Assembly: GCA_003576695.1 (NCBI GenBank)
Contig: QOZQ01000004.1
Location: forward strand, 1-64,000
Reading direction: 5' to 3'
Length of the DNA: 64,000 nucleotides
Source of the DNA: Taklimakanibacter lacteus
GTDB taxonomy: Bacteria > Pseudomonadota > Alphaproteobacteria > Rhizobiales > Aestuariivirgaceae
Below the pieces are notes generated by a model. The model was not told where the DNA came from. It worked only from the letters and a program-made list of their open reading frames with translations, and searched no databases. Both the position numbers and the translations under genes were made by a program. The number at the start of each line of letters is the position of its first letter. Position 1 is the stretch's first letter. Positions 1 to 64,000 of this stretch are shown here, piece after piece.

Positions 1-178
1 CAAGACCAATGGTGGTAATCTTCGTCATGGTGGATGGCTCCTCAGATGGATCTTACAACGGACCCATCTTGGCACATCAGATGCCGCTGGCGGGCGCCGT
101 CCACCACATCACCGAAATGTTTGTTCTCGGGGATATTTTCGAGAGTTCTTCGTTGGATTTGTCCTCAGCCTACTGATT

Positions 179-817
179 TTGATAGCAGGCGTGAATGTCG
201 TGCACGCGAAGGAATTCGACCAGAAAGCTCTCGACATCTATCTGAGGGCGGCCTTTGCACAGACACAACAACTCGTGAAATTTGCTCGCCCTCCCAGGAT
301 ATCAATATACTGCGGGAGTGACGATTGTGGCTTGGCCGCTCAAGAGCTTAGCGACATTTTAATGGCAAGAATCGTTGACAGTGTATCGGCAGGCAGTGAT
401 GCAGAAATAGAAGTTCTGCTGCTTTCAAATGCGGACGAACAAAAGCAGCCGCGTCAGTACTTTGCAAAAGAAGGCGAAAAGCTTAGCACGGTAGCTCATC
501 CAGATTGTTACCTCTTGCAATCGAGACGCGGATTTGAGGTCGTCAAGGTAATAATAGGCGTCGCGGTCAATGCCGGTGTCAACGAAAACGTCTTATGTGT
601 TTTAAATGAAATTCTAAGGGGATCTGGCGTTACCATGCAAGGTAGCTATCCCGAGTACCTTAAATGGTATTTGAACTTAGATGCGGACAAACTTGCAATT
701 GCCCGCAATGGATTCTCGCTGCTTATCGCAATTCATTTTTTGGAAGTGACCAGTCCGGGACAGGACAAGGCAACTGTTGAGAAGGTCCTAAAGGACAAGC
801 TTAAGATCAATCACTGA
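179..817 (+). CDS. Unrecognised exported protein, AT-rich
   Basis: I do not recognise the family. The segment just before and after the TTG at 179 translates to a hydrophobic stretch ending in VNVVHA-KEF, which looks like a signal peptide with cleavage after the second Ala. The frame stays open without an ATG back to base 2, so the true start lies upstream at a non-ATG codon or before the window, and 179 is a minimum. The mature part is mixed alpha/beta in appearance with two Cys close together (CGSDDCG). Base composition is visibly AT-richer than every neighbour (many AAT, TTA and ATA codons), which suggests recent transfer. Coding is likely from the unbroken 212 codons in AT-rich sequence; function unknown. 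Confidence 0.6.
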   Translation: MIAGVNVVHAKEFDQKALDIYLRAAFAQTQQLVKFARPPRISIYCGSDDCGLAAQELSDILMARIVDSVSAGSDAEIEVLLLSNADEQKQPRQYFAKEGEKLSTVAHPDCYLLQSRRGFEVVKVIIGVAVNAGVNENVLCVLNEILRGSGVTMQGSYPEYLKWYLNLDADKLAIARNGFSLLIAIHFLEVTSPGQDKATVEKVLKDKLKINH

Positions 818-1114
818 GGGAGCAATCATCACGAGTTTCGGTGACAGTGCATTTAATTGGCAACGGCCGCTCCGTCGCGGTGCTGCTTGACCTTGCGGGC
901 CAAGGCGTGAGATTTGGGAAATATCACGATCGCACCCATGCGCCGGGAAGAATGAGCCGGCAGAAAACCATGGCTGGTTAAAATCCGGTTAATCCGCGAT
1001 CAGGGCGAGCCGCATATCCACAAGTTTAGCCAAAGCGTTGATATGGCCTGACGAAAGGTCGCTTTGCCGCTTCGGGCATGGCATCGTCCGGCAGGGAACT
1101 TTTGGGCGTGGAAA
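818..1114. other. Intergenic stretch, nothing recognised
   Basis: No convincing reading frame, RNA or palindrome was found here. It marks the change from the AT-rich gene on the left to the GC-rich chromosome on the right. Two TTAA-containing words near 978-992 (GGTTAAAATCC, GGTTAATCC) are the only visible pattern and may belong to a promoter. Confidence 0.4.
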
Positions 1115-1303
1115 ATGACGGACGAGGAAATCGGTCAGATTGCCGAGCGTTTTGTCCGTTCGGAATGGGAGCGTCTCGGGATCACCGGCCTGGACGGAAC
1201 GGGGGCCTCCTTCGTGGACGAAGTGCGCCGCGAGGCCGACCGCCTCAAGCGCTCCATCGCCATCCTCACCTCTCTCGGATTCGAGATCCGCCTCAGGCCT
1301 TAG
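1115..1303 (+). CDS. Small hypothetical protein (62 aa)
   Basis: A short acidic, probably helical protein (MTDEEIGQIAERFVRSEWE...). The ATG at 1115 is preferred over a non-ATG start at 1064 because the leader encoded between them looks like non-coding translation. No domain recognised. It lies about 100 bases before the metalloprotease gene on the same strand; nothing ties it to secretion. Confidence 0.45.
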   Translation: MTDEEIGQIAERFVRSEWERLGITGLDGTGASFVDEVRREADRLKRSIAILTSLGFEIRLRP

Positions 1304-1406
1304 GTCTTCCTACAATTTTATCCGTTACCTTAAGGCAACCGATAGCAGGTCCGGATAAGTCTTCACCTCCGGGCAAACGCCGTCCGGGCGAGGGAGAAGA
1401 TACCGA

Positions 1407-3503
1407 ATGCCTGCCACGAGCACGATCTCACCAACCGGCAATGCCTATGTCGACGGCGTGCTGTCCGGCGACAAATGGGCCGTCAGCAGCTTCACCTACA
1501 GTTTCCCGACGAGCGCCTCCTTCTATGGCTCGGGCTATGGTTCGGGCGAACCCTCCTCCAATTTCGAGGGGCTGAACGCCACGCAGCAGGAGGCGGTGCG
1601 CGACATCCTCGCCGGCTATTCGGCGGTCGCCAACATCACCTTCACGGAAATCACCGAAACCTCGAGCCAGCATGCCGATATAAGGCTCGCCATGTCGGAC
1701 AAGCCCGGCACCGCCTGGGCCTATTATCCCACCACGCTCGCCGAGGGCGGCGATGCCTGGTTCAACAATTCGAAGGGCTATTACGACAATCCGGTCCTCG
1801 GCAACTATGCCTATGCCTCGTTCATGCACGAGCTCGGTCATGGCATGGGCTTGAAGCATCCGCACACGGTTGACGGCTCGTTCGGCGCGATGCCGCTCGA
1901 TCGCGATTCACTCGAATATTCGGTGATGAGCTATCGCTCCTATATCGGCCAGTCGACCAGCGGCGGCTATACCAATGCCTATGGCAGCTATCCGCAGTCG
2001 CTGATGATGTACGACATCGCCGGCCTGCAGAAGATGTATGGCGCCAATTTCAGTACGAACAGCGGCAACACGACCTATACATGGAGCACCACGACCGGCG
2101 AGATGTTCATCAATGGCGTCGGCCAGGGCACGCCGGCCGCCAACAAGATCTTCCTCACCATCTGGGACGGCGGCGGCAACGACACTTATGACTTCTCGAA
2201 TTACAGCACGGGCGTCACCGTCGATCTGCGGCCCGGAAACTGGTCGACCGCGTCCAGCGCGCAGCTGGCGGTGCTCCACTATGACGGCTCGAAGGTCGCC
2301 GCCGGCAATATCGCCAACGCATTGCTCTATAATGGCGACCTGCGCTCGCTGATCGAGAACGCCATCGGCACCTCGGCCGCCGACGTGCTCATCGGCAATG
2401 CCGCCAACAACATGCTCGATGGCGGCGCCGGCAATGACCGGCTCACCGGCGATGCCGGCAACGACACGCTGCAGGGCGGCGAGGGCAGCGACACGGCCGT
2501 GTTCAGCGGCCTGCGCTCGCAGTATCAGGTGACACAGCTTTCCGACGGCTCGCTCAGCGTGGTCGACCTGCGCAGCGGCGGGCCCGACGGCTCGGACATC
2601 GTCTGGAACGTCGAGCAGTTCCAGTTCAGCGACAAGACCTATACGCTGGCGGAAGTGCTGGCCGACCCGCCGCCGCCACCGCCCGAGCCACCGCCGCCCA
2701 GCGGCCTTACGCTGACCGGCACCTCCGCCAACAACACGCTGAAGGGCTCCGCACTCGATGACATCATCTCCGGCCTCGGTGGCGCCGATGTGCTCTATGG
2801 CTATGCCGGAGCCGACACGCTCGACGGCGGCACCGGCAACGACAAGCTCTATGGCGGCGACGGCAACGACCTGCTGATCGGCGGCGCCGGCCGCGATACG
2901 CTCAGCGGCGGGGCCGGAATCGACACGGCCTCCTACGCCAATGCGACGGCCGGGGTGGTCGCCAGCATGACGACCACCTCAGGCAGCAAGGGCGATGCCT
3001 ATCGCGACACCTTCTCCAGCGTCGAGAACATCATCGGCAGCGACTTCGCCGACACGCTCAGCGGCAACAGCTATGCCAACACGCTGACGGGCGGCCTGGG
3101 CAACGACAAGCTGAACGGGGCGGGCGGCAACGACACGCTGATCGGCGGCGCGGGCGCCGACACCCTCAATGGCGGCTCCGGCACGGACACCGCGGTGTTC
3201 TCGGGCGCCTCGACCGACTACAGCTGGGTGAAGAATTCCGACGGCTCGTGGACGGTGACGGATCTGCGTGCCGAGTCTCCCGATGGAACGGACAGGCTCG
3301 TCAGCATCGAGCTGGCCCAGTTCAGCAATGGCCAGTTCACCTCCAGCGTGGCGGCCACGCAAACCGCGACCGCCACGGCCCATGGCGAGGGGTTCGACCT
3401 GGATCAGCTGCCGCTGCCGGTCGATACCGATCACCGCTGGGACTGGCAGAGCTTCCATGACAACTGGCTGGCCAGTTTGGACCGAGGGTTCCTGCTCGGC
3501 TAG
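1407..3503 (+). CDS. Serralysin-like (M10) RTX metalloprotease, type I secreted
   Basis: A 698-residue secreted zinc protease. The zinc site HELGHGMGLKH (H141, E142, H145, H151) fits HExxHxxGxxH, followed by the Met-turn SVMSY (M174), as in serralysins. After the catalytic domain come glycine/aspartate nonapeptide repeats (GGAGND, GGEGSD) from about residue 338, a proline-rich linker near 421-433, and two further RTX blocks to about residue 590. These bind calcium outside the cell and fold the protein after export. There is no N-terminal signal peptide, as expected for a type I substrate. The unit around TDTAVFSG...DLR...DGTD occurs twice (about residues 366-415 and 598-650), an internal duplication. 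An RBS (GGGAGAAG) precedes the ATG. The exporter genes follow on the same strand. Confidence 0.93.
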   Translation: MPATSTISPTGNAYVDGVLSGDKWAVSSFTYSFPTSASFYGSGYGSGEPSSNFEGLNATQQEAVRDILAGYSAVANITFTEITETSSQHADIRLAMSDKPGTAWAYYPTTLAEGGDAWFNNSKGYYDNPVLGNYAYASFMHELGHGMGLKHPHTVDGSFGAMPLDRDSLEYSVMSYRSYIGQSTSGGYTNAYGSYPQSLMMYDIAGLQKMYGANFSTNSGNTTYTWSTTTGEMFINGVGQGTPAANKIFLTIWDGGGNDTYDFSNYSTGVTVDLRPGNWSTASSAQLAVLHYDGSKVAAGNIANALLYNGDLRSLIENAIGTSAADVLIGNAANNMLDGGAGNDRLTGDAGNDTLQGGEGSDTAVFSGLRSQYQVTQLSDGSLSVVDLRSGGPDGSDIVWNVEQFQFSDKTYTLAEVLADPPPPPPEPPPPSGLTLTGTSANNTLKGSALDDIISGLGGADVLYGYAGADTLDGGTGNDKLYGGDGNDLLIGGAGRDTLSGGAGIDTASYANATAGVVASMTTTSGSKGDAYRDTFSSVENIIGSDFADTLSGNSYANTLTGGLGNDKLNGAGGNDTLIGGAGADTLNGGSGTDTAVFSGASTDYSWVKNSDGSWTVTDLRAESPDGTDRLVSIELAQFSNGQFTSSVAATQTATATAHGEGFDLDQLPLPVDTDHRWDWQSFHDNWLASLDRGFLLG

Positions 3504-3532
3504 ATGGTCATGAGTTCAGTTCGTGCCATCCA

Positions 3533-3645
3533 CCCTCACCCTGAGGTGGCCGCGGAGCGGCCCTCGAAGGGTCTTGTGCAGCAGGCTCGGCTCTATCCTG
3601 AGGGATGCTTCGAGGCTCGCTTCGCTCGCACCTCAGCATGAGGGT
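3533..3645. repeat. REP-like inverted repeat pair
   Basis: Two related 41-base units face each other. Unit one (about 3533-3573) reads CCTCACCCTGAGGTG, then a small GGCCGC..GCGGCC hairpin, then CTCGAAGGGTC. Unit two (about 3605-3645) is the reverse complement of the same pattern with several differences, many in the hairpin stem. The outer parts (CTTCGAGG, ACCTCAG, TGAGGG) are conserved. This is the look of dispersed extragenic palindromes in alphaproteobacterial genomes. It sits between protease and exporter genes. Confidence 0.75.
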
Positions 3646-3665
3646 ATTTGAAGAAGGCGATTTCG

Positions 3666-3887
3666 ATGGTTGACTGGATTTCGATCGAGCAGTGGGCGCA
3701 ATGCGAAAGCATGGCGCGGTCCGGAATCGTCTTCGAGATCCGCAACGCCCATGGGCAGACCATGATGACGGCCTGCGTGCCTGAAGTGCCCAGGGCGCCC
3801 TTCGACTGGACGGGACCGCCCATCGAGTTTCGCCCGGTGGCGCAGCCTCCCGCCAGGCACTCAGAGCCGCTTCCGAGCCCTTCGTGA
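3666..3887 (+). CDS. Small hypothetical protein (73 aa)
   Basis: Begins MVDWISIEQWAQCESM and carries a central segment (GIVFEIRNAHGQTMMTACV) with the composition of a real beta-rich small domain. A proline-rich tail follows. The ATG at 3666 is preferred to a TTG 18 bases upstream. Family unknown to me. It lies between the REP-like repeat and the exporter ATPase gene on the same strand, so it may be cotranscribed or independent. Confidence 0.45.
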   Translation: MVDWISIEQWAQCESMARSGIVFEIRNAHGQTMMTACVPEVPRAPFDWTGPPIEFRPVAQPPARHSEPLPSPS

Positions 3888-4022
3888 CCCGATGGCCGGG
3901 ATGCTCAGGGCGGCGCCGGGGGGCGGCACGGGACTGTTAACGGATCATGTATCGTTGCGGCCTATAATCGCCGGCCGATTGCGATCCCGGCGACCATCGA
4001 CGGCACAAAGTCTGATACATCC

Positions 4023-5744
4023 ATGCCCCCATTGACGGCCCATCCCGCTTCCGAGCTGCGCCAGGCCCTTGCGCACTTCAAGGGCACGTTCCTGTGGGTC
4101 GCGTTCTTCAGCGGCATCATCAATGTCCTGATGCTGACCGGTGCCATCTTCATGCTCGAGGTCTATGACCGCGTCCTGCCGAGCGGCAGCGTGCCGACCC
4201 TGGTGGCGCTCGCCATTCTCGCCGCCTTGCTGTTCGGCGCCCAGGCGCTGCTCGATGTCATCCGCTCCCGCATCCTGGTGCGTGTCGGCAATTCCTTCAA
4301 CCGCTCGCTCGGCACGCGCCTGTTCGATGCCGTGCTGCATCTTCCCCTTGCCCAGCGCAGAAGCGCCGACGGGCCGTCGGCGCTGCGCGATCTCGACCAG
4401 ATGCGGTCCTTCATCTCGGGCGGCGGGCTTCTGGCGCTGTTCGACCTGCCCTGGATACCGGCCTATCTGGCCTTCTGCTTCGCCCTGCATTTCTGGATCG
4501 GCATCACCGTCACCATCGGGGCCCTCATCCTGCTTTCCCTCACCCTCACCACCGAATTCCTGACCCGCAAGCCCGCGGCGGAAGCGAGCCTCAGCGCCAA
4601 CCAGCGCGACGGCTGGACGCAGGCCTGCACGCGCAATGCGGAGGCCGCCACGGCCATGGCGATGAAGGGGCGGCTCATGGCGAAGTGGGAGAAATTCAAT
4701 GCGCGCTTCCTCGCCGCCCAGGAACGGGCGCATGACATTAGCGGCGGACTGGGCGCCGTGTCGAAGGCGCTGCGCATGGTGCTGCAATCGGCCGTGCTCG
4801 CGGTCGGCGCCTATCTCGTCATCCATGGCGAGGCGACGGCCGGCATCATCATCGCGGGCTCGATCCTGAGCGCCCGGGCGCTGGCGCCGGTGGAGCAAGC
4901 GATCGCGAACTGGCGCGGCTTCCAGGCGGCGCGCCAGGGGGCAAGACGCCTCAACCGGGTAATCGACGACCTGCCGACGCAATCCCTGCAGCTGTCCCTG
5001 CCGAGACCCAAGTCAAGCCTTTCCGTCGAGAATGCCGGCATCTCGCCGCCAGGCGCATCGATGCTTGCGATCAGCGATGCCAGCTTCAGCGTTGAGGCCG
5101 GCACGGCGCTCGGCATCATCGGGCCGAGCGCTTCCGGCAAGTCATCCCTGGCGCGGGCACTGGTCGGCGTCTGGCCCGTGGGACAGGGCAAAATCTGCCT
5201 CGATGGGGCGGCTCTCAAGCTCTGGCCGCAGAAGACGCTGGGCGACAGCATCGGCTACCTGCCGCAGGAGGTGCAGCTCTTCGACGGCTCGATCTCGGAG
5301 AATATCGCGCGCTTCGCGCCCGAGGCCATGCCTGAGGACATCATCGCCGCGGCGCAGGCGGCGGGCGTGCATGAGATGATATTGCGGTTTCCGTCCGGCT
5401 ATGAGACGCGCATCGGTGAGGGCGGCGCCTTGCTGTCGGCCGGCCAGAGGCAGCGCATCGCCCTGGCGCGCGCCCTCTATCAGGACCCCTTCCTCGTCGT
5501 CCTCGACGAACCGAATTCGAATCTCGATTCGGAGGGAGAGGAAGCGCTCACCCGCGCCATCCTCGGTGTGCGCGAGCGGTCGGGCGTCGTCATCGTCATC
5601 GCGCACCGGCCCAATGTGCTCGCGGCGGTCGACATGCTGCTGGTGCTGGCGGAGGGCCGGGTCCAGGCCTTCGGCAGCAAGGCCGATGTGCTGCAGCGGG
5701 TTCGCCGGCCCCCGGCCGTCGCGGTGGTGGGAGGCAGGTCGTGA
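4023..5744 (+). CDS. Type I secretion ABC permease/ATPase (PrtD/AprD type)
   Basis: A 573-residue fused membrane and ATPase subunit that energises export of RTX proteins across the inner membrane. The N-terminal half has hydrophobic helices (for example FFSGIINVLMLTGAIFML and VALAILAALLFG). The C-terminal half has Walker A GPSASGKSS (about residue 365), signature LSAGQRQRIALARAL (about 472) and Walker B LVVLDEPNSNLD (about 492). Length and layout match the PrtD/AprD/HasD group, which lacks a peptidase domain. It overlaps the next gene by four bases, so the two are translationally coupled. The expected outer-membrane TolC partner is not in the window. Confidence 0.92.
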   Translation: MPPLTAHPASELRQALAHFKGTFLWVAFFSGIINVLMLTGAIFMLEVYDRVLPSGSVPTLVALAILAALLFGAQALLDVIRSRILVRVGNSFNRSLGTRLFDAVLHLPLAQRRSADGPSALRDLDQMRSFISGGGLLALFDLPWIPAYLAFCFALHFWIGITVTIGALILLSLTLTTEFLTRKPAAEASLSANQRDGWTQACTRNAEAATAMAMKGRLMAKWEKFNARFLAAQERAHDISGGLGAVSKALRMVLQSAVLAVGAYLVIHGEATAGIIIAGSILSARALAPVEQAIANWRGFQAARQGARRLNRVIDDLPTQSLQLSLPRPKSSLSVENAGISPPGASMLAISDASFSVEAGTALGIIGPSASGKSSLARALVGVWPVGQGKICLDGAALKLWPQKTLGDSIGYLPQEVQLFDGSISENIARFAPEAMPEDIIAAAQAAGVHEMILRFPSGYETRIGEGGALLSAGQRQRIALARALYQDPFLVVLDEPNSNLDSEGEEALTRAILGVRERSGVVIVIAHRPNVLAAVDMLLVLAEGRVQAFGSKADVLQRVRRPPAVAVVGGRS

Positions 5745-7045
5745 CCGTCGCGGGTGAAGGGGAGAAGTCGATCGGACGCCACGTAAAGCTCGGCCTCGCG
5801 GTCGTGGTCCTGCTTCTCGGCGGCATGACGAGCTGGGCCGTGGCGACCAAGCTGGCGGGCGCCGTCATTGCGCCCGGAATCCTCGTCGTCGAAAACAATG
5901 TGAAGAAGGTGCAGCACCCGACCGGTGGGGTGGTGAAGGAGCTCAGGGTCAAGGATGGCGACAAGGTCGCGGCGGGCGATCTCCTGATCCTGCTCGACGG
6001 CACGCAGGCCAGCGCCAGTCTCGCCATCATCCTGGGCGGCCTCGATGAGCTGGCGGCGCGGAAGGCGCGGCTCGAGGCGGAGAGCGAAGGAACCGATGAG
6101 GTCGCCTTCCCGGCGGAGCTTGCTGCGCGGGCAGGCGAGGCCGGTCTCAAGAAGATCCTCTCCGGCGAGCAGACCCTGTTCGCGCTCAGGAAGACCGAGA
6201 GGGCGGGCCAGAAGCGGCTCTTGCGCGAGCGGATCGCGCAACTGGGGCAGGAGGTCGACGGCTTCACCGGACAGGCGCAGGCCAAGAAACGTGAGATCGT
6301 GCTCGTCGCCAAGGAGCTCGAGGGCACGCGGCAACTCTACCAGCAGGGCCTGATGACGCTGGCGCGCCTGACCGATCTCGAACGCAGCGCCGCGCGGCTC
6401 GATGGCGAAAAGGCGCAGCTCGTCGCCAGCATCGCCCAGGCCAGGGGCAGGATCGCCGAGATGGAGCTCGAGATCATCCAGATCGATCAGAAGCTGCGCT
6501 CGGAAGTCGGCGAGCAACTCGCCGATCTCAGGACCAAGCTCGCCGAGCTCGAGGAACGCCGGACCGCGGCGCGCGACCAGCTGGACAGGCTCACCATCAC
6601 GGCGCCGCAATCGGGCACCGTGCATGAGCTTGCCGTGCATACGATCGGCGGCGTCGTGCGGGCGGCCGAATCGCTGATGCTGATCATTCCGTCCGCGACC
6701 GCACTGGCCGTCGATGCGCGCATCATGCCGGCCGAAGTCGATCGGGTTCATCCCGGACAGAAAGTGGCCTTGCGCTTTTCGACCTTCAACCAGCAGATGA
6801 CGCCCGAGATCGACGGCATACTGATGCGCGTCTCGGCCGATGTCACGCAAGACGAGCGGACCGGGCACAGCTTCTATACGGCCCGGATCGACATCCCGGC
6901 CGACCAGCTCGACAGGCTGGGCATGGTCAAGCTGCTGCCCGGCATGCCGGTCGAAACCTTCATCGCGACGGAAGAGCGCACCGTGCTCTCCTATCTGCTG
7001 AAGCCGCTGTCGGACCAGGTGATGCACACTTTCCGCCAGGAATAA
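5741..7045 (+). CDS. HlyD-family type I secretion membrane-fusion protein
   Basis: A 434-residue periplasmic adaptor linking the ABC exporter to a TolC-type channel. One N-terminal membrane helix (LGLAVVVLLLGGMTSWAV) is followed by a lipoyl/barrel half (GILVVENNVKKVQHPTGGVVKELRVK, split here by family logic), a long heptad coiled coil at about residues 100-275 rich in Glu/Arg/Leu, and a C-terminal beta-barrel (DRLTITAPQSGTVHELAVH and ADVTQDERTG). It starts at the GTG within the GTGA overlap with the exporter gene. It probably serves the upstream RTX protease. Confidence 0.92.
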   Translation: MTVAGEGEKSIGRHVKLGLAVVVLLLGGMTSWAVATKLAGAVIAPGILVVENNVKKVQHPTGGVVKELRVKDGDKVAAGDLLILLDGTQASASLAIILGGLDELAARKARLEAESEGTDEVAFPAELAARAGEAGLKKILSGEQTLFALRKTERAGQKRLLRERIAQLGQEVDGFTGQAQAKKREIVLVAKELEGTRQLYQQGLMTLARLTDLERSAARLDGEKAQLVASIAQARGRIAEMELEIIQIDQKLRSEVGEQLADLRTKLAELEERRTAARDQLDRLTITAPQSGTVHELAVHTIGGVVRAAESLMLIIPSATALAVDARIMPAEVDRVHPGQKVALRFSTFNQQMTPEIDGILMRVSADVTQDERTGHSFYTARIDIPADQLDRLGMVKLLPGMPVETFIATEERTVLSYLLKPLSDQVMHTFRQE

Positions 7046-7057
7046 AGCAGGGCATTC

Positions 7058-7705
7058 TCAGCTCGTCAAAGCCTTGGCCATCGCTTCCAGGATGGTGACC
7101 GCCGAAGCGGCGCCGGGGTCGATATGGCCAAGCGCGCGCTCGCCCAGGCGTGACGACCGGCCTTTGCCGGCGATCATGGACTTCGTCGCTTCCGCGCCAT
7201 CGCGCGCGGCAGACAAGGCTGCGGACAGGATCGCGGTGGCGTCCTTGCCGGCCGCTTTCGCTTCGGCGGCTGCCGCGGCGGCCGGCGCCCAGGCATCGAC
7301 CATGGTCTTTTCACCTATTTCCGCCTTGCCGCGGTCCTGGATTCCCCTGGCCATGGCTTCGATCATGCCGGCAATATCGGCGGCCGCGAGCGTCGATTTC
7401 TCCTTCATGGCGGCGCCGGCGCGCATCATCGCGGTCGCGTAAAGGGGACCGCTGGAGGCGCCGACCGCATTCAGGAAGGATTTCGCGGCGGTGTTGAAGA
7501 TCTGCGTGGGTGATGTCGCCGCCACATCGAGAGAGGCGAGCGCGTCGCGCGCCGCCGCGAAGCCCAGCGCCATGGCTATGCCGTGGTCGGCATCGCCGAT
7601 CACGCCATCAAGCGCGCAGAGCCGCTCCTTGTCGGCCTCGAGCGCCTCGGCGATGCCATTGAACATCTTCACCAAAGCGGAACTGTCGATCGGCATGTCC
7701 GTCAT
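7058..7705 (-). CDS. dhaL: Dihydroxyacetone kinase ADP/ATP-binding subunit DhaL
   Basis: A 215-residue all-helical nucleotide-binding subunit that phosphorylates dihydroxyacetone (or a related short ketose) held on DhaK. The Mg-nucleotide motif DGVIGDADHGIAM, characteristic of DhaL, lies near residue 40, and the glycine-rich SSGPLYATAMMRAG segment follows. The ATG at 7705 overlaps the dhaK stop codon (ATGA), so DhaL is translated right after DhaK. No DhaM phosphotransfer protein and no glycerol genes are nearby, so whether phosphate comes from ATP or a PTS cannot be told here. Confidence 0.88.
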   Translation of the reverse strand: MTDMPIDSSALVKMFNGIAEALEADKERLCALDGVIGDADHGIAMALGFAAARDALASLDVAATSPTQIFNTAAKSFLNAVGASSGPLYATAMMRAGAAMKEKSTLAAADIAGMIEAMARGIQDRGKAEIGEKTMVDAWAPAAAAAAEAKAAGKDATAILSAALSAARDGAEATKSMIAGKGRSSRLGERALGHIDPGAASAVTILEAMAKALTS

Positions 7706-8706
7706 CCCCGGAACATCGCGCAATCGCAAGGGTGATCCAGCATCGTCTGCAATTCACCATCGAGGTGATGCAGCGTGAGCGAGGCCCCTGCCATTTCGAG
7801 CGACGTGCAGTAATTGCCGACCCAGGTGGCATGGATGGCCACACCCAGATCGGACAGGCGCTGCGCCAGCCTGCGGTTCATGATGTAGAGCTCCATCAGC
7901 GGCGTCGCGCCCAGCGAATTGACCAGCACGGCGACCTTGTCGCCGCGCGACAGGCTCATCTCGGCGAGCATCCGGTTGAGCATGGCATCGGTGACCTGAT
8001 CGGCGCTCTGGAGCGGTCCGCGCGCGACGCCGGGCTCGCCATGAATGCCCATGCCGATCTCCATCTCGTCGGGCCCGATGTCGAAATTGGGCTTCCGCGT
8101 CTGCGGCAGCGAGCAGGGGGCGAGCGCCACGCCCATCGTGAAAGTGTGGTCATTGGCCTTGCGCGCGATGCGCTCGCATTCGTCGAAGGAGAGCATGCGG
8201 TCGCAAGCGGCACCCGCCGCCTTGAAGATGAAGAAATTGCCGGCGACGCCGCGGCGCTTGGCGCGTTCATGGCGCGGGGCGGAGGCGACGTCATCTGTCG
8301 ACAGCACAGTGCGGACCTCGATATCCTCCATCTGCGCGAGCTCGGCCGCCATGTCGAAATTCATGACATCGCCGGCATAATTTCCGTACATGAAGAGAAC
8401 GCCCGCGCCGCCATTCACCGCCTTGGCGCATTCGAGGATCGGGTCGGGCGGCGGCGAGGCGAAGACATTGCCGACGGCCGCGGCATCGGCGAGGCCCTTG
8501 CCGACGAAGCCCAGGAAGGTCGGCTCGTGGCCGGATCCGCCGCCAATGACGAGGCCGACCTTGCCGGGACGCGGGCCCTCTTTCGCGACGATGGACCGGG
8601 GGCTGCCGGCGACGGCGCGCAAATGCCTCGGATGCGCGGCCAACATGCCGTCCAGCATCTCATCGACCGCTTTCGCCCCGTCATTGACGATCTTCTTGGT
8701 GCGCAA
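7702..8706 (-). CDS. dhaK: Dihydroxyacetone kinase substrate-binding subunit DhaK
   Basis: A 334-residue subunit that binds its ketose substrate covalently through a histidine. The phosphate-loop-like motif GGGSGHEP is at residues 55-62, MYGNYAGDVMNFD at 106-118, and the substrate-binding histidine is H222 in GMGIHGEPG. Length is normal for the family. It is the first gene of a two-gene unit with dhaL. Relatives in Hyphomicrobiales can act on other triose or tetrose ketoses, so the substrate is inferred. Confidence 0.9.
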   Translation of the reverse strand: MRTKKIVNDGAKAVDEMLDGMLAAHPRHLRAVAGSPRSIVAKEGPRPGKVGLVIGGGSGHEPTFLGFVGKGLADAAAVGNVFASPPPDPILECAKAVNGGAGVLFMYGNYAGDVMNFDMAAELAQMEDIEVRTVLSTDDVASAPRHERAKRRGVAGNFFIFKAAGAACDRMLSFDECERIARKANDHTFTMGVALAPCSLPQTRKPNFDIGPDEMEIGMGIHGEPGVARGPLQSADQVTDAMLNRMLAEMSLSRGDKVAVLVNSLGATPLMELYIMNRRLAQRLSDLGVAIHATWVGNYCTSLEMAGASLTLHHLDGELQTMLDHPCDCAMFRG

Positions 8707-8820
8707 GGCAAATCCTCCCTTTGTGAGGGCGGAACACTAGCAAGGCACCGGAAGTCCGCAAGATGCATATTCATTCAAGGACGATGGACAAAGTCGGGCC
8801 AAAGCACGAAGCTGCGGCCC

Positions 8821-9597
8821 ATGAGATGCCTCGTCGTCGCCGATCTGCATTACTCGCTGCCGCAATTCGACTGGGTGGTGAACGAGGCCGATCGCTTCGA
8901 TCTGGTCATCCTGGCAGGGGATCATCTCGATCTGAGCTCGCTGGTGGAAGGCTGGGCGCAGACCGTCGTGGTGCGGAAATATATGGAGCTCCTGCGCAGC
9001 AAGACGCATGTCCTCATCTGCTCCGGCAATCACGATCTCGATTCGCGCGATGCCTCGGGCGAAAAGGTCGCCAAGTGGATTTCGGAGTGCCGGCATGCGC
9101 GGGTTTCCTCGGATGGCGAGTCCTTCGAGATCGAGAACACGCTGATCTCCGTATGCGCCTGGTGGGATGGCCCGCTGATGCGCGACAGGATAGAAGCCCA
9201 GCTCGCGGCAGATGCGAAGCGGCGGACGGGCCCATGGATCTGGGTGCATCACGCGCCGCCCGATCATTCGCCCGTCAGCTGGACCGGCAGCCGGGATTCG
9301 GGCGATGCCGTGCTCGGCGCGTGGATCGCGAAATACCGGCCGGATATCGTGCTCTCGGGCCATGTTCATCAATCGCCTTTCGTCAAGGGCGGCTCCTGGG
9401 TCGACCGCATCGGATCGACCTTTGTCTTCAATACGGGCTGTCATTCAGGGGCGCCGCCGGCACATATCATGTTCGATACGCAGTCGCGGGAGGCCGTCTG
9501 GATGTCGTCGGCGGGGATTCAATCGTTCCGCTTCGACGAGCCCTTCGCGCTGCCGCTGCCGCACCTGCAGCGGCCGCCGGAATGGGTCATGTCTTAG
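8821..9597 (+). CDS. Calcineurin-like metallophosphoesterase
   Basis: A 258-residue hydrolase of phosphate esters with a two-metal centre. All family motifs are visible in order: DLHY near residue 8, GDHLD near 38, GNHD near 71, HHAPP near 141 and SGHVH near 180. The ATG at 8821 begins directly with the first beta strand (MRCLVVADLHY), which settles the start even though the frame is open far upstream. The substrate is unknown; cyclic nucleotides, nucleotides or sugar phosphates are all possible. It converges on the next gene with an 11-base overlap. Confidence 0.85.
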   Translation: MRCLVVADLHYSLPQFDWVVNEADRFDLVILAGDHLDLSSLVEGWAQTVVVRKYMELLRSKTHVLICSGNHDLDSRDASGEKVAKWISECRHARVSSDGESFEIENTLISVCAWWDGPLMRDRIEAQLAADAKRRTGPWIWVHHAPPDHSPVSWTGSRDSGDAVLGAWIAKYRPDIVLSGHVHQSPFVKGGSWVDRIGSTFVFNTGCHSGAPPAHIMFDTQSREAVWMSSAGIQSFRFDEPFALPLPHLQRPPEWVMS

Positions 9598-10072
9598 GCG
9601 TATCGAGCCGCTCCGAGCCAGGGAGAAATTCCGGCGGCTGCTGATGGACGAGGCTCGCCAGCACCTCGCTCACCATCGCGAGATGGGTGCCGTGTCCGGC
9701 ATATTGGCGCTTCAGATCGACGAGATAGGTCGTGGCCGAATGGAGGCGCCTGGCCAGCAGGCGCGCGACGAGCAATGTCGTGGCGGGATCCGATTTGAGG
9801 AAATCCGCGCCATCGGTGAATTCGTGAACGACCGCCGGCGTCAGGGCGCGAACCGTCGCCGTATGCGGCGTCTCGAGAAGCAGCGACATCTCGCCGAAGA
9901 TCGCCCCTTTCTCGCTGATCAGGGCCACCTGCGTTTCTCCGCGCGCAACCTCGAGCGTGCCATCGTCCAGGACATAGATGCGGCCCGATGTGGTTCCTTC
10001 CGCCAGCAAGACGGTTCCCGCCGCAACGGCGATCTTCCTGGTATCGTCGACAGGGTAGGACCCTCGCTTCAT
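9587..10072 (-). CDS. Stand-alone cyclic-nucleotide-binding domain protein
   Basis: A 161-residue protein with a CRP-type beta-roll (VAAGTVLLAEGTTSGRIYVLDDGTLEV) and a phosphate-binding cassette-like FGEMSLLLETPHTATVRAL, in which Arg follows TAT as in cNMP binders. There is no C-terminal helix-turn-helix, so it is not a CRP-type activator but a sensor or partner protein. The 3' end overlaps the convergent phosphoesterase gene by 11 bases. Function beyond binding is unknown. Confidence 0.8.
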   Translation of the reverse strand: MKRGSYPVDDTRKIAVAAGTVLLAEGTTSGRIYVLDDGTLEVARGETQVALISEKGAIFGEMSLLLETPHTATVRALTPAVVHEFTDGADFLKSDPATTLLVARLLARRLHSATTYLVDLKRQYAGHGTHLAMVSEVLASLVHQQPPEFLPGSERLDTPKT

Positions 10073-10290
10073 GAAATGGATGTCTCCGACGGCACAGTCT
10101 GCCCAAATGTACCGGGATCAGGGTCCATGGACGAGAGTGAAATTCGATCATTGCCATGCCGACGGGTGATTAAAATTTCATCACGCGATTGACAGGCCCC
10201 CCTGGCGGCGGCAAGAACCCTGCCGGTGCTTCGGTAATAGCCGCCCGCCATCCATGGCCGATCGCCTCAACGTCAATCGAGAGGTCCGCT

Positions 10291-11373
10291 ATGCGCCAGA
10301 TGAGCGCCGAAACCCATATCCATGATGATGCGATCCGGCCGGTGATAGAGAAGCTCCGCATCGAGCATCGCGACTACGAGATCGATACCGGTGTGACGGA
10401 TAAATGGGAATTCCGTACCCATTATGGCTCACTCACCGCTGAGCTGGCCCCGGGCTGCGCGCATATCAAGGTGTTCGCAGCCGACGAGACCTGCCTTTCC
10501 TATATGAAGATGGCGGTGGCCGCCCATCTCGCGGAGCATTTCGGCGATACGCGCGGCCTGAGATGGCAGGGCGACGGGCAGGATGCCGGCCGGCCGGTGT
10601 TCTTCCGTGAGCTCCGCGTGGTGGCGGCAAGAAACCTCTCGCCGCATCTGCGCCGGCTGCGCTTTCAAGGCGCCGACCTGCAGCGCTTCAGCCATGGCGG
10701 GCTGCATGTGCGCCTGCTGTTGCCGCCTAAGGATCGCGCGCCCGTCTGGCCGACTGTCGGTCAGGATGGGCTCATCCTGTGGCCCAAAGGTAACGACGCG
10801 CTGACCATCCGCGTCTATACGATCAGGGCCATCGATCCTGCGGCCGGCTGGGTCGATATCGATTTCGTCATCCATGCGGGCAGCCATTCGCCGGGCTCTG
10901 CCTTCGCCGAAATGGCTGTCCCCGGCGATGTGATCGGCATGATCGGACCGGGCGGCGGCGATGTGCCCGATGCCGGCAATCTCCTGCTCCTCGGTGACGA
11001 CACGGCGCTGCCGGCCATATCGCGGATTCTCGAGCAGCTGCCGCCGGCGACGCGGGCAGAGGCGATCATCGAGGTCGATTCACCTGCCGATGCCATCGCA
11101 CCTCAACGTGAGGGAACCCGGATCACCTGGCTCTATCGCGAAGGACGCGCCGCCGGCACTACCGGCCTCTTGGTCGAGGCCTTGCGCGCCTTAGGGCCTC
11201 ATGCGCCGGAGCCCGATCTTTATGTCTGGGCGGCTTCAGAGTTCCAGGATTTTCGCGCCATCCGCAGCATCTTCCGCAAGGCGTGGGGCCTGAAGCGCGA
11301 CCGGCATCTCGCCGTCGCCTATTGGCGGCGCGGCGTTGCGGGCGAGAGCGATGATGAAAGCGAGGAAGGGTAA
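10291..11373 (+). CDS. Siderophore-interacting flavoprotein with N-terminal DUF2218
   Basis: A 360-residue cytoplasmic protein expected to reduce or release iron from imported ferric siderophores. The first 90 or so residues resemble DUF2218 ([21 protein letters not shown]). After this come the FAD-binding barrel ([16 protein letters not shown], then RVYTIRAID as the RxYT flavin motif) and the C-terminal NAD(P)H-type fold ([17 protein letters not shown]). This two-part layout is known for SIP proteins. The ATG at 10291 is chosen over an upstream TTG. It converges with the RhtX-like gene and overlaps it by 55 bases. Confidence 0.88.
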
Positions 11374-12572
11374 GAGACCACGAACGCCATGGCCGGAATG
11401 GCGATCAGCGCGAGGGCGCCCGCCATGCCGAAGAGCGCGCCATAGCCGAACCACTCGGCGCCATAGCCCGCCGCCACGCCGCTTGCCATGCTGATGAGCG
11501 CGTCCATGCATTGGAACAGCGTGAAATCGACACCCGCCTGGTGCGGGTCCGACCAATGCATGAACTGGGCATAGAGCGCCACGAAGCCCAGCGCCATGAC
11601 GCCGGACGAGCTCACGATGGCGACAGCCATCAGCAAGGGCTTCGAGCCCTGGGTCAGGTCGAATGTGGCGAAGAAGAACAGAGCGGCGGCCTGGAGTGCG
11701 AGTGCCAGAATGAGCACCGGCCGGGTGCCCCAGAGCCGGACCAGCGCGCCGCCGAGCAAAGCCGCGGCGAGGCCGACGAACATGCTGCCGGCGCCATTGA
11801 CGATGCCGACGCCGGCGAGGTCGAGCCCGGCATCGATCATGAAGGGCCCTAGCATGGAAAGAGCAGCCTTGTGGGCGATGATATAGATGGCGGCGGCCAG
11901 AAGTCCGCGGCGGATCTCGGGCCGGCGCAAGGCGGCGATGAGTGAAGGCTTGTGCGTATGCGCGGCACCCGCCACAAGCCGCGCCGGGCCCAGCAGGAAA
12001 GGCAAACCGATGAGGGCGATGAGAGCAGCCATGGCGGTGACGGCCGACGCCCATCCCCAACCGGCGACCAGAACGAGAAACAGACCGGCGCCAATGGCCG
12101 AGCCCAGATAGGCGCCGCCGACCTGCGCGGCATTGCCCCAGCCGTGATGGGCGGTCGCCAGATTCTGCACGGCAAAGCCGTCGCAGGCGATGTCGACGGT
12201 CGAGGCGGCGAAGGCGATGAGCATCAGGCAGAGGAGAACGGGAAGCGATAGCTGGGGACCGAGCCCGGCGAGCGCCGCAAGCCCCGAAAGGGAGAGAAGC
12301 CCGCCTGCCGCGATGATGGCGCCGCTGCGGTCTCCGCCCACGGCCGGACGGCGATAGCGTTCGATGGCGGGCGACCACAGGAACTTCAGGGCCCAGGGCA
12401 GGATGACCAGCGAGAGCAGGCCAATGCGGTCGAGCGCCATGCCCTGGTCGCGCATGACCGCCGGCAGGCTGGTCCAGGTGATGCCGCCGATGATGCTCTG
12501 GGCCACATAGAGGCCGCCAATGCCGAGGACGATGGCGGGGGGCGATGAGGTTGCTTTCGGCGCGCCGACCAT
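11319..12572 (-). CDS. MFS siderophore permease, RhtX/FptX type
   Basis: A 417-residue inner-membrane protein with about 12 hydrophobic segments, beginning [30 protein letters not shown]. This opening matches the RhtX/FptX single-polypeptide permeases that import ferric siderophores without an ABC transporter. The ATG at 12572 lies five bases after the receptor stop codon, so the two form one transcription unit. Its 3' end runs 55 bases into the convergent siderophore-interacting gene. Confidence 0.85.
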
Positions 12573-12577
12573 GACGA

Positions 12578-14677
12578 TCAGAACCGGTAGCGCAGGCTGG
12601 CGGTCAAAGCGCGACCTTCGTCGCGGTAGCAATAGCCGGCCGAGCAGATCGCATCCTGGCTGTCGAGAAGATTGCGGGCGTTGATCTGCAGTTTGACGCC
12701 TTCGAGGCGCGGGTCGCGATAGCCGAAATCATAGGAGAGGGCGGCGTCGAGGAAGGTCCGCGCATCGTTCTTGAAGCTGTTGAGATCATCGCCGAAGCTT
12801 TCGCCGGCGAAGCGCAGGCCGGCGCCGACGCCCACGCCGCGCAATTCGCTCTCATGGAACTGGTAGTTGCCCCATAGCGCGAAAATATGGTTCGGCGTGG
12901 CGGAAAGCTCGTTGCCCTCGGTTCCTTCCGCGCCCTTTTCGATCTTCATGCGCAGATAAGTGTAGGAGGCGATGAGATCGAAGCCTTCGGCCAGCGAGGC
13001 CTGAGCCTCGATCTCGAAGCCTTGCGAATTGAGATCGAGCTGGCGCTGCTTGTTGATGCCGGTCGAAGCATCGAAGACGACACCGTCCTCCTGGTCGATG
13101 TCGAAGAGGGCCGCACTCACCACGGCATTGGCGCCGGGGATCTCGTATTTGACGCCGATCTCCTTCTGGGTGGCGATGGTCGGGCGCGCCACATGGGTGA
13201 CATCGCTCGTCACATCGTCATAGACGAAGCCGATATTGGGAGAGAACGAGGTCGAATAATTGGCATAGGGCACGATGCCCCAGGGCGTCTGATAGGAGAG
13301 GCCGATCCGGCCTGAAAAGGCATCGTCCTTCTGCTTCGTCTCGCTGCGGTCGGCGGCGGTCGAAGTCGTGTCCACCCAGTCATAGCGGCCGCTGGTGAAG
13401 AGCGTGAAGTTGTTCCATTCCATCTGATTGTGCAGATAGAGTCCGAGCTGGTCCATGTCCTGGCCGCCGAAATAGGGGACGGGGGCGTTCCTGATGTCGT
13501 CCACCGACACATAGGACAAGCCGCTATGGGCGTCGTAGCGCGACCACGAATATTCGATGCCGGCGATCGCGGTGTTGCCGACCTCGCCGACATTGAATTC
13601 GACCTGCATCATATTGTCGGCGATGAAGTTCTCCATGTCCTCGGTGTAATGGCCCCAATAACGTTCCAGCGGCTGGTCGGCGCCCACCGAATAATGGCCG
13701 CTATATTCGAGATCGGCATCGACGGCGCTGTAGCGGAGATTCTGGCGGAGGGTGAGGACGCTGTTGAAGCGGTGCTCGAACTCATAGCCGATGCGGCCCT
13801 GCTCCTGGTCGAAATCATTCCAGGCCGGATCGCCTTCATAGAGGTCCGACACCTGGCCATAGGCCGGGTTGTAGAAGGCGGCGGTGCCGCCGGTGAAGCT
13901 CTCGGAATATTCGCCGAGAATGGTGAGCCTGGTGTCCTTGCTTGGCTTGAAGGTCACAGCCGGCGCCACATAGCGCTTGTCGTCCGGATAACCTTTGAGG
14001 TCGGTATCGCTGTCCCGTCCGAGCGCGGTGAAGCGATAGAGAATACGGCCGTCATCGGTCACCGGGCCTGAGGCATCGAAGGCCGCCTGATAGCGGTCAT
14101 GCTCGCCCATGAGGATCTCGACCTCGCGATAAGGCGTGTCCTTGGGCCGCTTGGTGATGACATTGACGATGCCGCCCGGGCCGCTCACGCCATAGAGCGA
14201 TGAGGCGGGGCCTTTCAGGATGGTGACGCCTTCGATACCATAGGGCTCGGTCTTGAACCAGGCCGACGGACCGTTGTATTGACGCAACGCGTCGCGGAAC
14301 ATGCCGTTGTAGTAGGCCTGGAAGCCGCGCAGAAAGAAGGCGTCATAACGGGTGTCGAAGCCGTAGGAATAGGGATTGGCGCTCGCCGTATAGCCCAGCG
14401 CGTCATTGAGGGTGCGCGGTTTCTGGTCCTCGATCTGGTCCTGGGGGACGATCGAGACAGCCTGCGGGATCTTGACGATCGGCGTGTCGATCTTGGTGCC
14501 GTCGCGGTCGCGCTTGGCCACGTAGCCATCCTGCACCAGCGTGTCGTCGCTCTCGGCTTCGAGAACGATGGGATCGAGCAAGGTTTCCTCGGCATGGAGA
14601 AGCTGAAGCCCATGGAGAAAAGCAGCGCCACTCAGCAGAAACACGCCCGGCCGCAGCGTGGTCGATCTCATCGTCAT
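12578..14677 (-). CDS. TonB-dependent ferric-siderophore receptor
   Basis: A 699-residue outer-membrane receptor. A signal peptide ([18 protein letters not shown]) is followed by a plug domain ([47 protein letters not shown]) and a beta-barrel ending with the terminal aromatic ...SLRYRF. No N-terminal signalling domain is present, so it is not a FecA-type transducer. The ATG at 14677 has a good RBS (GGAGAGG), which favours it over an upstream codon. Paired with the RhtX-like permease. The plug motifs fit ferrichrome or hydroxamate receptors, but the ligand is not readable. Confidence 0.92.
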
Positions 14678-14724
14678 TCGGATCCCCTCTCCGTCAGTAG
14701 TCCGGAAGGGCGATCTCAAATCCG

Positions 14725-14745
14725 AGTAATTTAGTCAAGTAATTT
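14725..14745 (-). promoter_or_regulatory. Direct repeat AGTAATTT x2 upstream of receptor gene
   Basis: Two copies of AGTAATTT, 13 bases apart (14725-14732 and 14738-14745), sit 48-68 bases before the receptor start codon, in an AT-rich patch that otherwise looks like a promoter (TTGACT on the minus strand). Spacing of just over one helical turn suits a dimeric regulator. It is not a clear Fur, Irr or RirA box, so the regulator is unknown. Confidence 0.35.
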
Positions 14746-14819
14746 TGTGCGCCGCAGCGTAAACCTGGCGCAGGCCCGGGTAGCATTGGCGAACATAGGT
14801 TTGAATCTGCAGGCATTCG

Positions 14820-16784
14820 TCACTTCGACGAGCGCTTGCCTTTTCGAGCTGCAGCCTTTGCCGGCTTCTTCGCTGCCGCCGCCTTGGTTGGCGTGGCTTC
14901 GCTCTCCTGAACCTTGGCGGCGCCCGGCTCACCGAAGAGGACGGTCACCTGCAGCGAATCCTCATCGCGGGTGGTGGTGGCCTCTCCCGTCGCGCTGGCC
15001 GCCAGCCGCACCATGCGCTCATTGCCGGGCAGGATCTCGGCGATGAAACCGCGCACGCCGCGCGCCGCGGCATATTCCTGCAAGCGCACCTGGAGGGCCG
15101 TGCCCACGCCCTTGCCCTGCCATTCCGGCGCCACCATGAAAGCGACCTCGGCGAGATTGGTGGCCGGGTTGAGGAAATAACAGCCGCTGCCGATCACCGC
15201 CTCATTCTCGCGGGGGCCCGTCACGGCGAGGAAGGCAACCTGGCTTTCATGGTTCACATTGCACAAAGTCTGCAGGTCCTGATAGGGTAGGGTGCGCACG
15301 CGCCGGAAGAAGCGCGTATAGACATCATCCGGCGAGAGGTCATGGAAGAGAGCACGCAGCGCATCGACATCGGCGGCGTGGGCGGGACGGATGAGCACTT
15401 CACCGCCGGCGATCGCGACCCGGCGTTCTTCCTGCACCGGATAGGCCTCGCGAGAGGCCAGATACTGCTCGCGCGGCACATAGCCCAGTTGCCGCGCGGC
15501 CTCCACCAGCGCTTCGCGGTGGTCGGGATGCGCCACCTCGATCATGGCCAGGGCGCGCTCGCGGATGGACTTGCCGAACAGATAGGCGATACCATATTCG
15601 GTGACGACATAGTGGACATCGGAGCGGGCGATGCCGACACCGTCGCCTGCGCCGAGCAGCGGCTTGATCCGCGAAGCGCCACTTTCCGTAGTGGAGGCAA
15701 GGCAAACGATAGGCTTGCCGCCCGGCGAGCGCGCCGCGCCGCGGATGAAGGCCGCTTGCGTCGAAAGCCCGCCATAGAACTGTCCCTCGAACTGGTCGAC
15801 GCAGACCTGGCCGGTCAGATCCATGGCGAAGGCCTGGGTGATCGACACCATGCGGTGATGAGCCGCCACCGTGCGGGGGTCGCAGACCTCCTCAATCGGC
15901 TGGAAGGAGACCAGCGGATTATTGTCCACGAAGTCATAGAGCCGCCGTGTGCCCAAGCAATAGCTGGTGACGATCCGGTCGGGATCAAGCGTCTTGCGCC
16001 GTCCGGTCACGACGCCCGCTTCCACCAGATCGACAACGCCATCGGTGATGACGTCGCTGTGGATGCCGAGATCGCGGCGGTCCTTGATATATCGCAAAGC
16101 CTCGTTGGGCACGCGGCCCAGGCCGATCTGCAGCGTCGATCCGTCCTCGATGATGGCGGCGATATAGCGCGCGACCCGGTCCGCCGTCTCGCCGGCCGGC
16201 GGGTGGCGATATTCCGTCACCGGCCCGTCGACGCCGACAAAGGCGGCGAACCGGTCGATGTGCACGAAGCTTGCCCCATGGGTGCGCGGCATCGCCGGAT
16301 TGACCTCGGCGATGACGTGACGCGCGACGGCAAGCACCGCGGGCGCCAGGTCTACCGAGATGCCGAGGCTGACAAAGCCGCGCTCGTCGGGCGGCGAGAC
16401 CTGGAGGATCGCCACATCGATGGGAAGCCTGCCATTGGCGAGCAAAGCAGGGACCTCGTCGATGGCGATCGGCACGTAGTCGAGATGGCCCGACGCCATG
16501 AGATCGCGAATGTCGCTGCCGACGAAGAATGAGCGATGGCGATAGCGGCCGGGGGCGGAAGCCTCGACATTGCCGCCCGACCGCAACGTCGTGAGGAAGC
16601 TGACGAACTCGAGGTCGGCCGGTCCGCCTTCCATGGTCTCGAGCGCCGTGATCAAGCTGCGGGGCGCGGCACAGCCGGTGCCGAGATAGATGCGGCTGCC
16701 GGGCTTTATGCCTGCGAGCGCCTGGCGCGCATCGACGAGCTTGGCCGCAAGTCCGGCAAAAATCGGGTTATCCGAGCCGCTCAT
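14820..16784 (-). CDS. Acetyl-CoA hydrolase/transferase fused to a GNAT domain
   Basis: A 654-residue two-domain enzyme. Residues up to about 460 form an acyl-CoA hydrolase/transferase of the 4-hydroxybutyrate CoA-transferase type (VTEYGIAYLFGKSIRERALAM near the end of the domain). Residues about 465-620 are a GNAT acyltransferase (FFRRVRTLPYQDL, VAFMVAPEWQGKGVGTALQ as the acetyl-CoA loop). The tail is rich in Lys and Ala (AAAKKPAKAAARKGKRSSK), probably disordered. This fusion is a known architecture, but its substrates and whether one domain regulates the other are not established to my knowledge. Confidence 0.87.
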   Translation of the reverse strand: MSGSDNPIFAGLAAKLVDARQALAGIKPGSRIYLGTGCAAPRSLITALETMEGGPADLEFVSFLTTLRSGGNVEASAPGRYRHRSFFVGSDIRDLMASGHLDYVPIAIDEVPALLANGRLPIDVAILQVSPPDERGFVSLGISVDLAPAVLAVARHVIAEVNPAMPRTHGASFVHIDRFAAFVGVDGPVTEYRHPPAGETADRVARYIAAIIEDGSTLQIGLGRVPNEALRYIKDRRDLGIHSDVITDGVVDLVEAGVVTGRRKTLDPDRIVTSYCLGTRRLYDFVDNNPLVSFQPIEEVCDPRTVAAHHRMVSITQAFAMDLTGQVCVDQFEGQFYGGLSTQAAFIRGAARSPGGKPIVCLASTTESGASRIKPLLGAGDGVGIARSDVHYVVTEYGIAYLFGKSIRERALAMIEVAHPDHREALVEAARQLGYVPREQYLASREAYPVQEERRVAIAGGEVLIRPAHAADVDALRALFHDLSPDDVYTRFFRRVRTLPYQDLQTLCNVNHESQVAFLAVTGPRENEAVIGSGCYFLNPATNLAEVAFMVAPEWQGKGVGTALQVRLQEYAAARGVRGFIAEILPGNERMVRLAASATGEATTTRDEDSLQVTVLFGEPGAAKVQESEATPTKAAAAKKPAKAAARKGKRSSK

Positions 16785-16869
16785 CTCGCCTCCGCGCCGT
16801 CAATTGCGCAGTGTATTCGCATGAGCGGCAGGAAAACAAGGAACAAAACAGCGAGCCCGGCCTGGTCAC

Positions 16870-16902
16870 GATCAGGTCAGATCGGATCAGTCCGACCTGA
16901 TC
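16870..16902. promoter_or_regulatory. Palindrome GATCAGGTC...GACCTGATC
   Basis: Perfect 9-base arms separated by 15 bases, 86-118 bases upstream of the acetyl-CoA hydrolase/GNAT start codon. The spacer itself repeats GATC words. It is a candidate operator for that gene; there is no T-run, so a terminator is unlikely. Confidence 0.4.
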
Positions 16903-17077
16903 AACCCGATCGGTGGAAAGCCGGACCCCGCATTTCCCAATCATGCGCTGGCCTCGGCAGCAGGCCGATATGGTAAATGGCGCCATGGCGGCTGCGTATT
17001 TCAAGCGCAACAGGTCTGTGATGGCGGGCAGAGGGCCAATGAAGAATGACGCCACTGCTCAATGGAATGGTCGGCGC

Positions 17078-17103
17078 AAAAAAAGCGCGCCCTGAAGGCG
17101 CGC
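17078..17103 (-). terminator. Rho-independent terminator of the 97-aa gene
   Basis: Read on the minus strand: a GCGCGCC / GGCGCGC stem with a five-base loop followed by seven T. It lies 52 bases after the stop codon of the small secreted protein gene. Confidence 0.8.
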
Positions 17104-17154
17104 CAGGCGGGAGGTTCGAAGTATCGGTACCGACAATATTGCCGGCGCGTGGCC

Positions 17155-17448
17155 TTACTGTCCTGGGATCGGGAAGCGGTAGTTCCCCTCAATGCCACCG
17201 CCGGAGAAGTTTCCGCCGATCGAGTGACTGGGATCGAGCTGAAGCCGCGTCTCACCGCGGTCGGAACCCAGGCGTGGATAGGAAGGGGCCGGGTCTGGCG
17301 GAACGGTGAATGTTTCCAGCCGCTGTTCGTCTGTCTGAGGCTGGGGCTGCCAGCCCGTCGACAGATCGATGCCCTGTGCATTCGCCGGGATCAGGCCCGT
17401 CGCCAGAAATATGACCGAAAGCGCCTGGTATCTTGCCGCAATATGCAT
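17155..17448 (-). CDS. Small secreted protein of unknown function (97 aa)
   Basis: The signal peptide (ALSVIFLATGLIPANA) gives a short mature protein of about 70 residues rich in Pro, Gln, Gly and Asp (TGWQPQPQTDEQ, GGNFSGGGIEGNYRFPIPGQ). There are no cysteines after the signal. The ATG at 17448 is preferred over 17460 because GGAGG lies just before it. It lies 75 bases downstream of the LuxR-type gene, on the same strand, and ends at a clear terminator, so the two may be cotranscribed. Family not recognised. Confidence 0.65.
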   Translation of the reverse strand: MHIAARYQALSVIFLATGLIPANAQGIDLSTGWQPQPQTDEQRLETFTVPPDPAPSYPRLGSDRGETRLQLDPSHSIGGNFSGGGIEGNYRFPIPGQ

Positions 17449-17523
17449 GGATTCCTCCATATTGATGTTGCACCGACGCGGTCTAGCAAGGGGGGCGTGA
17501 AACCAGCGTGACTTGCCCTGGAT

Positions 17524-18249
17524 CTAGCCCCCGCCGCAAAGGGACATTACCAGATGGACAAGCTCAGCCTGGCGATGGCAATGCGTCTTCGCCAGAATGC
17601 GCTTCATGCGCTGGCGCGCCGTTGAAAGGGTGATGTCCTGGATATCGGCGATCCGGTCCAGGCAGAGGCCGCGGGACAGGCATTCGAGCATCCTGGATTC
17701 CGCGCCGGTCAGGCCGCAGGCGTCGGCAAAGGCGGCGAGCAGGAGGGTGTCCGGTGAAGCGCCGTGCCGGGCAATCTCGACAAGCATCATCTGCGATCCG
17801 GCGTCGCCGTCATCCAGGTTCCGCTGGAGAGCGTCGCGGAAGAAACCCTGCGTGTTGCGAATAGTGACCGCGATCCAGCTGTCCTCGAGGGTGCTCCGCC
17901 CGATGGCGACCGCCGTCTCGGCGCCGGTCGCGCTTGCCTCGCCAAGTTTTGCATAGAAGAGGCGGTTGAGCTCGGGCGGGGTGAACAACAGCCGTCCGCC
18001 AATCAATTGCGCGGGTTCGCGGCGCGCGAACATCTCCAGGCAATGAAAATTGGCGTAAGCCACATGCCCGCTTGGACCTTCCACCACAAGCGCAATCGAC
18101 CGCCAGTCCGGACAGATGAGGGCCAGCACGTCCTTGCTCATGGGGTCAAGTCCATCGGAGTTGCGGAGATCGGTGATTGTCGCAGGGCCAGCGAAGCGCC
18201 GATGCAGCCAGGTGGCTCTCTTCGATGCGGTTGCCGCCAGGCCGATCAT
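17524..18249 (-). CDS. LuxR/GerE-type transcriptional regulator
   Basis: A 241-residue protein. The C-terminal part (LTGAESRMLECLSRGLCLDRIADIQDITLSTARQRMKRILAKT) is a LuxR-type helix-turn-helix in which the usual Ser-Thr-Val-Lys recognition segment is varied (LSTARQRMKRI). The N-terminal part looks PAS-like (GHVAYANFHCLEMF, ELNRLFYAKL). No receiver domain is present. It diverges from the SARP-type regulator across about 245 bases, so it may control that operon, the secreted protein gene, or itself. An internal ATG (MSKDVLAL, at 18141) is an alternative start. Confidence 0.8.
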   Translation of the reverse strand: MIGLAATASKRATWLHRRFAGPATITDLRNSDGLDPMSKDVLALICPDWRSIALVVEGPSGHVAYANFHCLEMFARREPAQLIGGRLLFTPPELNRLFYAKLGEASATGAETAVAIGRSTLEDSWIAVTIRNTQGFFRDALQRNLDDGDAGSQMMLVEIARHGASPDTLLLAAFADACGLTGAESRMLECLSRGLCLDRIADIQDITLSTARQRMKRILAKTHCHRQAELVHLVMSLCGGG

Positions 18250-18494
18250 CGCTGCCTCTCCCCATGTTGTCGGGGCCCAGTATCGAAATCACCCGTGACG
18301 CCGGCGTGATATGAGGCTGGGCCCCCCAACTGGTAGTCGCGGCACGGCGGGAAGTGGCGGATCGTCCGGGGATGCTCGGACAGCTGGCTCCCGCAGATGT
18401 GGCATTCGCGAAACCGCTCAATTCTGACCTTGCGTCATGTTGGGTTTTAAGCCAATGTCCGAGTGACAATCCCGAGCACTGGGCGCCAAGCCGG

Positions 18495-20429
18495 ATGGTT
18501 GCGGAGAATGAGATTGCCTTCCGCGTTCTAGGCAGCCCGCAGGTTTCCAACCTGCCGGGCGACATTGTCTTTCCGACCAAGGGGTTTCAATTGATCGCCC
18601 TTCTCGCCCTGGCGCCGTCGGGGCGGTTGACCCGCAAGGAGGCCGCCTCTCTGCTGTGGGACAGCGAGAGCGATGCCGCCGCTCTTACCAACCTGCGCCA
18701 GCTTCTTGCAAGAATGCGGAAGAGCCTGCCGGACGCGGATGACCTGCTGAGCGCGGATGCGCAGACCATCGCCATCGGCAGGCTCAGGCCGGCCATAGAT
18801 CTCTGCCGTTTCGAGATGGAAACCCGGTCCGAGCATTTGCCATCGGCGATGACGGTGTTCGATTTCTTCCGCGGCGACCTGCTCGAGGGGATCGACGATG
18901 CGACGGATGCGTTCTCGCACTGGCTTACGCGCGAACGCGCCGCCCTGCGGGAGCGCTTCTTTGCCTTCGCATCGATGACGCTGATCGAGCTGACGCGATA
19001 TGGCCGGGCATCGAAGCGCGATCTGACCCTGATCGCCACGCGGCTCCTGGCGCTGGAGCCCGAGCGCGAGGCCAGCTACCGGGCGATCATAGAAGCCTAT
19101 GGCCGCAACGGCATGCATGAGGATGCCGCACAAACCTATCAGTCTCTCGCGCAGATGCTGGAACGCGAGCACGGTGCGCACCCGTCGCCGGAGACGGTCG
19201 CCGTCGTGCGGCGGATTTTCGCCGGGCATTCCAGGCCGGAGCCAGACCGCTCACATCCCGCCGTGTCGATGGACCGGCATCCGCGCGTCGCCTTCCTGGC
19301 CCCGACATGGACTTTCGCGAAGGAGCGGGGAGCACTGCTCAGCGTCTTCATCGAGGATGTCGCCAACGAACTGAGCCGCTATCGCAGCTTTGCCGCGCTC
19401 GCTCCGCACAGTTCGCTCCGGGTCGGGCATGATTCGGGCATTCCCCTCGACAACGCCATTCTGCGGGCGGACTACACGATCAGCGGCTTTGTGAAGCCGG
19501 ATCATGGCGGAGAGGTTCTGGCGCTGCGCATGGTCAATTGCGCAACCGGGGAAATCGTCTGGTCGGGAGAGTTCGGGGTCGGACAGGCCGACCTTCTCAA
19601 GTCGTTCAGCGTCCTTTCGCATCGCGTGGCGTCCAGTCTCGGCTCCGCCCTGGAGCGCGACAGGCTGGCTGCGCTGCGCCGGAGCTCCAGCAGCAATGCC
19701 TATCTGCACTATCTGGAGGGGCAGGGCCTGTTGGCCAATTGCGACCTGATCGGGCTGCGCCGGGCCCGCAAATCCTTCCGGCGGGCGCTTGAGATCGACC
19801 AGGGCGCGGCCCCGGCGCGCGCCCGCGTCGCGCAAACGCTCTATCTCGAATGGATCCAGCTGGGGGGGAATGACCCGCAGCTGCTGCTCGAGGCGCGCCA
19901 GCAGGCGGAAGTCGCCATCGGGCTCGACCCCAATGACGCCATCGGCCACTGGGTGGACGGCACGATCGCGCTCTATCAGCAGGATTTCGACCATTGCGAG
20001 AAGAAGCTCGCGGAAGCCGATGCCCTGTGCCCCAATTCGGCGGATCTCCTCATTCAGTATGCCGATGCGCTCGCCCATCTCGGCGATCCCGATGCGGGAT
20101 GGACCAAATTCGAGCGCGCCCTCGATCTCAATCCCAGCCCTCCCGATCTCTATTGGTGGGCCGGCGCCAGCATCGCCTTTCGCCGGCAGGCCTATGACAA
20201 GGCAATAGATCTCTGTGGAAGACTGGCAAGCGACGAATCGGTGCTGGGCATTCTCGCCGCCAGCCATGCCTTCCTTGGTGACCTCAAGACCGCGCGCGGC
20301 TATGGCGCGCGCATCAAGGAAGCCTTTCCGGGAAAGGCCGCCGTCGACAGGAGCAAGGTCGTTCCCGACCGCGATCCAAAATACAGGCAAATTCGACTCG
20401 AGGGTCTCCGATTGGCGGGGGCGATTTAA
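18495..20429 (+). CDS. SARP/BTAD-type regulator with TPR half
   Basis: A large cytoplasmic regulator, 644 residues from this ATG (an in-frame GTG at 18354 would add 47). The N-terminus is an OmpR-like winged helix (FRVLGSPQVSNLPGDIVFPTKGFQL, RKEAASLLWD, NLRQLLARMRK), followed by a bacterial transcriptional activator domain (FFRGDLLEGID, FSHWLTRERAALRERF, REASYRAIIEAYGRNGMHEDAAQTYQ). A middle part resembles the TolB-like/adenylate-cyclase-associated fold (ADYTISGFV, RMVNCATGEIVWSGEF). The C-terminal 200 or so residues are TPR-like repeats (AEVAIGLDPNDAIGHW, KFERALDLNPSPPDLYWWAG). No ATPase domain is present. It ends 14 bases before the 138-residue protein gene, so it is probably the first gene and activator of the YcaO operon. 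Whether it responds to a ligand is not visible. Confidence 0.82.
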   Translation: MVAENEIAFRVLGSPQVSNLPGDIVFPTKGFQLIALLALAPSGRLTRKEAASLLWDSESDAAALTNLRQLLARMRKSLPDADDLLSADAQTIAIGRLRPAIDLCRFEMETRSEHLPSAMTVFDFFRGDLLEGIDDATDAFSHWLTRERAALRERFFAFASMTLIELTRYGRASKRDLTLIATRLLALEPEREASYRAIIEAYGRNGMHEDAAQTYQSLAQMLEREHGAHPSPETVAVVRRIFAGHSRPEPDRSHPAVSMDRHPRVAFLAPTWTFAKERGALLSVFIEDVANELSRYRSFAALAPHSSLRVGHDSGIPLDNAILRADYTISGFVKPDHGGEVLALRMVNCATGEIVWSGEFGVGQADLLKSFSVLSHRVASSLGSALERDRLAALRRSSSSNAYLHYLEGQGLLANCDLIGLRRARKSFRRALEIDQGAAPARARVAQTLYLEWIQLGGNDPQLLLEARQQAEVAIGLDPNDAIGHWVDGTIALYQQDFDHCEKKLAEADALCPNSADLLIQYADALAHLGDPDAGWTKFERALDLNPSPPDLYWWAGASIAFRRQAYDKAIDLCGRLASDESVLGILAASHAFLGDLKTARGYGARIKEAFPGKAAVDRSKVVPDRDPKYRQIRLEGLRLAGAI

Positions 20430-20443
20430 GCAGGAGAAGGGAA

Positions 20444-20860
20444 ATGGCGAAGACGAAGATCTATGTCGTGGGGGACAAGGAATCGGGGATACTGTTCGTG
20501 ACAATCGAGCCGCTGCGGGTAGCGGTCGTGTCCTTGGATGAGGTCAATGATTACGCGGCGAAGCACAAGAAGACAGCTGATGCCGTTTTCGGAGAAGTCG
20601 CCGCGGCGGCGCAAAAGATGATCATTCGAACCGACACGGGCAACATGCCGGCCAATGTGCAAGAAGTCTTCGACGCGTTCGGTGGATTGATAAGCAGGGG
20701 ATCGGTCATCTCCGATGCGGAATTCTGCTTCATAGCCGATGTAGACTCGCACGAATGGGGCACATACAGAGATAATTTCATACCGCTCGAACCCATCGTC
20801 ACGGCGCTGATATCGGCCGACGGCGGCGAGGCCAAGGAAGGCAAGCTGAAGGGGCCGTGA
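20444..20860 (+). CDS. 138-aa protein of unknown family; candidate substrate or partner of YcaO/TfuA
   Basis: I do not recognise this family. It starts MAKTKIYVVGDKESG after a strong RBS (GGAGAAGGG), has a mixed alpha/beta N-terminal half, a single Cys (AEFCFIADVDSHEWGTYRDNF) and a charged tail (GGEAKEGKLKGP). There is no signal peptide, no Nif11 or nitrile-hydratase-like leader, and no Ser/Thr/Cys-rich core. It sits directly upstream of YcaO, nine bases away, which is where RiPP precursors or leader-binding partners usually sit. It could be the modified protein, a chaperone or recognition protein, or something unrelated. It contains arginines (IIRTD, LISRGS, TYRDN) that a guanidine-modifying enzyme could act on. 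Confidence 0.7.
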   Translation: MAKTKIYVVGDKESGILFVTIEPLRVAVVSLDEVNDYAAKHKKTADAVFGEVAAAAQKMIIRTDTGNMPANVQEVFDAFGGLISRGSVISDAEFCFIADVDSHEWGTYRDNFIPLEPIVTALISADGGEAKEGKLKGP

Positions 20861-20869
20861 GCACGGTAA

Positions 20870-22153
20870 ATGGCTACGGATGCAGCCCATGCGGTCGTGC
20901 TTGCTGAAGCGCGTGCGCTGAGGACATCGCTTGCCTGCGACGATCCGGCGAGTGGCAGCGGTCACCACACCGCGCGCTCGCCGACGGATCTCGTAGCTGA
21001 GCTTGAACCTCATCTTAGCTCATTCGGCGTCACGCGAGTCGGGGATATAACGGGACTCGACGTCATCGGCATTCCGGTTTTCTTCGCGTGCCGTCCCAAT
21101 TCCTGGTCGCTCTCGGTGTGTCAAGGCAAGTCCATGCACGCAGATCAGGCACGGCTTGGCGCAATCATGGAATGCATGGAGCAGGCCCTGGCGGAACGAA
21201 GCGTTGACATGGTCGTCCGCCGAGCGAGCCGAGAGGACATGAGCCGCCAGGGGCTGCGATGTCTCGGTGAAAGCGCCATGCTCCGCTCGACACCCAAAGG
21301 GTTCGACAAGTCACGCGACTATTACTGGATGCAAGGCATCTCGCTCAAGGATGGTTGCGACGTCTATGCGCCTTATGAGCTTGTCGGCCTTGATCTGCGG
21401 ATCGACAGCACATGGGACCACGCGGCATTCAGGATGTCCTCCGTCGGCCTGGCGGCAGGAGCCTCGCTGTGCGACGCGGTGCTGCACGCCACGCTCGAAC
21501 TGGTCGAGCACGACGCAACTGCGCTGATCGATCTATTCGGCTTGGCCGCCGGCATCGGACGGCCCCTCGTTCATCGCCATGGGTCGTACGACGAACTCGA
21601 TCGTGCGGTGGCGATGGTCGAGAAGGCCGGACTGACCTGCTCATTCGCGGAGATTGCGGGCAAGGTCGGCATGCCGACCATTGCCGCCTTCATCGCCCCC
21701 GGGAATCACGAAAGCACAGGGCGCATCTTTGCGGGCTTTGCCTGCCGCTGCAGCCCGGAGGAATCGGCGCTCGCGGCCCTGCTCGAAGCGGCTCAGTCGC
21801 GGGTCACGCAAATCTCCGGCGCGCGCGACGATCTCTCGCCGGATGATTATGCCCGCAAAAGCCAACGCCTGAAATTCCGGCCGGGCAATGAAGCCTTCCT
21901 AGACAGCCTCGCGACATCTTGCGTGATCGACAAGACAGCCTCGCCCCTGTGGAAGCTCCGTCATGTGGTCGGCAAGATATTTCAGGCGGGTGTCGAGGAC
22001 ATATTCGTCTTTCCTCTCGGTGGAGGGGGAGCGGGAGTACGTGCTGCTCGCGTGCTGATGCCCAGCATGCAAGCCGCTGCCGGCAAGGGGGTCGTCCAAG
22101 TCGGAGTTCACCTGTTGACATCGTTGCTGCGGAATGCCGAGGAGCGCGTATGA
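20870..22153 (+). CDS. YcaO-family ATP-dependent peptide backbone modification enzyme
   Basis: A 427-residue YcaO protein. YcaO enzymes phosphorylate a peptide-bond oxygen with ATP, allowing azoline, thioamide or amidine formation. ATP-site motifs are visible: CQGKS at residues 84-88, AIMECMEQALAER with E101 and E104, ATLELVEHD with E210 and E213, and ALLEAAQSRVTQ with E306 and Q309. The C-terminus lacks the proline-rich PxPxP end of azoline-forming cyclodehydratases, and there is no E1-like partner gene. Instead it overlaps a TfuA gene by four bases. TfuA-coupled YcaOs are known in trifolitoxin biosynthesis and in archaeal thioamide formation on methyl-coenzyme M reductase, so thioamidation is a reasonable but unproven guess. 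Confidence 0.9.
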   Translation: MATDAAHAVVLAEARALRTSLACDDPASGSGHHTARSPTDLVAELEPHLSSFGVTRVGDITGLDVIGIPVFFACRPNSWSLSVCQGKSMHADQARLGAIMECMEQALAERSVDMVVRRASREDMSRQGLRCLGESAMLRSTPKGFDKSRDYYWMQGISLKDGCDVYAPYELVGLDLRIDSTWDHAAFRMSSVGLAAGASLCDAVLHATLELVEHDATALIDLFGLAAGIGRPLVHRHGSYDELDRAVAMVEKAGLTCSFAEIAGKVGMPTIAAFIAPGNHESTGRIFAGFACRCSPEESALAALLEAAQSRVTQISGARDDLSPDDYARKSQRLKFRPGNEAFLDSLATSCVIDKTASPLWKLRHVVGKIFQAGVEDIFVFPLGGGGAGVRAARVLMPSMQAAAGKGVVQVGVHLLTSLLRNAEERV

Positions 22154-22869
22154 CAGCGGTCATATTCGCCGGGCCCAGTATCCATGGGATTGACATGGGC
22201 AGATTTCCCACCCTGGAACTACGACCGCCTGCCGCTTGTGGCGACGTGCTACGGGCAATGCGCCAGGGCATCGCGCGCATCGGGCTGATTGACGGTCTTT
22301 TTGAGTCCGCTCCAGCCGTCTGGCACAAAGAGATATTGAGCGCTCTTGCCGCCGGCGCCGCCATATGGGGTGCAGCAAGCATGGGAGCGCTCCGGGCGGC
22401 CGAGTTGCATTGCTTCGGAATGACAGGGATTGGAAAGATCTTCGAGCAATATGTTTCGGGCGAAAGATATGCCGATGCGGATGTCGCGGTTGTGCATGCG
22501 CCGGCCGAGCTTGGTCATCTGCCGCTGACGGTGGCGCTGGTGGATGTCGAGGCAAGCCTTGCTCGGTTGTCGGACCGCGGCGTTCTCGATCGGCGAGACA
22601 TCGCCGCGCTCGCGGCGGCGGCATGCCGGCTACACTTCAAGGATCGAACCTGGTCGAGAGTCGTCCACGAGGCGGAGCGCAATGCCGGCGATACCGACAG
22701 GCTGCTTGCGCGCGTTTCGCAACATGCTTTCAGCCAGAAGACTCTCGATGCCGAGGCTCTTCTCGCGGAATTGGCGAAACCAGCCACGGAGACCGGATCG
22801 GCAGATCGCGCGGAAAAATTCAGGTTGAACAGGACGTACTTTCTCAACGCGCTGGAACGACGGACATGA
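22150..22869 (+). CDS. TfuA-like partner of YcaO
   Basis: A 239-residue protein with the TfuA core near its N-terminus: VIFAGPSI (residues 4-11), RPPAACGDVLRAM (25-37), IGLIDGLFESAPAVWHKEIL (44-63) and GAASMGALRAAEL (74-86). These are the best-conserved stretches of the family. TfuA is thought to help YcaO, possibly by delivering or activating sulfide for thioamide formation. The ATG sits in an ATGA overlap with the YcaO stop codon, and the next gene starts in another ATGA overlap, so the three proteins are coupled in translation. The C-terminal half is helical and less conserved. Confidence 0.92.
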   Translation: MTAVIFAGPSIHGIDMGRFPTLELRPPAACGDVLRAMRQGIARIGLIDGLFESAPAVWHKEILSALAAGAAIWGAASMGALRAAELHCFGMTGIGKIFEQYVSGERYADADVAVVHAPAELGHLPLTVALVDVEASLARLSDRGVLDRRDIAALAAAACRLHFKDRTWSRVVHEAERNAGDTDRLLARVSQHAFSQKTLDAEALLAELAKPATETGSADRAEKFRLNRTYFLNALERRT

Positions 22870-24038
22870 CATCAAACGCCAGCTACGTGCTGTTCAGCGA
22901 CCTGGGTGGGGCCGTGAAGCGGATCGCCATGCAATTCGCGCCATTTCTCTTTCAGGATGCCGACCGACGCGCAGTATATGCAAGCCTGCTGGGTGAATTC
23001 GGTTGCACGACGCATGTCTCCGTCCTGATCGATGCGACGCAAGCCGACCTGTTCGATGACTGGGTATCGGGTCTTGCGCTCAAGTGCACCGTCGTGCCCG
23101 TCCCCGTGCCGGGCGATGAATTGGGAAAGATCCGTGTGTGGATACGTGATAGTTTCCTATGCGCAATGGAAGGCAGTACGCGCAGATATCTTAGACCGAG
23201 TTCGAGCAAGGATGAAGACGGGAGCCAGGCCCAATGGCTGGGGCAATTCGATGGAACGACGGTAGAGCCCGTGAATGTCCATCTCGACGGCGGTGATTGC
23301 CTGGTCGGCCTTGGCATCTGGTTCGTAGGTGCCCAGGCCGTATGGCATACTGCGGATATGGAAGGGCAAACCTGCACCTATCCCGAGGCACTGGCGCGGA
23401 TCGGCGCGATCCAAGGCCAGCTTCCGTTCGTTGTCGGATACAAGGTTGCAAATATCCGGAACAAGTTTCAGTGGCTGCTGTCCGAGCTGAGATACAAGGC
23501 AAGGGAGGCCGCTGCCGAGCGCAGTGAGGTGCGACCGTTGAGCGGTCTCTTTCCCGGCCTCGTGATCACCCTGACCATCCTTCGCCAAGTCCTGTTCTTC
23601 CTGATGAATCAGGACGAGCTGACGCAGACCTGGGCGCATGTCGACCTGATTTTCTGTCCGACCGGCCGGAAGAAGGGCGACAAGCACACTATCCTCGTCG
23701 CCCAGGCACAAGATGGCAACGAGGCAGACGGACAGAACGATCGGCTCAATGCGGTGGCCGACCATTTGACCTCGCAGGGATTTGACGTCCAGCGCAACCC
23801 CACTTTCTTCGTGGTCTCCGACGAGTACATCCTGGGGTACAACAATGTCATCATGCAGACTAACCCGGATATCGTCTGGTTGCCGCAATTCGGTGGGAAG
23901 TATGCGGTCGAGGATGAAAGGAATGTAGAAATTTGGGAGGGCCTTGGTTACGAGGTCAGAAAAATCCCCGGATGCCTAGCTTTCGCCAAGAGCCAGGGTG
24001 CGATACGCTGCCTGACCAATGTCGTGGAAAGATACTGA
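22866..24038 (+). CDS. Guanidine-modifying enzyme fold (agmatine/peptidylarginine deiminase-like)
   Basis: A 390-residue protein from the ATG at 22866, inside the TfuA stop codon overlap. Motifs of the deiminase/amidinotransferase superfamily are all visible: RVWIRDSF (W92, R94, D95), HLDGGDCL (139-146), HVDLIF with H258 and D260 as the HxD pair, LGYNNVIMQTN followed by WLPQFGG, and GAIRCLTN near the C-terminus with the nucleophile C382. The set agrees with a working enzyme that attacks a guanidine carbon through a cysteine. It could make citrulline, ornithine or transfer an amidino group. A small-molecule agmatine deiminase would be longer in the conserved parts and rarely sits in such an operon. 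Its tight coupling to YcaO-TfuA suggests a peptide substrate. Confidence 0.8.
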   Translation: MTSNASYVLFSDLGGAVKRIAMQFAPFLFQDADRRAVYASLLGEFGCTTHVSVLIDATQADLFDDWVSGLALKCTVVPVPVPGDELGKIRVWIRDSFLCAMEGSTRRYLRPSSSKDEDGSQAQWLGQFDGTTVEPVNVHLDGGDCLVGLGIWFVGAQAVWHTADMEGQTCTYPEALARIGAIQGQLPFVVGYKVANIRNKFQWLLSELRYKAREAAAERSEVRPLSGLFPGLVITLTILRQVLFFLMNQDELTQTWAHVDLIFCPTGRKKGDKHTILVAQAQDGNEADGQNDRLNAVADHLTSQGFDVQRNPTFFVVSDEYILGYNNVIMQTNPDIVWLPQFGGKYAVEDERNVEIWEGLGYEVRKIPGCLAFAKSQGAIRCLTNVVERY

Positions 24039-24103
24039 TCCAGTCCTGATCCACATGACCCGGCGAATCTTGCCGGCAGGTCGAGACTCCTGTTGAATTT
24101 GAA

Positions 24104-24949
24104 TCAGGACCCGATCCAGTCCGCCATTCTTCGGAATGCGATCTGTTTCGACCGGCGGGCGCAGGAGGACTGCAGGAAGCTGTGTCCTTCGAAGGGATGG
24201 GGATCGATGGTGACAGGATGCGCCTTGGCGCGCAAAGCCCGCGCCAGGGCAAGTGAATCATTGCGCAGCGGGTCGCGTCCGGCAATGAGCAGATAGACCG
24301 GCGCGTCCAGGCCGCGGGCGAGGGCAGGGAGAGAGCAGATGCCTTCGCCGGCGCTGGCATTGGCGGCCAGCCAGTAACGTCTCATGCTTCCGGCATCGAG
24401 GCCGTCACGCGCCGCAGCTGCACCATGGAGGCGCGGATTGGCGGTAAGACCGAAGCCGCCATAGAAGCTCATGGCGCCGGCGATCTGCAATCCCATGCGC
24501 CGGGCCCGGCTTGCCGTCGCCAAGGCAAGGGCGCCCCCGGCTGAATCGCCAGCCAGGATGCCCGAAGCGAATGCCCCCTCGATCCCCAGATAATGGCCGA
24601 TCACCGCGAGGCCGTCGGCGAGCGCGGCCTCCGCCTTGTGCTCGGGCGCCAGGCGGTAATCGATCGAGATGACCGGAAGGCCGCTGGCCGCGGCAAGCGC
24701 CTCGGAAATATCGGCATGGGTCGAAGGCGAGCCGACGATCCAGCCGCCGCCATGGAAGTAGAAGATTGCGCGATCGCGGTGGATTCCCGGATTGTGGACC
24801 AGGAGGCGGATGAGCCGGTCGCCGGCATCGATCATTTGCCATTCATGCGGACCCTCCGGTGTCACATGGCGGGCGCGCTCATAGGCAGCGCGCAGATTCC
24901 TCACATTGCCGCGCTGCCAGTCGAGTCGAAGCCGTTGGCGCGCACTCAT
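24104..24949 (-). CDS. HSL-type alpha/beta hydrolase (esterase)
   Basis: A 281-residue serine hydrolase. The oxyanion-hole motif HGGGW is near residue 75, the nucleophile motif GDSAGG near 139, the acid in GRDPL near 231 and the catalytic His in EGHSF near 259. This is the hormone-sensitive-lipase family layout. The ATG follows the binding-protein stop codon with no gap, so it is the last gene of the run 28645 to 24104. It probably cleaves an ester or amide of a compound handled by the upstream genes; the substrate is unknown. Confidence 0.87.
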   Translation of the reverse strand: MSARQRLRLDWQRGNVRNLRAAYERARHVTPEGPHEWQMIDAGDRLIRLLVHNPGIHRDRAIFYFHGGGWIVGSPSTHADISEALAAASGLPVISIDYRLAPEHKAEAALADGLAVIGHYLGIEGAFASGILAGDSAGGALALATASRARRMGLQIAGAMSFYGGFGLTANPRLHGAAAARDGLDAGSMRRYWLAANASAGEGICSLPALARGLDAPVYLLIAGRDPLRNDSLALARALRAKAHPVTIDPHPFEGHSFLQSSCARRSKQIAFRRMADWIGS

Positions 24950-26563
24950 TCAGGACTCGAACCACCAGCGTTCGGCGCCGCGGGCACCATCGAGCGGCCA
25001 GCTCGAGGTGAGCACACCCGAATGCTGGACATTGGCGCGGCGTGCATAGATCCAGTTGCGGAAGAAGGGGATGATGACGGAGCCTTTGTCGTGCAGGATG
25101 CGCTGCATCTCGCCATACATCTGGGTCCGTTTCGGCTTGTCGAGCTCGGCGCGGGCCGCCAATAGGAGCTGGTTGAAGCGGTCATCCTCGAAATGCGAGT
25201 CGTTCCAGTCGGCGCCCGCCGCATAGCCCAAGGTGAAGATGATGTCGGGAGTCGGGCGCTGGCCCCAGCCGGCAAGACAGAAGGGCTTCTTGAGCCAGAT
25301 ATTCGACCAGTAGCTGTCATTGGGCTCGCGCATGACATTGACCTCGATGCCGGCCGCCTTGGCGGTCTCACTGAACAGCAGCGCCATGTCGACGCCCGAG
25401 GTGATGACGACATCGGCCGCGGATAGGTCGATCTTGAGATTTTCAAGCCCCGCCTTCTTCAGATGGAATTTCGCCTTGTCGGGATCATAGGCGCGCTGCT
25501 CGATCGAGCCATCGTAATAAGGCATGATCGGGCTGATCGGATGGTCATTGCCGATCGAGCCATGGCCGTTCAGCACCATCTTGACGGTAGCTTCACGGTC
25601 TACCGCATATTTGAGCGCCAGCCTGACATCGGGATTGTCGAAAGGTGCTGCGTCCTGAAACATGGGCATGGACACATGAGTGCCGGTCGGCACCTCGTCA
25701 ACCTTGAGATTGGGGTCGCGCTCCAGCATCTGCACGGTCTTGAAGTCGCATTCGATCATGGCATCGAGCGAGCTGGTGAGAAGGGCGGTCTGGCGGGCAT
25801 TCACATCCGGGATCGCCGTATATTCGACCGCGTCGAAATGAGCGCGGTCGGCCTTCCAGTAGTTCCTGAAGCGCTCGAGCGAGGCCTGGACGCCCGGATT
25901 GAAGGCCTTGACCACATAGCCGCCGGTGCCGGCGTCATTGGCGAAGCTCACCTTGCCTTCACCATCGGCCGGCAGCATGACCAGATGATAGTCGGTCAGC
26001 ATGAAGGGCAGGTCGGCATTGCCGCTGGCAAGCTTGATCACCAGGGTGTTCTTGTCGTCGGCCTTGATGTCCTCGACCGAGGCGAGCAGCGCCTTGGCGC
26101 CCGAGGTCGACTTCTCACCGCGATGGTGATTGAGGGAGGCGACCGCATCCATCGCATCGAAGGTCTTGCCATTGTGGAATTCGACCCCCTTGCGCAGTTT
26201 CAACACCCAGGTCCTGGCGTCGGGCGATGTCTCCCAGGATTCGGCCAGCTCGCCCGCCACATCGTTTTCGGGCGTGATCTCGGTCAGGAAATTGCGGTGG
26301 GTGTGCGCCATGGTGATCATGAAGCGCGAATTGGTGGTGGCGGGATCCATGCTGTCGGTGGTGTTGCCGTCATCGAGACCGGCGCGGAACTGGCCGCCCT
26401 TGACCGGCGCGGCTTTGGCCGTCTTCGACCACAGGCTCGTGGCAAGCGGCAGCGTCACGCCGAGCGCCAGGGCGCCTGACAGGAAGGAGCGCCGGCTTAC
26501 TTTTCCGATGCGCGCGGCGAGCAGAAGATTGTGGAGTTCAGGCGAAGTCTTGCGCAGGCCCAT
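24950..26563 (-). CDS. Family-5 (peptide/opine/nickel type) ABC substrate-binding protein
   Basis: A 537-residue periplasmic binding protein. The N-terminus has a twin-arginine type signal (SRRSFLSGALALGVTLPLA) about 25 residues in, then KGGQFRAGL and the family opening TTDSMDPAT. Segments such as WVLKLRKGVEFHNGKTFDAMDAV and DVRLALKYAVDREA are typical of solute-binding family 5. No permease or ATPase genes accompany it, so it must use a transporter encoded elsewhere. It is followed without gap by the esterase gene. Confidence 0.88.
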   Translation of the reverse strand: MGLRKTSPELHNLLLAARIGKVSRRSFLSGALALGVTLPLATSLWSKTAKAAPVKGGQFRAGLDDGNTTDSMDPATTNSRFMITMAHTHRNFLTEITPENDVAGELAESWETSPDARTWVLKLRKGVEFHNGKTFDAMDAVASLNHHRGEKSTSGAKALLASVEDIKADDKNTLVIKLASGNADLPFMLTDYHLVMLPADGEGKVSFANDAGTGGYVVKAFNPGVQASLERFRNYWKADRAHFDAVEYTAIPDVNARQTALLTSSLDAMIECDFKTVQMLERDPNLKVDEVPTGTHVSMPMFQDAAPFDNPDVRLALKYAVDREATVKMVLNGHGSIGNDHPISPIMPYYDGSIEQRAYDPDKAKFHLKKAGLENLKIDLSAADVVITSGVDMALLFSETAKAAGIEVNVMREPNDSYWSNIWLKKPFCLAGWGQRPTPDIIFTLGYAAGADWNDSHFEDDRFNQLLLAARAELDKPKRTQMYGEMQRILHDKGSVIIPFFRNWIYARRANVQHSGVLTSSWPLDGARGAERWWFES

Positions 26564-26656
26564 GACAGTCTCCTCCGATATGTGTTCTGGTTGGAGAGAA
26601 GACTAAGCGCGGGGCCTGGGCCCAAATGTTCAAGTCTCCGGGAAATATGTGCAGGT

Positions 26657-27340
26657 TTAGAGCCCGTCATAGAGCTCGGCAGCGTCGGTGAAGTTGAACA
26701 GGATCGGTACCGGCCGTTCGGCGACCCAGGCTTGCGCCTCGTCGTCCTGCAGCAAGGCAAGCGCGCGCTCCGTATCGGCGACGGCGCCGCCATAGAGCCG
26801 GTTGGCGAGATTGAGCGTGGCGGTCCTGTGCATGGCCTCGGTGCCGCTGCCGCACGCGTCCTTTACCAGCAGGACGCGGAAGCCTTGGGCCATCGCATCG
26901 CGGATGGTGGCGGCGATGCAGGCCTCGGTCCATACGCCCGAAACGATCAGCCACTCTATGCCCTTCTCCCGGAGAAGCGGCGCCAGATCGCCCTCGCAAA
27001 AGGCGCTGGCATCGTTCTTGACGATAACCGGCTCGCCGTGGCGCGGCGCCACTTCATGGCAGATCGCAGTCATCGGGCTCTTCGCGTCACTGAAGGTCGG
27101 TCGCCCGTCCGATGAGGTCGGCTCGAAGGGGCGCGGCGGTCTCTTGCTGAAGTCGCGTATATAGGCGGCATGGACGACCACGCGGCCGGTGGCGCGCGCC
27201 GCCTCCAGGAGCCGCGCGGCATTGCCGAGGATCCGATCCATACCGAAAGCCTTGTATTGCGGATCGTGGCGCTGCTCCTCCTGCAGGTCGACCAGCAGGA
27301 GCGCCACGGTCCGGCCCTTGAGCGACAGCGTCGTTCTCAT
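26657..27340 (-). CDS. Isochorismatase-fold cysteine hydrolase
   Basis: A 227-residue amidohydrolase-like protein with the family triad: Asp in LLLVDLQEEQ (about residue 18), Lys in VIVKNDASAF (about 106) and Cys in SGVWTEACIAATIRDA (about 139). Relatives include nicotinamidase, ureidoacrylate amidohydrolase and N-carbamoylsarcosine amidase. It starts directly after the M24 gene stop codon, so the two are cotranscribed and probably act in one pathway, perhaps removing an amide or carbamoyl group. Confidence 0.87.
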   Translation of the reverse strand: MRTTLSLKGRTVALLLVDLQEEQRHDPQYKAFGMDRILGNAARLLEAARATGRVVVHAAYIRDFSKRPPRPFEPTSSDGRPTFSDAKSPMTAICHEVAPRHGEPVIVKNDASAFCEGDLAPLLREKGIEWLIVSGVWTEACIAATIRDAMAQGFRVLLVKDACGSGTEAMHRTATLNLANRLYGGAVADTERALALLQDDEAQAWVAERPVPILFNFTDAAELYDGL

Positions 27341-28645
27341 TCAGATCTCTTTGGCGAGCAGCTCATCTTCGAAGGGGAATCGGGAAATCAGCCTGGGCCC
27401 CGCATCCGTTATAAGCACTTCTTCCTCGAGCTTCACCCCCTCAGCGCCGCCCTTCTCGCCGATATAGCTCTCCACGCTCACCACCATGCCGGGCTCGATC
27501 ACGCCTTCCCGCCCATAGGTCTGGAAGTCCATGGCATGGGCGATGAAGGGCGTCTCGCCATGCATGCCGACGCCATGCATCACCGACGTATAGCGCTGGT
27601 CGACGAAGCGCTCGGGGATCTTCCAGGCCTTGTCGGCGATCTCGCGGAAGCTCATGCCCGCTGCGATGATGCCGATATTGTGCTGCACCTGGTCATAGGA
27701 CATGCGGTAGAGCGATTTCTGATAGGACGTCGGCTTGCCGGGACCGCAGCGGAAAGTGCGCGAGAAATCGGAATAATAGCCGTAACAGCCGATCGTGTCG
27801 GTATCGAGCGCCACCAGCTCACCGGGCCTCACCCGCCTGCCGCTTGCTTCGCTGAACCACGGATTGGTGCGCTGGCCCGAGGTGAGGAGGCGGGTCTCGA
27901 TGAACTCGCCGCCCTGGCGGATGACCTCATGATACATCACGGCGAAGAGCTCGTTCTCGGTGACGCCCGGCCTGATGGCGTCGCGCACCGCCGCCACCGC
28001 GGCCTCGGCGCCCGCCATGCTGATCTGCAGGCATTTGACCTCTTCCGGCGTCTTCACGGCGCGCACCGCCAGAATCTCACCCTGGCAATCGCGCACATCG
28101 AGCCCCTGCGCCTCCAGCGCCAGAGCGTGCAGATGGCTGCAGCGGTCGAGCCCGATCTTCTTCGATCCGGGCGCATATTGACGCATCAGATCGGCGATCT
28201 CGGCGGCGAATGGCCCCGCCGTCTCGCCGTCCTTGCCGGAGACGGACGACCAGACGAGCTTGCTCGGCCGTGCCTCATCCACCGTGTCGAGCTGCAAGCT
28301 CACATGGTAGCTCTGCGGGTATTCGAAGAGGATGATCGGGCCTTCCGCCGGCACGAAGAAATAGCGCGTCGAATTGCGCAGGAAATAGCCGAACATGTTG
28401 CGCGAGCCCGTGGCGTAGCGCTGGTTGTAGGGATCGAAGAGCAGGATGGCGCCATAATTCGCCTTCGCCATCCATTGACGAAGCCTGGCAAGGCGCTCAC
28501 GGCGCAAAGCCACGGCATCGATGCCGGCGGGCTCGGTGTCGGACAGCCACATATTATTGGCCGGATCCTCGGACAAAGGGTGGCGCATCCTGGTGGCGAA
28601 ATCGACATCATCGACATTGTCGGGATTGAAGACGACGATACTCAT
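27341..28645 (-). CDS. M24-fold enzyme of the DddP-like group
   Basis: A 434-residue pita-bread fold protein. Metal ligands can be followed: Asp pair in VALDTDTIGCYGYYSDFSR, His in MHGVGMHGE, Glu in VSVESYIGE and Glu in KLEEEVLI. The stretch GGEFIETRLLTSGQRTNPWF just before the first Asp closely resembles what I recall of the DMSP lyase DddP, much more than it does creatinase, ectoine hydrolase or Xaa-Pro dipeptidase. Whether it cleaves DMSP, another betaine or sulfonium compound, or a peptide is not known. It is the first gene of a unit with the isochorismatase-like, binding-protein and esterase genes. Confidence 0.8.
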   Translation of the reverse strand: MSIVVFNPDNVDDVDFATRMRHPLSEDPANNMWLSDTEPAGIDAVALRRERLARLRQWMAKANYGAILLFDPYNQRYATGSRNMFGYFLRNSTRYFFVPAEGPIILFEYPQSYHVSLQLDTVDEARPSKLVWSSVSGKDGETAGPFAAEIADLMRQYAPGSKKIGLDRCSHLHALALEAQGLDVRDCQGEILAVRAVKTPEEVKCLQISMAGAEAAVAAVRDAIRPGVTENELFAVMYHEVIRQGGEFIETRLLTSGQRTNPWFSEASGRRVRPGELVALDTDTIGCYGYYSDFSRTFRCGPGKPTSYQKSLYRMSYDQVQHNIGIIAAGMSFREIADKAWKIPERFVDQRYTSVMHGVGMHGETPFIAHAMDFQTYGREGVIEPGMVVSVESYIGEKGGAEGVKLEEEVLITDAGPRLISRFPFEDELLAKEI

Positions 28646-28729
28646 GGGAAGCCTTTCGCTGCGGGGAGAAGCGAAAGATGGCCTGCTTCATTCCCGGCAA
28701 ATGTGCAGATTTGCACTGAGAATGTGCGG

Positions 28730-29680
28730 CTAGGATTTCCTCGCCCTGCCGGGCGTCGCGCCGAATACCGCCTTGTAGGCACGCACGAAGGAGGAGAAGC
28801 TGGCATAGCCGCAGGCCAGACCGACCTCGCGCACCGACATCTTGGAATGGCCGAGAAGATCGCGGGCGCGTTCCATTTTCAGGCGGCGGTAGTGCTCGGC
28901 GGGGCCAATGCCGAACTCGGCCTTGAACAGCCTTTCGAGCTGGCCCAGCGAGACGCCGAGCCGTCCGGCGATGGCGGAGACGTCGTCGGCACGGTCGGGC
29001 GTCTTTTCCATCTCGGCCACGGCCTTCAGCACGAGATCGTCACGAATGCCGGTGCGCAAACGCAATTGCAGGCGCTCGCGGTCGGCCGTCGCCTTGATGC
29101 GGTCATGCACGAACCATTCAGCCACCTGGCGGGCAAGCTCGCGGCCATGATGGGTGCCGATCAGCTCGATCATCATGTCGAGCGCGCCAATGCCGCCGGC
29201 CGAAGTAAAGCGGGTGCGGTCGATCACGAAGATCTCGCGCGCCAGCCTGACATGCGGAAAAGCCTCGAGGAAGGCGGGCTGGCTCTGCCAATGCAGCGTG
29301 CAGGTGTAATCGTCGAGGAGACCGGCGCGCGCCAGGTAAAAGGCGCCGTCGGCCACGCTGCCGAGATGAGCGCCAAGACGCAGATTCCTGCGGATCCAGG
29401 ACAGTGGCTTGCTGGCGATCAGCCGGTCGGCATCGCCGCCGGAGCAGACGACAATGTAGTCGGCCGTCGGCGCCCGGGCGGCGGCATGATGCGGGGTCAC
29501 GTCGATGCCGCTCGAGGCAGTGACGGTGGCCTCGTCCGGCCCGACAATGATCCATTCATAGAGCCTGGCGCCGGAAATCGTGTTGGCGGCGCGCAGGGGC
29601 TCGATCACCGCGCTGAAGGCCATCAGCGGAAAGCCCGGAAAGATCAGGACGGCAAATCTGATGAAGGGTCGGCTCGCCAT
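28730..29680 (-). CDS. GlxA-type regulator (DJ-1/PfpI-like domain plus AraC HTH)
   Basis: A 316-residue transcription factor. The N-terminal 190 or so residues have the class I glutamine-amidotransferase-like fold (FAVLIFPGFPLMAFSAVIEPLRAAN, DYIVVCSGGDAD, RTRFTSAGGIGALDMMIELI) without a working catalytic triad, as in ligand sensors of this type. The C-terminus is a double AraC helix-turn-helix (ISAIAGRLGVSLGQLERLF; SVREVGLACGYASFSSFVRAYKAVFG). Relatives control catabolism of quaternary amines, arginine and creatine. It lies immediately upstream of and in line with the M24 operon, which is its likely target. Confidence 0.9.
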   Translation of the reverse strand: MASRPFIRFAVLIFPGFPLMAFSAVIEPLRAANTISGARLYEWIIVGPDEATVTASSGIDVTPHHAAARAPTADYIVVCSGGDADRLIASKPLSWIRRNLRLGAHLGSVADGAFYLARAGLLDDYTCTLHWQSQPAFLEAFPHVRLAREIFVIDRTRFTSAGGIGALDMMIELIGTHHGRELARQVAEWFVHDRIKATADRERLQLRLRTGIRDDLVLKAVAEMEKTPDRADDVSAIAGRLGVSLGQLERLFKAEFGIGPAEHYRRLKMERARDLLGHSKMSVREVGLACGYASFSSFVRAYKAVFGATPGRARKS

Positions 29681-29815
29681 GGCGAGGCGAAGCTATGTCA
29701 AGACCACCCGGGGAAGCAAGACGATGGTGCCGCCGGTGCGAGACTGGGCGGTGACTTCAAGCTGCAGGCTGGGCAGGTGGCGCAGGATACCTTCGCCGCC
29801 GCGAACGATGGATCA

Positions 29816-31714
29816 TCAGCGCGAGGCGACCGCAATCGTGCTGAAGGCGCGGCCCATGCGCTCATCGCGGCCATAGATGTCGTCGTAGAACAGGATGCGC
29901 CCGTCGGCAGCCGGCCACGCCGTGAAATAGGCCAGGTGCACATAGGTCTCATTGGTGACCGGCGTGTCCTGGCTGACGCCGGCATCGATCCGCGCAGCAA
30001 TGTCGGCAGAATCGACGCCGAGCAGGATTTCGGCGAAACGGCGCGGATTCTCCACGCGCACGCAGCCATGGCTCAGCGCCCGCACCGACTTCTTGAACAG
30101 CTCGCGCGTCGGCGTGTCATGCATGTAGATGCTGTGCGCGTTGGGGAAGAGGAACTTCACCTCGCCCAGGGCATTGTCGTCGCCGGGCGGCTGCAGGATG
30201 AGGTACGGCACTTTACCGTCCTTGTATTTCCACCAGTTGATCGAGCGCGAATGGACGATCTTGCCGCTTCCGGTCACGACCCGGTAGCCGATACGGTCGA
30301 GATAGCCGGGGTCACGCCGGAGCTTCGGCAGCATCTCGTTCTTCATGATGGAGGGTGGCACACCCCAGGAGGGGTTGAAGACGATGGTCTCCATCTTGTC
30401 GCTGAAGGCGACGGTCTGGCTGTTCGTCTTGCCCACGATGACATTGGAGCGCCAGATTTCCCGGCCGGCATCGACGACCTGCAGCGAATAGGATGCCTGA
30501 TTCACGAAGACATAGCGTTGACCGAGATTCTTGGGCAGCCAGCGCAGGCGCTCCATATTGTAGGTTATGCGCGCAATGCCGGGAGCGCCGGTACGGCTGT
30601 TGAGGGCCAGGATCGTCGCGGCATCGAGAGTTCCCGTCGGCTTGATCCGGGCATCCGTCTGGAATGTCTTGAGCCGCTCGGACAAAATGTCGTCGAGAAC
30701 CGTCTCTTCGCCCGGCAGCACATCAGCTTCACCATAGCCAAGCAGCGCCAGATGTCGCCGCATCAGCGCGATGCGCGGATCATCCTGTCCCGCGGCAACA
30801 CGCTTGCCGGGGGCGATCATGCCAGAGCGCTCTTCGTTTTTCAGTTCCTTGAGCTCGGCAAGAGTTCGCTTCAAGGCGGCATAGGTGGGATGATCGGGCT
30901 GCAGCGATCTCAGGTAACCGGCGGGATCAGGGCTGCGGAGCAGGGCGGTCATGGCGGTCGCCAGGTCAACCGTCTCCGGCACGATGTCGTAATATTTGGT
31001 GAGCCGGTTGGGCAGCAGGCGGCCCCCCGAGGCATGGCGTGCATAGCGCAGGGCCAGCGCCGACAGCTCCAGATCGAGGCGGGCCAGCAGGTTCACCGGC
31101 TTGTCGCCAGAAGTAAGTTCATCGTCGAACAGCGTCAGGCTCGGCGGGATGTAGTCCTCAGGCACCATGCCATCGTCGGCGGCGGACTCGAACAGCCGCA
31201 GCAGTGAGCGGCCGCGCTCGCCCAGGCCCTGATGCGAAACCCACAGCGGCCGGAAGCCATTTTCGCGATAGAAGCCGATGAGCGCCTTGCCCTCGTCCGC
31301 CGTCACACGGATGGCCGACTTCTTGCTTTTGATTTCGGTATGGATAGAAGCCGGCAGATCTCCCGATGGCTGGGCCTCGGTCAGATTGGCAGCTTTCAGG
31401 ATCTCGAGCTTCTCCGGCAGGTAGACGAGCGGCGGCTCGGGCTTCTCCTCGATGGTCCGAACCGGCGCTGCAAGGCGCTTGCGCTTGGCCTTCTTCCGGC
31501 CGTTCCGGTTGAAATATTCATCCACCGTCTCGTAGTTGCGCTTCCTGTTCCAATAGTCGTAGGAAGGCCGCTTCTTCGGGCGATCGAATATGTCAAACAG
31601 GGAGAAGTGTGGTCGTTCCCGGTTCCGCTCAGCGGATCCGGGGGTGCTGCCCAATGACAGCCCTGAAACGATAGACGCTACCACCAGTATGCTTCGTGCC
31701 GTATTCATTCGCAT
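29816..31714 (-). CDS. L,D-transpeptidase (YcbB-like, YkuD catalytic domain)
   Basis: A 632-residue periplasmic enzyme that forms 3-3 peptidoglycan cross-links or attaches proteins to the wall. It has a signal peptide (ILVVASIVSGLSLGSTPGSA), a basic region (RKKAKRKRL), an N-terminal YcbB-type scaffold, a peptidoglycan-binding domain (RHLALLGYGE, LKTFQTDARIKPTGTLD) and the YkuD domain with SIYMHDTPTRELF and SHGCVRVENP (catalytic C551). Length and layout match the large LdtD class. The start is one of two ATGs six bases apart. A possible regulator of this gene class (LdtR-like) is encoded 3 kb away. Confidence 0.9.
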   Translation of the reverse strand: MRMNTARSILVVASIVSGLSLGSTPGSAERNRERPHFSLFDIFDRPKKRPSYDYWNRKRNYETVDEYFNRNGRKKAKRKRLAAPVRTIEEKPEPPLVYLPEKLEILKAANLTEAQPSGDLPASIHTEIKSKKSAIRVTADEGKALIGFYRENGFRPLWVSHQGLGERGRSLLRLFESAADDGMVPEDYIPPSLTLFDDELTSGDKPVNLLARLDLELSALALRYARHASGGRLLPNRLTKYYDIVPETVDLATAMTALLRSPDPAGYLRSLQPDHPTYAALKRTLAELKELKNEERSGMIAPGKRVAAGQDDPRIALMRRHLALLGYGEADVLPGEETVLDDILSERLKTFQTDARIKPTGTLDAATILALNSRTGAPGIARITYNMERLRWLPKNLGQRYVFVNQASYSLQVVDAGREIWRSNVIVGKTNSQTVAFSDKMETIVFNPSWGVPPSIMKNEMLPKLRRDPGYLDRIGYRVVTGSGKIVHSRSINWWKYKDGKVPYLILQPPGDDNALGEVKFLFPNAHSIYMHDTPTRELFKKSVRALSHGCVRVENPRRFAEILLGVDSADIAARIDAGVSQDTPVTNETYVHLAYFTAWPAADGRILFYDDIYGRDERMGRAFSTIAVASR

Positions 31715-31988
31715 CCGGCCCCCGCCAGTATGATGCCAAGAGTAAAGCCAATGATATCAAACCATCATTGCATATTGTCCCACCGGCCGTCTCGTTTTTT
31801 ATTAACGCCTGGGTTGCGGCGCCGTTCCCGCTCGTGAGAAGCAAAAGTATGAGGTCTCGCGGATGCAACCCAGATGGGGCGCCTCGGTCGTTAATTGCAC
31901 TGCCGGTCAGTTTGCAAGGGAGGTCGGAGCCGGCAACAAGGAGTGTGCAACTGCGAATATGAAGATCCAATGACGGACTTAGCCGAAA

Positions 31989-33599
31989 TCAGGCCGCGCC
32001 GGCGCGCTGACGCAAGGTATATTTCTGGATCTTTCCCGTGGCGGTCTTGGGCAGCGGCCCGAAGACCACCGTGCGGGGCGCCTTGAAATGTGCCATGTTG
32101 CTGCGGCAGAACGCGATGATCTCGGCAGCGCTCGTCGTCATGCCGGGTTTCAGGTCGATGAAGGCGCAAGGGTGCTCGCCCCATTTCTCGTCAGGGGCCG
32201 CGACGACGGCAGCCTCGAAGATGGCCGGATGGCGATAGAGAACCTCCTCGATCTCGAGCGAGGAGATATTCTCTCCGCCGGAGATGATGATGTCCTTCGA
32301 GCGGTCCTTGACCTCGATATAGCCGTCGGGATGGCGGACGCCGAGATCGCCCGTGTGGAACCAGCCCTGCGCGAACGCCCTGGCACTGGCTTCGGCATTC
32401 TTGAGATAGCCCATCATGATGGTATTACCGCGCAGGAAGATTTCGCCCATCGTGGCGCCATCGGCCGGACATTCCGTCCCGGTCGCGGGATCGGCGACCT
32501 TCACTGCCTCGAGCGTCACGAAATTAACGCCCTGGCGCGCCGCCAGGCGCGAGCGCTCGGCCAGCGGCAGAGGTGTCCATTCCTCGTGCCAGGCGCAGAC
32601 CAAAGCCGGTCCGAAGCTTTCGGTCAGGCCATAGAGATGCTTGATGCGGAATCCCGATTCCTCCATGGCCGAGATAATCGCGCTCGGTGGCGCGGCACCT
32701 CCAGTGAGCACATCCACCGGCCGGTCCAGCCGCCATCCGTGCGGCTTTTCGGCGCGCGCGATCATGTTGAGCACGACAGGCGCGCCGCAGAAATGAGTGA
32801 CGTCATGCTCCCGGATCAGCCGGAAAATGGCGGCTGTTTCGACCGTCCGCAGGCAGACATGGGTGCCGCCAACTGCAGTCACGGCCCAGATATAGCACCA
32901 GCCATTGCAGTGGAACATCGGCAGTGTCCACAAATAGACGCTTGCCGCGTCGAGGCGCGCCTCGAGCGCATTGCCGAGGGCATTCAGATAGGCGCCGCGA
33001 TGATGGCAGACGACGCCCTTGGGATCGCCGGTGGTGCCCGATGTGTAGCCCAGGCTGATGGGCGCCCATTCGTCTTCAAGCGCCGGCAACTCAACACTTG
33101 CATCGCCGGCGGCAAGGAGGGCTTCGTAGTCATCGTGCCGTGAGACCGGAGAGGGGCCCGGAATGACGGCCACCGGCACCGGCCGATCAAGCAAAGCCAG
33201 GGCCGCCTCGATCACGGGGAGAAACTGATGATCGGCCAGGACCAGCTTCGCCTCGCCATGCGCGAGGCAAACGGCAATCGTCGGCGCATCGAGCCTGATA
33301 TTCAGGCAATTGAGCACCGCGCCCGACATCGGGACGCCGAAGTGAGCCTCGATCATCGCCGGGACATTGGGGGCCATGATGGCGACGGTGTCGCCCTTGC
33401 CAATGCCGCGCCGGAGCAATGCCGATGCCAGGCGATGCGACCGTTCGGACAGCTCGCGATAGGTGTAGCGCCGGTCCTCATCGATCACCGCAACCTTGTC
33501 GGGATAGGCGAGAGCGGACCGGCGCAGGAAGGAGAGGGGCGACAAGGGAGCATAGTTCGCCGGATTGGGGTCCAGGCCTTGCTCATAGATATTGCTCAC
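31989..33599 (-). CDS. Acyl-CoA synthetase (AMP-forming)
   Basis: A 536-residue adenylate-forming ligase. The phosphate loop YTSGTTGDPKG is near residue 175, the A5-type motif YGLTES near 310, the hinge region TGDLGVRHPDGYIEVKDRSKDII near 405 and the C-terminal lysine in PKTATGKIQKY. It belongs to the medium/long-chain fatty acid or methylthiopropionate CoA ligase-like group; the chain length is not readable. The GTG at 33599 is chosen because AAGGAG lies eight bases before it and the protein then starts at the usual place. A long hairpin lies 67 bases upstream. Confidence 0.88.
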   Translation of the reverse strand: MSNIYEQGLDPNPANYAPLSPLSFLRRSALAYPDKVAVIDEDRRYTYRELSERSHRLASALLRRGIGKGDTVAIMAPNVPAMIEAHFGVPMSGAVLNCLNIRLDAPTIAVCLAHGEAKLVLADHQFLPVIEAALALLDRPVPVAVIPGPSPVSRHDDYEALLAAGDASVELPALEDEWAPISLGYTSGTTGDPKGVVCHHRGAYLNALGNALEARLDAASVYLWTLPMFHCNGWCYIWAVTAVGGTHVCLRTVETAAIFRLIREHDVTHFCGAPVVLNMIARAEKPHGWRLDRPVDVLTGGAAPPSAIISAMEESGFRIKHLYGLTESFGPALVCAWHEEWTPLPLAERSRLAARQGVNFVTLEAVKVADPATGTECPADGATMGEIFLRGNTIMMGYLKNAEASARAFAQGWFHTGDLGVRHPDGYIEVKDRSKDIIISGGENISSLEIEEVLYRHPAIFEAAVVAAPDEKWGEHPCAFIDLKPGMTTSAAEIIAFCRSNMAHFKAPRTVVFGPLPKTATGKIQKYTLRQRAGAA

Positions 33600-33665
33600 G
33601 GCTGCATCTCCTTGGGCGGGAGGCGCAGCATAGATCAGCCCGGCACGCCGGCAAACCGTGCAGAA

Positions 33666-33699
33666 AGAAAGCCCGACTGGTTTAGCAGTCGGACTTTCT
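33666..33699 (-). other. Long hairpin upstream of acyl-CoA synthetase gene
   Basis: Arms AGAAAGcCCGACTG and CAGTCGGaCTTTCT (14 bases, one mismatch) around a six-base loop. On the minus strand it is followed by TTTCTTTCTGC, so it resembles a weak terminator or attenuator in the leader of the acyl-CoA synthetase gene, or the end of a small RNA from the right. No small gene was found that it would terminate. Confidence 0.5.
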
Positions 33700-33867
33700 C
33701 TCGACGATTTCATCGCTTTCGCAATAACCTCGTCTGAGGCAATAACTCGCGCACCCGGCCCAGGTTCCGGCCAGCCGGAAATTCTCGGCGAGCAAGATTT
33801 CAGTAACCGCAATCGTGCCTTGGGCGCGATGTCGGGAACGTTTCATCGCGGCAAGCATTTCACTGGT

Positions 33868-34080
33868 ATGAGCCAGATGACCATAGATTTGAGAGCTGCG
33901 GCCGCCTGCGCCAGGGCCTTTGCCGATGGCGCCGGTTCGGCGGAACTCAGGCAGAGCTTCCATGCCATGGCGCGGCGCTGGGAGGCGGAGGCCGACCGGC
34001 GCGACCGGGAACTGGCGAAAGATCGGGAACCTCACGGCGCCGGGCGGCTTCAGCTTGCAGGGCACCGGTCGAGGAGCTGA
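33868..34080 (+). CDS. Small hypothetical protein (70 aa)
   Basis: A short, charged, mainly helical protein (MSQMTIDLRAAAACARAF, then RRWEAEADRRDRELAK). The start is the first ATG after an upstream stretch of non-coding character. No family recognised; similar short helical proteins are common in stress-related loci. It precedes the DUF2171 gene on the same strand by 50 bases. Confidence 0.45.
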   Translation: MSQMTIDLRAAAACARAFADGAGSAELRQSFHAMARRWEAEADRRDRELAKDREPHGAGRLQLAGHRSRS

Positions 34081-34130
34081 CAGCTCCAGCCGGAACCGCA
34101 ACCACCCCCAAAAGAGCAATGGAGGGCCTC

Positions 34131-34370
34131 ATGGCCAATGTCGGGAATATCATGGAGCATATGGAAGTCCTGTCGTCGGATGGAAAGCATGTCGGCACGG
34201 TCGATCACATGGAAGGTGCGGGCATGATCAAGCTGACGCGCTCGGATATCGAGGCGCATGACGGGCATCACCACCTCATCCCGGTCGGATGGGTCAGCGA
34301 CGTCGGTGAGACAGTACGCCTCGCCAAGACGCAAGATGAGGTGTTCTCGCAATGGGAACATGAAACCTGA
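34131..34370 (+). CDS. DUF2171 domain protein
   Basis: A 79-residue protein with the PRC-barrel-like DUF2171 pattern: NIMEHMEVLSSDGKHVGTVDHMEG, then KLTRSDIEAHDGHHHLIPVGWV. The ATG at 34131 is favoured because GGAGG lies just before it, inside the reading frame of an earlier ATG at 34119. Function unknown; members are often found among stress-induced genes. Confidence 0.8.
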   Translation: MANVGNIMEHMEVLSSDGKHVGTVDHMEGAGMIKLTRSDIEAHDGHHHLIPVGWVSDVGETVRLAKTQDEVFSQWEHET

Positions 34371-34500
34371 CGCAGCGACCACATGAAGTTGGAATCGGTG
34401 GTGGAAGTGAGCGACGGAATTGCGCCGCCGATCCGTCCTATCTCTCGAGAGTGGGCGATCGCCCGTTGCGGCGTCGATCATCACGAAGAGAGGAACGATA

Positions 34501-34854
34501 ATGAAGAAATTCTGGATAGCCCTTGCCGTCGCCGCCCCCATGGCCCTCGGCCTTGGCGGCATGAGCGGTGCTGAAGCCAAGACGAAGGTGAATATCTATC
34601 TTGGCATCCCGCATTACGGCTATCAGGTCGGACCCGATTATGTATACCGCAAGGGACATGGCTGGTATCGGCCGGGCCGCAACATCAACCGGCTGAGCTG
34701 CGGTGAAGCCCGCCGCATCGTGAACAGGAGGGGCTACCGAAAGGTCGTCGCCCGCAACTGCAACGGTCAGACCTATGTGTTCCGCGCGCTGCGGAACAAC
34801 CGCGTGTTCATCGTCTATGTGAATGCGCGCACCGGCGCCGTCTGGCGCGGCTGA
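34501..34854 (+). CDS. Small exported basic protein (117 aa)
   Basis: The signal peptide MKKFWIALAVAAPMALGLGG..AEA is followed by a basic, Tyr- and Gly-rich mature part (YGYQVGPDYVYRKGHGWYRPGR) with two Cys (LSCGEARRIV and ARNCNGQTYVF) that may form a disulfide. The repeated pattern V..RGYRKVVARNCNGQTYVF..RNNRVFIVYVN looks like a small beta domain common in Hyphomicrobiales envelope proteins. An RBS (AGAGG) precedes the ATG. A strong terminator follows the stop codon. Confidence 0.75.
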   Translation: MKKFWIALAVAAPMALGLGGMSGAEAKTKVNIYLGIPHYGYQVGPDYVYRKGHGWYRPGRNINRLSCGEARRIVNRRGYRKVVARNCNGQTYVFRALRNNRVFIVYVNARTGAVWRG

Positions 34855-34866
34855 CGCGGAAATGAG

Positions 34867-34896
34867 TTGAGCCCGCCGATTCCGGCGGGCTCAATT
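34867..34896. terminator. Bidirectional terminator
   Basis: Stem TTGAGCCCGCCG / CGGCGGGCTCAA with a four-base loop (ATTC), lying between two convergent genes (exported protein and LdtR-like regulator). The stem starts and ends with A/T pairs and so can work both ways. Confidence 0.75.
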
Positions 34897-34911
34897 CGCC
34901 TGAGGCATCCG

Positions 34912-35442
34912 TCAAAATCCGTAGCGAATATGCTCGGCCCAGTAATGCTCGAGCCGCTTGAGGGCCGAGACCAGACGCTCGAGATCCGCGGCGGTGACGC
35001 CTTTCTCCTCGAGCACGGGAACATGTCCTTCATAGACCGAAGCGACCATGTTCCGGATCTCATGGCCCTTGTCGGTGAGGCTGAGGCGAACGACCCGCTT
35101 GTCCTGCGGTGCGCGCTCATAATTGAGATAGCCGCTCTCGACCAGCTTGGCGATGGTGTAGCTCAGATTGGATCCGGTGTAGTAGCCCCGGATCCTCAGC
35201 TCGGTCGCCGACAATTTTCCATCACCGATATTGTAGAGAAAGACGGCCTGTGCGCTGGTCACGTCCAAGGTGCTGATCTGGCGCTCGAGCTCGAGCTTGA
35301 TGAGCTCCAGAAGACAGCGATGCAGCCGCTCCAGCTGCCCGAGCGCGCGCACGAAGTGGTTCTTCAGGAGGGTCTGCTCGACCTTTGAATCGTCCTGGGA
35401 GCCTTCTGGTTTCTGGGTTTCAGGAATCGGTTTTGCTGCCAT
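34912..35442 (-). CDS. MarR-family regulator, LdtR-like
   Basis: A 176-residue winged-helix regulator. The recognition region TSAQAVFLYNIGDGKLSATELR then GYYTGSNLSYTIAKLVESGYL, and the wing RAPQDKRVVRLSLTDKG, match the LdtR group that I recall controls L,D-transpeptidase and osmotic-tolerance genes in Rhizobiales and Liberibacter. The first 20 or so residues are an unordered Gln/Ser/Pro-rich leader. It diverges from the cold-shock gene. Confidence 0.82.
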   Translation of the reverse strand: MAAKPIPETQKPEGSQDDSKVEQTLLKNHFVRALGQLERLHRCLLELIKLELERQISTLDVTSAQAVFLYNIGDGKLSATELRIRGYYTGSNLSYTIAKLVESGYLNYERAPQDKRVVRLSLTDKGHEIRNMVASVYEGHVPVLEEKGVTAADLERLVSALKRLEHYWAEHIRYGF

Positions 35443-35733
35443 AGCGACCGGCTGTAGCGGCGGCTAGGTTAAGCCGATCTGAACGGAATTTCTAAAATTT
35501 GCTTTATCCCCAAGGAGATAACAGCGATTGTGGACATTCGCCGCCAGATTCCGGAATAATGCTTAAAGTCTCCGATTATTGACAAATCGGGGCTAAAACC
35601 CCATTTAGTCCGCGTTCGATCTATGGCCTTGCTTGGCGTTTGACCCTTTCGGGCTCTTCTCAAGACATTGCGGTTCGAATACGGGGACAAGAGACGGTCC
35701 ACCGGTTTGTGCACAACTCGAAAGGTTACCGAT

Positions 35734-35937
35734 ATGCCGACAGGCAAAGTTAAGTGGTTCAACCCCCAAAAGGGCTTCGGCTTCATCCAACCGGATGATG
35801 GCTCGAAGGATGTGTTCGTTCATATCAGCGCGGTCGAACGTGCTGGTCTGTCGACCCTCAATGAAGCGCAGAAGGTCAGCTACGAGCTCGTCACCGAGCG
35901 CGGCAAGACCAGCGCCGGCCATCTGAAGATGGTCTAA
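35734..35937 (+). CDS. Cold-shock protein (CspA family)
   Basis: A 67-residue single-strand nucleic-acid-binding protein with RNP1 KGFGFI (residues 14-19) and RNP2 VFVHIS (28-33), opening with [10 protein letters not shown]. It acts as an RNA chaperone. About 290 bases separate it from the divergent LdtR-like gene, leaving room for a long 5' leader of the kind that controls csp mRNAs by temperature. A strong terminator follows. Confidence 0.95.
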
Positions 35938-35963
35938 GAGCTCCAACGAGCTCGATGTGATCG

Positions 35964-35998
35964 GGGCCGGAGCGAAAGCTCCGGCCCTTTGCTTTTTT
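35964..35998 (+). terminator. Rho-independent terminator of csp gene
   Basis: Stem GGGCCGGAGC / GCTCCGGCCC with a GAAA tetraloop, then TTTGCTTTTTT. It begins 27 bases after the cold-shock stop codon. Confidence 0.92.
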
Positions 35999-36514
35999 GC
36001 GCGCGCAAATCGCGCATGATTTCAAAATGATCGGCATGTCGCGTGCGAGGTTATCCACAGACCGCATTCTCTCTGTGGACGGAGAAAATCCCGATATCGA
36101 CTTTGCGGCCGTTCGGCGTGACACTCTTCCTCACACGACGCCGATATGTGGTCCGGCTCGCTGCCAGACCCTCCAAAGTATAGGCGCCGTCTCATGCCGG
36201 GCTTGCCGTCAAAGGTGAGATCGGACGCGACATGAGGCCGATGCAGTCATAAACGGCGGCTTATCCGTTTGATGGCCGGACTTGTGGCCCGCAAGGGACA
36301 TGATGTTCGCCGATCGGCAGGCTTCGGTTGAAAAACGCGAAGCCGGTCAGATCGCTTCAAAGGAGCCCGCCGGATTTGGTCATCCTTGCGGTGGCCGAGA
36401 CCAGGAGAGGCGCTGGCTTTGAACAGGGAGGCGTGGGCACTTCGGTGTACCGCGCCTTCTTGTTATTGGCTGAGCCGTTGCCAATATAAGGAATGCACAA
36501 GCAATGGATCCGTC
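35999..36514. other. Gene-free stretch with a DnaA-box-like palindrome
   Basis: No plausible protein gene was found in about 500 bases. At 36051-36079 there is TTATCCACAGA followed 10 bases later by TCTGTGGA, giving an 8-base inverted repeat (36054-36061 and 36072-36079). The left arm is a perfect DnaA-box consensus (TTATCCACA). It is isolated, with no AT-rich unwinding element or further boxes. The rest shows no clear structure. Confidence 0.5.
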
Positions 36515-36814
36515 ATGGCGCGTGCGCCGAAACCCATACGAGAGATCGACCGCAAGCTCGATGAAGCCCTGGACCAGACCTTCCCGGCGAGCGATCCCGT
36601 TGCGATAGGCCGCAATGACCATCCGGGAAAACCGGATGACGCGTCCAAAGACGATGCATGGTGCCGCATCCAAACCGGTCAGGCCCGCAGCGGAGGGAGC
36701 GCGCTGCGGGCCATCGACAGGGGTGCCCAATTTGCTTGGGCAGGGGAGCTGGCCTCGGGGATGGCCAGCATGGATATAACGCAGGAACGCCGGAAAGGTT
36801 TCGGGCCAGGCTAG
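36515..36814 (+). CDS. Small hypothetical protein with LDEALDQTFPASDP motif (99 aa)
   Basis: The N-terminal segment IDRKLDEALDQTFPASDPVAI is a short motif I know from many small alphaproteobacterial proteins of unknown role. The rest is polar (DDASKDDAW) with a less typical tail. The start ATG at 36515 is chosen because it puts this motif near the N-terminus. The stop overlaps the end of the convergent PAS-GGDEF gene by four bases. Confidence 0.6.
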   Translation: MARAPKPIREIDRKLDEALDQTFPASDPVAIGRNDHPGKPDDASKDDAWCRIQTGQARSGGSALRAIDRGAQFAWAGELASGMASMDITQERRKGFGPG

Positions 36815-38577
36815 TTTCCAACGGCGAAGTTCTTGCCGTCATCCCAGTTGTGGGCCGACTGGCTCTGGTCATCGAGGCCATAAATATGCACGCAGCGGCG
36901 GCCGGAACTTTTAGCGGAGTAACATGCCAGATCGGCCCGGTGCAGGATGACCGCTCCGTCCGATTGCCGGTCGCTGATCTCGGCGATGCCGATGCTTGCG
37001 CCGACCCGGAAGATCATCGATTCCCAGCGGAACTCCATCTTGCAGACGGCATCCACGATCCGCTCCGCCACGGCGCGCGCCTCTTCCGGGCTGGTGTTGC
37101 GCAGGATCAGGCCGAATTCGTCGCCGCCGAGACGGGCAGGCACATCCTTCTTGCTGCAGCTCAGCGCAATGATCTTGGCGATCTCCTTCAACAGGGCATC
37201 GCCGGCGGCATGGCCGCCCGTATCATTGACCGTCTTGAAGCGATCGAGGTCGATGTAGCACAAGGCATGATGATCAGGCCCGGAACCGGTCTCTTCGATG
37301 ACCTGGGAGAGCCTAGCGAGGAACGTGGCCCGGTTCGGCAGGCCGGTCAACCCGTCATGCTGGGCATTGTGGGTGATCTTCTTCTGCGCGGCGCGATGAG
37401 TGGTCACGTCCTGCAGCACCACGACGCAACCGATCATCTCGCCATCGGCGCGCCGCACCGGCGCCGCCGACAGCTGGATGTCGAAGACGCCGCCGCCCAG
37501 GCTCAGCATGAAGATGCCGCTGGCCCGGTAATGGGACACGTCCTGGCTGAAGCATTGGCCGACCGGATTGGGTGCGGGATCGCCAGTCGCCTCATCGATG
37601 ATGCGCAGCACATCGGCAAGCGGCTTGCCAACGGCATCGCGGGCGCTCCAGCCGGTGAAGCTTTCGGCGATGGCATTCAGGAAGGTGACATTGGCCATCG
37701 CGTCCGTGCAGATCACCGCCTCGCCGATCGAGGCGAGGGTGATCCTGAGGCGGTCCTTCTCCTCGAAGATCTCCTCGTTCAGTCGTTTATAGTCGGTGAC
37801 ATCCCAGCTGGTGCCGACCGCGCGCAGCGCCTTTCCGTCCCTGTCACGCACGATCTGTGCCAGAGCCTTGATGTGGCGGACTTCGCCCGATGGCCGGCAG
37901 ATGCGATACTCGCAGGCGAAGTGGCAGGAAGAATCCATGGTGCGGCGCCACTCGTTGCGAACGCCTGCCACATCGGCCGGATGCATCAAGCCTTCCCAAT
38001 CGGCGAGACGGCCGCTGAACGTTCCGTCCTTGAGCCCGTAGAGTTCATGCAGGCGTGAATCCCATCGGTATATCTCGTCCGAGAAATCGACGTCCCAGAC
38101 ACCGGCGCCGCTGGTCTCGACCGCAAGCTTGAGGCGCTCATGGAGGGCGGCGTTCCTGGCTTCCGCATGCTTCTCGGACGTGATGTCGGTAAGCTGGAGG
38201 ATGACGACATCGGGATGTCCCGCGGTTCCGGCGCGATGAACCGACACGGCGCCCAGCGCATGGAGGATGCTGCCGTCCTTGCGGAAGTAGCGGCGTACGA
38301 GCTGGTAGCTCTGCGCCTGGCCGCTACGGATGACGTCGAAGGTCGACAAAGTGGCGTGGCGATCGTCGGGATGGATCAAGTGATCGATGCCGTCGGCGAG
38401 CAGCTCGGTTTCGCTGAAGCCGATCATCGCGCAGAAGGCCCGGTTGGCATAGAGCACCTGACCTTCGAATGTCATCATGACGAAGCCGATCGCGGCATTC
38501 TCCATGATGTTGGTCAGGAGAGAAGCGGGGTCCAGAGCGGACAAGCAGGCGTTCCGGCGGTCGACGATGTCGCGCAT
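36811..38577 (-). CDS. PAS-PAS-PAS-GGDEF diguanylate cyclase
   Basis: A 588-residue soluble sensor enzyme making cyclic di-GMP. Three PAS-like modules (MENAAIGFVMMTFEGQVLYANRAF, LKLAVETSGAGVWDVDFSDEIYRW and ITLASIGEAVICTDAMANVTFLN) precede the catalytic domain, which has HDGLTGLPNRATFLARL and the intact active site RLGGDEFGLIL (near residue 480). No EAL domain and no membrane helix are present. The allosteric RxxD motif is not obvious. It probably links an internal redox or ligand signal to motility or attachment. Confidence 0.9.
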   Translation of the reverse strand: MRDIVDRRNACLSALDPASLLTNIMENAAIGFVMMTFEGQVLYANRAFCAMIGFSETELLADGIDHLIHPDDRHATLSTFDVIRSGQAQSYQLVRRYFRKDGSILHALGAVSVHRAGTAGHPDVVILQLTDITSEKHAEARNAALHERLKLAVETSGAGVWDVDFSDEIYRWDSRLHELYGLKDGTFSGRLADWEGLMHPADVAGVRNEWRRTMDSSCHFACEYRICRPSGEVRHIKALAQIVRDRDGKALRAVGTSWDVTDYKRLNEEIFEEKDRLRITLASIGEAVICTDAMANVTFLNAIAESFTGWSARDAVGKPLADVLRIIDEATGDPAPNPVGQCFSQDVSHYRASGIFMLSLGGGVFDIQLSAAPVRRADGEMIGCVVVLQDVTTHRAAQKKITHNAQHDGLTGLPNRATFLARLSQVIEETGSGPDHHALCYIDLDRFKTVNDTGGHAAGDALLKEIAKIIALSCSKKDVPARLGGDEFGLILRNTSPEEARAVAERIVDAVCKMEFRWESMIFRVGASIGIAEISDRQSDGAVILHRADLACYSAKSSGRRCVHIYGLDDQSQSAHNWDDGKNFAVGN

Positions 38578-38701
38578 GGCTCATCGTCCCACAGGGAGAT
38601 TAAAGCCGGCTGGAAATACTTACTCAATTTTTCCTTAATGGAGAAAACATGGAAGAGTGACGAAATGCGTTCGATCAAAGATCGAATGCATGATCCGCGC
38701 G

Positions 38702-39502
38702 TCAGCGCGTGATCGTCTTCTGCAAGGCTTTGAAGCGCTGTGCGAGCGAGACGACATTACCGGCAAAGCGCGACTGCGGTGGCGGCGATGGAGGAACTGG
38801 TTCCTGCGCCTCGGCGCCATTCACCGGCTCTGCCTGCTCGACCGGCCGGTCCGATTCCATCGCGTCATCGCGGTTGGCGAAACCGAGCTCGCTGAGTTTC
38901 GAGGGCCATGCCTGATCGAGAGCGCGAATCTCGGCCGCGAGCTTCTCGCTTTCGGCGCTGGCCTCGACGAGCCTTTCCTCGATCGGCTCGCTCCTGGTCT
39001 GCAGTTTCCAGATCCTGCTCTTGAGGGCGGCGATCTCATCAGCCTGACGGCTGATCTCATCGTCCTTGCTGCGCAGCCTCTCGCTGGCGAGATGAACCGA
39101 TTCGGCGCGCTGGGTCATGTCGCCCTCGAAGGAAGATATCTGATCGCGCAACTGGGTGATCTCGCTGCGGCTGACATCGTCCAGCTTCTCGCGCCGCGCG
39201 AGATCGGTGGCCAAGGTCTCGATGCGGTTGCGGTGACGCGAGACTTCCGCCGCCTGCTCGGCGAGCCTGGCCTTCATCTCACCCATGCGGACCTCGAGCT
39301 TGCGCGCCATCATGGCGTTCTCGGCGCGCATGCTGTCCCGCTCGGTCTGCAATTCGGAAACCGTGCCCGGCACCTTGCGGGCCATGCGGCGCGCACCAAC
39401 CCTGACACCCGACCGCCAGGCAGCCCGGCCAAGGAACAGGGCGATGAGACTCGCCACCGCAAAACCCAGACCGAACCACAATATGATCTCAAGCTGAGAC
39501 AT
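38702..39502 (-). CDS. Membrane-anchored coiled-coil protein (266 aa)
   Basis: One N-terminal membrane helix (IILWFGLGFAVASLIALFLG) then a basic stretch (RRMARK), then a long heptad-rich coiled coil from about residue 45 to 195, and a Pro/Glu-rich linker ending in a short conserved-looking C-terminus (RFAGNVVSLAQRFKALQKTI). Family not recognised. The layout suits a scaffold or tether at the inner membrane. Confidence 0.75.
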   Translation of the reverse strand: MSQLEIILWFGLGFAVASLIALFLGRAAWRSGVRVGARRMARKVPGTVSELQTERDSMRAENAMMARKLEVRMGEMKARLAEQAAEVSRHRNRIETLATDLARREKLDDVSRSEITQLRDQISSFEGDMTQRAESVHLASERLRSKDDEISRQADEIAALKSRIWKLQTRSEPIEERLVEASAESEKLAAEIRALDQAWPSKLSELGFANRDDAMESDRPVEQAEPVNGAEAQEPVPPSPPPQSRFAGNVVSLAQRFKALQKTITR

Positions 39503-39612
39503 CTGTTCTCTGCACCGCGCCGTTCTCGGTCCGACTATGCAGACCGCTCCGGAAACTACAATAGCGTGCCGATTGTGGCGGAGCGACGGCTAAAAGCGCG
39601 GGGCAATGCGGA

Positions 39613-40206
39613 TCAGAACGGGTTCCAGGTCGGCTTTCTCGTATATTTGAGATAGCCGACATTGGCCCCGAGCCTGGCGCCGACACCGGTTCGAATCGGG
39701 GCTAGAATAATATCCCTATTTTTCTGGAAATTCACACCAAGCCCGCCAACCAGATAGGCCGACCCGTCCACTCCGCCAAAACGCTCGCCATAGATCTCAC
39801 GCGCATTGGTGGAATTATAGACCAGCACGAGGGCGCGCGAGCCATTGCCGCCGAAGTCAAATCCGATGGAGGGGCCCTGCCAGTAGATCTTCTGGCGCCC
39901 GCCACCCTTGTAGTAGATCACGCCTTCGCCAAAGCGCAGGCCGCCGACAATGGCGCCCGATCCTTCCTCGCCGACGATATAGGCCGTTGGCTCACCCTGG
40001 CTCGAGAAGACATATTCGACCGCTTCGGCGAGGCCGCGCGTGGTCTTGCCGAAAAACTTCTGGCCAGCCATGACGATCTCGTCGGACGAATAGGTCTGCT
40101 GCTTGCGCCCGGTGGCGGCGTCCGCCGGAACAATCCCTGCGACGCCTGCGGCAAGGCCCAATCCCAGAAGCGCCAAGGCCTGGCGCCGGTCAATAGACTT
40201 GGTCAT
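39613..40206 (-). CDS. DUF1134 exported protein
   Basis: A 197-residue exported protein whose leader has twin-arginine character (DRRQALALLGLGLAAGVAGIVPADA). The mature part fits DUF1134 (YSSDEIVMAGQKFFG, GLAEAVEYVF, GSGAIVGGLRFGEG, WQGPSIGFDFGGNGSR, YGERFGGVDGSAYLVGGLGVNF), a lipid-binding-like fold restricted largely to Alphaproteobacteria. The ATG at 40206 has AAGGAG seven bases before it. Its role is unknown. Confidence 0.88.
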   Translation of the reverse strand: MTKSIDRRQALALLGLGLAAGVAGIVPADAATGRKQQTYSSDEIVMAGQKFFGKTTRGLAEAVEYVFSSQGEPTAYIVGEEGSGAIVGGLRFGEGVIYYKGGGRQKIYWQGPSIGFDFGGNGSRALVLVYNSTNAREIYGERFGGVDGSAYLVGGLGVNFQKNRDIILAPIRTGVGARLGANVGYLKYTRKPTWNPF

Positions 40207-40399
40207 CACAAAACTCCTTCAGCACTTCGCCTTCCGAAAGCGGCTGCCTTCACGGGTCCGAACTGCCTGAATCCCACCTGTATGGCGCGCTACTCTAAGG
40301 GCCGCTTGTGGCAGCTTTGAGTCGCGGATTCCGGCCCCTCAAAGTGGCGTTTTTTTGGTTAACAGGCCGCTAATAACGGGTTGGAAAGTGGCCGGCCGG

Positions 40400-41200
40400 T
40401 CAGGCGCCACGGGCGATGAAAGCGGGATTGTCATAGCCCCGGCCGGCCTTGCCATAAGTCAGCGGTTCCCCGGTCTCAAGCCCGACCGAGCCTCCCGCCG
40501 CCGCGAGAACCGCATGGCCCGCGGCCGTATCCCATTCCATGGTGCGGCCGAAGCGCGGATAGAGATCGGCTTCGCCGGCCGCGAGGAGGCAGAATTTGAG
40601 CGAAGAGCCGGCCGAGACGATCTTCTTCACCTTCAGGCATTTGAGATAGGCTTCGGTGCGCTCGTCACGGTGCGAGCGGCTGGCCACGACGACCGGACCA
40701 TCGGCCGCGGCGGTGCGGGCCCTGAGCGGATGCCAGGCGAGGACGGCGGCATCGGCATCGGCGTCCGCTTCTGCCTCGAAGGCGCCACTGCCGGCCTCGC
40801 CGCAGAAAATGCGCCCCAATGCGGGCGCCAGCACGATGCCGGCTATGGGCAAGCCCTTATCGATGAGCGCGATATTGACGGTGAACTCGCCATTGCGGCT
40901 CAGGAACTCCTTGGTTCCATCGAGGGGATCGACGAGATAGAAGCGCTCGCCCGTCTTGGGGATGATCCCCGCCGCGGCCGCTTCCTCGGAAATCACCGGT
41001 GTCGCCGGGTCCTGCTTGTGCAGGCCGGCAAGAATGATCCGTTCCGCCGCTTCATCGGCTTCGGTGACGGGCGTCAGATCGGCCTTTTCCCGCGCGGCAA
41101 GCGGCTTCGCATAGATGGCCATGATCTCGCGGCCCGCCGTCAAAGCGAGGGCGGCGAGCTTGATGAGGCGGGAAGATGGGGCGGCGGTGCTGGTGGTCAT
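40400..41200 (-). CDS. cysQ: 3'(2'),5'-bisphosphate nucleotidase CysQ
   Basis: A 266-residue inositol-monophosphatase-fold phosphatase that removes 3'-phosphoadenosine 5'-phosphate left by sulfation or sulfate assimilation. Metal and phosphate motifs: TPVTEADEAAE near residue 43, EE in VISEE, DPLDGTKEFL near 92 and WDTAAGHAVLAAAGG near 222. The ATG at 41200 gives the usual family start; two other ATGs lie upstream (41224, 41302). It diverges from chpT. A sulfotransferase, which would produce the same by-product, is encoded 3 kb away. Confidence 0.88.
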   Translation of the reverse strand: MTTSTAAPSSRLIKLAALALTAGREIMAIYAKPLAAREKADLTPVTEADEAAERIILAGLHKQDPATPVISEEAAAAGIIPKTGERFYLVDPLDGTKEFLSRNGEFTVNIALIDKGLPIAGIVLAPALGRIFCGEAGSGAFEAEADADADAAVLAWHPLRARTAAADGPVVVASRSHRDERTEAYLKCLKVKKIVSAGSSLKFCLLAAGEADLYPRFGRTMEWDTAAGHAVLAAAGGSVGLETGEPLTYGKAGRGYDNPAFIARGA

Positions 41201-41307
41201 GGCAGGCGGGGCTATGCCCGCCATGGCAAGAATGGTCAATGCGGAATTGTTCGGCCCGATCTGGTAAAACAGAAGGGACGAATCACCTTCAGGAAAAGCC
41301 ATAGCCG

Positions 41308-41973
41308 ATGCAGCAGCCCAGCCTCTTGAGCGACCTCGACCTCGCCGCCCTTCTGTGCAGCCGCGTCTGCCATGATGTGATCTCGCCGGTCGGCGCCATC
41401 ACCAATGGGCTCGAGCTGCTCGAGGTCGAAGACGACGAGGCGATGCGCACGATGGCGATGGATCTTGTGCGCAAATCGGCGAAGCAGGCTTCGGCGAAGC
41501 TCAAATTCTGCCGCATCGCCTTCGGTGCCGCGGGCTCGGCCGGCGCCATCATCGACATGGGCGAAGCGGGCGATGTCGCCAAGGCCTTTGTCGGCGAGGA
41601 GAAGATCAAGCTCGACTGGCAGGTGCCGCGCGAGAACCGGCCGAAGCAGCAGGTGAAGCTCCTGCTCAATATGATGCTGATCGCGATGGGCTGCATCCCG
41701 CGCGGCGGCGTCGTCAAGGCGGAAGCGGTGGAAGGCGGTTTCGCGGTGCGCGCGACCGGCGAGGGCGCCAAGATCTTCGAGAAGACCGAGCAAGTGCTCA
41801 AAGGTTCGGTGCAGCTGGAAGAGATCGATGCGCGCCTGATCCAGCCTTACTATACCAAGCGGCTGGCGGAAGCCGCGGGCCTGCCGCTCTCCATGGCGGT
41901 CGAAGGTGCCGATGTGGTGGTGCGGGCGGTTGCGGCCGCCGAGACGGCGGCCCCTATCGCGCAAGCCGGATAA
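41308..41973 (+). CDS. chpT: Histidine phosphotransferase ChpT
   Basis: A 221-residue phosphotransfer protein that passes phosphate from the kinase CckA to CtrA and CpdR. The helix with the phosphorylated histidine is SRVCHDVISPVGAITNGLELLE (H22), followed by a degenerate ATPase-like domain (LKLLLNMMLIAMGCIPRGG, then LGLPLS-type end). Length is normal for the family. It sits tail to tail with ctrA, its target, 84 bases away. Confidence 0.92.
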   Translation: MQQPSLLSDLDLAALLCSRVCHDVISPVGAITNGLELLEVEDDEAMRTMAMDLVRKSAKQASAKLKFCRIAFGAAGSAGAIIDMGEAGDVAKAFVGEEKIKLDWQVPRENRPKQQVKLLLNMMLIAMGCIPRGGVVKAEAVEGGFAVRATGEGAKIFEKTEQVLKGSVQLEEIDARLIQPYYTKRLAEAAGLPLSMAVEGADVVVRAVAAAETAAPIAQAG

Positions 41974-41995
41974 GCGAAATATCCGGGCCTGCAAG

Positions 41996-42025
41996 AAAAA
42001 TCCCGGCACCTTGCGGCACCGGGAT
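41996..42025 (-). terminator. Probable ctrA terminator
   Basis: On the minus strand, ATCCCGG / CCGGGAT forms a seven-pair stem with a partly paired loop and is followed by TTTTTC. It lies between the chpT and ctrA stop codons, 33 bases beyond the end of ctrA. Confidence 0.55.
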
Positions 42026-42057
42026 CTCTCAACCCCTTCTGCACACTCAAGTCGGGC

Positions 42058-42765
42058 TCAGGCGCTCTCGCGCATGTCGTCTTCCTGCGGCGCGCCTTCG
42101 CGCAGCACATAGCCCCGGCCCCATACCGTCTCGATGAAATTCTTGCCGCCCGCGGCGGTGGCGAGCTTCTTGCGCAATTTGCAGATGAACACGTCGATGA
42201 TCTTGAGCTCGGGCTCGTCCATGCCGCCATAGAGATGGTTGAGGAACATCTCCTTGGTGAGGGTGGTGCCCTTGCGCAGCGACAGCAGCTCCAGCATCTG
42301 ATATTCCTTGCCGGTGAGATGCACGCGCTGGCCGCCGACTTCGACGGTCTTGGTGTCGAGATTGACCAGGAGGTCGCCGGTGGTGATGACCGACTGGGCG
42401 TGGCCCTTCGAGCGGCGCACCACCGCATGGATGCGGGCGACCAGCTCATCCTTATGGAAGGGCTTTGTCATATAGTCGTCGGCGCCGAAGCCGAGGCCGC
42501 GAACCTTGTCCTCGATGCCGGCGAGGCCGGAAAGGATCAGGATGGGCGTATTGACCTTGCTGACGCGCAACGTCTTGAGAACCTCGTAGCCCGACATGTC
42601 GGGCAGGTTCAGGTCGAGGAGAATGATATCATAGTCATAGAGCTTGCCGAGATCGACGCCCTCTTCGCCGAGATCGGTGGTATAGACATTGAACCCTTCC
42701 GACTTGAGCATCAGCTCGATGCTCTGGGCCGTCGCTGTATCGTCCTCGATCAGCAGAACTCTCAT
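42058..42765 (-). CDS. ctrA: Cell-cycle response regulator CtrA
   Basis: A 235-residue master regulator with an N-terminal receiver (MRVLLIEDD, phospho-Asp in [19 protein letters not shown]51; [19 protein letters not shown]) and an OmpR-type winged helix ([31 protein letters not shown]). It binds TTAA-type sites to control replication, division and motility genes. The ATG at 42765 begins directly with the receiver. It is translated away from a 315-base regulatory region shared with the FliJ-like gene. Confidence 0.97.
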
Positions 42766-42839
42766 GCGTATCCCCTTCATCCGCCCCGGATGCGGCGTTT
42801 CCGGCGCAAGCCCAACAGACCTTTGCCGTGAAACGGTCA

Positions 42840-42878
42840 GTTAACAATGATCGTTAACATACGCCCGGAAAGGTTAAC
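42840..42878. promoter_or_regulatory. Three GTTAAC sites upstream of ctrA (candidate CtrA sites)
   Basis: GTTAAC occurs at 42840-42845, 42853-42858 and 42873-42878, starting 75 bases before the ctrA ATG. CtrA recognises paired TTAA half-sites, classically TTAA-N7-TTAA. Here the TTAA spacings are 9 and 16, with a further near-match TTAA-N7-TAAT at 42874-42888. Autoregulation of ctrA is known in Caulobacter and would explain the cluster. Confidence 0.55.
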
Positions 42879-42894
42879 AAAATCTAATAGACAT

Positions 42895-43002
42895 GACTCA
42901 AGATCACTGACACCCACCGTCCAAAGGCCCGGATTTACCCGGTCTTAAGGTTACGCGCCCAAGATGGCTCCTTAAGGGTCGAATCTTCAAGTTAGTTGAT
43001 TC
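42895..43002. promoter_or_regulatory. GANTC (CcrM) sites between ctrA and fliJ-like gene
   Basis: Three GANTC sites: GACTC 42895-42899, GAATC 42981-42985 and GATTC 42998-43002. At this GC content roughly one per 300 bases would be expected. Methylation of such sites by CcrM times ctrA transcription in Caulobacter. Confidence 0.5.
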
Positions 43003-43080
43003 GCACCTCCATGCCTAGGGAAAGCCGGAATATCGCCCGCGCTTCGCCGGGCGCCGTGTGTTGAGTACAAAGAGGGTTAT

Positions 43081-43476
43081 ATGCGTTCGTCACGAGAGAC
43101 GCTTCTCAGGCTGCACCGCTTCCGCACAGAAGAAAAACGCCGGCAGGTCGCCGATATCGAAGCGATGATCGCCGATCTCATGCGCAAATATGACGATCTC
43201 GATGCCCAGATGAAAATCGAGGAGCAGCGAACCGGCGTCAACGACCCCGCCCATTTCAATTATTCGATGGCGGCAAAATCGACGCGCGGCCGGCGCGACA
43301 ACATCCTCAAGACGGTCGGCGACCTCAAGGACCAGCAAGCGGCGGCGCAGACCCTGCTGCAGGAAGAAGAGACCGAACTGCGCAAGCTTGAGCTCCTGGC
43401 CGAGAAAGAACTCGACCATCGCCCGGCCACGCGCGGCGCCCCCACCGGATTTGCCCCGCGCCAGGCGGTCAGCTGA
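43081..43476 (+). CDS. fliJ: FliJ-like flagellar export coiled-coil protein
   Basis: A 131-residue, almost wholly coiled-coil protein (RETLLRLHRFRTEEKRRQVADIEAMIADL, then ILKTVGDLKDQQAAAQTLLQEEETELRKLELLAEKE), the size and pattern of FliJ, the stalk of the flagellar export ATPase. In Hyphomicrobiales a fliJ gene beside ctrA is a familiar arrangement as I recall it. FliI, its usual neighbour, is not here, so the name rests on size, coiled-coil pattern and position. Confidence 0.7.
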   Translation: MRSSRETLLRLHRFRTEEKRRQVADIEAMIADLMRKYDDLDAQMKIEEQRTGVNDPAHFNYSMAAKSTRGRRDNILKTVGDLKDQQAAAQTLLQEEETELRKLELLAEKELDHRPATRGAPTGFAPRQAVS

Positions 43477-43482
43477 GGCCTT

Positions 43483-43977
43483 ATGGCCTCGCCGGCGCAG
43501 ACCGTCATCCGCTTCGCCGACCAAGCCGATATCATTGCCACGGCCAAGCTGCTGGCGGCGATGGATGCGCATTATCGCCCCGGCGTCCATCTGCCGGGCG
43601 ATGATGAATATGCCGGAATGGTCACCCGCACGATGAAGACGCAGGAAGGCACGCGCTTCGTGCTGTGCCTGGCGGAAAACATGCCCGCCGGCCTTGCCTG
43701 CTGCGCGATCCTGAGACCCGGGCGCGACCGCAAGGGGCTGCTCTTCGTCAAGGATCTGTTCGTGCGCGGCGAGTGGCGCGGCAGGGGACTTGGCCATGCC
43801 ATGATGCGCTTCCTCGCCGCCTTCACGCTCGAACAGGGCATCGGCCGCATCGATCTTGCCACCGATATCAGTAATGATGGAGCGCAGCGGCTCTATGACG
43901 AGATCGGCGGTATCCGCCGGCCGGCCGTCTATTTCACTTTCCCGGACAACGTGCTGCGCAAGCTCGCGGAAGGCTAG
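43483..43977 (+). CDS. GNAT-family N-acetyltransferase
   Basis: A 164-residue acetyltransferase with the acetyl-CoA loop VRGEWRGRGLGHAMMRFL near residue 95, preceded by LLFVKDLFV (beta 4) and followed by IGRIDLATDISNDGAQRLYDEIGG. The acceptor is unknown. It follows fliJ-like by six bases on the same strand, so it is probably cotranscribed, and overlaps the convergent sulfotransferase by four bases. Confidence 0.85.
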   Translation: MASPAQTVIRFADQADIIATAKLLAAMDAHYRPGVHLPGDDEYAGMVTRTMKTQEGTRFVLCLAENMPAGLACCAILRPGRDRKGLLFVKDLFVRGEWRGRGLGHAMMRFLAAFTLEQGIGRIDLATDISNDGAQRLYDEIGGIRRPAVYFTFPDNVLRKLAEG

Positions 43978-44696
43978 AGTTTGTACTGGCGCAGCCGCTC
44001 GTAATAGGGCTGTGCCGCCTCGGCGATCTTAGCGAGAGCGCCATCGAGCGCGAGGCGCCGATCTTTCGGCGGCGCGAAGCCGGTCGATTCCCACACCGCA
44101 TTGTACCAATGCGGCGCCCACACGCCGTCGAAGGGCTTGGGGCCCTTTGGCCAGGCCAGCATGTGATCGTCGAAGGAGATGCCACAGGCCGCGCATAGCT
44201 GCTCGAGCGTTCGGCGGGGATCAGCCAGCACATCATCGGCATCGATGACGGCGGGCGCCTGTCCCAGATGATCAGCTACCCTGTCGAAGATCTCGGCCTG
44301 CTCGACGAAGCCGATGTCGCGCAGCGAAACCTCCGCCCATTTCTGCGCATAGCTCGCCAGCACCCGCTCCGGCCGGCGGATCAGAAAAGCGTTGGTGAGC
44401 CCCAATATCCACCCGCGATCAAAGCCCTTCAGCATGTGGTGGGTCATGTGCTTCTGGTAGAAGACCTGCTTGCCGTCGGGTGCCGGGCCCAGGCAACGGG
44501 CGACGAGCCTGTCCCAGTCGCTTTCATTGGCGGCGATGATCTCGTCGCGCATCGGGTGATCATTGCCGTGGACCTTCAGGGAGAAGGCGTAGAAGGGCTC
44601 GTCCCAGGCAAAGCAGTCAGGCCGGTTGCCGAAGGAATACATCATGGCGGTCGAGATGTTGCGCGGCCCCGACCACATGGCGATGTTGACGGTCAC
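43974..44696 (-). CDS. Sulfotransferase-fold protein
   Basis: A 240-residue P-loop protein opening MWSGPRNISTAMMYSFGNRPDCFAWDEPF, a form of the 5'-phosphosulfate-binding loop in PAPS-dependent sulfotransferases. Further on, AFLIRRPERVLASYAQKW fits the 3'-phosphate-binding motif, with ILGLTNAF before it and the C-terminal YYERLRQY helix. It starts at a GTG inside the aminotransferase stop codon (GTGA), so it is translated together with that gene. The acceptor is unknown; it might act on the product of the aminotransferase. Confidence 0.78.
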   Translation of the reverse strand: MTVNIAMWSGPRNISTAMMYSFGNRPDCFAWDEPFYAFSLKVHGNDHPMRDEIIAANESDWDRLVARCLGPAPDGKQVFYQKHMTHHMLKGFDRGWILGLTNAFLIRRPERVLASYAQKWAEVSLRDIGFVEQAEIFDRVADHLGQAPAVIDADDVLADPRRTLEQLCAACGISFDDHMLAWPKGPKPFDGVWAPHWYNAVWESTGFAPPKDRRLALDGALAKIAEAAQPYYERLRQYKL

Positions 44697-45631
44697 AGGG
44701 TTCGCTTCGCCTCGCGCTGCGCCAGGGCTTTGTAAAGTTCGGTGAGGCGTTTCGTCATGGGGCCGATGCCGGCCCAGTCGCCCTTTTGCGCCAGGGGATG
44801 CGCCACAAGGCGGCCATCGATCTCGCGCACCGGCACCAGCCCGGCAAAGGTGCCGGTGACGAAGGCCTCGTCGGCGCCGTAGACATCGTAGAGCGAGAAC
44901 TGCTTCTCGAAGACGGGGATGCCGTTTTCCCGGCAGGCACGGATGACGGCGGCGCGGGTGATGCCGGGAATGCAGTACTGTCCGGTGGAGGTCCACACTT
45001 CGCCGCGCCTGACGATGAAGAAATGCGTCGAATTGCAGGTGGCGACGAAGCCCAGGGGATCGAGCATCAAGGCCTCGTCGGCCCCGGCATTCATGGCCTG
45101 CACGCAAGCGGTGATGCAATTGAGCTTGGAATGCGAGTTGAGCTTCTGGTCCTGCACATCAGGGGCGCCGCGCCGCACATTGACGGTATGGAGCTTCAGG
45201 CCCTTGGCGACCACGTCGGGCTTGGGCGCCTTCCATTCCGGGATGATCACAATGGTCGCGGTCGAGATGGTGGCGCGCGGGTCCTGATAGGGTGTCGCCT
45301 TGACGCCCCGCGTCACCATCAGGCGGACATGCACGCCATCCGTCGTCATCCTGTTGGCGTCGAGACAGGCGAAAAGCCGCTTGACCAGTTCCTCGGGCGT
45401 CACGCCGATATCCATGAAGATCGCCTTGGCGCCCTCATAGAGGCGCTCGATATGCTCGCTGAGGAAGGCGATGCCGCCATTATAGAGGCGCAGGCCTTCC
45501 CATACGCCATCGCCCAGCACGAAGCCCGAATCGAACACCGAGACGACGGCCTTGTCGCGCCGCACCAGCTCGCCGTTGATCGAGATCAGGATATTCGCGT
45601 TCTTCGGGTCGATTTCGAATTGCTGCGTCAC
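44693..45631 (-). CDS. Class IV (branched-chain/D-amino-acid type) aminotransferase
   Basis: A 312-residue PLP enzyme of fold type IV. The catalytic lysine lies in LNSHSKLNCI (about residue 168), the phosphate-binding turn in CIPGITRAAVIRAC, and the N-terminus has SVFDSGFVLGDGVWEGLRLYNG as in BCAT and D-alanine aminotransferases. It overlaps the antiporter gene by four bases upstream and the sulfotransferase gene by four bases downstream. It is unlikely to be the housekeeping ilvE given this context; the substrate is unknown. Confidence 0.87.
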   Translation of the reverse strand: MTQQFEIDPKNANILISINGELVRRDKAVVSVFDSGFVLGDGVWEGLRLYNGGIAFLSEHIERLYEGAKAIFMDIGVTPEELVKRLFACLDANRMTTDGVHVRLMVTRGVKATPYQDPRATISTATIVIIPEWKAPKPDVVAKGLKLHTVNVRRGAPDVQDQKLNSHSKLNCITACVQAMNAGADEALMLDPLGFVATCNSTHFFIVRRGEVWTSTGQYCIPGITRAAVIRACRENGIPVFEKQFSLYDVYGADEAFVTGTFAGLVPVREIDGRLVAHPLAQKGDWAGIGPMTKRLTELYKALAQREAKRTL

Positions 45632-47538
45632 GATGCGGCCTTCTCCTCATTCTCGCTCATGCTGCGTGGATCCTGCGCGACTTCCGCCAACGCGCCCCAG
45701 CCGCGGTCGGGTGAGTAGTCCGGGCGTGGCTGCTGGTCGCCAGAGAGCACGCGCTCGATCTCGGCCTGGGCGGCGCGCGAAATGTCGACGATCGTGTCGA
45801 TGTCGCCGGCATGGCGCGCGGTGCGGCGGATCAGCGTCTCATCGTGGCGGCGGAACAGGCGCAGCGCGCGCGCCGCCTCATAGGGATGGGTGCCGAGCGC
45901 CACCAGCGCATCCTCGGCCAGAGCGAGGGATGAATCGAACACCTCGCGATAGACATGCTCGACCCCGGCATTGAGGAGCTCATAAGCATGGGTGCGATCG
46001 AAGGCGCGGGCGAATATCTCGAGATGCGGGAAGTTGCGGCGCGCCATCTGGACGATTTCGTTGATCTTCTCGCGGTTGTCGATGGCGACGACGAGAATCT
46101 TCGCGTCGGCGGCGCCGGCCGCTTGCATGAGATCCTCGCGGGTGGCGTCGCCATAGAAGACCTTGAAGCCGAATTTTCGCAAGGCATCGATCTGTTCGAC
46201 ATCGTGATCGAGCACCGTCGCACGCGAGCCGTTGGCCGCGAGCACGCGGCCCACCGTCATGCCGAAACGGCCATGGCCCAGTATGATCGCCTGCGATCCG
46301 GTCTGATCGATCTTGTCGGCTTCGCGCCGGAAGCCCTGGCTTTCGAAGCGCGGCTGGATGATCTTGGCGTCGAGCATCATCAGCAAGGGTGCCGCGGCCA
46401 TCGACAGCGCCACGATGGCGACCAGCATGTTGGCCTCGGCCAGAGCGAGAAGGCCAAGGCCCCCGGCGAAGGAAATGAGCACGAAAGCGAATTCCCCGCC
46501 TTGCGCGAGCGAGAAGGAGAACAGCGAGGCGCGCGGCGGCTTCATGCGCGCGAAACGGGCGATGGCATAGAGCACGACGAGCTTGACGAGGATGAAAGCG
46601 AGGACGCCGCCAAAGATCAGGACCGGCTCCGTGGCGATGAGCTTGAAGTCGATGCCGGCTCCCACCGCGATGAAGAACACCGCGAGCAGGATGCCCTTGA
46701 AGGGCTCAAGGTCCATTTCGAGCTCGTGGCGGTATTCGCTTTCGGCGAGCAGGACGCCGGCGAGGAACGTGCCGAGGGCGGGCGACAGGCCGACCGTCTC
46801 CATGAGGAGCGTGATGCCGACGACGAGGGCGAGCGCCAGAGCGACGAAGATCTCGCGCAAACCCGTCATGGCTATGAGGCGGAAGAGCGGTCGCATCAGA
46901 TAGCGCCCGGCCAGCACGATGAGGGCCACGGCGGCGAAGACGACGAGCGCCTGCTGCCAGGCCGGCAGGCTGCCCAGATAGCCATGCGTTTCGGGGGCCG
47001 GCGCGCCGCCGCCTGCCGCCAGCAAGGGCAGCAGCGCCAGGATCGGGATGACGGCAATGTCCTGGAACAGCAGGACCGAGAACACCGCCTGGCCGCCCGA
47101 GGTCTTGAGCTGCCCGCGCTCGGCGAGGCTCTGCAGCACGATGGCGGTCGAGGACATGGCCAGGATCAGGCCGATGGTGATCGAGGTCTGCCAGCCAAGC
47201 CCAAAGAGGATGAGCGCCAAGGCAAGTGCCGCAGCGGTACCGATGACCTGCATGCCGCCGAGGCCGAGGATCGGCTTGCGCAAGGTCCACAGTTTCGAAG
47301 GCTGCAATTCGAGGCCGATCAGGAACAGCATGACGATGACGCCGAATTCGGCAAAATGCAGCACATCCTGACCTTCGCTGCCGACGAAGCCCAGCACCGA
47401 AGGCCCGATCAGCATGCCGGCGATGAGATAACCCAGCACAGAGCCGAGGCCAAGGCGCGTCGCAATGGGCACCGAAATGACGGCGGCGGTCAGATAGACG
47501 AAGGCGCCGAGCAGAAACGTGTCGAGGCTAAGTTGCAT
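45628..47538 (-). CDS. CPA2 cation:proton antiporter with TrkA-N domain (KefB/KefC-like)
   Basis: A 636-residue inner-membrane protein. About 12 membrane helices cover the first 390 residues (LGSVLGYLIAGMLIGPSVLGFV, FGVIVMLFLIGLELQPSKLW, ALGTFLAGVLLAESEYRHELE), then an RCK/TrkA-N nucleotide-binding domain (AIILGHGRFGMTVGRVLAANG) and a polar tail. It fits glutathione-gated K+ efflux systems and shares an operon with a KefF-like protein, whose stop codon it overlaps by 11 bases. Confidence 0.92.
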   Translation of the reverse strand: MQLSLDTFLLGAFVYLTAAVISVPIATRLGLGSVLGYLIAGMLIGPSVLGFVGSEGQDVLHFAEFGVIVMLFLIGLELQPSKLWTLRKPILGLGGMQVIGTAAALALALILFGLGWQTSITIGLILAMSSTAIVLQSLAERGQLKTSGGQAVFSVLLFQDIAVIPILALLPLLAAGGGAPAPETHGYLGSLPAWQQALVVFAAVALIVLAGRYLMRPLFRLIAMTGLREIFVALALALVVGITLLMETVGLSPALGTFLAGVLLAESEYRHELEMDLEPFKGILLAVFFIAVGAGIDFKLIATEPVLIFGGVLAFILVKLVVLYAIARFARMKPPRASLFSFSLAQGGEFAFVLISFAGGLGLLALAEANMLVAIVALSMAAAPLLMMLDAKIIQPRFESQGFRREADKIDQTGSQAIILGHGRFGMTVGRVLAANGSRATVLDHDVEQIDALRKFGFKVFYGDATREDLMQAAGAADAKILVVAIDNREKINEIVQMARRNFPHLEIFARAFDRTHAYELLNAGVEHVYREVFDSSLALAEDALVALGTHPYEAARALRLFRRHDETLIRRTARHAGDIDTIVDISRAAQAEIERVLSGDQQPRPDYSPDRGWGALAEVAQDPRSMSENEEKAAS

Positions 47539-48148
47539 GGCGCTTTTTCTGGAGCCGTTGCGCCTCGAAGGCAAGCGGCAGGGCATAGGCCTTGGCGAGC
47601 CGCGTCATCGGGTCGATATGGCCGTCGCGCAGGCCCTCGATCAGCCCCTGATAGTCGCTGGCCTTGAGGGCGAGGTCCTCCGCCGTCAGCCAGCGTCCGG
47701 CAAAGACGACAAAGGGCTCGAGATAGGCCATGCCGCACAGATGGGCCGACTGGTTGAAGGGGCTGAGCAGGTCGGTGATCTCGAAGCGGTTGCGGCCGTG
47801 CCGGCGATAGGCGGCATCGGCACCCCCGGTCGAGATGGCATTCATGAGGAATTTGCGATGCAGCTTGTCACCGCCCGGCCCGTAGGCCCAGCCGAGCTCG
47901 AGCACGAGATCGAGCCATTCCTTGATGATCGCCGGCGCCGAATACCAGTAGAAAGGATGCTGCAGCACGATGACGTCATGCTCGGCGAGCAGCGCCTGCT
48001 CGCGGGCGACATCGATGGTGAAATCGGGATAGGCGGCATAGAGATCGTGGAACGTGACGCCGGACAGGCTGCTCACCGCGTCACTGAGCGTGCGCTGGAC
48101 ATGCGAACCGGACAGGCGCGGATGGGCAAAGAGGATGAGGATCTTCAT
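47528..48148 (-). CDS. KefF-like NAD(P)H oxidoreductase
   Basis: A 206-residue flavodoxin-fold protein of the NQO/MdaB-KefF group: ILILFAHPRLSGSHVQRTL at the N-terminus, VIVLQHPFYWYSAPAIIKEWLDLVL and GWAYGPGGDKLHRK in the middle. KefF binds and activates the KefC-type antiporter in E. coli. The ATG at 48148 starts right at the first beta strand. First gene of the four-gene overlapping chain. Confidence 0.87.
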   Translation of the reverse strand: MKILILFAHPRLSGSHVQRTLSDAVSSLSGVTFHDLYAAYPDFTIDVAREQALLAEHDVIVLQHPFYWYSAPAIIKEWLDLVLELGWAYGPGGDKLHRKFLMNAISTGGADAAYRRHGRNRFEITDLLSPFNQSAHLCGMAYLEPFVVFAGRWLTAEDLALKASDYQGLIEGLRDGHIDPMTRLAKAYALPLAFEAQRLQKKRHAT

Positions 48149-48251
48149 GAAGCTGGCAAGATAGAGGATGCCCACGGAAGCGGGCAAGGGAGGGGGCGCA
48201 ATCGTATGGGTTGGCCGAACCTGGTGGTGCCGGGCCGACCAACCCGGTGGC

Positions 48252-49310
48252 CTAGCCCGGCTGGTTGCGCTCCCGCTTCGCCTTCATGACGCCCTTCGCC
48301 ATCTTGCCGAAAGCCCGGGCGCGGGCGCGCCGCTCGGCCAGGCTCTCGGTGTTGTAGGCCTCCTCGGCGGCAAGCTTGCGCCAGCGTTTGACCCGTTCGG
48401 GATCAAGCCTGCCTTGCGCGACCGCCAGCTCAATGGCGCAGCCGGGCTCGCTCAGATGCCGGCAATCGTTGAAGCGGCATTGGCGCGCCAGAGCGAGGAT
48501 GTCGGCGAAGACGCCGGCGATCCCTTCCTCTGCATCGGTGACCTGCAACTCGCGCATGCCCGGCGTGTCGAGCAGCCAGCCGTCCATGGGCAGCCGGTGG
48601 AGCGCCCGCCCGGTGGTGGTATGGCGGCCCTTGTCGTCATCGGCGCGGATGGCCTGGGTGGCGATGCCGCCGGCGCCGGTGAGCGTGTTGATGAGCGTCG
48701 ATTTGCCGACGCCCGAGGAGCCGACAAATGCCACCGTCTGGCCGCGCTTGCACCAAGGCGAGAGGCAGGCGGTGCTTTGAGGGTCGAGCGCATTCACCGC
48801 CTCGACCAGGAGGCCGGGCAGCAGCTTGGCCGCGGCATACACGAAGTCCTCCGGTGCAGCGCTCAGATCGGCCTTGGTCAGGACGATGACCGGTGTCACT
48901 TCCGCTTCCTCGGCGAGGACCAGATAGCGCTCGATCCTGGCCTGGTTGAAGTCCTGGTTGCAGGACGAGACGATGAACAGCGTATCGACATTGGCGGCGA
49001 TGAGCTGCAGCTTGCGTCCGGTGCCGGCGGCGCGGCGCTTGAACAGGCTGCGCCGCTGCAACAGGTGGCGGGCGCGCTGCTTTGCCGTGTCGAGAAGCAG
49101 CCAGTCGCCGACCGTGGCGATGGCTTCTCCATCGTCCGGATCCGCGCCAAAGGGCGGGATCGCCATGTCGAGATCTGCGCCCTGCACCACAAGGCGGTCG
49201 CGGTGAACCGCCATCACCCGGACGGGCAAGAGCGTGTCGTCAGGATCGCATTGGGCGGCAAAGAAATTTGACCAGCCGAGATCGGCCAGATCGAGGATTG
49301 GGGATGTCAT
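48252..49310 (-). CDS. rsgA: Ribosome small-subunit-dependent GTPase RsgA
   Basis: A 352-residue circularly permuted GTPase for late 30S maturation. An OB-fold N-terminus (VMAVHRDRLVVQG) is followed by the permuted motifs: G4 TKADL, G1 VGSSGVGKSTLIN, G3 DTPGMREL, and the zinc knuckle CRFNDCRHLSEPGCAI. The C-terminus is basic (RRARARAFGKMAKGVMKAKRERNQ). The ATG at 49310 is chosen for the normal family start. Confidence 0.95.
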   Translation of the reverse strand: MTSPILDLADLGWSNFFAAQCDPDDTLLPVRVMAVHRDRLVVQGADLDMAIPPFGADPDDGEAIATVGDWLLLDTAKQRARHLLQRRSLFKRRAAGTGRKLQLIAANVDTLFIVSSCNQDFNQARIERYLVLAEEAEVTPVIVLTKADLSAAPEDFVYAAAKLLPGLLVEAVNALDPQSTACLSPWCKRGQTVAFVGSSGVGKSTLINTLTGAGGIATQAIRADDDKGRHTTTGRALHRLPMDGWLLDTPGMRELQVTDAEEGIAGVFADILALARQCRFNDCRHLSEPGCAIELAVAQGRLDPERVKRWRKLAAEEAYNTESLAERRARARAFGKMAKGVMKAKRERNQPG

Positions 49311-49538
49311 CGGTGTCCACCAGCTTAAGCGCCGATTGCCGGCGCGCATAGGAACGATCCGCTGCCGGGGCAGGGATCATGAATTCGGGCTGGGTGGAGG
49401 CGGAAGGAAGCGGCTAGGCTTCGGTCCGGCTTTCTCCAGCCTTATGGGACACAACGACAATCACCAAATGCCTCCTTTCCGGAAAATGGACGCTTGCAAG
49501 TATAGTGGGCCGACAACGGCCGGAAAAGTGGGAGTAGC

Positions 49539-49997
49539 ATGAGCCAACAGCGCAGTCCAAGCGAAGTCTTCCTGGCCCTGGTCAACGGCCTTTGCGAAGG
49601 GCGGATCGAGGAGGTGATCGATCTCTATGCCGAGCAGACGGATGTCTCGCATCCCTTCGACCCGTTGCGCGGCCCAGGCTTCACAAGCCGGGAGGAATTG
49701 CGCGCGCATTTCGCGCGAAGGCCGGCCCGGCAGACCCTGAAAGCAAGGGCCACGAATATCAGGATCCATGAGACAAGCGATCCGGAAGTGATCGTCGCGG
49801 AATTCCGCTATGAAATCGAGAATCTCGAGACCGGCGCCAGTTCTTCCTACCCTTGCGTCTTCGTCATGCAGGTGCGCGACGGCCAGATCGTCTCATCGCG
49901 CGACTATGTCGACCATTTGGGATCGGCCGAAGCCAGAGGCAGCCTGGGGACACTACTGAGCGAGATCGGCAAAAGCCGGTCGGTTGCAGGAGGGTGA
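49539..49997 (+). CDS. SnoaL/NTF2-like protein
   Basis: A 152-residue cone-fold protein: FLALVNGLCEGRIEEVIDLYAEQTDVSHPFDPLRGPGF (split here at EE..VID), ELRAHFARRP and VIVAEFRYEIENLETGA with VFVMQVRDGQIVSSRDYVD. The pattern of an N-terminal helical hairpin and final DGQI.SSRDY strand is typical of SnoaL-like ligand-binding or isomerase proteins. No catalytic role can be assigned. Confidence 0.82.
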   Translation: MSQQRSPSEVFLALVNGLCEGRIEEVIDLYAEQTDVSHPFDPLRGPGFTSREELRAHFARRPARQTLKARATNIRIHETSDPEVIVAEFRYEIENLETGASSSYPCVFVMQVRDGQIVSSRDYVDHLGSAEARGSLGTLLSEIGKSRSVAGG

Positions 49998-50030
49998 CTC
50001 CCCGCGATCCCGAACAGTCAATTTTAGGAT

Positions 50031-50306
50031 TTATTGCCTGTATTGCTGGATCCGCGTGGTCCGGAGACCCGCCAGGCCGTGCTTGTCGATCGAGCGCTGC
50101 CAGCTCAGATATTCCTCGACGGTGAGGGTATAGCGCTCGCAGGCCTCTTCGAGGCTCAAAAGCCCGCCCCGGACAGCCGCCACGACTTCCGCCTTGCGGC
50201 GGATGACCCAGCGCTGGTTTCCGGGGGGCGGTAAATCCGCAATGGTCAGCGGACTGCCATCGGGCCCAATGACGTAATTCACGCGGGGACGCAACTGACC
50301 GTTCAT
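50031..50306 (-). CDS. sciP: CtrA inhibitor SciP (DUF1153)
   Basis: A 91-residue helix-turn-helix protein nearly the same as the DUF1153 pattern: RVNYVIGPDGSPLTIADLPP, RWVIRRKAEVVAAVRGGLLSLEEAC and a C-terminal SIDKHGLAGLRTTRIQQYR. In Caulobacter SciP binds CtrA and blocks its activation of target promoters in G1. The ATG at 50306 is preferred; an in-frame GTG at 50330 would add eight residues. It diverges from mnmA. It works in the same pathway as ctrA and chpT 8 kb away. Confidence 0.92.
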   Translation of the reverse strand: MNGQLRPRVNYVIGPDGSPLTIADLPPPGNQRWVIRRKAEVVAAVRGGLLSLEEACERYTLTVEEYLSWQRSIDKHGLAGLRTTRIQQYRQ

Positions 50307-50484
50307 CACCTTACTCGACTGGGTACTCACTACTTACTGCCGCCAAGACTAGGTGCGTTCGCTTAAAATTGGGCTAAGCAGTTCCGAACAATTTGCAAAT
50401 CTTGGCCGCCGACTGCGCCAAATCAGGACAGAACGGGCAAAATTGCCGTTTACAACCAGGGTACGAGCCGCCATCTATCCGCCC

Positions 50485-51690
50485 ATGACCGTAACCGACC
50501 CCCTTATCGACGAAGTGCGCCGCTCGATCGGCCTGCCGGGCGATCCCGCCCGGATACGGGTGGTTTGCGCCATGTCGGGAGGGGTCGATTCTTCCGTTGC
50601 GGCTGCCCTTCTCAAGCGCGCCGGCTATGACGTCGTCGGCATCACGCTGCAGCTCTATGACCATGGCGAGGCGGTGCGGCGGAAGGGGGCCTGCTGTGCC
50701 GGCCAGGATATCCATGACGCCCGCCGGGTCGCGGCCCAGCTCTCGATCCCGCATTATGTGCTCGATTTCGAGAGCCGCTTCCGGGAAGCGGTGATCGACG
50801 ATTTCGTCGACAGCTATGTGGCGGGCTATACGCCGGTGCCCTGCATCCGCTGCAACCAGACGGTCAAGTTCGCCGATCTCCTGGCACGGGCCCGCGATCT
50901 CGATGCCGCCGCCCTTGTCACCGGCCACTATATTGAGAGCCGGCCGCGCCTCGACGGCTCCGGCCGGCGCGATCTCTTCACGCCCGCCGATATTGCGCGC
51001 GACCAGAGCTATTTCCTCTTCGCCACGACGCAGGAACAGATCGATTATCTGCGGTTTCCGCTTGGCACGATCCCTAAGAGCGAGACGCGCCGCATCGCCG
51101 CGGAGATCGGGCTTGCGGTCGCCGACAAGCCCGACAGCCAGGACATCTGCTTCGTGCCGGATGGACGCTATGGCGATCTCATCACCAGGCTCAGGCCCGA
51201 TGCGGCCGAGCCGGGCGATATCGTGCATCAGGATGGACGGGTGCTCGGCCGTCACAAGGGCACGGTGCATTTCACTGTGGGTCAGCGGCGGGGGCTTGGC
51301 ATCGCCGAGGGCGATCCGCTCTATGTGTTGAAGATCGAGCCCAAAGAGCGGCGCGTCATCGTCGGCCCGCGCGAAGCGCTGCTCCGGCACGAAATTGCCA
51401 TCGACCAGGTCAACTGGCTTGGCGAGGAGCCGCTCGACTCGCGGATGCGGCCGATTTTTGCTAAGATTCGCTCGACCCGGCCGCCGGTCGAAGCCGATAT
51501 CAGCGGTTCGGCCGAGGGAGCCAGGGTCACGATCGCGGCCGGCGAATATGGCGTATCGCCGGGGCAGGCTTGTGTGTTCTATGAAAGACCGGGCGCGGGA
51601 GCCCGGGTCCTCGGGGGCGGCTTCATCGCGCGGGGGTTTTCAACCGGAGGAAATCGGCGCTTGCCAGAAGCGCTGTCGATGGTCACATAA
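50485..51690 (+). CDS. mnmA: tRNA-specific 2-thiouridylase MnmA
   Basis: A 401-residue enzyme that adds sulfur to U34 of Lys, Glu and Gln tRNAs. PP-loop [12 protein letters not shown] near residue 31, the catalytic cysteine region [13 protein letters not shown] near 115, and the second cysteine in [11 protein letters not shown] near 220, with the C-terminal barrel ([23 protein letters not shown]). The ATG at 50485 is chosen because upstream codons have no family similarity. Confidence 0.96.
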
Positions 51691-51717
51691 TCGGGGAAAT
51701 GGGAGCAGGAGAGATCC

Positions 51718-52368
51718 ATGCAGGGCAGTGCCCGCCGCGCGCTCGCTGAAATTGACAATCACGATGTCATGCGTGCCTATCGCCGCTGGGCGCCGGTCTA
51801 TGACGCCACTTTCGGCAAGGTGATCGAGGCGGGCGTCAAGCAGGCGGCCTTCCTGATCAACAAGTATCACGGCAGAGTGCTGGAAATCGGCGTCGGCACC
51901 GGACTCTCGCTGCCGCACTACAAGCATAGCCTCAAGGTCACGGGCATCGACCTGTCGCCCGACATGCTGCACAGGGCGCGCGAGCGCGTGCACAAGCGCA
52001 ATCTGCGCCATGTCGAGGCGCTGCTCGAAATGGATGCGACCGAGCTCAAATTTGCCGACAAAAGCTTCGATGTCACATCGGCGATGTTCGTGATGACGGT
52101 GGTCCCTGATCCCGTCCAGGTGATGAACGAGCTCATCCGGGTCACCAAGCCGGGCGGGCATATCCTCATCGTCAACCATTTCAGCATCGACAAGGGACTG
52201 CGCGCGGTGGTCGAGAAGCGCCTTGCCCGGTTTTCCGACATTCTCGGCTGGCGTCCCGACTTCCCGGTCGAGACGCTGATGGTGAGCGGCAATCTCAAGC
52301 TCGAGGAGCGCCGGCCGCTCAAGCCCTTCGGCTTCTTCACCTTGCTCAGGTTCCAGCGGCTCAATTAA
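51718..52368 (+). CDS. UbiE-like phospholipid N-methyltransferase candidate
   Basis: A 216-residue class I SAM methyltransferase: AYRRWAPVYDATFGKVIEAGV, motif I VLEIGVGTGLSLPHY, GIDLSPDMLHRAR, DVTSAMFVMTVVPDP and LIRVTKPGGHILIVNHF. The start and spacing are those of the Rhodobacter-type PmtA (UbiE-like) that methylates phosphatidylethanolamine toward phosphatidylcholine. Its stop codon overlaps the start of the next methyltransferase (TAATG). Confidence 0.82.
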   Translation: MQGSARRALAEIDNHDVMRAYRRWAPVYDATFGKVIEAGVKQAAFLINKYHGRVLEIGVGTGLSLPHYKHSLKVTGIDLSPDMLHRARERVHKRNLRHVEALLEMDATELKFADKSFDVTSAMFVMTVVPDPVQVMNELIRVTKPGGHILIVNHFSIDKGLRAVVEKRLARFSDILGWRPDFPVETLMVSGNLKLEERRPLKPFGFFTLLRFQRLN

Positions 52369-52940
52369 TGAAGAACTCCGGATTGCTGTTCTGGCGGCGC
52401 TATCTGCATCGCCCGCTGGGCGTCGGCGCCGTGGCGCCGAGCGGTGCGAGCCTGGCCAAAGCGATGGTGCAGACTTTGGCGCCCGGAGCCGGCGACGTCA
52501 TCGTCGAGATCGGTCCGGGAACGGGACCGTTCACGCGGGCGCTGCTCGCGTCTGGTGTTGCGCCGGCGAAACTCATCCTGGTCGAGTTCGATCCGGAGTT
52601 CGTGCGCCATCTGCGCCGTAAATTCCCGGGCGTCACGGTGCTGCAGGGCGATGCGCAGGAACTGCCGCGGCTGCTCAAGGAGCAGGGGCATGGCAAGGTA
52701 CCGCGCATTCTCTCCGGCCTGCCGCTCAGAAGCATGCCGGAAGCGGTGCGCACCGGCATCTCGCGCGCCATGGCAACCTCGCTCAGCGACGACGGCATGC
52801 TGGTGCAGTTCAGCTATTTCCTGGCGCCGCCGCTGGCGGAAGCCGAAGTCGCGGCTTGCGGGCTGAAAGCGCGCCGGGCACGCGCGGTGATGGCCAACAT
52901 CCCGCCCGCTTTCGTGTGGCGCTACAGCAGAAACGCGTAA
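52368..52940 (+). CDS. COG3963-type phospholipid N-methyltransferase candidate
   Basis: A 190-residue SAM methyltransferase related to rRNA adenine dimethylases and to the Rhizobium-type PmtA: FWRRYLHRPLGVGAVAPSGASLAKAM, then motif I VIVEIGPGTGPFTRALL, LILVEFDPEFVRHLR, and ILSGLPLRSMP in the position of the catalytic NLPY-like segment. The basic N-terminus could bind membranes. It starts within the previous stop codon, so the two methyltransferases are translationally coupled and probably act on one lipid pathway. Confidence 0.82.
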   Translation: MKNSGLLFWRRYLHRPLGVGAVAPSGASLAKAMVQTLAPGAGDVIVEIGPGTGPFTRALLASGVAPAKLILVEFDPEFVRHLRRKFPGVTVLQGDAQELPRLLKEQGHGKVPRILSGLPLRSMPEAVRTGISRAMATSLSDDGMLVQFSYFLAPPLAEAEVAACGLKARRARAVMANIPPAFVWRYSRNA

Positions 52941-53076
52941 CTTCCCGATACAATTGCGCTCTGGACAGAAGCCTGCCGCCCATGCGAGTTTCCGGGCCGC
53001 GCGAAGCTCCCTGGCCGCAACCATACCGGCCGGGCCGCTTGCCAGATTTCGCCATATCAGGAATCACGAGCTCGTC

Positions 53077-54087
53077 ATGAATGACGCAGTGCATATGACT
53101 AATTTGCAGTCCCGCGACGAGCGAACCCTTCCTGCCGTTTCGGCGCGCGGGCTGGTCAAGCGTTTCGGCGAGCTCCGCGCCGTCGATGGGATCGATCTCG
53201 ACGTGCCGCGCGGCATGATCTTCGCCATCCTCGGCCCCAATGGCGCCGGCAAGACGACCTTGATGCGCATGCTGGCCACGCTGCTGACGCCCGATGACGG
53301 GTCGGCCAGCGTCATGGGGCATGATGTCATCGCGGCGCCACATGATGTGCGCGCCAGCATCGCCATGACCGGCCAGTTCGCTTCGCTCGATGAGGATCTC
53401 ACGGGGCGCGAGAATCTGCTGCTGCTGGCCCGGCTGTGGGGTTTCCGAGGCCGCAGCGCGAAGGACCGCGCCGACAACCTGCTGGCGGCTTTCGAACTCT
53501 CCGATGCGGCAGGGCGCCAGGTGAAGACCTATTCGGGCGGCATGCGCAGAAGGCTCGACATCGCCGCTTCGCTCATCGTGACGCCGGGCGTGCTGTTCCT
53601 CGATGAGCCGACGACCGGGCTCGACCCAAATGCGCGCCAGAGCGTGTGGCGGATGATCCGGGCGCTCGCGGATTCGGGTGTCACGATCCTGCTCACCACG
53701 CAGTATCTCGACGAAGCGGACCAACTCGCGGCGCGCATCGCCGTCATCGACAAGGGCCGCAAGATCGCCGAAGGCACGAGCCGTGAGCTCAAGGCGGCGA
53801 CAGGCTCGGGCTTCCTGCATGTGGCGCTGGCCGATCCGGCGCGGCTGGCGGAGGCCGAGGCGATCCTCGCCTGCCATCTCACCGGTACCATCCAGCGCAG
53901 CCCCGAGGGGGCGCAGTTGTCGGTCATGGCGGGCTCGACGGATGCCGCAAGCCAGGCCATCGCGGCGCTCATCGCGGCCAGGATAGAGCTTGCCGATTTC
54001 TCGATGGGCTCGCCCAGCCTCGAAGAAGTCTTCTTCGCGCTGACGGGCGGCAGCGGCAGGCTTGGAAAAAGGGAGAAGGGCGATTGA
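53077..54087 (+). CDS. ABC-2 exporter ATPase (DrrA-like)
   Basis: A 336-residue ATPase: Walker A GPNGAGKTT near residue 52, Q-loop TGQFASLDEDLTGREN, signature YSGGMRRRLDIAASL near 148, Walker B VLFLDEPTTGLDP and the H-loop replaced by Gln in LLTTQYLDEAD, as is common in DrrA-type proteins. A C-terminal extension of about 100 residues ends PSLEEVFFALTG. The ATG at 53077 is chosen (another at 53095). It overlaps the permease gene (TGATG). Confidence 0.93.
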   Translation: MNDAVHMTNLQSRDERTLPAVSARGLVKRFGELRAVDGIDLDVPRGMIFAILGPNGAGKTTLMRMLATLLTPDDGSASVMGHDVIAAPHDVRASIAMTGQFASLDEDLTGRENLLLLARLWGFRGRSAKDRADNLLAAFELSDAAGRQVKTYSGGMRRRLDIAASLIVTPGVLFLDEPTTGLDPNARQSVWRMIRALADSGVTILLTTQYLDEADQLAARIAVIDKGRKIAEGTSRELKAATGSGFLHVALADPARLAEAEAILACHLTGTIQRSPEGAQLSVMAGSTDAASQAIAALIAARIELADFSMGSPSLEEVFFALTGGSGRLGKREKGD

Positions 54088-54908
54088 TGACCGATCTGAG
54101 TTCCGCTGCCTTGAGTGCCAGGCTCGAGATGGTGGCGCCGCCCAAGGCGCCGTCGGCCTTCTCCAATGCGCTGGTCTTCGGCTGGCGCGCCATCCTCAAA
54201 TTCAAGCACGTTCCCGAGCAGCTGTTCGATCTGGTGATGACGCCGATCATGTTCACGCTGCTGTTCACCTTCGTTTTCGGCGGAGCGCTGGCGGGCTCGA
54301 CCAGCGCCTATCTGCAATTCTTCCTGCCGGGCATCCTGGTCCAGACCGTCGTGTTCAATGCCGTCTATTCCGGCATGGGGCTCTCGACCGATCTCGGCAA
54401 GGGCCTGTTCGACCGCTTCCGTTCGCTGCCGATCTGGTCGCTCGCACCCTTTGCCGGACTGATGGTGGGCGATGTGCTGCGCCATCTGATCGCCGGCGCC
54501 ATCATCCTGACGATCGGCCTCACTCTGGGCTATCGCCCGGAAGCGGGAATCCCGGGCGTGATCGCGGCCTTCGCGCTTCTCCTCGCCGTCGGCTTCGGCA
54601 TGGGATGGATATTCATCGTGCTGGGCCTGCTGATCCGCACGCCGACGACCGTGATGACCGCGGGCTTCACCTTCCTGTTTCCGCTGGTCTTCGCCTCCAA
54701 CATCATGGTCGAGCCCCAGACGATGCCCGGCTGGCTCAGGGCCTTCGTGGATGTCAATCCGGTGTCGCTGATGACCAGCGCCATTCGCGGCCTGATGGCG
54801 GGGCAGGCGAGCCTCAATGATGTCCTCATGGCCCTGCTGGCGCCCGCCTTGCTCACCTTGCTGCTGGCGCCGGTGACGCTGTGGCTCTATCGGCGGAGCG
54901 ATCGCTAG
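54087..54908 (+). CDS. ABC-2 type permease (DrrB-like)
   Basis: A 273-residue membrane protein with six hydrophobic segments (DLVMTPIMFTLLFTFVFGGAL, FFLPGILVQTVVFNAVYSGMGL, AFALLLAVGFGMGWIFIVLGLLI, FLFPLVFASNIMV) and a cytoplasmic N-terminus. Together with the preceding ATPase it forms an exporter of the drug or lipid-linked type. The ATG overlaps the ATPase stop codon. Substrate unknown; its position behind the two lipid methyltransferases could hint at a lipid, but this is weak. Confidence 0.9.
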   Translation: MTDLSSAALSARLEMVAPPKAPSAFSNALVFGWRAILKFKHVPEQLFDLVMTPIMFTLLFTFVFGGALAGSTSAYLQFFLPGILVQTVVFNAVYSGMGLSTDLGKGLFDRFRSLPIWSLAPFAGLMVGDVLRHLIAGAIILTIGLTLGYRPEAGIPGVIAAFALLLAVGFGMGWIFIVLGLLIRTPTTVMTAGFTFLFPLVFASNIMVEPQTMPGWLRAFVDVNPVSLMTSAIRGLMAGQASLNDVLMALLAPALLTLLLAPVTLWLYRRSDR

Positions 54909-55016
54909 GTCGCCGCATTTCCCTGCCGTGCCCGGCTTATGGGAGTAAATGCGTAATCCGGTCTCGCGACTTGACTTGCCATGCAGGCAAACCCTATATC
55001 GCCGTCACGATCTTGG

Positions 55017-55093
55017 GGCGGAGTAGCTCAGTTGGTTAGAGCACGGGAATCATAATCCTGGGGTCGGGGGTTCAACTCCCTCCTCCGCTACCA
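55017..55093 (+). tRNA. tRNA-Met (CAT), elongator
   Basis: A complete 77-base cloverleaf with encoded CCA. Acceptor arm GGCGGAG / CTCCGCT (first pair G-T), D-stem GCTC/GAGC, anticodon stem CGGGA/TCCTG with loop ATCATAA (anticodon CAT) and T-arm GGGGG-TTCAACT-CCCTC. The sequence resembles alphaproteobacterial elongator tRNA-Met rather than tRNA-Ile with lysidine. Its last 12 bases are repeated at 56548-56559, and a gene on the other strand runs into its 3' half. Confidence 0.97.
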
Positions 55094-56417
55094 CTTTCAA
55101 TAGTTTTGGAACGTTCATAGTCTTGATTTGAACCGTGCCAGGTTCTTCGATCGGCCATGAGAGATACTTGGCACGGGCCATATGCTCGATCCTGGACCTA
55201 TTTCTCAGAACGCTCTCAACTCGTTTCTTCCGATCCCTCTGAGCGTCGAAATGGTCATCCAGTGCCTCGCCGCTGATCACGCAGGAGACTGCGCTGCCAA
55301 GCGCGCTGCCCTCAAAAGTTGCAACATCTCGACTGGAATCGTAGCGAACCTGGGGATTGGCAAAGGTCAAATCGAGACCGGGAACCTTTGAGCGGCTGAC
55401 GCCGATGGTCTTGAGTGTCAAATCTCGTGCGCTGCCGCTGACAGCACCCAGTCCGTGAAGGAGCAGTTTGCGCCAGGCGGGCCCGCGTCGATAAGCTTCT
55501 TCCCAGGCAAGCTTGAGCTCGTGAGGCCTTTTCTCGGCGAGAATATCGAGCAGCACACTGGCCTGTCGAATATCCTTGTCTCGCTTGGCGAGACCTTCAC
55601 GACGCCGGTGCGATACGATCAGCTTGTGAACGGCGAAGCGCGCGGGCGCGGGTACGTGAACGAAGATTCCGGCGTTATGCAGGATCACCGCTGGCTCAGG
55701 CTCATGAATAAGGAAGTCGAGGAAGCGTAGCGGCTGAGCATCCGTTTGCAGCGCCGGCAAAGATTGAGGCTGCCCAGTTTCTTCTCCTTCATTGGGCGTG
55801 AGAAAATCGACGCGCAAGCCGCCCTTGGCCGCGTAACTTGTAACCCGCCGGCCGTCGACCACGTGCGGCACCGCCCGAAAGGTCTTGTCGACCTCCCTTA
55901 GGACTTCGAGCAGGGATGGAATGCTATCCTCGACAGCCACCGACACGTTCTTGAACTGGGCGATATCGACATCGCCGGTCTCCAGGAGAGCGGCGGCGAG
56001 CCTGACGCCTAGCATGGCCGAGTATGTCTGGTAGGCAACGGTTCCAACCAGCACACCGCGGAGACGGAATATGCCTGCCTTAGCCAGGGCCGCAATGACA
56101 TCGCCGATCTCTGGAATGGGACGAGGCAGATTGAAGGATCTCACGAGCGTTGACACGAGCGCGCGGCGTTCACGCTCGTCATTGCGGGCCTGACGGTGAT
56201 GGGCGATGCGTTCCAAGAGTTCGGGTGTCTCGGCGCCCGCATATCGTTGCCTGCGGGCAGCGCCGGCTCCGGCTTGAAAGTACCAATAGCGACGTCCCTT
56301 GATGATTTTGGCGACAAAGGCGCCCTCTTCGCCGAAAGCCTCGTCGAACGCAGCATTCGCACAGCGTTCCAGAAGTTCGGCGTAGGTTGTCTGCGCGACG
56401 AGCGGGGGAACTGCCAT
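55050..56417 (-). CDS. Nucleotidyltransferase-fold protein (GSU2403-like), fused into tRNA antisense
   Basis: A 455-residue protein. The middle (LVGTVAYQTYSAMLGVRL, TGDVDIAQF as the GS..x..D.D motif, and a later GLRVDFLTP as third Asp) fits the minimal nucleotidyltransferase fold of the GSU2403 group, which resembles AbiEii-type proteins. The ATG at 56417 follows GGGAGG. The last 15 codons (VVAEEGVEPPTPGL) are the antisense of the tRNA 3' half, so the natural stop codon has been lost or replaced at the junction. It lies between the two copies of the tRNA-end repeat and behind twin palindromes. Codon use is less GC-rich than the neighbours. Function unknown; defence or antitoxin-like nucleotidyl transfer are possible. 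Confidence 0.78.
   Translation of the reverse strand: MAVPPLVAQTTYAELLERCANAAFDEAFGEEGAFVAKIIKGRRYWYFQAGAGAARRQRYAGAETPELLERIAHHRQARNDERERRALVSTLVRSFNLPRPIPEIGDVIAALAKAGIFRLRGVLVGTVAYQTYSAMLGVRLAAALLETGDVDIAQFKNVSVAVEDSIPSLLEVLREVDKTFRAVPHVVDGRRVTSYAAKGGLRVDFLTPNEGEETGQPQSLPALQTDAQPLRFLDFLIHEPEPAVILHNAGIFVHVPAPARFAVHKLIVSHRRREGLAKRDKDIRQASVLLDILAEKRPHELKLAWEEAYRRGPAWRKLLLHGLGAVSGSARDLTLKTIGVSRSKVPGLDLTFANPQVRYDSSRDVATFEGSALGSAVSCVISGEALDDHFDAQRDRKKRVESVLRNRSRIEHMARAKYLSWPIEEPGTVQIKTMNVPKLLKVVAEEGVEPPTPGL
55082..55093 (+). repeat. Candidate attachment core, left copy (tRNA 3' end)
   Basis: CCTCCGCTACCA, the last 12 bases of tRNA-Met including CCA, is exactly repeated at 56548-56559 in the same orientation. 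Integrases often use tRNA 3' ends, and the copy left on the far side marks the other edge of the insertion. No integrase gene is present. Confidence 0.5.
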
Positions 56418-56433
56418 CGCGGCCTCCCATCTA

Positions 56434-56462
56434 TTATACTCAGTTTGCAAAAGTGAGTATAA
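56434..56462. promoter_or_regulatory. Palindrome 1 upstream of the nucleotidyltransferase gene
   Basis: Perfect inverted repeat TTATACTCA / TGAGTATAA with an 11-base spacer. Its edge lies 17 bases before the start codon and includes the TATAAT of a likely promoter on the minus strand, so binding here would block transcription. Confidence 0.7.
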
Positions 56463-56487
56463 CCGCTTTCGAACGGGAAATCTATCT

Positions 56488-56519
56488 AATTATACTCAAT
56501 TCACAAAATGAGTATAATT
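56488..56519. promoter_or_regulatory. Palindrome 2 upstream of the nucleotidyltransferase gene
   Basis: Perfect inverted repeat AATTATACTCA / TGAGTATAATT (11-base arms, 10-base spacer). Its centre is 55-56 bases from that of palindrome 1, and both carry the same TTATACTCA arm. Together they look like paired operators for one dimeric regulator. Confidence 0.75.
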
Positions 56520-56543
56520 CTGCTGACAAGAGACAGGCCCTGG

Positions 56544-56915
56544 TTAACCTCCGCTACCATCCACCAAATCGCCGATCTCCACGCCGAGGGCTTCGGCGAT
56601 CTTCTTCATCGCCGACACGCTTCCATCTTTCTTGCCGGTCTCGATCTCCGAAATATAGGCGGTGCTGAGTTCCGTCCTTTCCGCCAGATCGCGCGCCGAC
56701 AGGCCGCGATGCCGGCGCCAGACCCGCACGGGATTTTCCCCGGCCAGGATGCGCTTGACGGTCTCGGAAGGGATCATCTCGTCACGTCCGGACGCAATAT
56801 CGGCCCTGACCCGGTCCGCCGCAGCGATTTCTGCCGCATCGATCAAACGCTCATATTCCGCCAATGGCAGAAGAACGAGAGTTTCACCCCCGGGCGTGAC
56901 GATCTTTTGCATCAT
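56544..56915 (-). CDS. XRE-family antitoxin (HigA-like)
   Basis: A 123-residue protein with an N-terminal dimer/antitoxin-like part (IVTPGGETLVLLPLAEYERLIDAAE) and a C-terminal Cro/C1 helix-turn-helix (WRRHRGLSARDLAERTELSTAYISEIETG, KKIAEALGVEIGDLV). It follows the RelE-like gene with a six-base gap to this ATG (GTG at 56921 is an alternative). The last four residues (GSGG) are encoded by the repeat of the tRNA end, so the insertion boundary lies at its C-terminus. Confidence 0.87.
   Translation of the reverse strand: MMQKIVTPGGETLVLLPLAEYERLIDAAEIAAADRVRADIASGRDEMIPSETVKRILAGENPVRVWRRHRGLSARDLAERTELSTAYISEIETGKKDGSVSAMKKIAEALGVEIGDLVDGSGG
56548..56559 (+). repeat. Candidate attachment core, right copy
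   Basis: CCTCCGCTACCA, identical to the last 12 bases of the tRNA-Met gene 1.47 kb to the left. It overlaps the final codons of the XRE gene. A chance match of 12 bases in 1.5 kb is unlikely but not impossible. Confidence 0.5.
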
Positions 56916-56921
56916 GGCCAC

Positions 56922-57173
56922 CTAATCATAAATTCCACCGCGCGGGCCGATCTTGAGGATACCGAGAACCTGCCCCTGATCATCCATGATCACCCGCCAA
57001 TCGCCGACCCTCAGCCTTAAATAGCTCGAGCCCGTCAGCGCCTTGACATTGTTCGCCTGGCTCCCGGGATCGCTCGCATATTGCTCGATCTTATCGACGA
57101 TCCGCCGGGCTTCGTTTGCTGGAATACGGCGGAGGGTCCTCAACGCCGATTTGCTGTAGGCGATCGACTCCAT
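56922..57173 (-). CDS. RelE/ParE-superfamily toxin
   Basis: An 83-residue protein: SIAYSKSALRTLRRIPANEARRIVDKIEQYA, then VKALTGSSYLRLRVGDWRVIMDDQGQVLGILKIGPRGGIYD. The last strand with R.G.WRVI and the C-terminal IGPRGGIY fits RelE-like mRNA interferases. The toxin gene precedes the antitoxin, as in higBA. A promoter and a paired operator lie just upstream. Confidence 0.9.
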   Translation of the reverse strand: MESIAYSKSALRTLRRIPANEARRIVDKIEQYASDPGSQANNVKALTGSSYLRLRVGDWRVIMDDQGQVLGILKIGPRGGIYD

Positions 57174-57179
57174 CACAAA

Positions 57180-57222
57180 TCTATAGCTTATAGCGAATTG
57201 TTGTCAAGTCGATATTCGCTAT
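57180..57222 (-). promoter_or_regulatory. Toxin-antitoxin promoter and operator
   Basis: On the minus strand TTGACA (57202-57207) and TATAGA (57180-57185) are spaced by 16 bases, a good promoter. It is framed by an inverted repeat ATAGCGAAT (57190-57198) / ATTCGCTAT (57214-57222), 15 bases apart, which would let the XRE protein repress its own operon. Confidence 0.7.
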
Positions 57223-57242
57223 TAGTGAATTATAAGAGGCGG

Positions 57243-58358
57243 TCAATCCGGCAAAGCGAATATCGTGCAGGGTGTGGCGATGCCGCGCAGCATGTGCTCG
57301 CCCAGCGGGATCAGCTCCGTCGCCGTCGCCTCGGCCACCGCGCCTGAGACGAGCACGCTCCTGCCCATGAGCTTGCACAGGCCTTCGAGCCGGCCCACCA
57401 GATTGACGGCCGGGCCGATGGCGGTGAAATCGAGCCGGTCGGCGGTGCCGATATTGCCCCACAGCATGTCGCCCAGATGCAGCGCCATGCCGAAGGGGAG
57501 AGGCGGCAGGCCCTGGCGCCGGCGCGCCTCATCGAGGCTCGCCATGCCGGCCCGCGCCGCAGCGGCAGCGCGCAGTGCCGCGTCGCAGGCAACGGACGGG
57601 GAATTGTCGCCAACGGGGAAAATCGCCAGCACGCCGTCGCCCACGAATTTCAACACCTCGCCGCCAAAGGCATGCACCGCGCCGGCAATGCGGTCGAACC
57701 AGGCATCCAGGGTCGCGACCACGAGATCGGGAGGCATCGTCTCCGACATTGCGGTGAAGCCGCGCAGGTCGCCGAACAGCAGGACCGCGCGAATGGTTTC
57801 GCCCGGCTCGCGGCGGGAGCGCCCGTGCAATACCTGCGCGGCGCTGCGCCGGCCGAGATAGGCTTCGAGCAAGGCGGCGAGCGTCGATCGGGTAACGAGC
57901 GCGGCAAGTGGCGCCGCGGCGAAGCGCGCCGCCTGATGCAACAGGTCAGCCTCGGCCACGGCGAGGGGACGCGACAGCGCCCATCCCAGGCGAGGTCCAT
58001 CCTGTTGTGCTCCGACAACATCTTCCCGCGCGATCCCGGCGCCGAGGCCCGAGAGCCAGTTGCGTCCAACGGCGCCGGGCTCGTTCGTTTCATTGCCCAG
58101 GGTGCTGAAATCCAAGGCCTCGATCACCGTTCCGGTCTCCGCCGTCCACAGCCAGGTGCGATGCCGGATGATCGGATGCGGCGCGGAAAGGGTGAGCGCG
58201 CCGCCGGCGAGCGGCATGCCATCGGCCATCAGCCGGGTGCCGAGTGTCATCAGAAAGCGGTCGCCGCCGGGCGTGGCACTGGCCTCGTCGATCAGCCAGG
58301 TGAGTGCGGAAGGCAAGTTCATGCGAGGATCATGCGGCGATAGGGGAACATCTGTCAT
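57243..58358 (-). CDS. Class III adenylate/guanylate cyclase
   Basis: A 371-residue soluble protein with an N-terminal part of unknown fold (PHPIIRHRTWLWTAETG) and a C-terminal class III cyclase domain: LLFGDLRGFTAMSET (first metal Asp), GGEVLKFVGDGVLAIFP (second metal Asp) and LHLGDMLWGNIGTADRLDFTAIGPAVNLVGRLEGL. The Thr after DRLDF and the NxxxR pattern suit an active enzyme. No membrane helix. A stand-alone cyclic-nucleotide-binding protein is encoded elsewhere in the window, but no link is shown. Confidence 0.88.
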   Translation of the reverse strand: MTDVPLSPHDPRMNLPSALTWLIDEASATPGGDRFLMTLGTRLMADGMPLAGGALTLSAPHPIIRHRTWLWTAETGTVIEALDFSTLGNETNEPGAVGRNWLSGLGAGIAREDVVGAQQDGPRLGWALSRPLAVAEADLLHQAARFAAAPLAALVTRSTLAALLEAYLGRRSAAQVLHGRSRREPGETIRAVLLFGDLRGFTAMSETMPPDLVVATLDAWFDRIAGAVHAFGGEVLKFVGDGVLAIFPVGDNSPSVACDAALRAAAAARAGMASLDEARRRQGLPPLPFGMALHLGDMLWGNIGTADRLDFTAIGPAVNLVGRLEGLCKLMGRSVLVSGAVAEATATELIPLGEHMLRGIATPCTIFALPD

Positions 58359-58459
58359 CGCGTAACTGTCACAAAAGCAATTTGTGTGAAAGAAAAATTG
58401 CCATGGCCGGCTTAAGGTGAAACTCTGTTGCGCTCACGCTTGTCGAAGGAGATTCCGTG

Positions 58460-58903
58460 ATGGCTGAAACCCTGGTCGTCCGTCGTGAGGTACAGGTCGC
58501 GGCGCCGCCCGCAACCGTCTTCGCCTTCCTCACCGATCCGGACAAGATACTGCGCTGGCTGGGCACGGAGGTGACGGCCGAGCCGCAGCCGGGCGGAATC
58601 TACCTCGTCAATGTGCAGGGCAAGCACAGAGCGCGTGGTCAGTTCACCGAGGTCGTTCCCGTCCATCGCCTGGCCTACAGTTTCGGCTGGGAGGGAAGCG
58701 GCAAGACGCCGCCCGGATCAAGCCTGGTCGAGATCGATCTCGTCGATGAGGCCGGCGGTACACTGGTGCGCTTCACCCATAGCGGCTTGCCCGATCTGGA
58801 AGAGTGCGAGAGTCACGACAAGGGTTGGGCCTATTATCTCGGAAGGCTTACTGTGGCCGTCGCCGGTGGCGATCCGGGCCCAGATATTCCGCGCGACATG
58901 TGA
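58460..58903 (+). CDS. SRPBCC (AHSA1-like) protein
   Basis: A 147-residue START-fold protein: VVRREVQVAAPPATVFAFLTDPDKILRWLG near the start, GGIYLVNV, RGQFTEVVPVHRLAYSFGWEG, then LVRFTHSGLPDLEECESHDKGWAYYLGRL. This is the AHSA1/ATPase-activator-homologue pattern. ATG at 58460 with AAGGAG nearby (a GTG one codon earlier is possible). Likely a ligand-binding or stress-related protein. Confidence 0.88.
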   Translation: MAETLVVRREVQVAAPPATVFAFLTDPDKILRWLGTEVTAEPQPGGIYLVNVQGKHRARGQFTEVVPVHRLAYSFGWEGSGKTPPGSSLVEIDLVDEAGGTLVRFTHSGLPDLEECESHDKGWAYYLGRLTVAVAGGDPGPDIPRDM

Positions 58904-59061
58904 GCCATTGCGGCATCGATGAAAATTCGTGTCGAAAAGGACGCCAGCGCCGTCGGCGTGGCGGGCGCCGATCTGGTCAGCGCTGCCACCGGCGGAATTC
59001 TTCCGCACCGATCCGGGTTCCTGAGTGCATGTGTCGCATTCATGCTCACAGGAGCGTACGA

Positions 59062-60309
59062 TCAAAGCTCCTTCTCCGCGAGCTCGCGGAAGGCATCGGG
59101 AACCGAGCGCGTCAATCCCAGCGCGACCGAGGCATAGCCGACGGCTTCCCAGCCGAAGCGCCGGCGCAGCTTGTCGATGGCGCGGTCCGCGTGGAAGCGC
59201 GCCATGCCCAGCGCGGCGCCCGGCCGGCGATTCTCATCTGCGAGCCCCAGCGGCAGCTCGAGCTGCAGAAGCGGCCGTTCGTCGAGATGCGACACCGAAA
59301 TGGCGAGCAGCGAGATGAAGCGCTCCCCCGGATGATCGGCGAGCGCCGAGCGCACCAGATCCTCGGCGATTTCGGCCAGGATCGCCGTCGCCGAGATCGG
59401 CGCATCGAGGGTGATCGAGCGCGTGACCGAACGGAGATCGGCAAAGCGGACGCGCACCGTCACGGTGCGGCCGGGGCGGGCCTTGGCACGCAGCCTTGTG
59501 GCCACCCGGTCGGCAAGGTGGCGCAGCGCAGGGCGGTAGACGTGCTCTTCCGCAGGCCTTCTTCCGAGCGCCGATTGCGCGCCGGCCGAATGGGCGCGCT
59601 GGCGGGTCCTGATCTCGCGCGGGTCGCGATTCCAGGCCAATGACGAGAGCTTCTCGCCGGCGGCCGGCCCCAGCAGCCGGGTCAAAGCCATGCGGTGCGT
59701 CCGGGCCAGCTCGCCGATCCTGGTGATGCCGGCCGCGGCGAGCCGCGCCTCGGTCACAGGTCCCACGCCCCACATGAGCCCGACGGGGAGATCATGCAGG
59801 AAGGCGAGCTCGTTGCCGGGCTCGACGGCCACGAGTCCGTCGGGCTTCGCCACTTGCGAGGCGATCTTGGCCAGATGCTTGGTGCGCGCCACGCCGATGG
59901 AGATGGGAAGACCAAGCTCGGCGCGCACGCGGTTGCGGACCGCCTGGGCTATCTCGGTAGGCGACCCAAAGAGATGCGTGCAGCCTTTGACATCGGCGAA
60001 AGCCTCATCGATGGAAATGCGCTCGACGAGCGGTGTGAAATCGCCGAGCACGCGGATCGCGGCATCGCCCAGCCTTTGATATTCCGAGAAGTGGCCGCCG
60101 ACAAAAATGAGATCGGGACACAGCTCGCGCGCGGCGCGCCCCGGCATGCCGCCGCGCACGCCATAGGCCTTCGCTTCATAGGAGGCGGCCAGCACGACGC
60201 CGCCACCGACGGCGATCGGCTTGCCGCGCAATGACGGGTCGAGCAGCTGCTCGACCGAGGCATAGAAGGCGTCGAGATCGGCATGGAGGATGGTGGCGGT
60301 CGATTCCAT
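59062..60309 (-). CDS. dinB: DNA polymerase IV (Y-family, DinB)
   Basis: A 415-residue translesion polymerase. Catalytic motifs ILHADLDAFYASVEQ (residues 8-22) with Asp12-type carboxylate, ISIDEAFADV (about 100), the helix-hairpin-helix ITRIGELARTHRMALTRLLGPAAGEKL and a little-finger domain (RPGRTVTVRVRFADLRSVTRSITL). The C-terminus lacks an obvious beta-clamp QL.LF motif; QLELPLG at about 360 may serve. An alphaproteobacterial LexA box precedes it, so it is likely part of the SOS response. Confidence 0.95.
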   Translation of the reverse strand: MESTATILHADLDAFYASVEQLLDPSLRGKPIAVGGGVVLAASYEAKAYGVRGGMPGRAARELCPDLIFVGGHFSEYQRLGDAAIRVLGDFTPLVERISIDEAFADVKGCTHLFGSPTEIAQAVRNRVRAELGLPISIGVARTKHLAKIASQVAKPDGLVAVEPGNELAFLHDLPVGLMWGVGPVTEARLAAAGITRIGELARTHRMALTRLLGPAAGEKLSSLAWNRDPREIRTRQRAHSAGAQSALGRRPAEEHVYRPALRHLADRVATRLRAKARPGRTVTVRVRFADLRSVTRSITLDAPISATAILAEIAEDLVRSALADHPGERFISLLAISVSHLDERPLLQLELPLGLADENRRPGAALGMARFHADRAIDKLRRRFGWEAVGYASVALGLTRSVPDAFRELAEKEL

Positions 60310-60338
60310 TCCAGCAGCCTTGCACCCTATTGAGTATG

Positions 60339-60353
60339 GAACATAATGAGAAC
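60339..60353 (-). promoter_or_regulatory. LexA (SOS) box of dinB
   Basis: GAAC-ATAATGA-GAAC, that is GTTC-N7-GTTC on the minus strand, the alphaproteobacterial LexA operator. It lies 30 bases before the dinB start codon. Confidence 0.8.
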
Positions 60354-60439
60354 ATTGTGACTCCGTGTCAATCCGGCTCGATCTCCGCGGCAGAAGCGGT
60401 AGGATGCTGACATTGTTCGAAAATATTCAAGGATTGCGC

Positions 60440-61264
60440 GTGACCCAGCCCTGCATCATCACCGTCGCCATCACCGGATCGGTGCCGCGCAAGGAAGACA
60501 ATCCGGCCGTGCCGATCACGGTTTCGGAGCAGATCGAATCGACCCAGGAAGCCTTCGAGGCGGGCGCCACCATCGCCCATGTCCATGTGCGCAAGGACGA
60601 CCAGACGCCGACATCCGATCCGGAACGGTTCGCGCGGCTGGGCGAGGGGTTGCGCAAGCACTGTCCCGGCATGATCATCCAGTTCTCGACCGGCGGGCGC
60701 TCCGGCAAGGGCTCGGAACGCGGCGGCATGCTTCACCTCAAGCCCGACATGGCCTCGCTGTCGACGGGCTCGTGCAACTTCCCGACCATCATCTATGAGA
60801 ACCATCCGACTCTGATCCGCGAGCTTGCCGCCAAGATGCTGGAGCATGGCATCAAGCCCGAGATCGAAGTGTTCGATCTCTCGATGCTCTATCAGGCCCT
60901 GGCGCTGGCCGAGGAAGGCGTGCTGCGCAAGCCGTTGCATGTGCAGTTCGTCTTCGGGGTGAAGAACGCCATGCCGGCGATCCGCGACGTGCTCGAATTC
61001 CAGGTGAGCCAGCTCAGGAAACTGATGCCTGAGGCGACCTGGACGGCGGCCGGCATCGGGCGCCACCAGCTCGAGGTCAATCGCTGGTCGCTGGAGCTCG
61101 GCGGCCATTGCCGCACCGGTCTCGAAGACAATGTGCGCATGGATCGTGATCGGCTGGCGAAGTCCAATGCCGAGCTCGTCAAGCGCGTCGTATCATTGTG
61201 CGGCGATTATGGCCGCAAAGTCGCGACTGCCGCCGAGGCGCGGAAGATGCTGACGCTTGATTGA
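60440..61264 (+). CDS. Beta-keto acid cleavage enzyme (BKACE, DUF849)
   Basis: A 274-residue TIM-barrel enzyme that cleaves a beta-keto acid with acetyl-CoA. The family opening CIITVAITGSVPRKEDNP, the zinc-binding IAHVHVRKDD and GRHQLEVNRWSLELGGHCRTGLEDN (C-terminal binding residues) are all present. The GTG at 60440 has AGGA six bases before it and gives the usual start; an ATG at 60404 would add 12 residues. Whether the substrate is 3-keto-5-aminohexanoate or another beta-keto acid is unknown, since no lysine-fermentation genes are near. Confidence 0.88.
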   Translation: MTQPCIITVAITGSVPRKEDNPAVPITVSEQIESTQEAFEAGATIAHVHVRKDDQTPTSDPERFARLGEGLRKHCPGMIIQFSTGGRSGKGSERGGMLHLKPDMASLSTGSCNFPTIIYENHPTLIRELAAKMLEHGIKPEIEVFDLSMLYQALALAEEGVLRKPLHVQFVFGVKNAMPAIRDVLEFQVSQLRKLMPEATWTAAGIGRHQLEVNRWSLELGGHCRTGLEDNVRMDRDRLAKSNAELVKRVVSLCGDYGRKVATAAEARKMLTLD

Positions 61265-61273
61265 GCGCCGGAG

Positions 61274-62083
61274 CTACTTCACTCTCTCGATCAGCGCCAT
61301 CGCGGCAGCAGGCGCCTTGGGCTTGAAGCCGTTGATCATGTAGATGAAGACATCGCGCGCTTTGGGTGGCTTGCTTTCGGGCTTGCCGATGGGGTTGAGA
61401 TCGTCCGGGGCCTTGCCCTCGGCCCATAATTTGGCGCGCCTGGCCCATTCATCGAGTGCCTTCGGTTTGTAACCGGTCGCCACCGTTTCGTCGGCCCGCT
61501 GGAGTCTCGCATAGACGAAGGGTGCCGTCACATCGGCGATCTCGGGGAATTTCTCCTTGTCGGTATAGACGGTCGCCACCTTGTAGGCGCGCAGGAGGTC
61601 GATGAATTCCGGCACGAGGAAGCTGTCATGCCGGACCTCGACGACGTGGCGCAGGGAATGGCCTTCGTGGGAAGAGGGCAGGAGCTTGAGGAAGGCTTCG
61701 AAATCCTTGAGGTCGAATTGCTTGGTCGGCAGGAACTGCCAGTTGATGGGGCCGAGCTTCTCCTTCAGCTCGGTGACGCCGCTCGATATGAAGCGCTCGA
61801 CCGACTGGCCGGCCTCGGCCAGCACGCGGCGATTGGTGCTGAAGCGCGTGCCCTTGACCGAGAAGACGAAGCCTGGCGGCGTCTCCTCGCGCCAGCGCGC
61901 GAAGCTTTCCGGCTTCTGGCTGCCATAATAGGTGCCGTTGATCTCGATCGAGGTCAGATGCTGGCCGGCATATTCAAGCTCGCGCTTCTGCGCCAGGCCC
62001 TTGGGATAGAAGGTGCCGCGCCAGGGCTCGAAGGTCCAGCCTCCGATGCCGACACGGATATTGCCGTTCTGAGTCTTGGCCAT
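61274..62083 (-). CDS. DUF72 protein
   Basis: A 269-residue TIM-barrel-like protein with the DUF72 pattern: IRVGIGGWTFEPWRGTFYPKG at the N-terminus, SIEINGTYYGSQKPESFARWREETP and FSVKGTRFSTNRRVL, later FVYARLQRADE and DVFIYMINGFKPKAP. Enzymatic role unknown. It converges with the BKACE gene nine bases apart. Confidence 0.9.
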   Translation of the reverse strand: MAKTQNGNIRVGIGGWTFEPWRGTFYPKGLAQKRELEYAGQHLTSIEINGTYYGSQKPESFARWREETPPGFVFSVKGTRFSTNRRVLAEAGQSVERFISSGVTELKEKLGPINWQFLPTKQFDLKDFEAFLKLLPSSHEGHSLRHVVEVRHDSFLVPEFIDLLRAYKVATVYTDKEKFPEIADVTAPFVYARLQRADETVATGYKPKALDEWARRAKLWAEGKAPDDLNPIGKPESKPPKARDVFIYMINGFKPKAPAAAMALIERVK

Positions 62084-62140
62084 GACATGCTCCCGGAAAA
62101 TTCGCCAGCTTCGGGAGAGGATACTTAAGTGCCCCTGCTG

Positions 62141-62803
62141 TCAATGTTTGGCAGCAGTCGCGCCATAGGCCTTGAGGAAGGTCTTCACCGCCACGGCGGC
62201 GGACTTCCGGACTTGCGCTTCCGACGGCTTGTCGCCGAGAAGCGTGCCGATATAGAGATCGGAATTGACCAGCGCCTGGAACTGGCGCGCGGCGATGTCG
62301 GGATCATCGATCTCGAGATAGCCCGCATGGTGGAGCCTGGCGAAACGCGCGCCGATCGCGGTCCAGGCGCGCTCGGGCCCAAGCTCGCGCCAGGGGGCGA
62401 AGAGCTCGGGATAGCGCCGGCCCTCGGCCTGGATCAGCTTACGCAACGCGATGCAGTCATTGTTGCACATGCAGTTGCAGGCGAGGCGCATGGCGAAATC
62501 GACAAGCTCGGCCTCGAGATCGGCCGGGTTGTCGGGAAAGCTCGATATCGCCGCGAACAGGCCGGCATTGGCGCGCTCGGTCAGATCCTTGACGACCGCG
62601 ATAAAGAGTTTCTCCTTGTCGCCATAATGATTGTAGATAGTCTGGCGCGAGACGCCCGCTTCCGCGGCAATAAGCTCGAGGCTGGCGCTCGCAAATCCAT
62701 CCCGGCAGAAAACGATGGAAGCCGCTTCGAGGACCGAAAGCCGCTTGGCGATATGGCTCCGCGGATGTGGGGTCGCCTGGCTGATGCTGCCCGTATCTGT
62801 CAT
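62141..62803 (-). CDS. TetR/AcrR-family regulator
   Basis: A 220-residue repressor with N-terminal helix-turn-helix (SVLEAASIVFCRDGFASASLELIAAEAGVSRQTIYNHYGDKEKLF) and a helical ligand domain. The C-terminal half has two cysteines in CNCMCNN. It diverges from the Bcr/CflA exporter across 188 bases and probably represses it. The ATG at 62803 is chosen; the ATG-less leader upstream has no family similarity. Confidence 0.9.
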   Translation of the reverse strand: MTDTGSISQATPHPRSHIAKRLSVLEAASIVFCRDGFASASLELIAAEAGVSRQTIYNHYGDKEKLFIAVVKDLTERANAGLFAAISSFPDNPADLEAELVDFAMRLACNCMCNNDCIALRKLIQAEGRRYPELFAPWRELGPERAWTAIGARFARLHHAGYLEIDDPDIAARQFQALVNSDLYIGTLLGDKPSEAQVRKSAAVAVKTFLKAYGATAAKH

Positions 62804-62991
62804 TTCGTCTCTGTATGTTGCACGGATGATAAAAGAGCTTGACTGTTTTGACAACTATGTCCAATAATTTGGGCTAAGTTGTCCAGCGGTTTGCGAGCCA
62901 GGCCCGCCGGCACCGATTTCAGATGGGAATTCAAGTGTTTCGACGACGCGAGAGGGAACGATCGCGTCTCAGGATATGGGAAGTGTCTGCC

Positions 62992-64000
62992 ATGCAAACG
63001 AGATTCGTCCGCAATGCCGTCATTCTGGGGCTGCTCTCGGCGATCGGTCCTTTCGCCATCGACATGTATCTGCCGGCGCTGCCCACGATCGGCCAGAACC
63101 TCAATGCCGATATCCGCTCGGTGCAGCTCAGCCTGATGCTGTTCTTCGTCTCCTTCGGCGCCTTCCAGCTCATCTTCGGGCCGATCTCCGACATGTTCGG
63201 GCGCAAGCTGCCGCTCTATATCGGCCTCATCCTGTTCGCCATCGGCGGCATAGGCTGCGCGCTGGCACCCGATATCACCACGCTCAATTTCTTCCGCTTC
63301 ATCCAGGGCATCGGCGCCTGCGCCGGCATGGTCATCCCGCGCGCGGTGGTGCGTGACCTCCATACCGGCATCGATGCGGCGCGCATGATGTCGCTGCTCA
63401 TGCTGGTGTTCAGCATCTCGCCGATCCTGGCCCCGGTCACCGGCAGCCTGGTCATCAGCCTCGCCGACTGGCGTGCCGTGTTCTGGGTGGTGACGGTCGC
63501 GGCCGTGCTCGGCTTCATCATGATCGCCACCATGCTGCCTGAGACGCGGCCCAAGGAATTGCGCGTCGCCAGCGGCGTCGGCACGGCGCTCTCCGGCTAC
63601 CGGCTGCTGCTCGGCGACTGGAATTTCCTGGCGCTCTCCTTCATCGGCGGCTTCGGCATAGCGAGCTTCTTCTCCTATCTCGCCAATTCGCCCTTCGTGC
63701 TCATCGGCCATTTCGGCCTGTCGCCGACGCTCTACAGCGTGTTCTTCTCGATCAACGCGGTGTCGTTCTTCACCGTCGCGCAGTTCACCGGCAAGCTCGC
63801 CGACCGCTTCGGCCTGCGCAAGGTGGTGCGCATCGCCGTGGTCGGCTATTTCGCCGCCATGGCCCTCCTGTTCGCACTCACCGCGTCGGGGGTCGACCGG
63901 CTCGACGTGCTCGCCGCCTGCCTGTTCGTGGGCTACGGCTTCCTCGGCCTCGTGATCCCGACCACCGCGGTGCTGGCCATGGAAGAGCATGGCGAGATCG
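62992..64000 (+). CDS. Bcr/CflA-family multidrug MFS exporter (3' end beyond window)
   Basis: At least 336 residues, running off the right edge without a stop codon. The opening VRNAVILGLLSAIGPFAIDMYLPALPTIGQ is the Bcr/CflA signature, and LIFGPISDMFGRKLPLYIG holds the MFS loop 2-3 motif. About ten membrane helices are visible. It exports drugs such as bicyclomycin in relatives. It diverges from the TetR regulator, which likely senses the substrate. Confidence 0.92.
   Translation, partial: MQTRFVRNAVILGLLSAIGPFAIDMYLPALPTIGQNLNADIRSVQLSLMLFFVSFGAFQLIFGPISDMFGRKLPLYIGLILFAIGGIGCALAPDITTLNFFRFIQGIGACAGMVIPRAVVRDLHTGIDAARMMSLLMLVFSISPILAPVTGSLVISLADWRAVFWVVTVAAVLGFIMIATMLPETRPKELRVASGVGTALSGYRLLLGDWNFLALSFIGGFGIASFFSYLANSPFVLIGHFGLSPTLYSVFFSINAVSFFTVAQFTGKLADRFGLRKVVRIAVVGYFAAMALLFALTASGVDRLDVLAACLFVGYGFLGLVIPTTAVLAMEEHGEI

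Follow-up and report, generated by a model that had tools for sequence, protein, structure and literature searches.

Organization and distribution of the operon

The window (here the whole 64,000-nucleotide stretch of DNA that was analyzed) contains five consecutive genes on the forward strand, which encode, in order, a SARP/BTAD-TPR regulator, a 138-residue protein (P138), a YcaO protein, a TfuA protein and an enzyme with a predicted guanidine-modifying enzyme (GME) fold. The intergenic gaps of 14, 9, -4 and -4 bases, as given in a preliminary description of the locus, were all reproduced from the open reading frames. The regulator (18495..20429, + strand; Pfam BTAD 5.1e-15, plus TPR) comprises 644 residues when read from the ATG at 18495, which was taken as the start, and its open frame extends upstream to a GTG at 18354. 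A divergent LuxR-like regulator (17524..18249, - strand), matching the GerE model at 0.011, below the cut-off, may belong to the locus as well. The five-gene operon includes no gene for a protease or an exporter, and no lasso cyclase or protease gene was found among the five genes and two scanned neighbors.

In a scan of genome contigs queried with a YcaO alignment, with gene starts picked by a script, all five genes were recovered in the same order on one strand in 18 of 56 loci. Two more genomes (G657 and G733) contain the five-gene operon, and it is also present on two plasmid records (L109 and L110); the marine Roseibium aggregatum IAM 12614 is among its carriers. Each of the 18 full operons has a homolog of the SARP regulator upstream, as do 24 of the remaining 38 loci, with the G657 and G733 versions being 54-57% identical to that of the window. 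A homolog of P138 is found at the same position in the 18 full operons, Labrys and Mesorhizobium. The divergent LuxR-like gene has an upstream counterpart in only one of the 56 loci (L018), as well as in G657 and G733, at 33-45% identity. Thus, the operon is conserved across genera, both in its gene order and in the 138-residue gene, which bears out the earlier proposal that the five genes form one functional unit.

The operon is, at the same time, patchily distributed. Strong matches to the GME enzyme were obtained in 4 of 385 genomes of the class, that of the window included, and all four follow a YcaO-TfuA pair; hence, its location beside YcaO is not a chance feature of one genome. P138 was matched in 4 of these 385 genomes and in 6 of 397 from the order, each time beside SARP and YcaO genes. 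The GME enzyme is absent from the four genus-mates searched, and a single-sequence scan of the genome contigs recovered no relatives of it. Neighbor clustering yielded many shadow open reading frames and served for orientation only. The TfuA of the Sinorhizobium meliloti pSymB has no YcaO homolog in its 12.6-kb stretch.

Predicted activities of the three enzymes

The YcaO protein (427 residues; 20870..22153, + strand) matches PF02624 at 2.4e-47, and a profile of eight relatives matches the MJ1094 structure (6pe3; 5e-45). The TfuA protein (239 residues; 22150..22869, + strand), whose adjacent gene overlaps that of YcaO by 4 bp, matches PF07812 (3.3e-41) and the solved TfuA 6xp8 (4e-28). The best NCBIfam models for the two proteins are the McrA-glycine thioamidation pair, each scoring below its cut-off: TIGR03266 for YcaO (1.1e-41; 143 of the 365 bits needed) and NF033432 for TfuA (3.5e-51; 173.6 of the 235.2 bits needed). 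These sequence affinities suggest that the YcaO protein is probably thioamidating. Azoline formation was set aside because the five genes encode no C or B protein and TfuA is present.

Searches of Pfam, NCBIfam and the PDB with the sequence of the fifth protein (390 residues; 22866..24038, + strand) returned nothing meaningful. Its AF2 model (pLDDT 83.4, pTM 0.83), by contrast, recovered 23 PDB matches at E<=1e-3 with Foldseek, all of them guanidine-modifying deiminases, which is in keeping with the deiminase/amidinotransferase-type fold originally assigned to it and points to a deiminase fold. The best match is an agmatine deiminase (6b10; 1.6e-13), closely followed by the peptide-acting PPAD (6i0x; 3.1e-13), with human PAD4 (5n0y; 2.0e-7), human PAD1 and an arginine deiminase (1rxx; 4.6e-4) also being detected.

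The catalytic tetrad D95/H258/D260/C382 is intact in the window enzyme. Across 17 aligned rows, of which one is a fragment, W and D of the W92-I-R-D95 motif (23139..23150, + strand) and H and D of the H258-V-D260 motif (23637..23645, + strand) are conserved in all 16 rows reaching these sites. The proposed nucleophile C382 (24009..24011, + strand) is conserved in 17 of 17 and aligns with the cysteine of the agmatine deiminases. Position 94 is occupied by Q in 15 of 16 rows and by R in the window alone (WxQD as against WxRD), and the glutamate of the agmatine deiminase EGG motif is kept in one of 16. A profile-profile comparison with agmatine deiminases using hhalign places the catalytic residues collinearly but is weak (probability 5%, P 0.0072). 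Further, none of the 17 members matches PF04371 (PAD_porph / agmatine deiminase) at E<=1, and no match to this model was found in the genome of the window; the Rhizobium daejeonense copy is nevertheless annotated as an "agmatine deiminase family protein". Elsewhere, a GME relative adjoins an NHLP bacteriocin HlyD gene (G026), and a match on a Paenibacillus plasmid has no annotated YcaO within 9 kb.

P138 as a candidate precursor

P138 (20444..20860, + strand) has no Pfam match. Loci related to that of the window but lacking the GME enzyme help to glean insights regarding its role. In all 17 Phyllobacterium-type loci, a protein in the same place carries 1-8 units of the form R-x-x-x-x-[DE]-[RK] (at least three in 12 loci, one in the other 5), and two Afifellaceae relatives carry 8 and 5 units. 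Additionally, two Labrys versions display 10 and 9 QAG[VI] units within the frame of the P138 homolog itself. The copy number of the units differs between near relatives.

As the proteins in the same slot of these GME-less relatives resemble P138 in their N-terminal segment and continue into tandem core repeats, P138 is most likely a RiPP precursor, a role which, together with a named target arginine, is absent from the preliminary description. Its putative leader spans residues 3-36 (20450..20551, + strand) and includes three predicted strands (3-11, 15-21 and 24-30) in a low-confidence AF2 model (pLDDT 60), which retrieved nothing at E<=1e-3 in a fold search (best E 1.9). The segment matches the N-termini of the Phyllobacterium-type small proteins over 34 columns (P 3.6e-4, at a probability of only 37%), the hhalign probabilities for this homology being weak throughout (37-42%). 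P138 itself has no internal repeats. Of the features expected of a precursor, P138 is kept in place, the repeats are confined to its relatives and the leader match is weak.

The WxxxR motif and its association with the enzyme

The proposed core motif of P138, W105-G-T-Y-R109 (20756..20770, + strand), belongs to a conserved WxxxR pattern that is present in all 21 GME-bearing operons, as opposed to none of six GME-less homologs. The 21 rows represent 20 distinct sequences, and clustering at 60% identity gives 5 groups. R109, the proposed target of the deiminase, is the sole invariant arginine of P138 across the aligned rows; an arginine occupies the aligned column in two of the six GME-less proteins. 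The preceding residue 108 is Asn in 19 of 21 rows and Tyr in the window. Among versions checked afterwards, the GME-less G121 lacks the motif (0/2), while Neorhizobium L109 contains it as WDFNR, as does L110, whose P138 is identical to the L034 row. As a counter-example, Pleomorphomonas L064/L014 combines YcaO-TfuA and a convergent GME fragment with a 98-residue small protein without WxxxR.

In the YcaO tree, Labrys nests within the GME clade, and no GME match was found in the three Labrys genomes searched; therefore, the enzyme and the motif seem to have been lost together in this lineage. The independent events are few, with one lineage lacking both inside the clade (Labrys) and another just outside it (Mesorhizobium). 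The branches nesting Labrys have supports of 92/91 and 86/80, below the starred mark of the tool, and the tree carries long-branch warnings that include the window. A single origin is compatible with the starred branches alone, but is shown by 0% of 200 bootstrap trees.

A proposed pathway and its alternatives

On the basis of the observed gene order, conservation, predicted folds, repeats of the relatives and motif/enzyme co-occurrence, we favor, with modest confidence, a RiPP operon in which YcaO-TfuA thioamidates the core of P138 and the GME enzyme converts R109, probably to citrulline. The SARP regulator would control the operon. In P138, an N-terminal leader domain would precede the core, located around W105-x-x-x-R109, and a follower would form the C-terminus. 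YcaO could activate one of the backbone amides in this core at the expense of ATP, with TfuA assisting sulfur insertion to give the thioamide. This would most plausibly lie at residue 108, directly before the arginine, by analogy with Pro-Arg in the thiovarsolins and Asn ahead of Lys in the std peptide. The guanidine of R109 might then be hydrolyzed via Cys382 with D95, H258 and D260 to yield peptidyl citrulline, with leader removal and export completing the inferred pathway, of which this order of reactions is also a part. The original suggestion of a backbone change plus a converted arginine would thereby gain a candidate substrate, P138 with its invariant WxxxR arginine.

Rather than R109, the substrate of the GME enzyme might be a small molecule (agmatine, arginine or a guanidino compound) attached to or supporting the peptide, or the enzyme might function in immunity. 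The agmatine deiminase as top fold match, the R. daejeonense annotation and the WxRD that the window shares with aligned agmatine deiminases are consistent with this, as is the dispensability of the thiovarsolin amidinotransferase (PMC6511847). We nonetheless consider it rather improbable, on account of the WxxxR motif following the enzyme, Pleomorphomonas excepted, the equally close fold of PPAD together with the human PAD matches, and the WxQD of the other 15 rows. Slightly less probable still is that P138 is a helper, i.e., a leader-binding or scaffold protein, while YcaO-TfuA modifies another cellular protein, as Escherichia coli YcaO does with the ribosomal protein uL16 and the YcaO-TfuA of methanogens with McrA. 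P138 is long, repeat-free in the GME-bearing loci and of partly folded appearance in its low-confidence model; the McrA-glycine models and the MJ1094 structure score best for the enzymes; and protein-directed YcaO activity is documented (PMC13063428). Against this, the same-slot relatives bear tandem core repeats in variable number, as precursors do, those of Labrys lie inside the P138 frame, and the patchy distribution is unlike that of a housekeeping target; uL16 as a target was set aside because of this patchiness.

Even with P138 as the substrate, the arginine could be converted to ornithine or serve in amidine transfer rather than become citrulline. The GME superfamily also contains dihydrolases and amidinotransferases, and the rarity of the EGG glutamate would fit such a departure. 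We hold this to be quite unlikely, as every one of the 23 fold matches at E<=1e-3 is a deiminase, and therefore a transferred amidine, one of the three arginine outcomes first listed, appears the least likely of them.

Comparison with known systems

The thiovarsolin (var) cluster of Streptomyces varsoviensis contains YcaO and TfuA alongside a repeat precursor and an amidinotransferase (PMC6511847), which qualifies the earlier statement that no described system with this set is known. As described in that source, the thioamide lies directly before Arg, VarO dehydrogenates the Arg side chain, deletion of the amidinotransferase leaves production unaffected, and members of the precursor family range from no repeat up to five imperfect core repeats, a trait shared with the P138 relatives. 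Unlike the window, with its deiminase-type fold in Alphaproteobacteria, the thiovarsolins are actinobacterial, have short APR cores, and are accompanied by heme-oxygenase-like, ATP-grasp ligase and MFS genes, and a SARP-TPR gene is not mentioned in the portion of PMC6511847 available. The five-gene operon has no APR-type repeat core, heme-oxygenase-like gene or ATP-grasp gene.

In the std cluster of Streptomyces thermodiastaticus, an Asn thioamidated by YcaO-TfuA is directly followed by a residue with a ureido side chain, homocitrulline. The cluster differs in that the ureido group is made by a carbamoyltransferase acting on Lys, in the presence of an MNIO and, according to the accessible part of the report, with no encoded peptidylarginine deiminase (PMC13174530). 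Citrulassins share the conversion of Arg to citrulline by a peptidylarginine deiminase, but are lasso peptides with the deiminase encoded outside the cluster, and YcaO is absent from the main text of the report (PMC12971885). The YcaO-TfuA of McrA and the YcaO of uL16 (PMC13063428) share the YcaO chemistry but act on large proteins. In a 2021 survey of proteobacterial TfuA clusters, the dominant cluster families include those of Rhizobium and Agrobacterium, and loci like that of the window are therefore probably present in its data; the words deiminase, SARP and Phyllobacterium are absent from its main text (PMC8120280). In the open-licence literature searched, we found no description of a WxxxR thioamide-citrulline RiPP class and no paper on YcaO together with agmatine deiminase. 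We know of no precursor gene or deiminase in the McrA and uL16 systems.

More tentatively, these loci might represent an alphaproteobacterial RiPP class in which a cluster-encoded, divergent peptidylarginine deiminase and YcaO-TfuA act on neighboring WxxxR positions to give a thioamide-citrulline pair, the common regulator/precursor/YcaO/TfuA frame having alternated between repeat-rich cores and a 138-residue precursor with one core as the deiminase was gained and lost. If the favored pathway is correct, its product would represent a type of modified peptide not described before, edited in the backbone and at one arginine, and would parallel the std thio-Asn-homocitrulline pair by means of a different enzyme. 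As two described YcaO-TfuA products, the thiovarsolins and the std peptide, already have a backbone thioamide immediately followed by a modified basic residue, the product of this operon would be a third case, and such a pairing rule would become testable. A cluster-encoded peptide deiminase lying outside every sequence model tried would provide a handle for genome mining and, if it does act on peptides, a possible tool for site-directed citrulline. Thus, the analysis proposes which protein is the precursor, which arginine is the target and which enzyme may act on it, for a peptide family found in common soil and plant-associated bacteria, the carriers of the operon being many soil, plant-associated and sea bacteria, Agrobacterium and Rhizobium included.

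Layout and distribution of the operon

The positions found bear out the layout of the preliminary description, with five genes on the forward strand separated by 14, 9, -4 and -4 bases: a SARP/BTAD-TPR regulator (18495-20429), a 138-residue protein, P138 (20444-20860), YcaO (20870-22153), TfuA (22150-22869) and a predicted guanidine-modifying enzyme, GME (22866-24038). Pfam recognizes BTAD plus TPR, YcaO and TfuA in the first, third and fourth products respectively, and gives zero matches for the second and fifth. NCBIfam places YcaO and TfuA closest to its McrA-glycine thioamidation pair of models, each scoring under the cut-off. Within the five-gene operon, genes for a leader-cleaving protease and an exporter are both absent.

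Conservation of gene order, which the same description had asked to be checked, is indeed seen. A scan of genome contigs with a YcaO alignment recovered 56 loci, with hosts including Agrobacterium, Rhizobium, Ciceribacter, Roseibium and Stappia, and 18 of these (L018-L022, L024 and L026-L037, gene starts assigned by script) carry the complete set, ordered, on a single strand. A GME profile search of 385 genomes of the class returned six matches, of which the four strong ones (the window, G433, G657 and G733) all lie directly downstream of YcaO-TfuA; no operon gene was found beside the two weak, partial ones. In 397 genomes of the order, searched with the single GME sequence, there were also six matches: the window, a Roseibium with the full operon (G365), a Pleomorphomonas with a convergent GME (G382), one at a contig end (G026, locus L012) and two for which operon genes were not found nearby. 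The operon is patchy in distribution, since the four other searched genomes of the window's genus, one of them 87% complete, gave no GME match. It is found on plasmids too, in records of Neorhizobium and of R. daejeonense; the latter record begins within the regulator gene. The deiminase gene is followed, at L027:13084-13566 and equivalents, by a gene for an HTH_3 regulator. Rough neighbour clustering puts a homologue close to this position in 15 of the 18 full-operon loci as well as in L060, and such a gene is also annotated in the R. daejeonense locus (L110).

The fifth gene

The fifth gene went unrecognized by the sequence libraries tried (Pfam, NCBIfam and PDB sequences). Its AF2 model is good (pLDDT 83.4, pTM 0.83, from 17 aligned rows), and all 23 Foldseek matches to the PDB at E<=1e-3 are agmatine, peptidylarginine or arginine deiminases, the first match beyond them appearing only at E 0.069. 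Profile-profile comparison with agmatine deiminases, represented by four sequences from related genomes, scores weakly (P 0.0072, probability 5%); despite this, the alignment is collinear and pairs the W-x-x-D, G-G, H-x-D and Cys motifs. W92, D95, H258 and D260 are kept in all 16 rows reaching them and C382, the proposed nucleophile, in 17 of 17; one row of 16 retains the Glu found in the E-G-G motif of agmatine deiminases. Together, the deiminase-only matches and these kept residues uphold the earlier call of a deiminase/amidinotransferase fold, and point to a deiminase as the likeliest sub-type. At L012 (G026:C41:1-7126), the GME relative, cut by the contig end, has as neighbours genes for an NHLP bacteriocin HlyD protein (TIGR03794, scoring above cut-off), a cyclic-nucleotide-binding protein and an NHLP-type ABC protein (narrowly under cut-off); from this setting, the GME family may serve further RiPP systems.

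P138 as a candidate precursor

Homologues of P138 occur in four of the 385 class genomes and six of the 397 order genomes, and SARP and YcaO adjoin every one; those in G433, G365, G150, G198 and G309 lie at loci that the YcaO scan had recovered, and the adjacency was seen separately in G657, G733 and G121. Labrys and its genus (G121, G150, G198) and Mesorhizobium (G309) gave no deiminase match at E<=0.1.

In deiminase-less relatives the SARP-YcaO slot holds small proteins with a P138-like start followed by a core that is in many cases repeated. Each of the 17 Phyllobacterium-type loci encodes a slot protein with 1 to 8 imperfect R-x-x-x-x-[DE]-[RK] units (at least three in 12, one in five), and five of the eight in L052 are exactly GRSDPSERAYSFD. 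Slot proteins of two Afifellaceae carry 8 and 5 units of the RSDAASHxYxP type; in two from Labrys, the P138 frame itself contains 10 and 9 QAG[VI] units. The gene frame recurs in R. leguminosarum with a 70-residue protein in the slot; its locus (NZ_CP022567.1, L112, 2247-6702) runs HTH, SARP-like gene, this leader-like protein, YcaO and TfuA, without a deiminase. Core-unit copy number varies among near relatives. To judge from these sequences, the slot proteins have the predicted anatomy of RiPP precursors, in which a constant leader precedes a core that varies and is often repeated. Two profile comparisons of the proposed P138 leader with the Phyllobacterium proteins gave modest scores over 34 columns (P 2.6e-4 and 3.6e-4, probability 42% and 37%), the former taking in one out-of-frame row. 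The structure model of P138 itself is poor, and its fold search gave no match. We regard P138 as quite probably a RiPP precursor.

In loci of Labrys and its genus (L023, L025, L113), two SARP-P138-YcaO units stand in tandem, preceded by one more SARP gene. An FMN_bind_2 gene belongs to the first unit of L023 and TfuA to its second. Chromosome 2 of Labrys sp. KNU-23 has yet another copy (L073), which gave no TfuA hit. Cores are unlike between copies.

A motif that tracks the enzyme

P138s from deiminase-bearing operons (21 rows, 20 distinct: the window, the 18 loci, G657 and G733) all have W-x-x-x-R at one position, W105-G-T-Y-R109 in the window, against none of six deiminase-less ones. At 60% identity these rows collapse into five groups, which puts the independent support below the nominal count. 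Among their 12 invariant columns, W105 alone has a residue that none of the six deiminase-less proteins shares; R109 is the sole invariant Arg, and two of the six have Arg there. Position 108 holds Asn in 19 of the 21 rows; the window has Tyr and L020 has Cys. In a later check, the Neorhizobium P138 (L109) has WDFNR, as does that of L110, but the latter is identical to the L034 row; both P138s of the GME-less G121 lack WxxxR, one having its own glutamine-rich repetitive core. Pleomorphomonas is a counter-case, in which an enzyme fragment faces the operon and the 98-residue small protein lacks the motif.

In the YcaO tree (61 rows), Mesorhizobium falls just outside the deiminase clade and Labrys nests within it, on which account the enzyme and WxxxR seem to have been lost together in Labrys. 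The branches nesting Labrys have support of 92/91 and 86/80 and are not starred. A single change of deiminase label suffices in 0% of 200 bootstrap trees, more than one being needed; starred branches alone do not force this, and the tree carries a long-branch warning.

Proposed chemistry and known systems

YcaO proteins activate the backbone amide in an ATP-dependent manner, and TfuA aids sulfur entry. In the thiovarsolin account (PMC6511847), varA, varY and varT are together enough to yield a thioamidated peptide in Streptomyces, thiovarsolins have their thioamide between Pro and Arg, and the cluster's amidinotransferase is dispensable for its products. In the std peptide, PMC13174530 describes thioamidation of Asn and conversion of the following Lys to homocitrulline. 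By analogy with these two, the thioamide would be placed at residue 108, a tentative and rather doubtful site, and deimination at R109, an assignment we lean slightly towards.

The 2021 TfuA survey (PMC8120280) lists Rhizobium and Agrobacterium among the dominant cluster families, and the words deiminase and SARP are absent from its main text. Citrulline is known in RiPPs from the citrulassins, whose deiminase, according to PMC12971885, is encoded outside the cluster. Because of these survey, citrulassin and thiovarsolin precedents, we file the operon under thioamidated RiPPs as a new variant, its novel chemistry being putative.

Further YcaO and TfuA loci

The first description of the gene tfuA reportedly concerned trifolitoxin production. 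At E<=1e-25, 210 plasmid records, mostly of Rhizobium and Sinorhizobium, contain a TfuA relative. The window's genome has two YcaO genes besides the operon copy. One (L016:9348-10559, within G000:C18 392000-411900) belongs to a second YcaO-TfuA pair directly behind a 1019-residue guanylate-cyclase/AAA_16/TPR protein, a layout of regulator plus YcaO-TfuA with a regulator unlike that of the operon. Around the other (G000:C1 411911-412867; L001, L017), the tblastn hits do not include TfuA; this YcaO gene has a SARP-like open frame next to it on the opposite strand.
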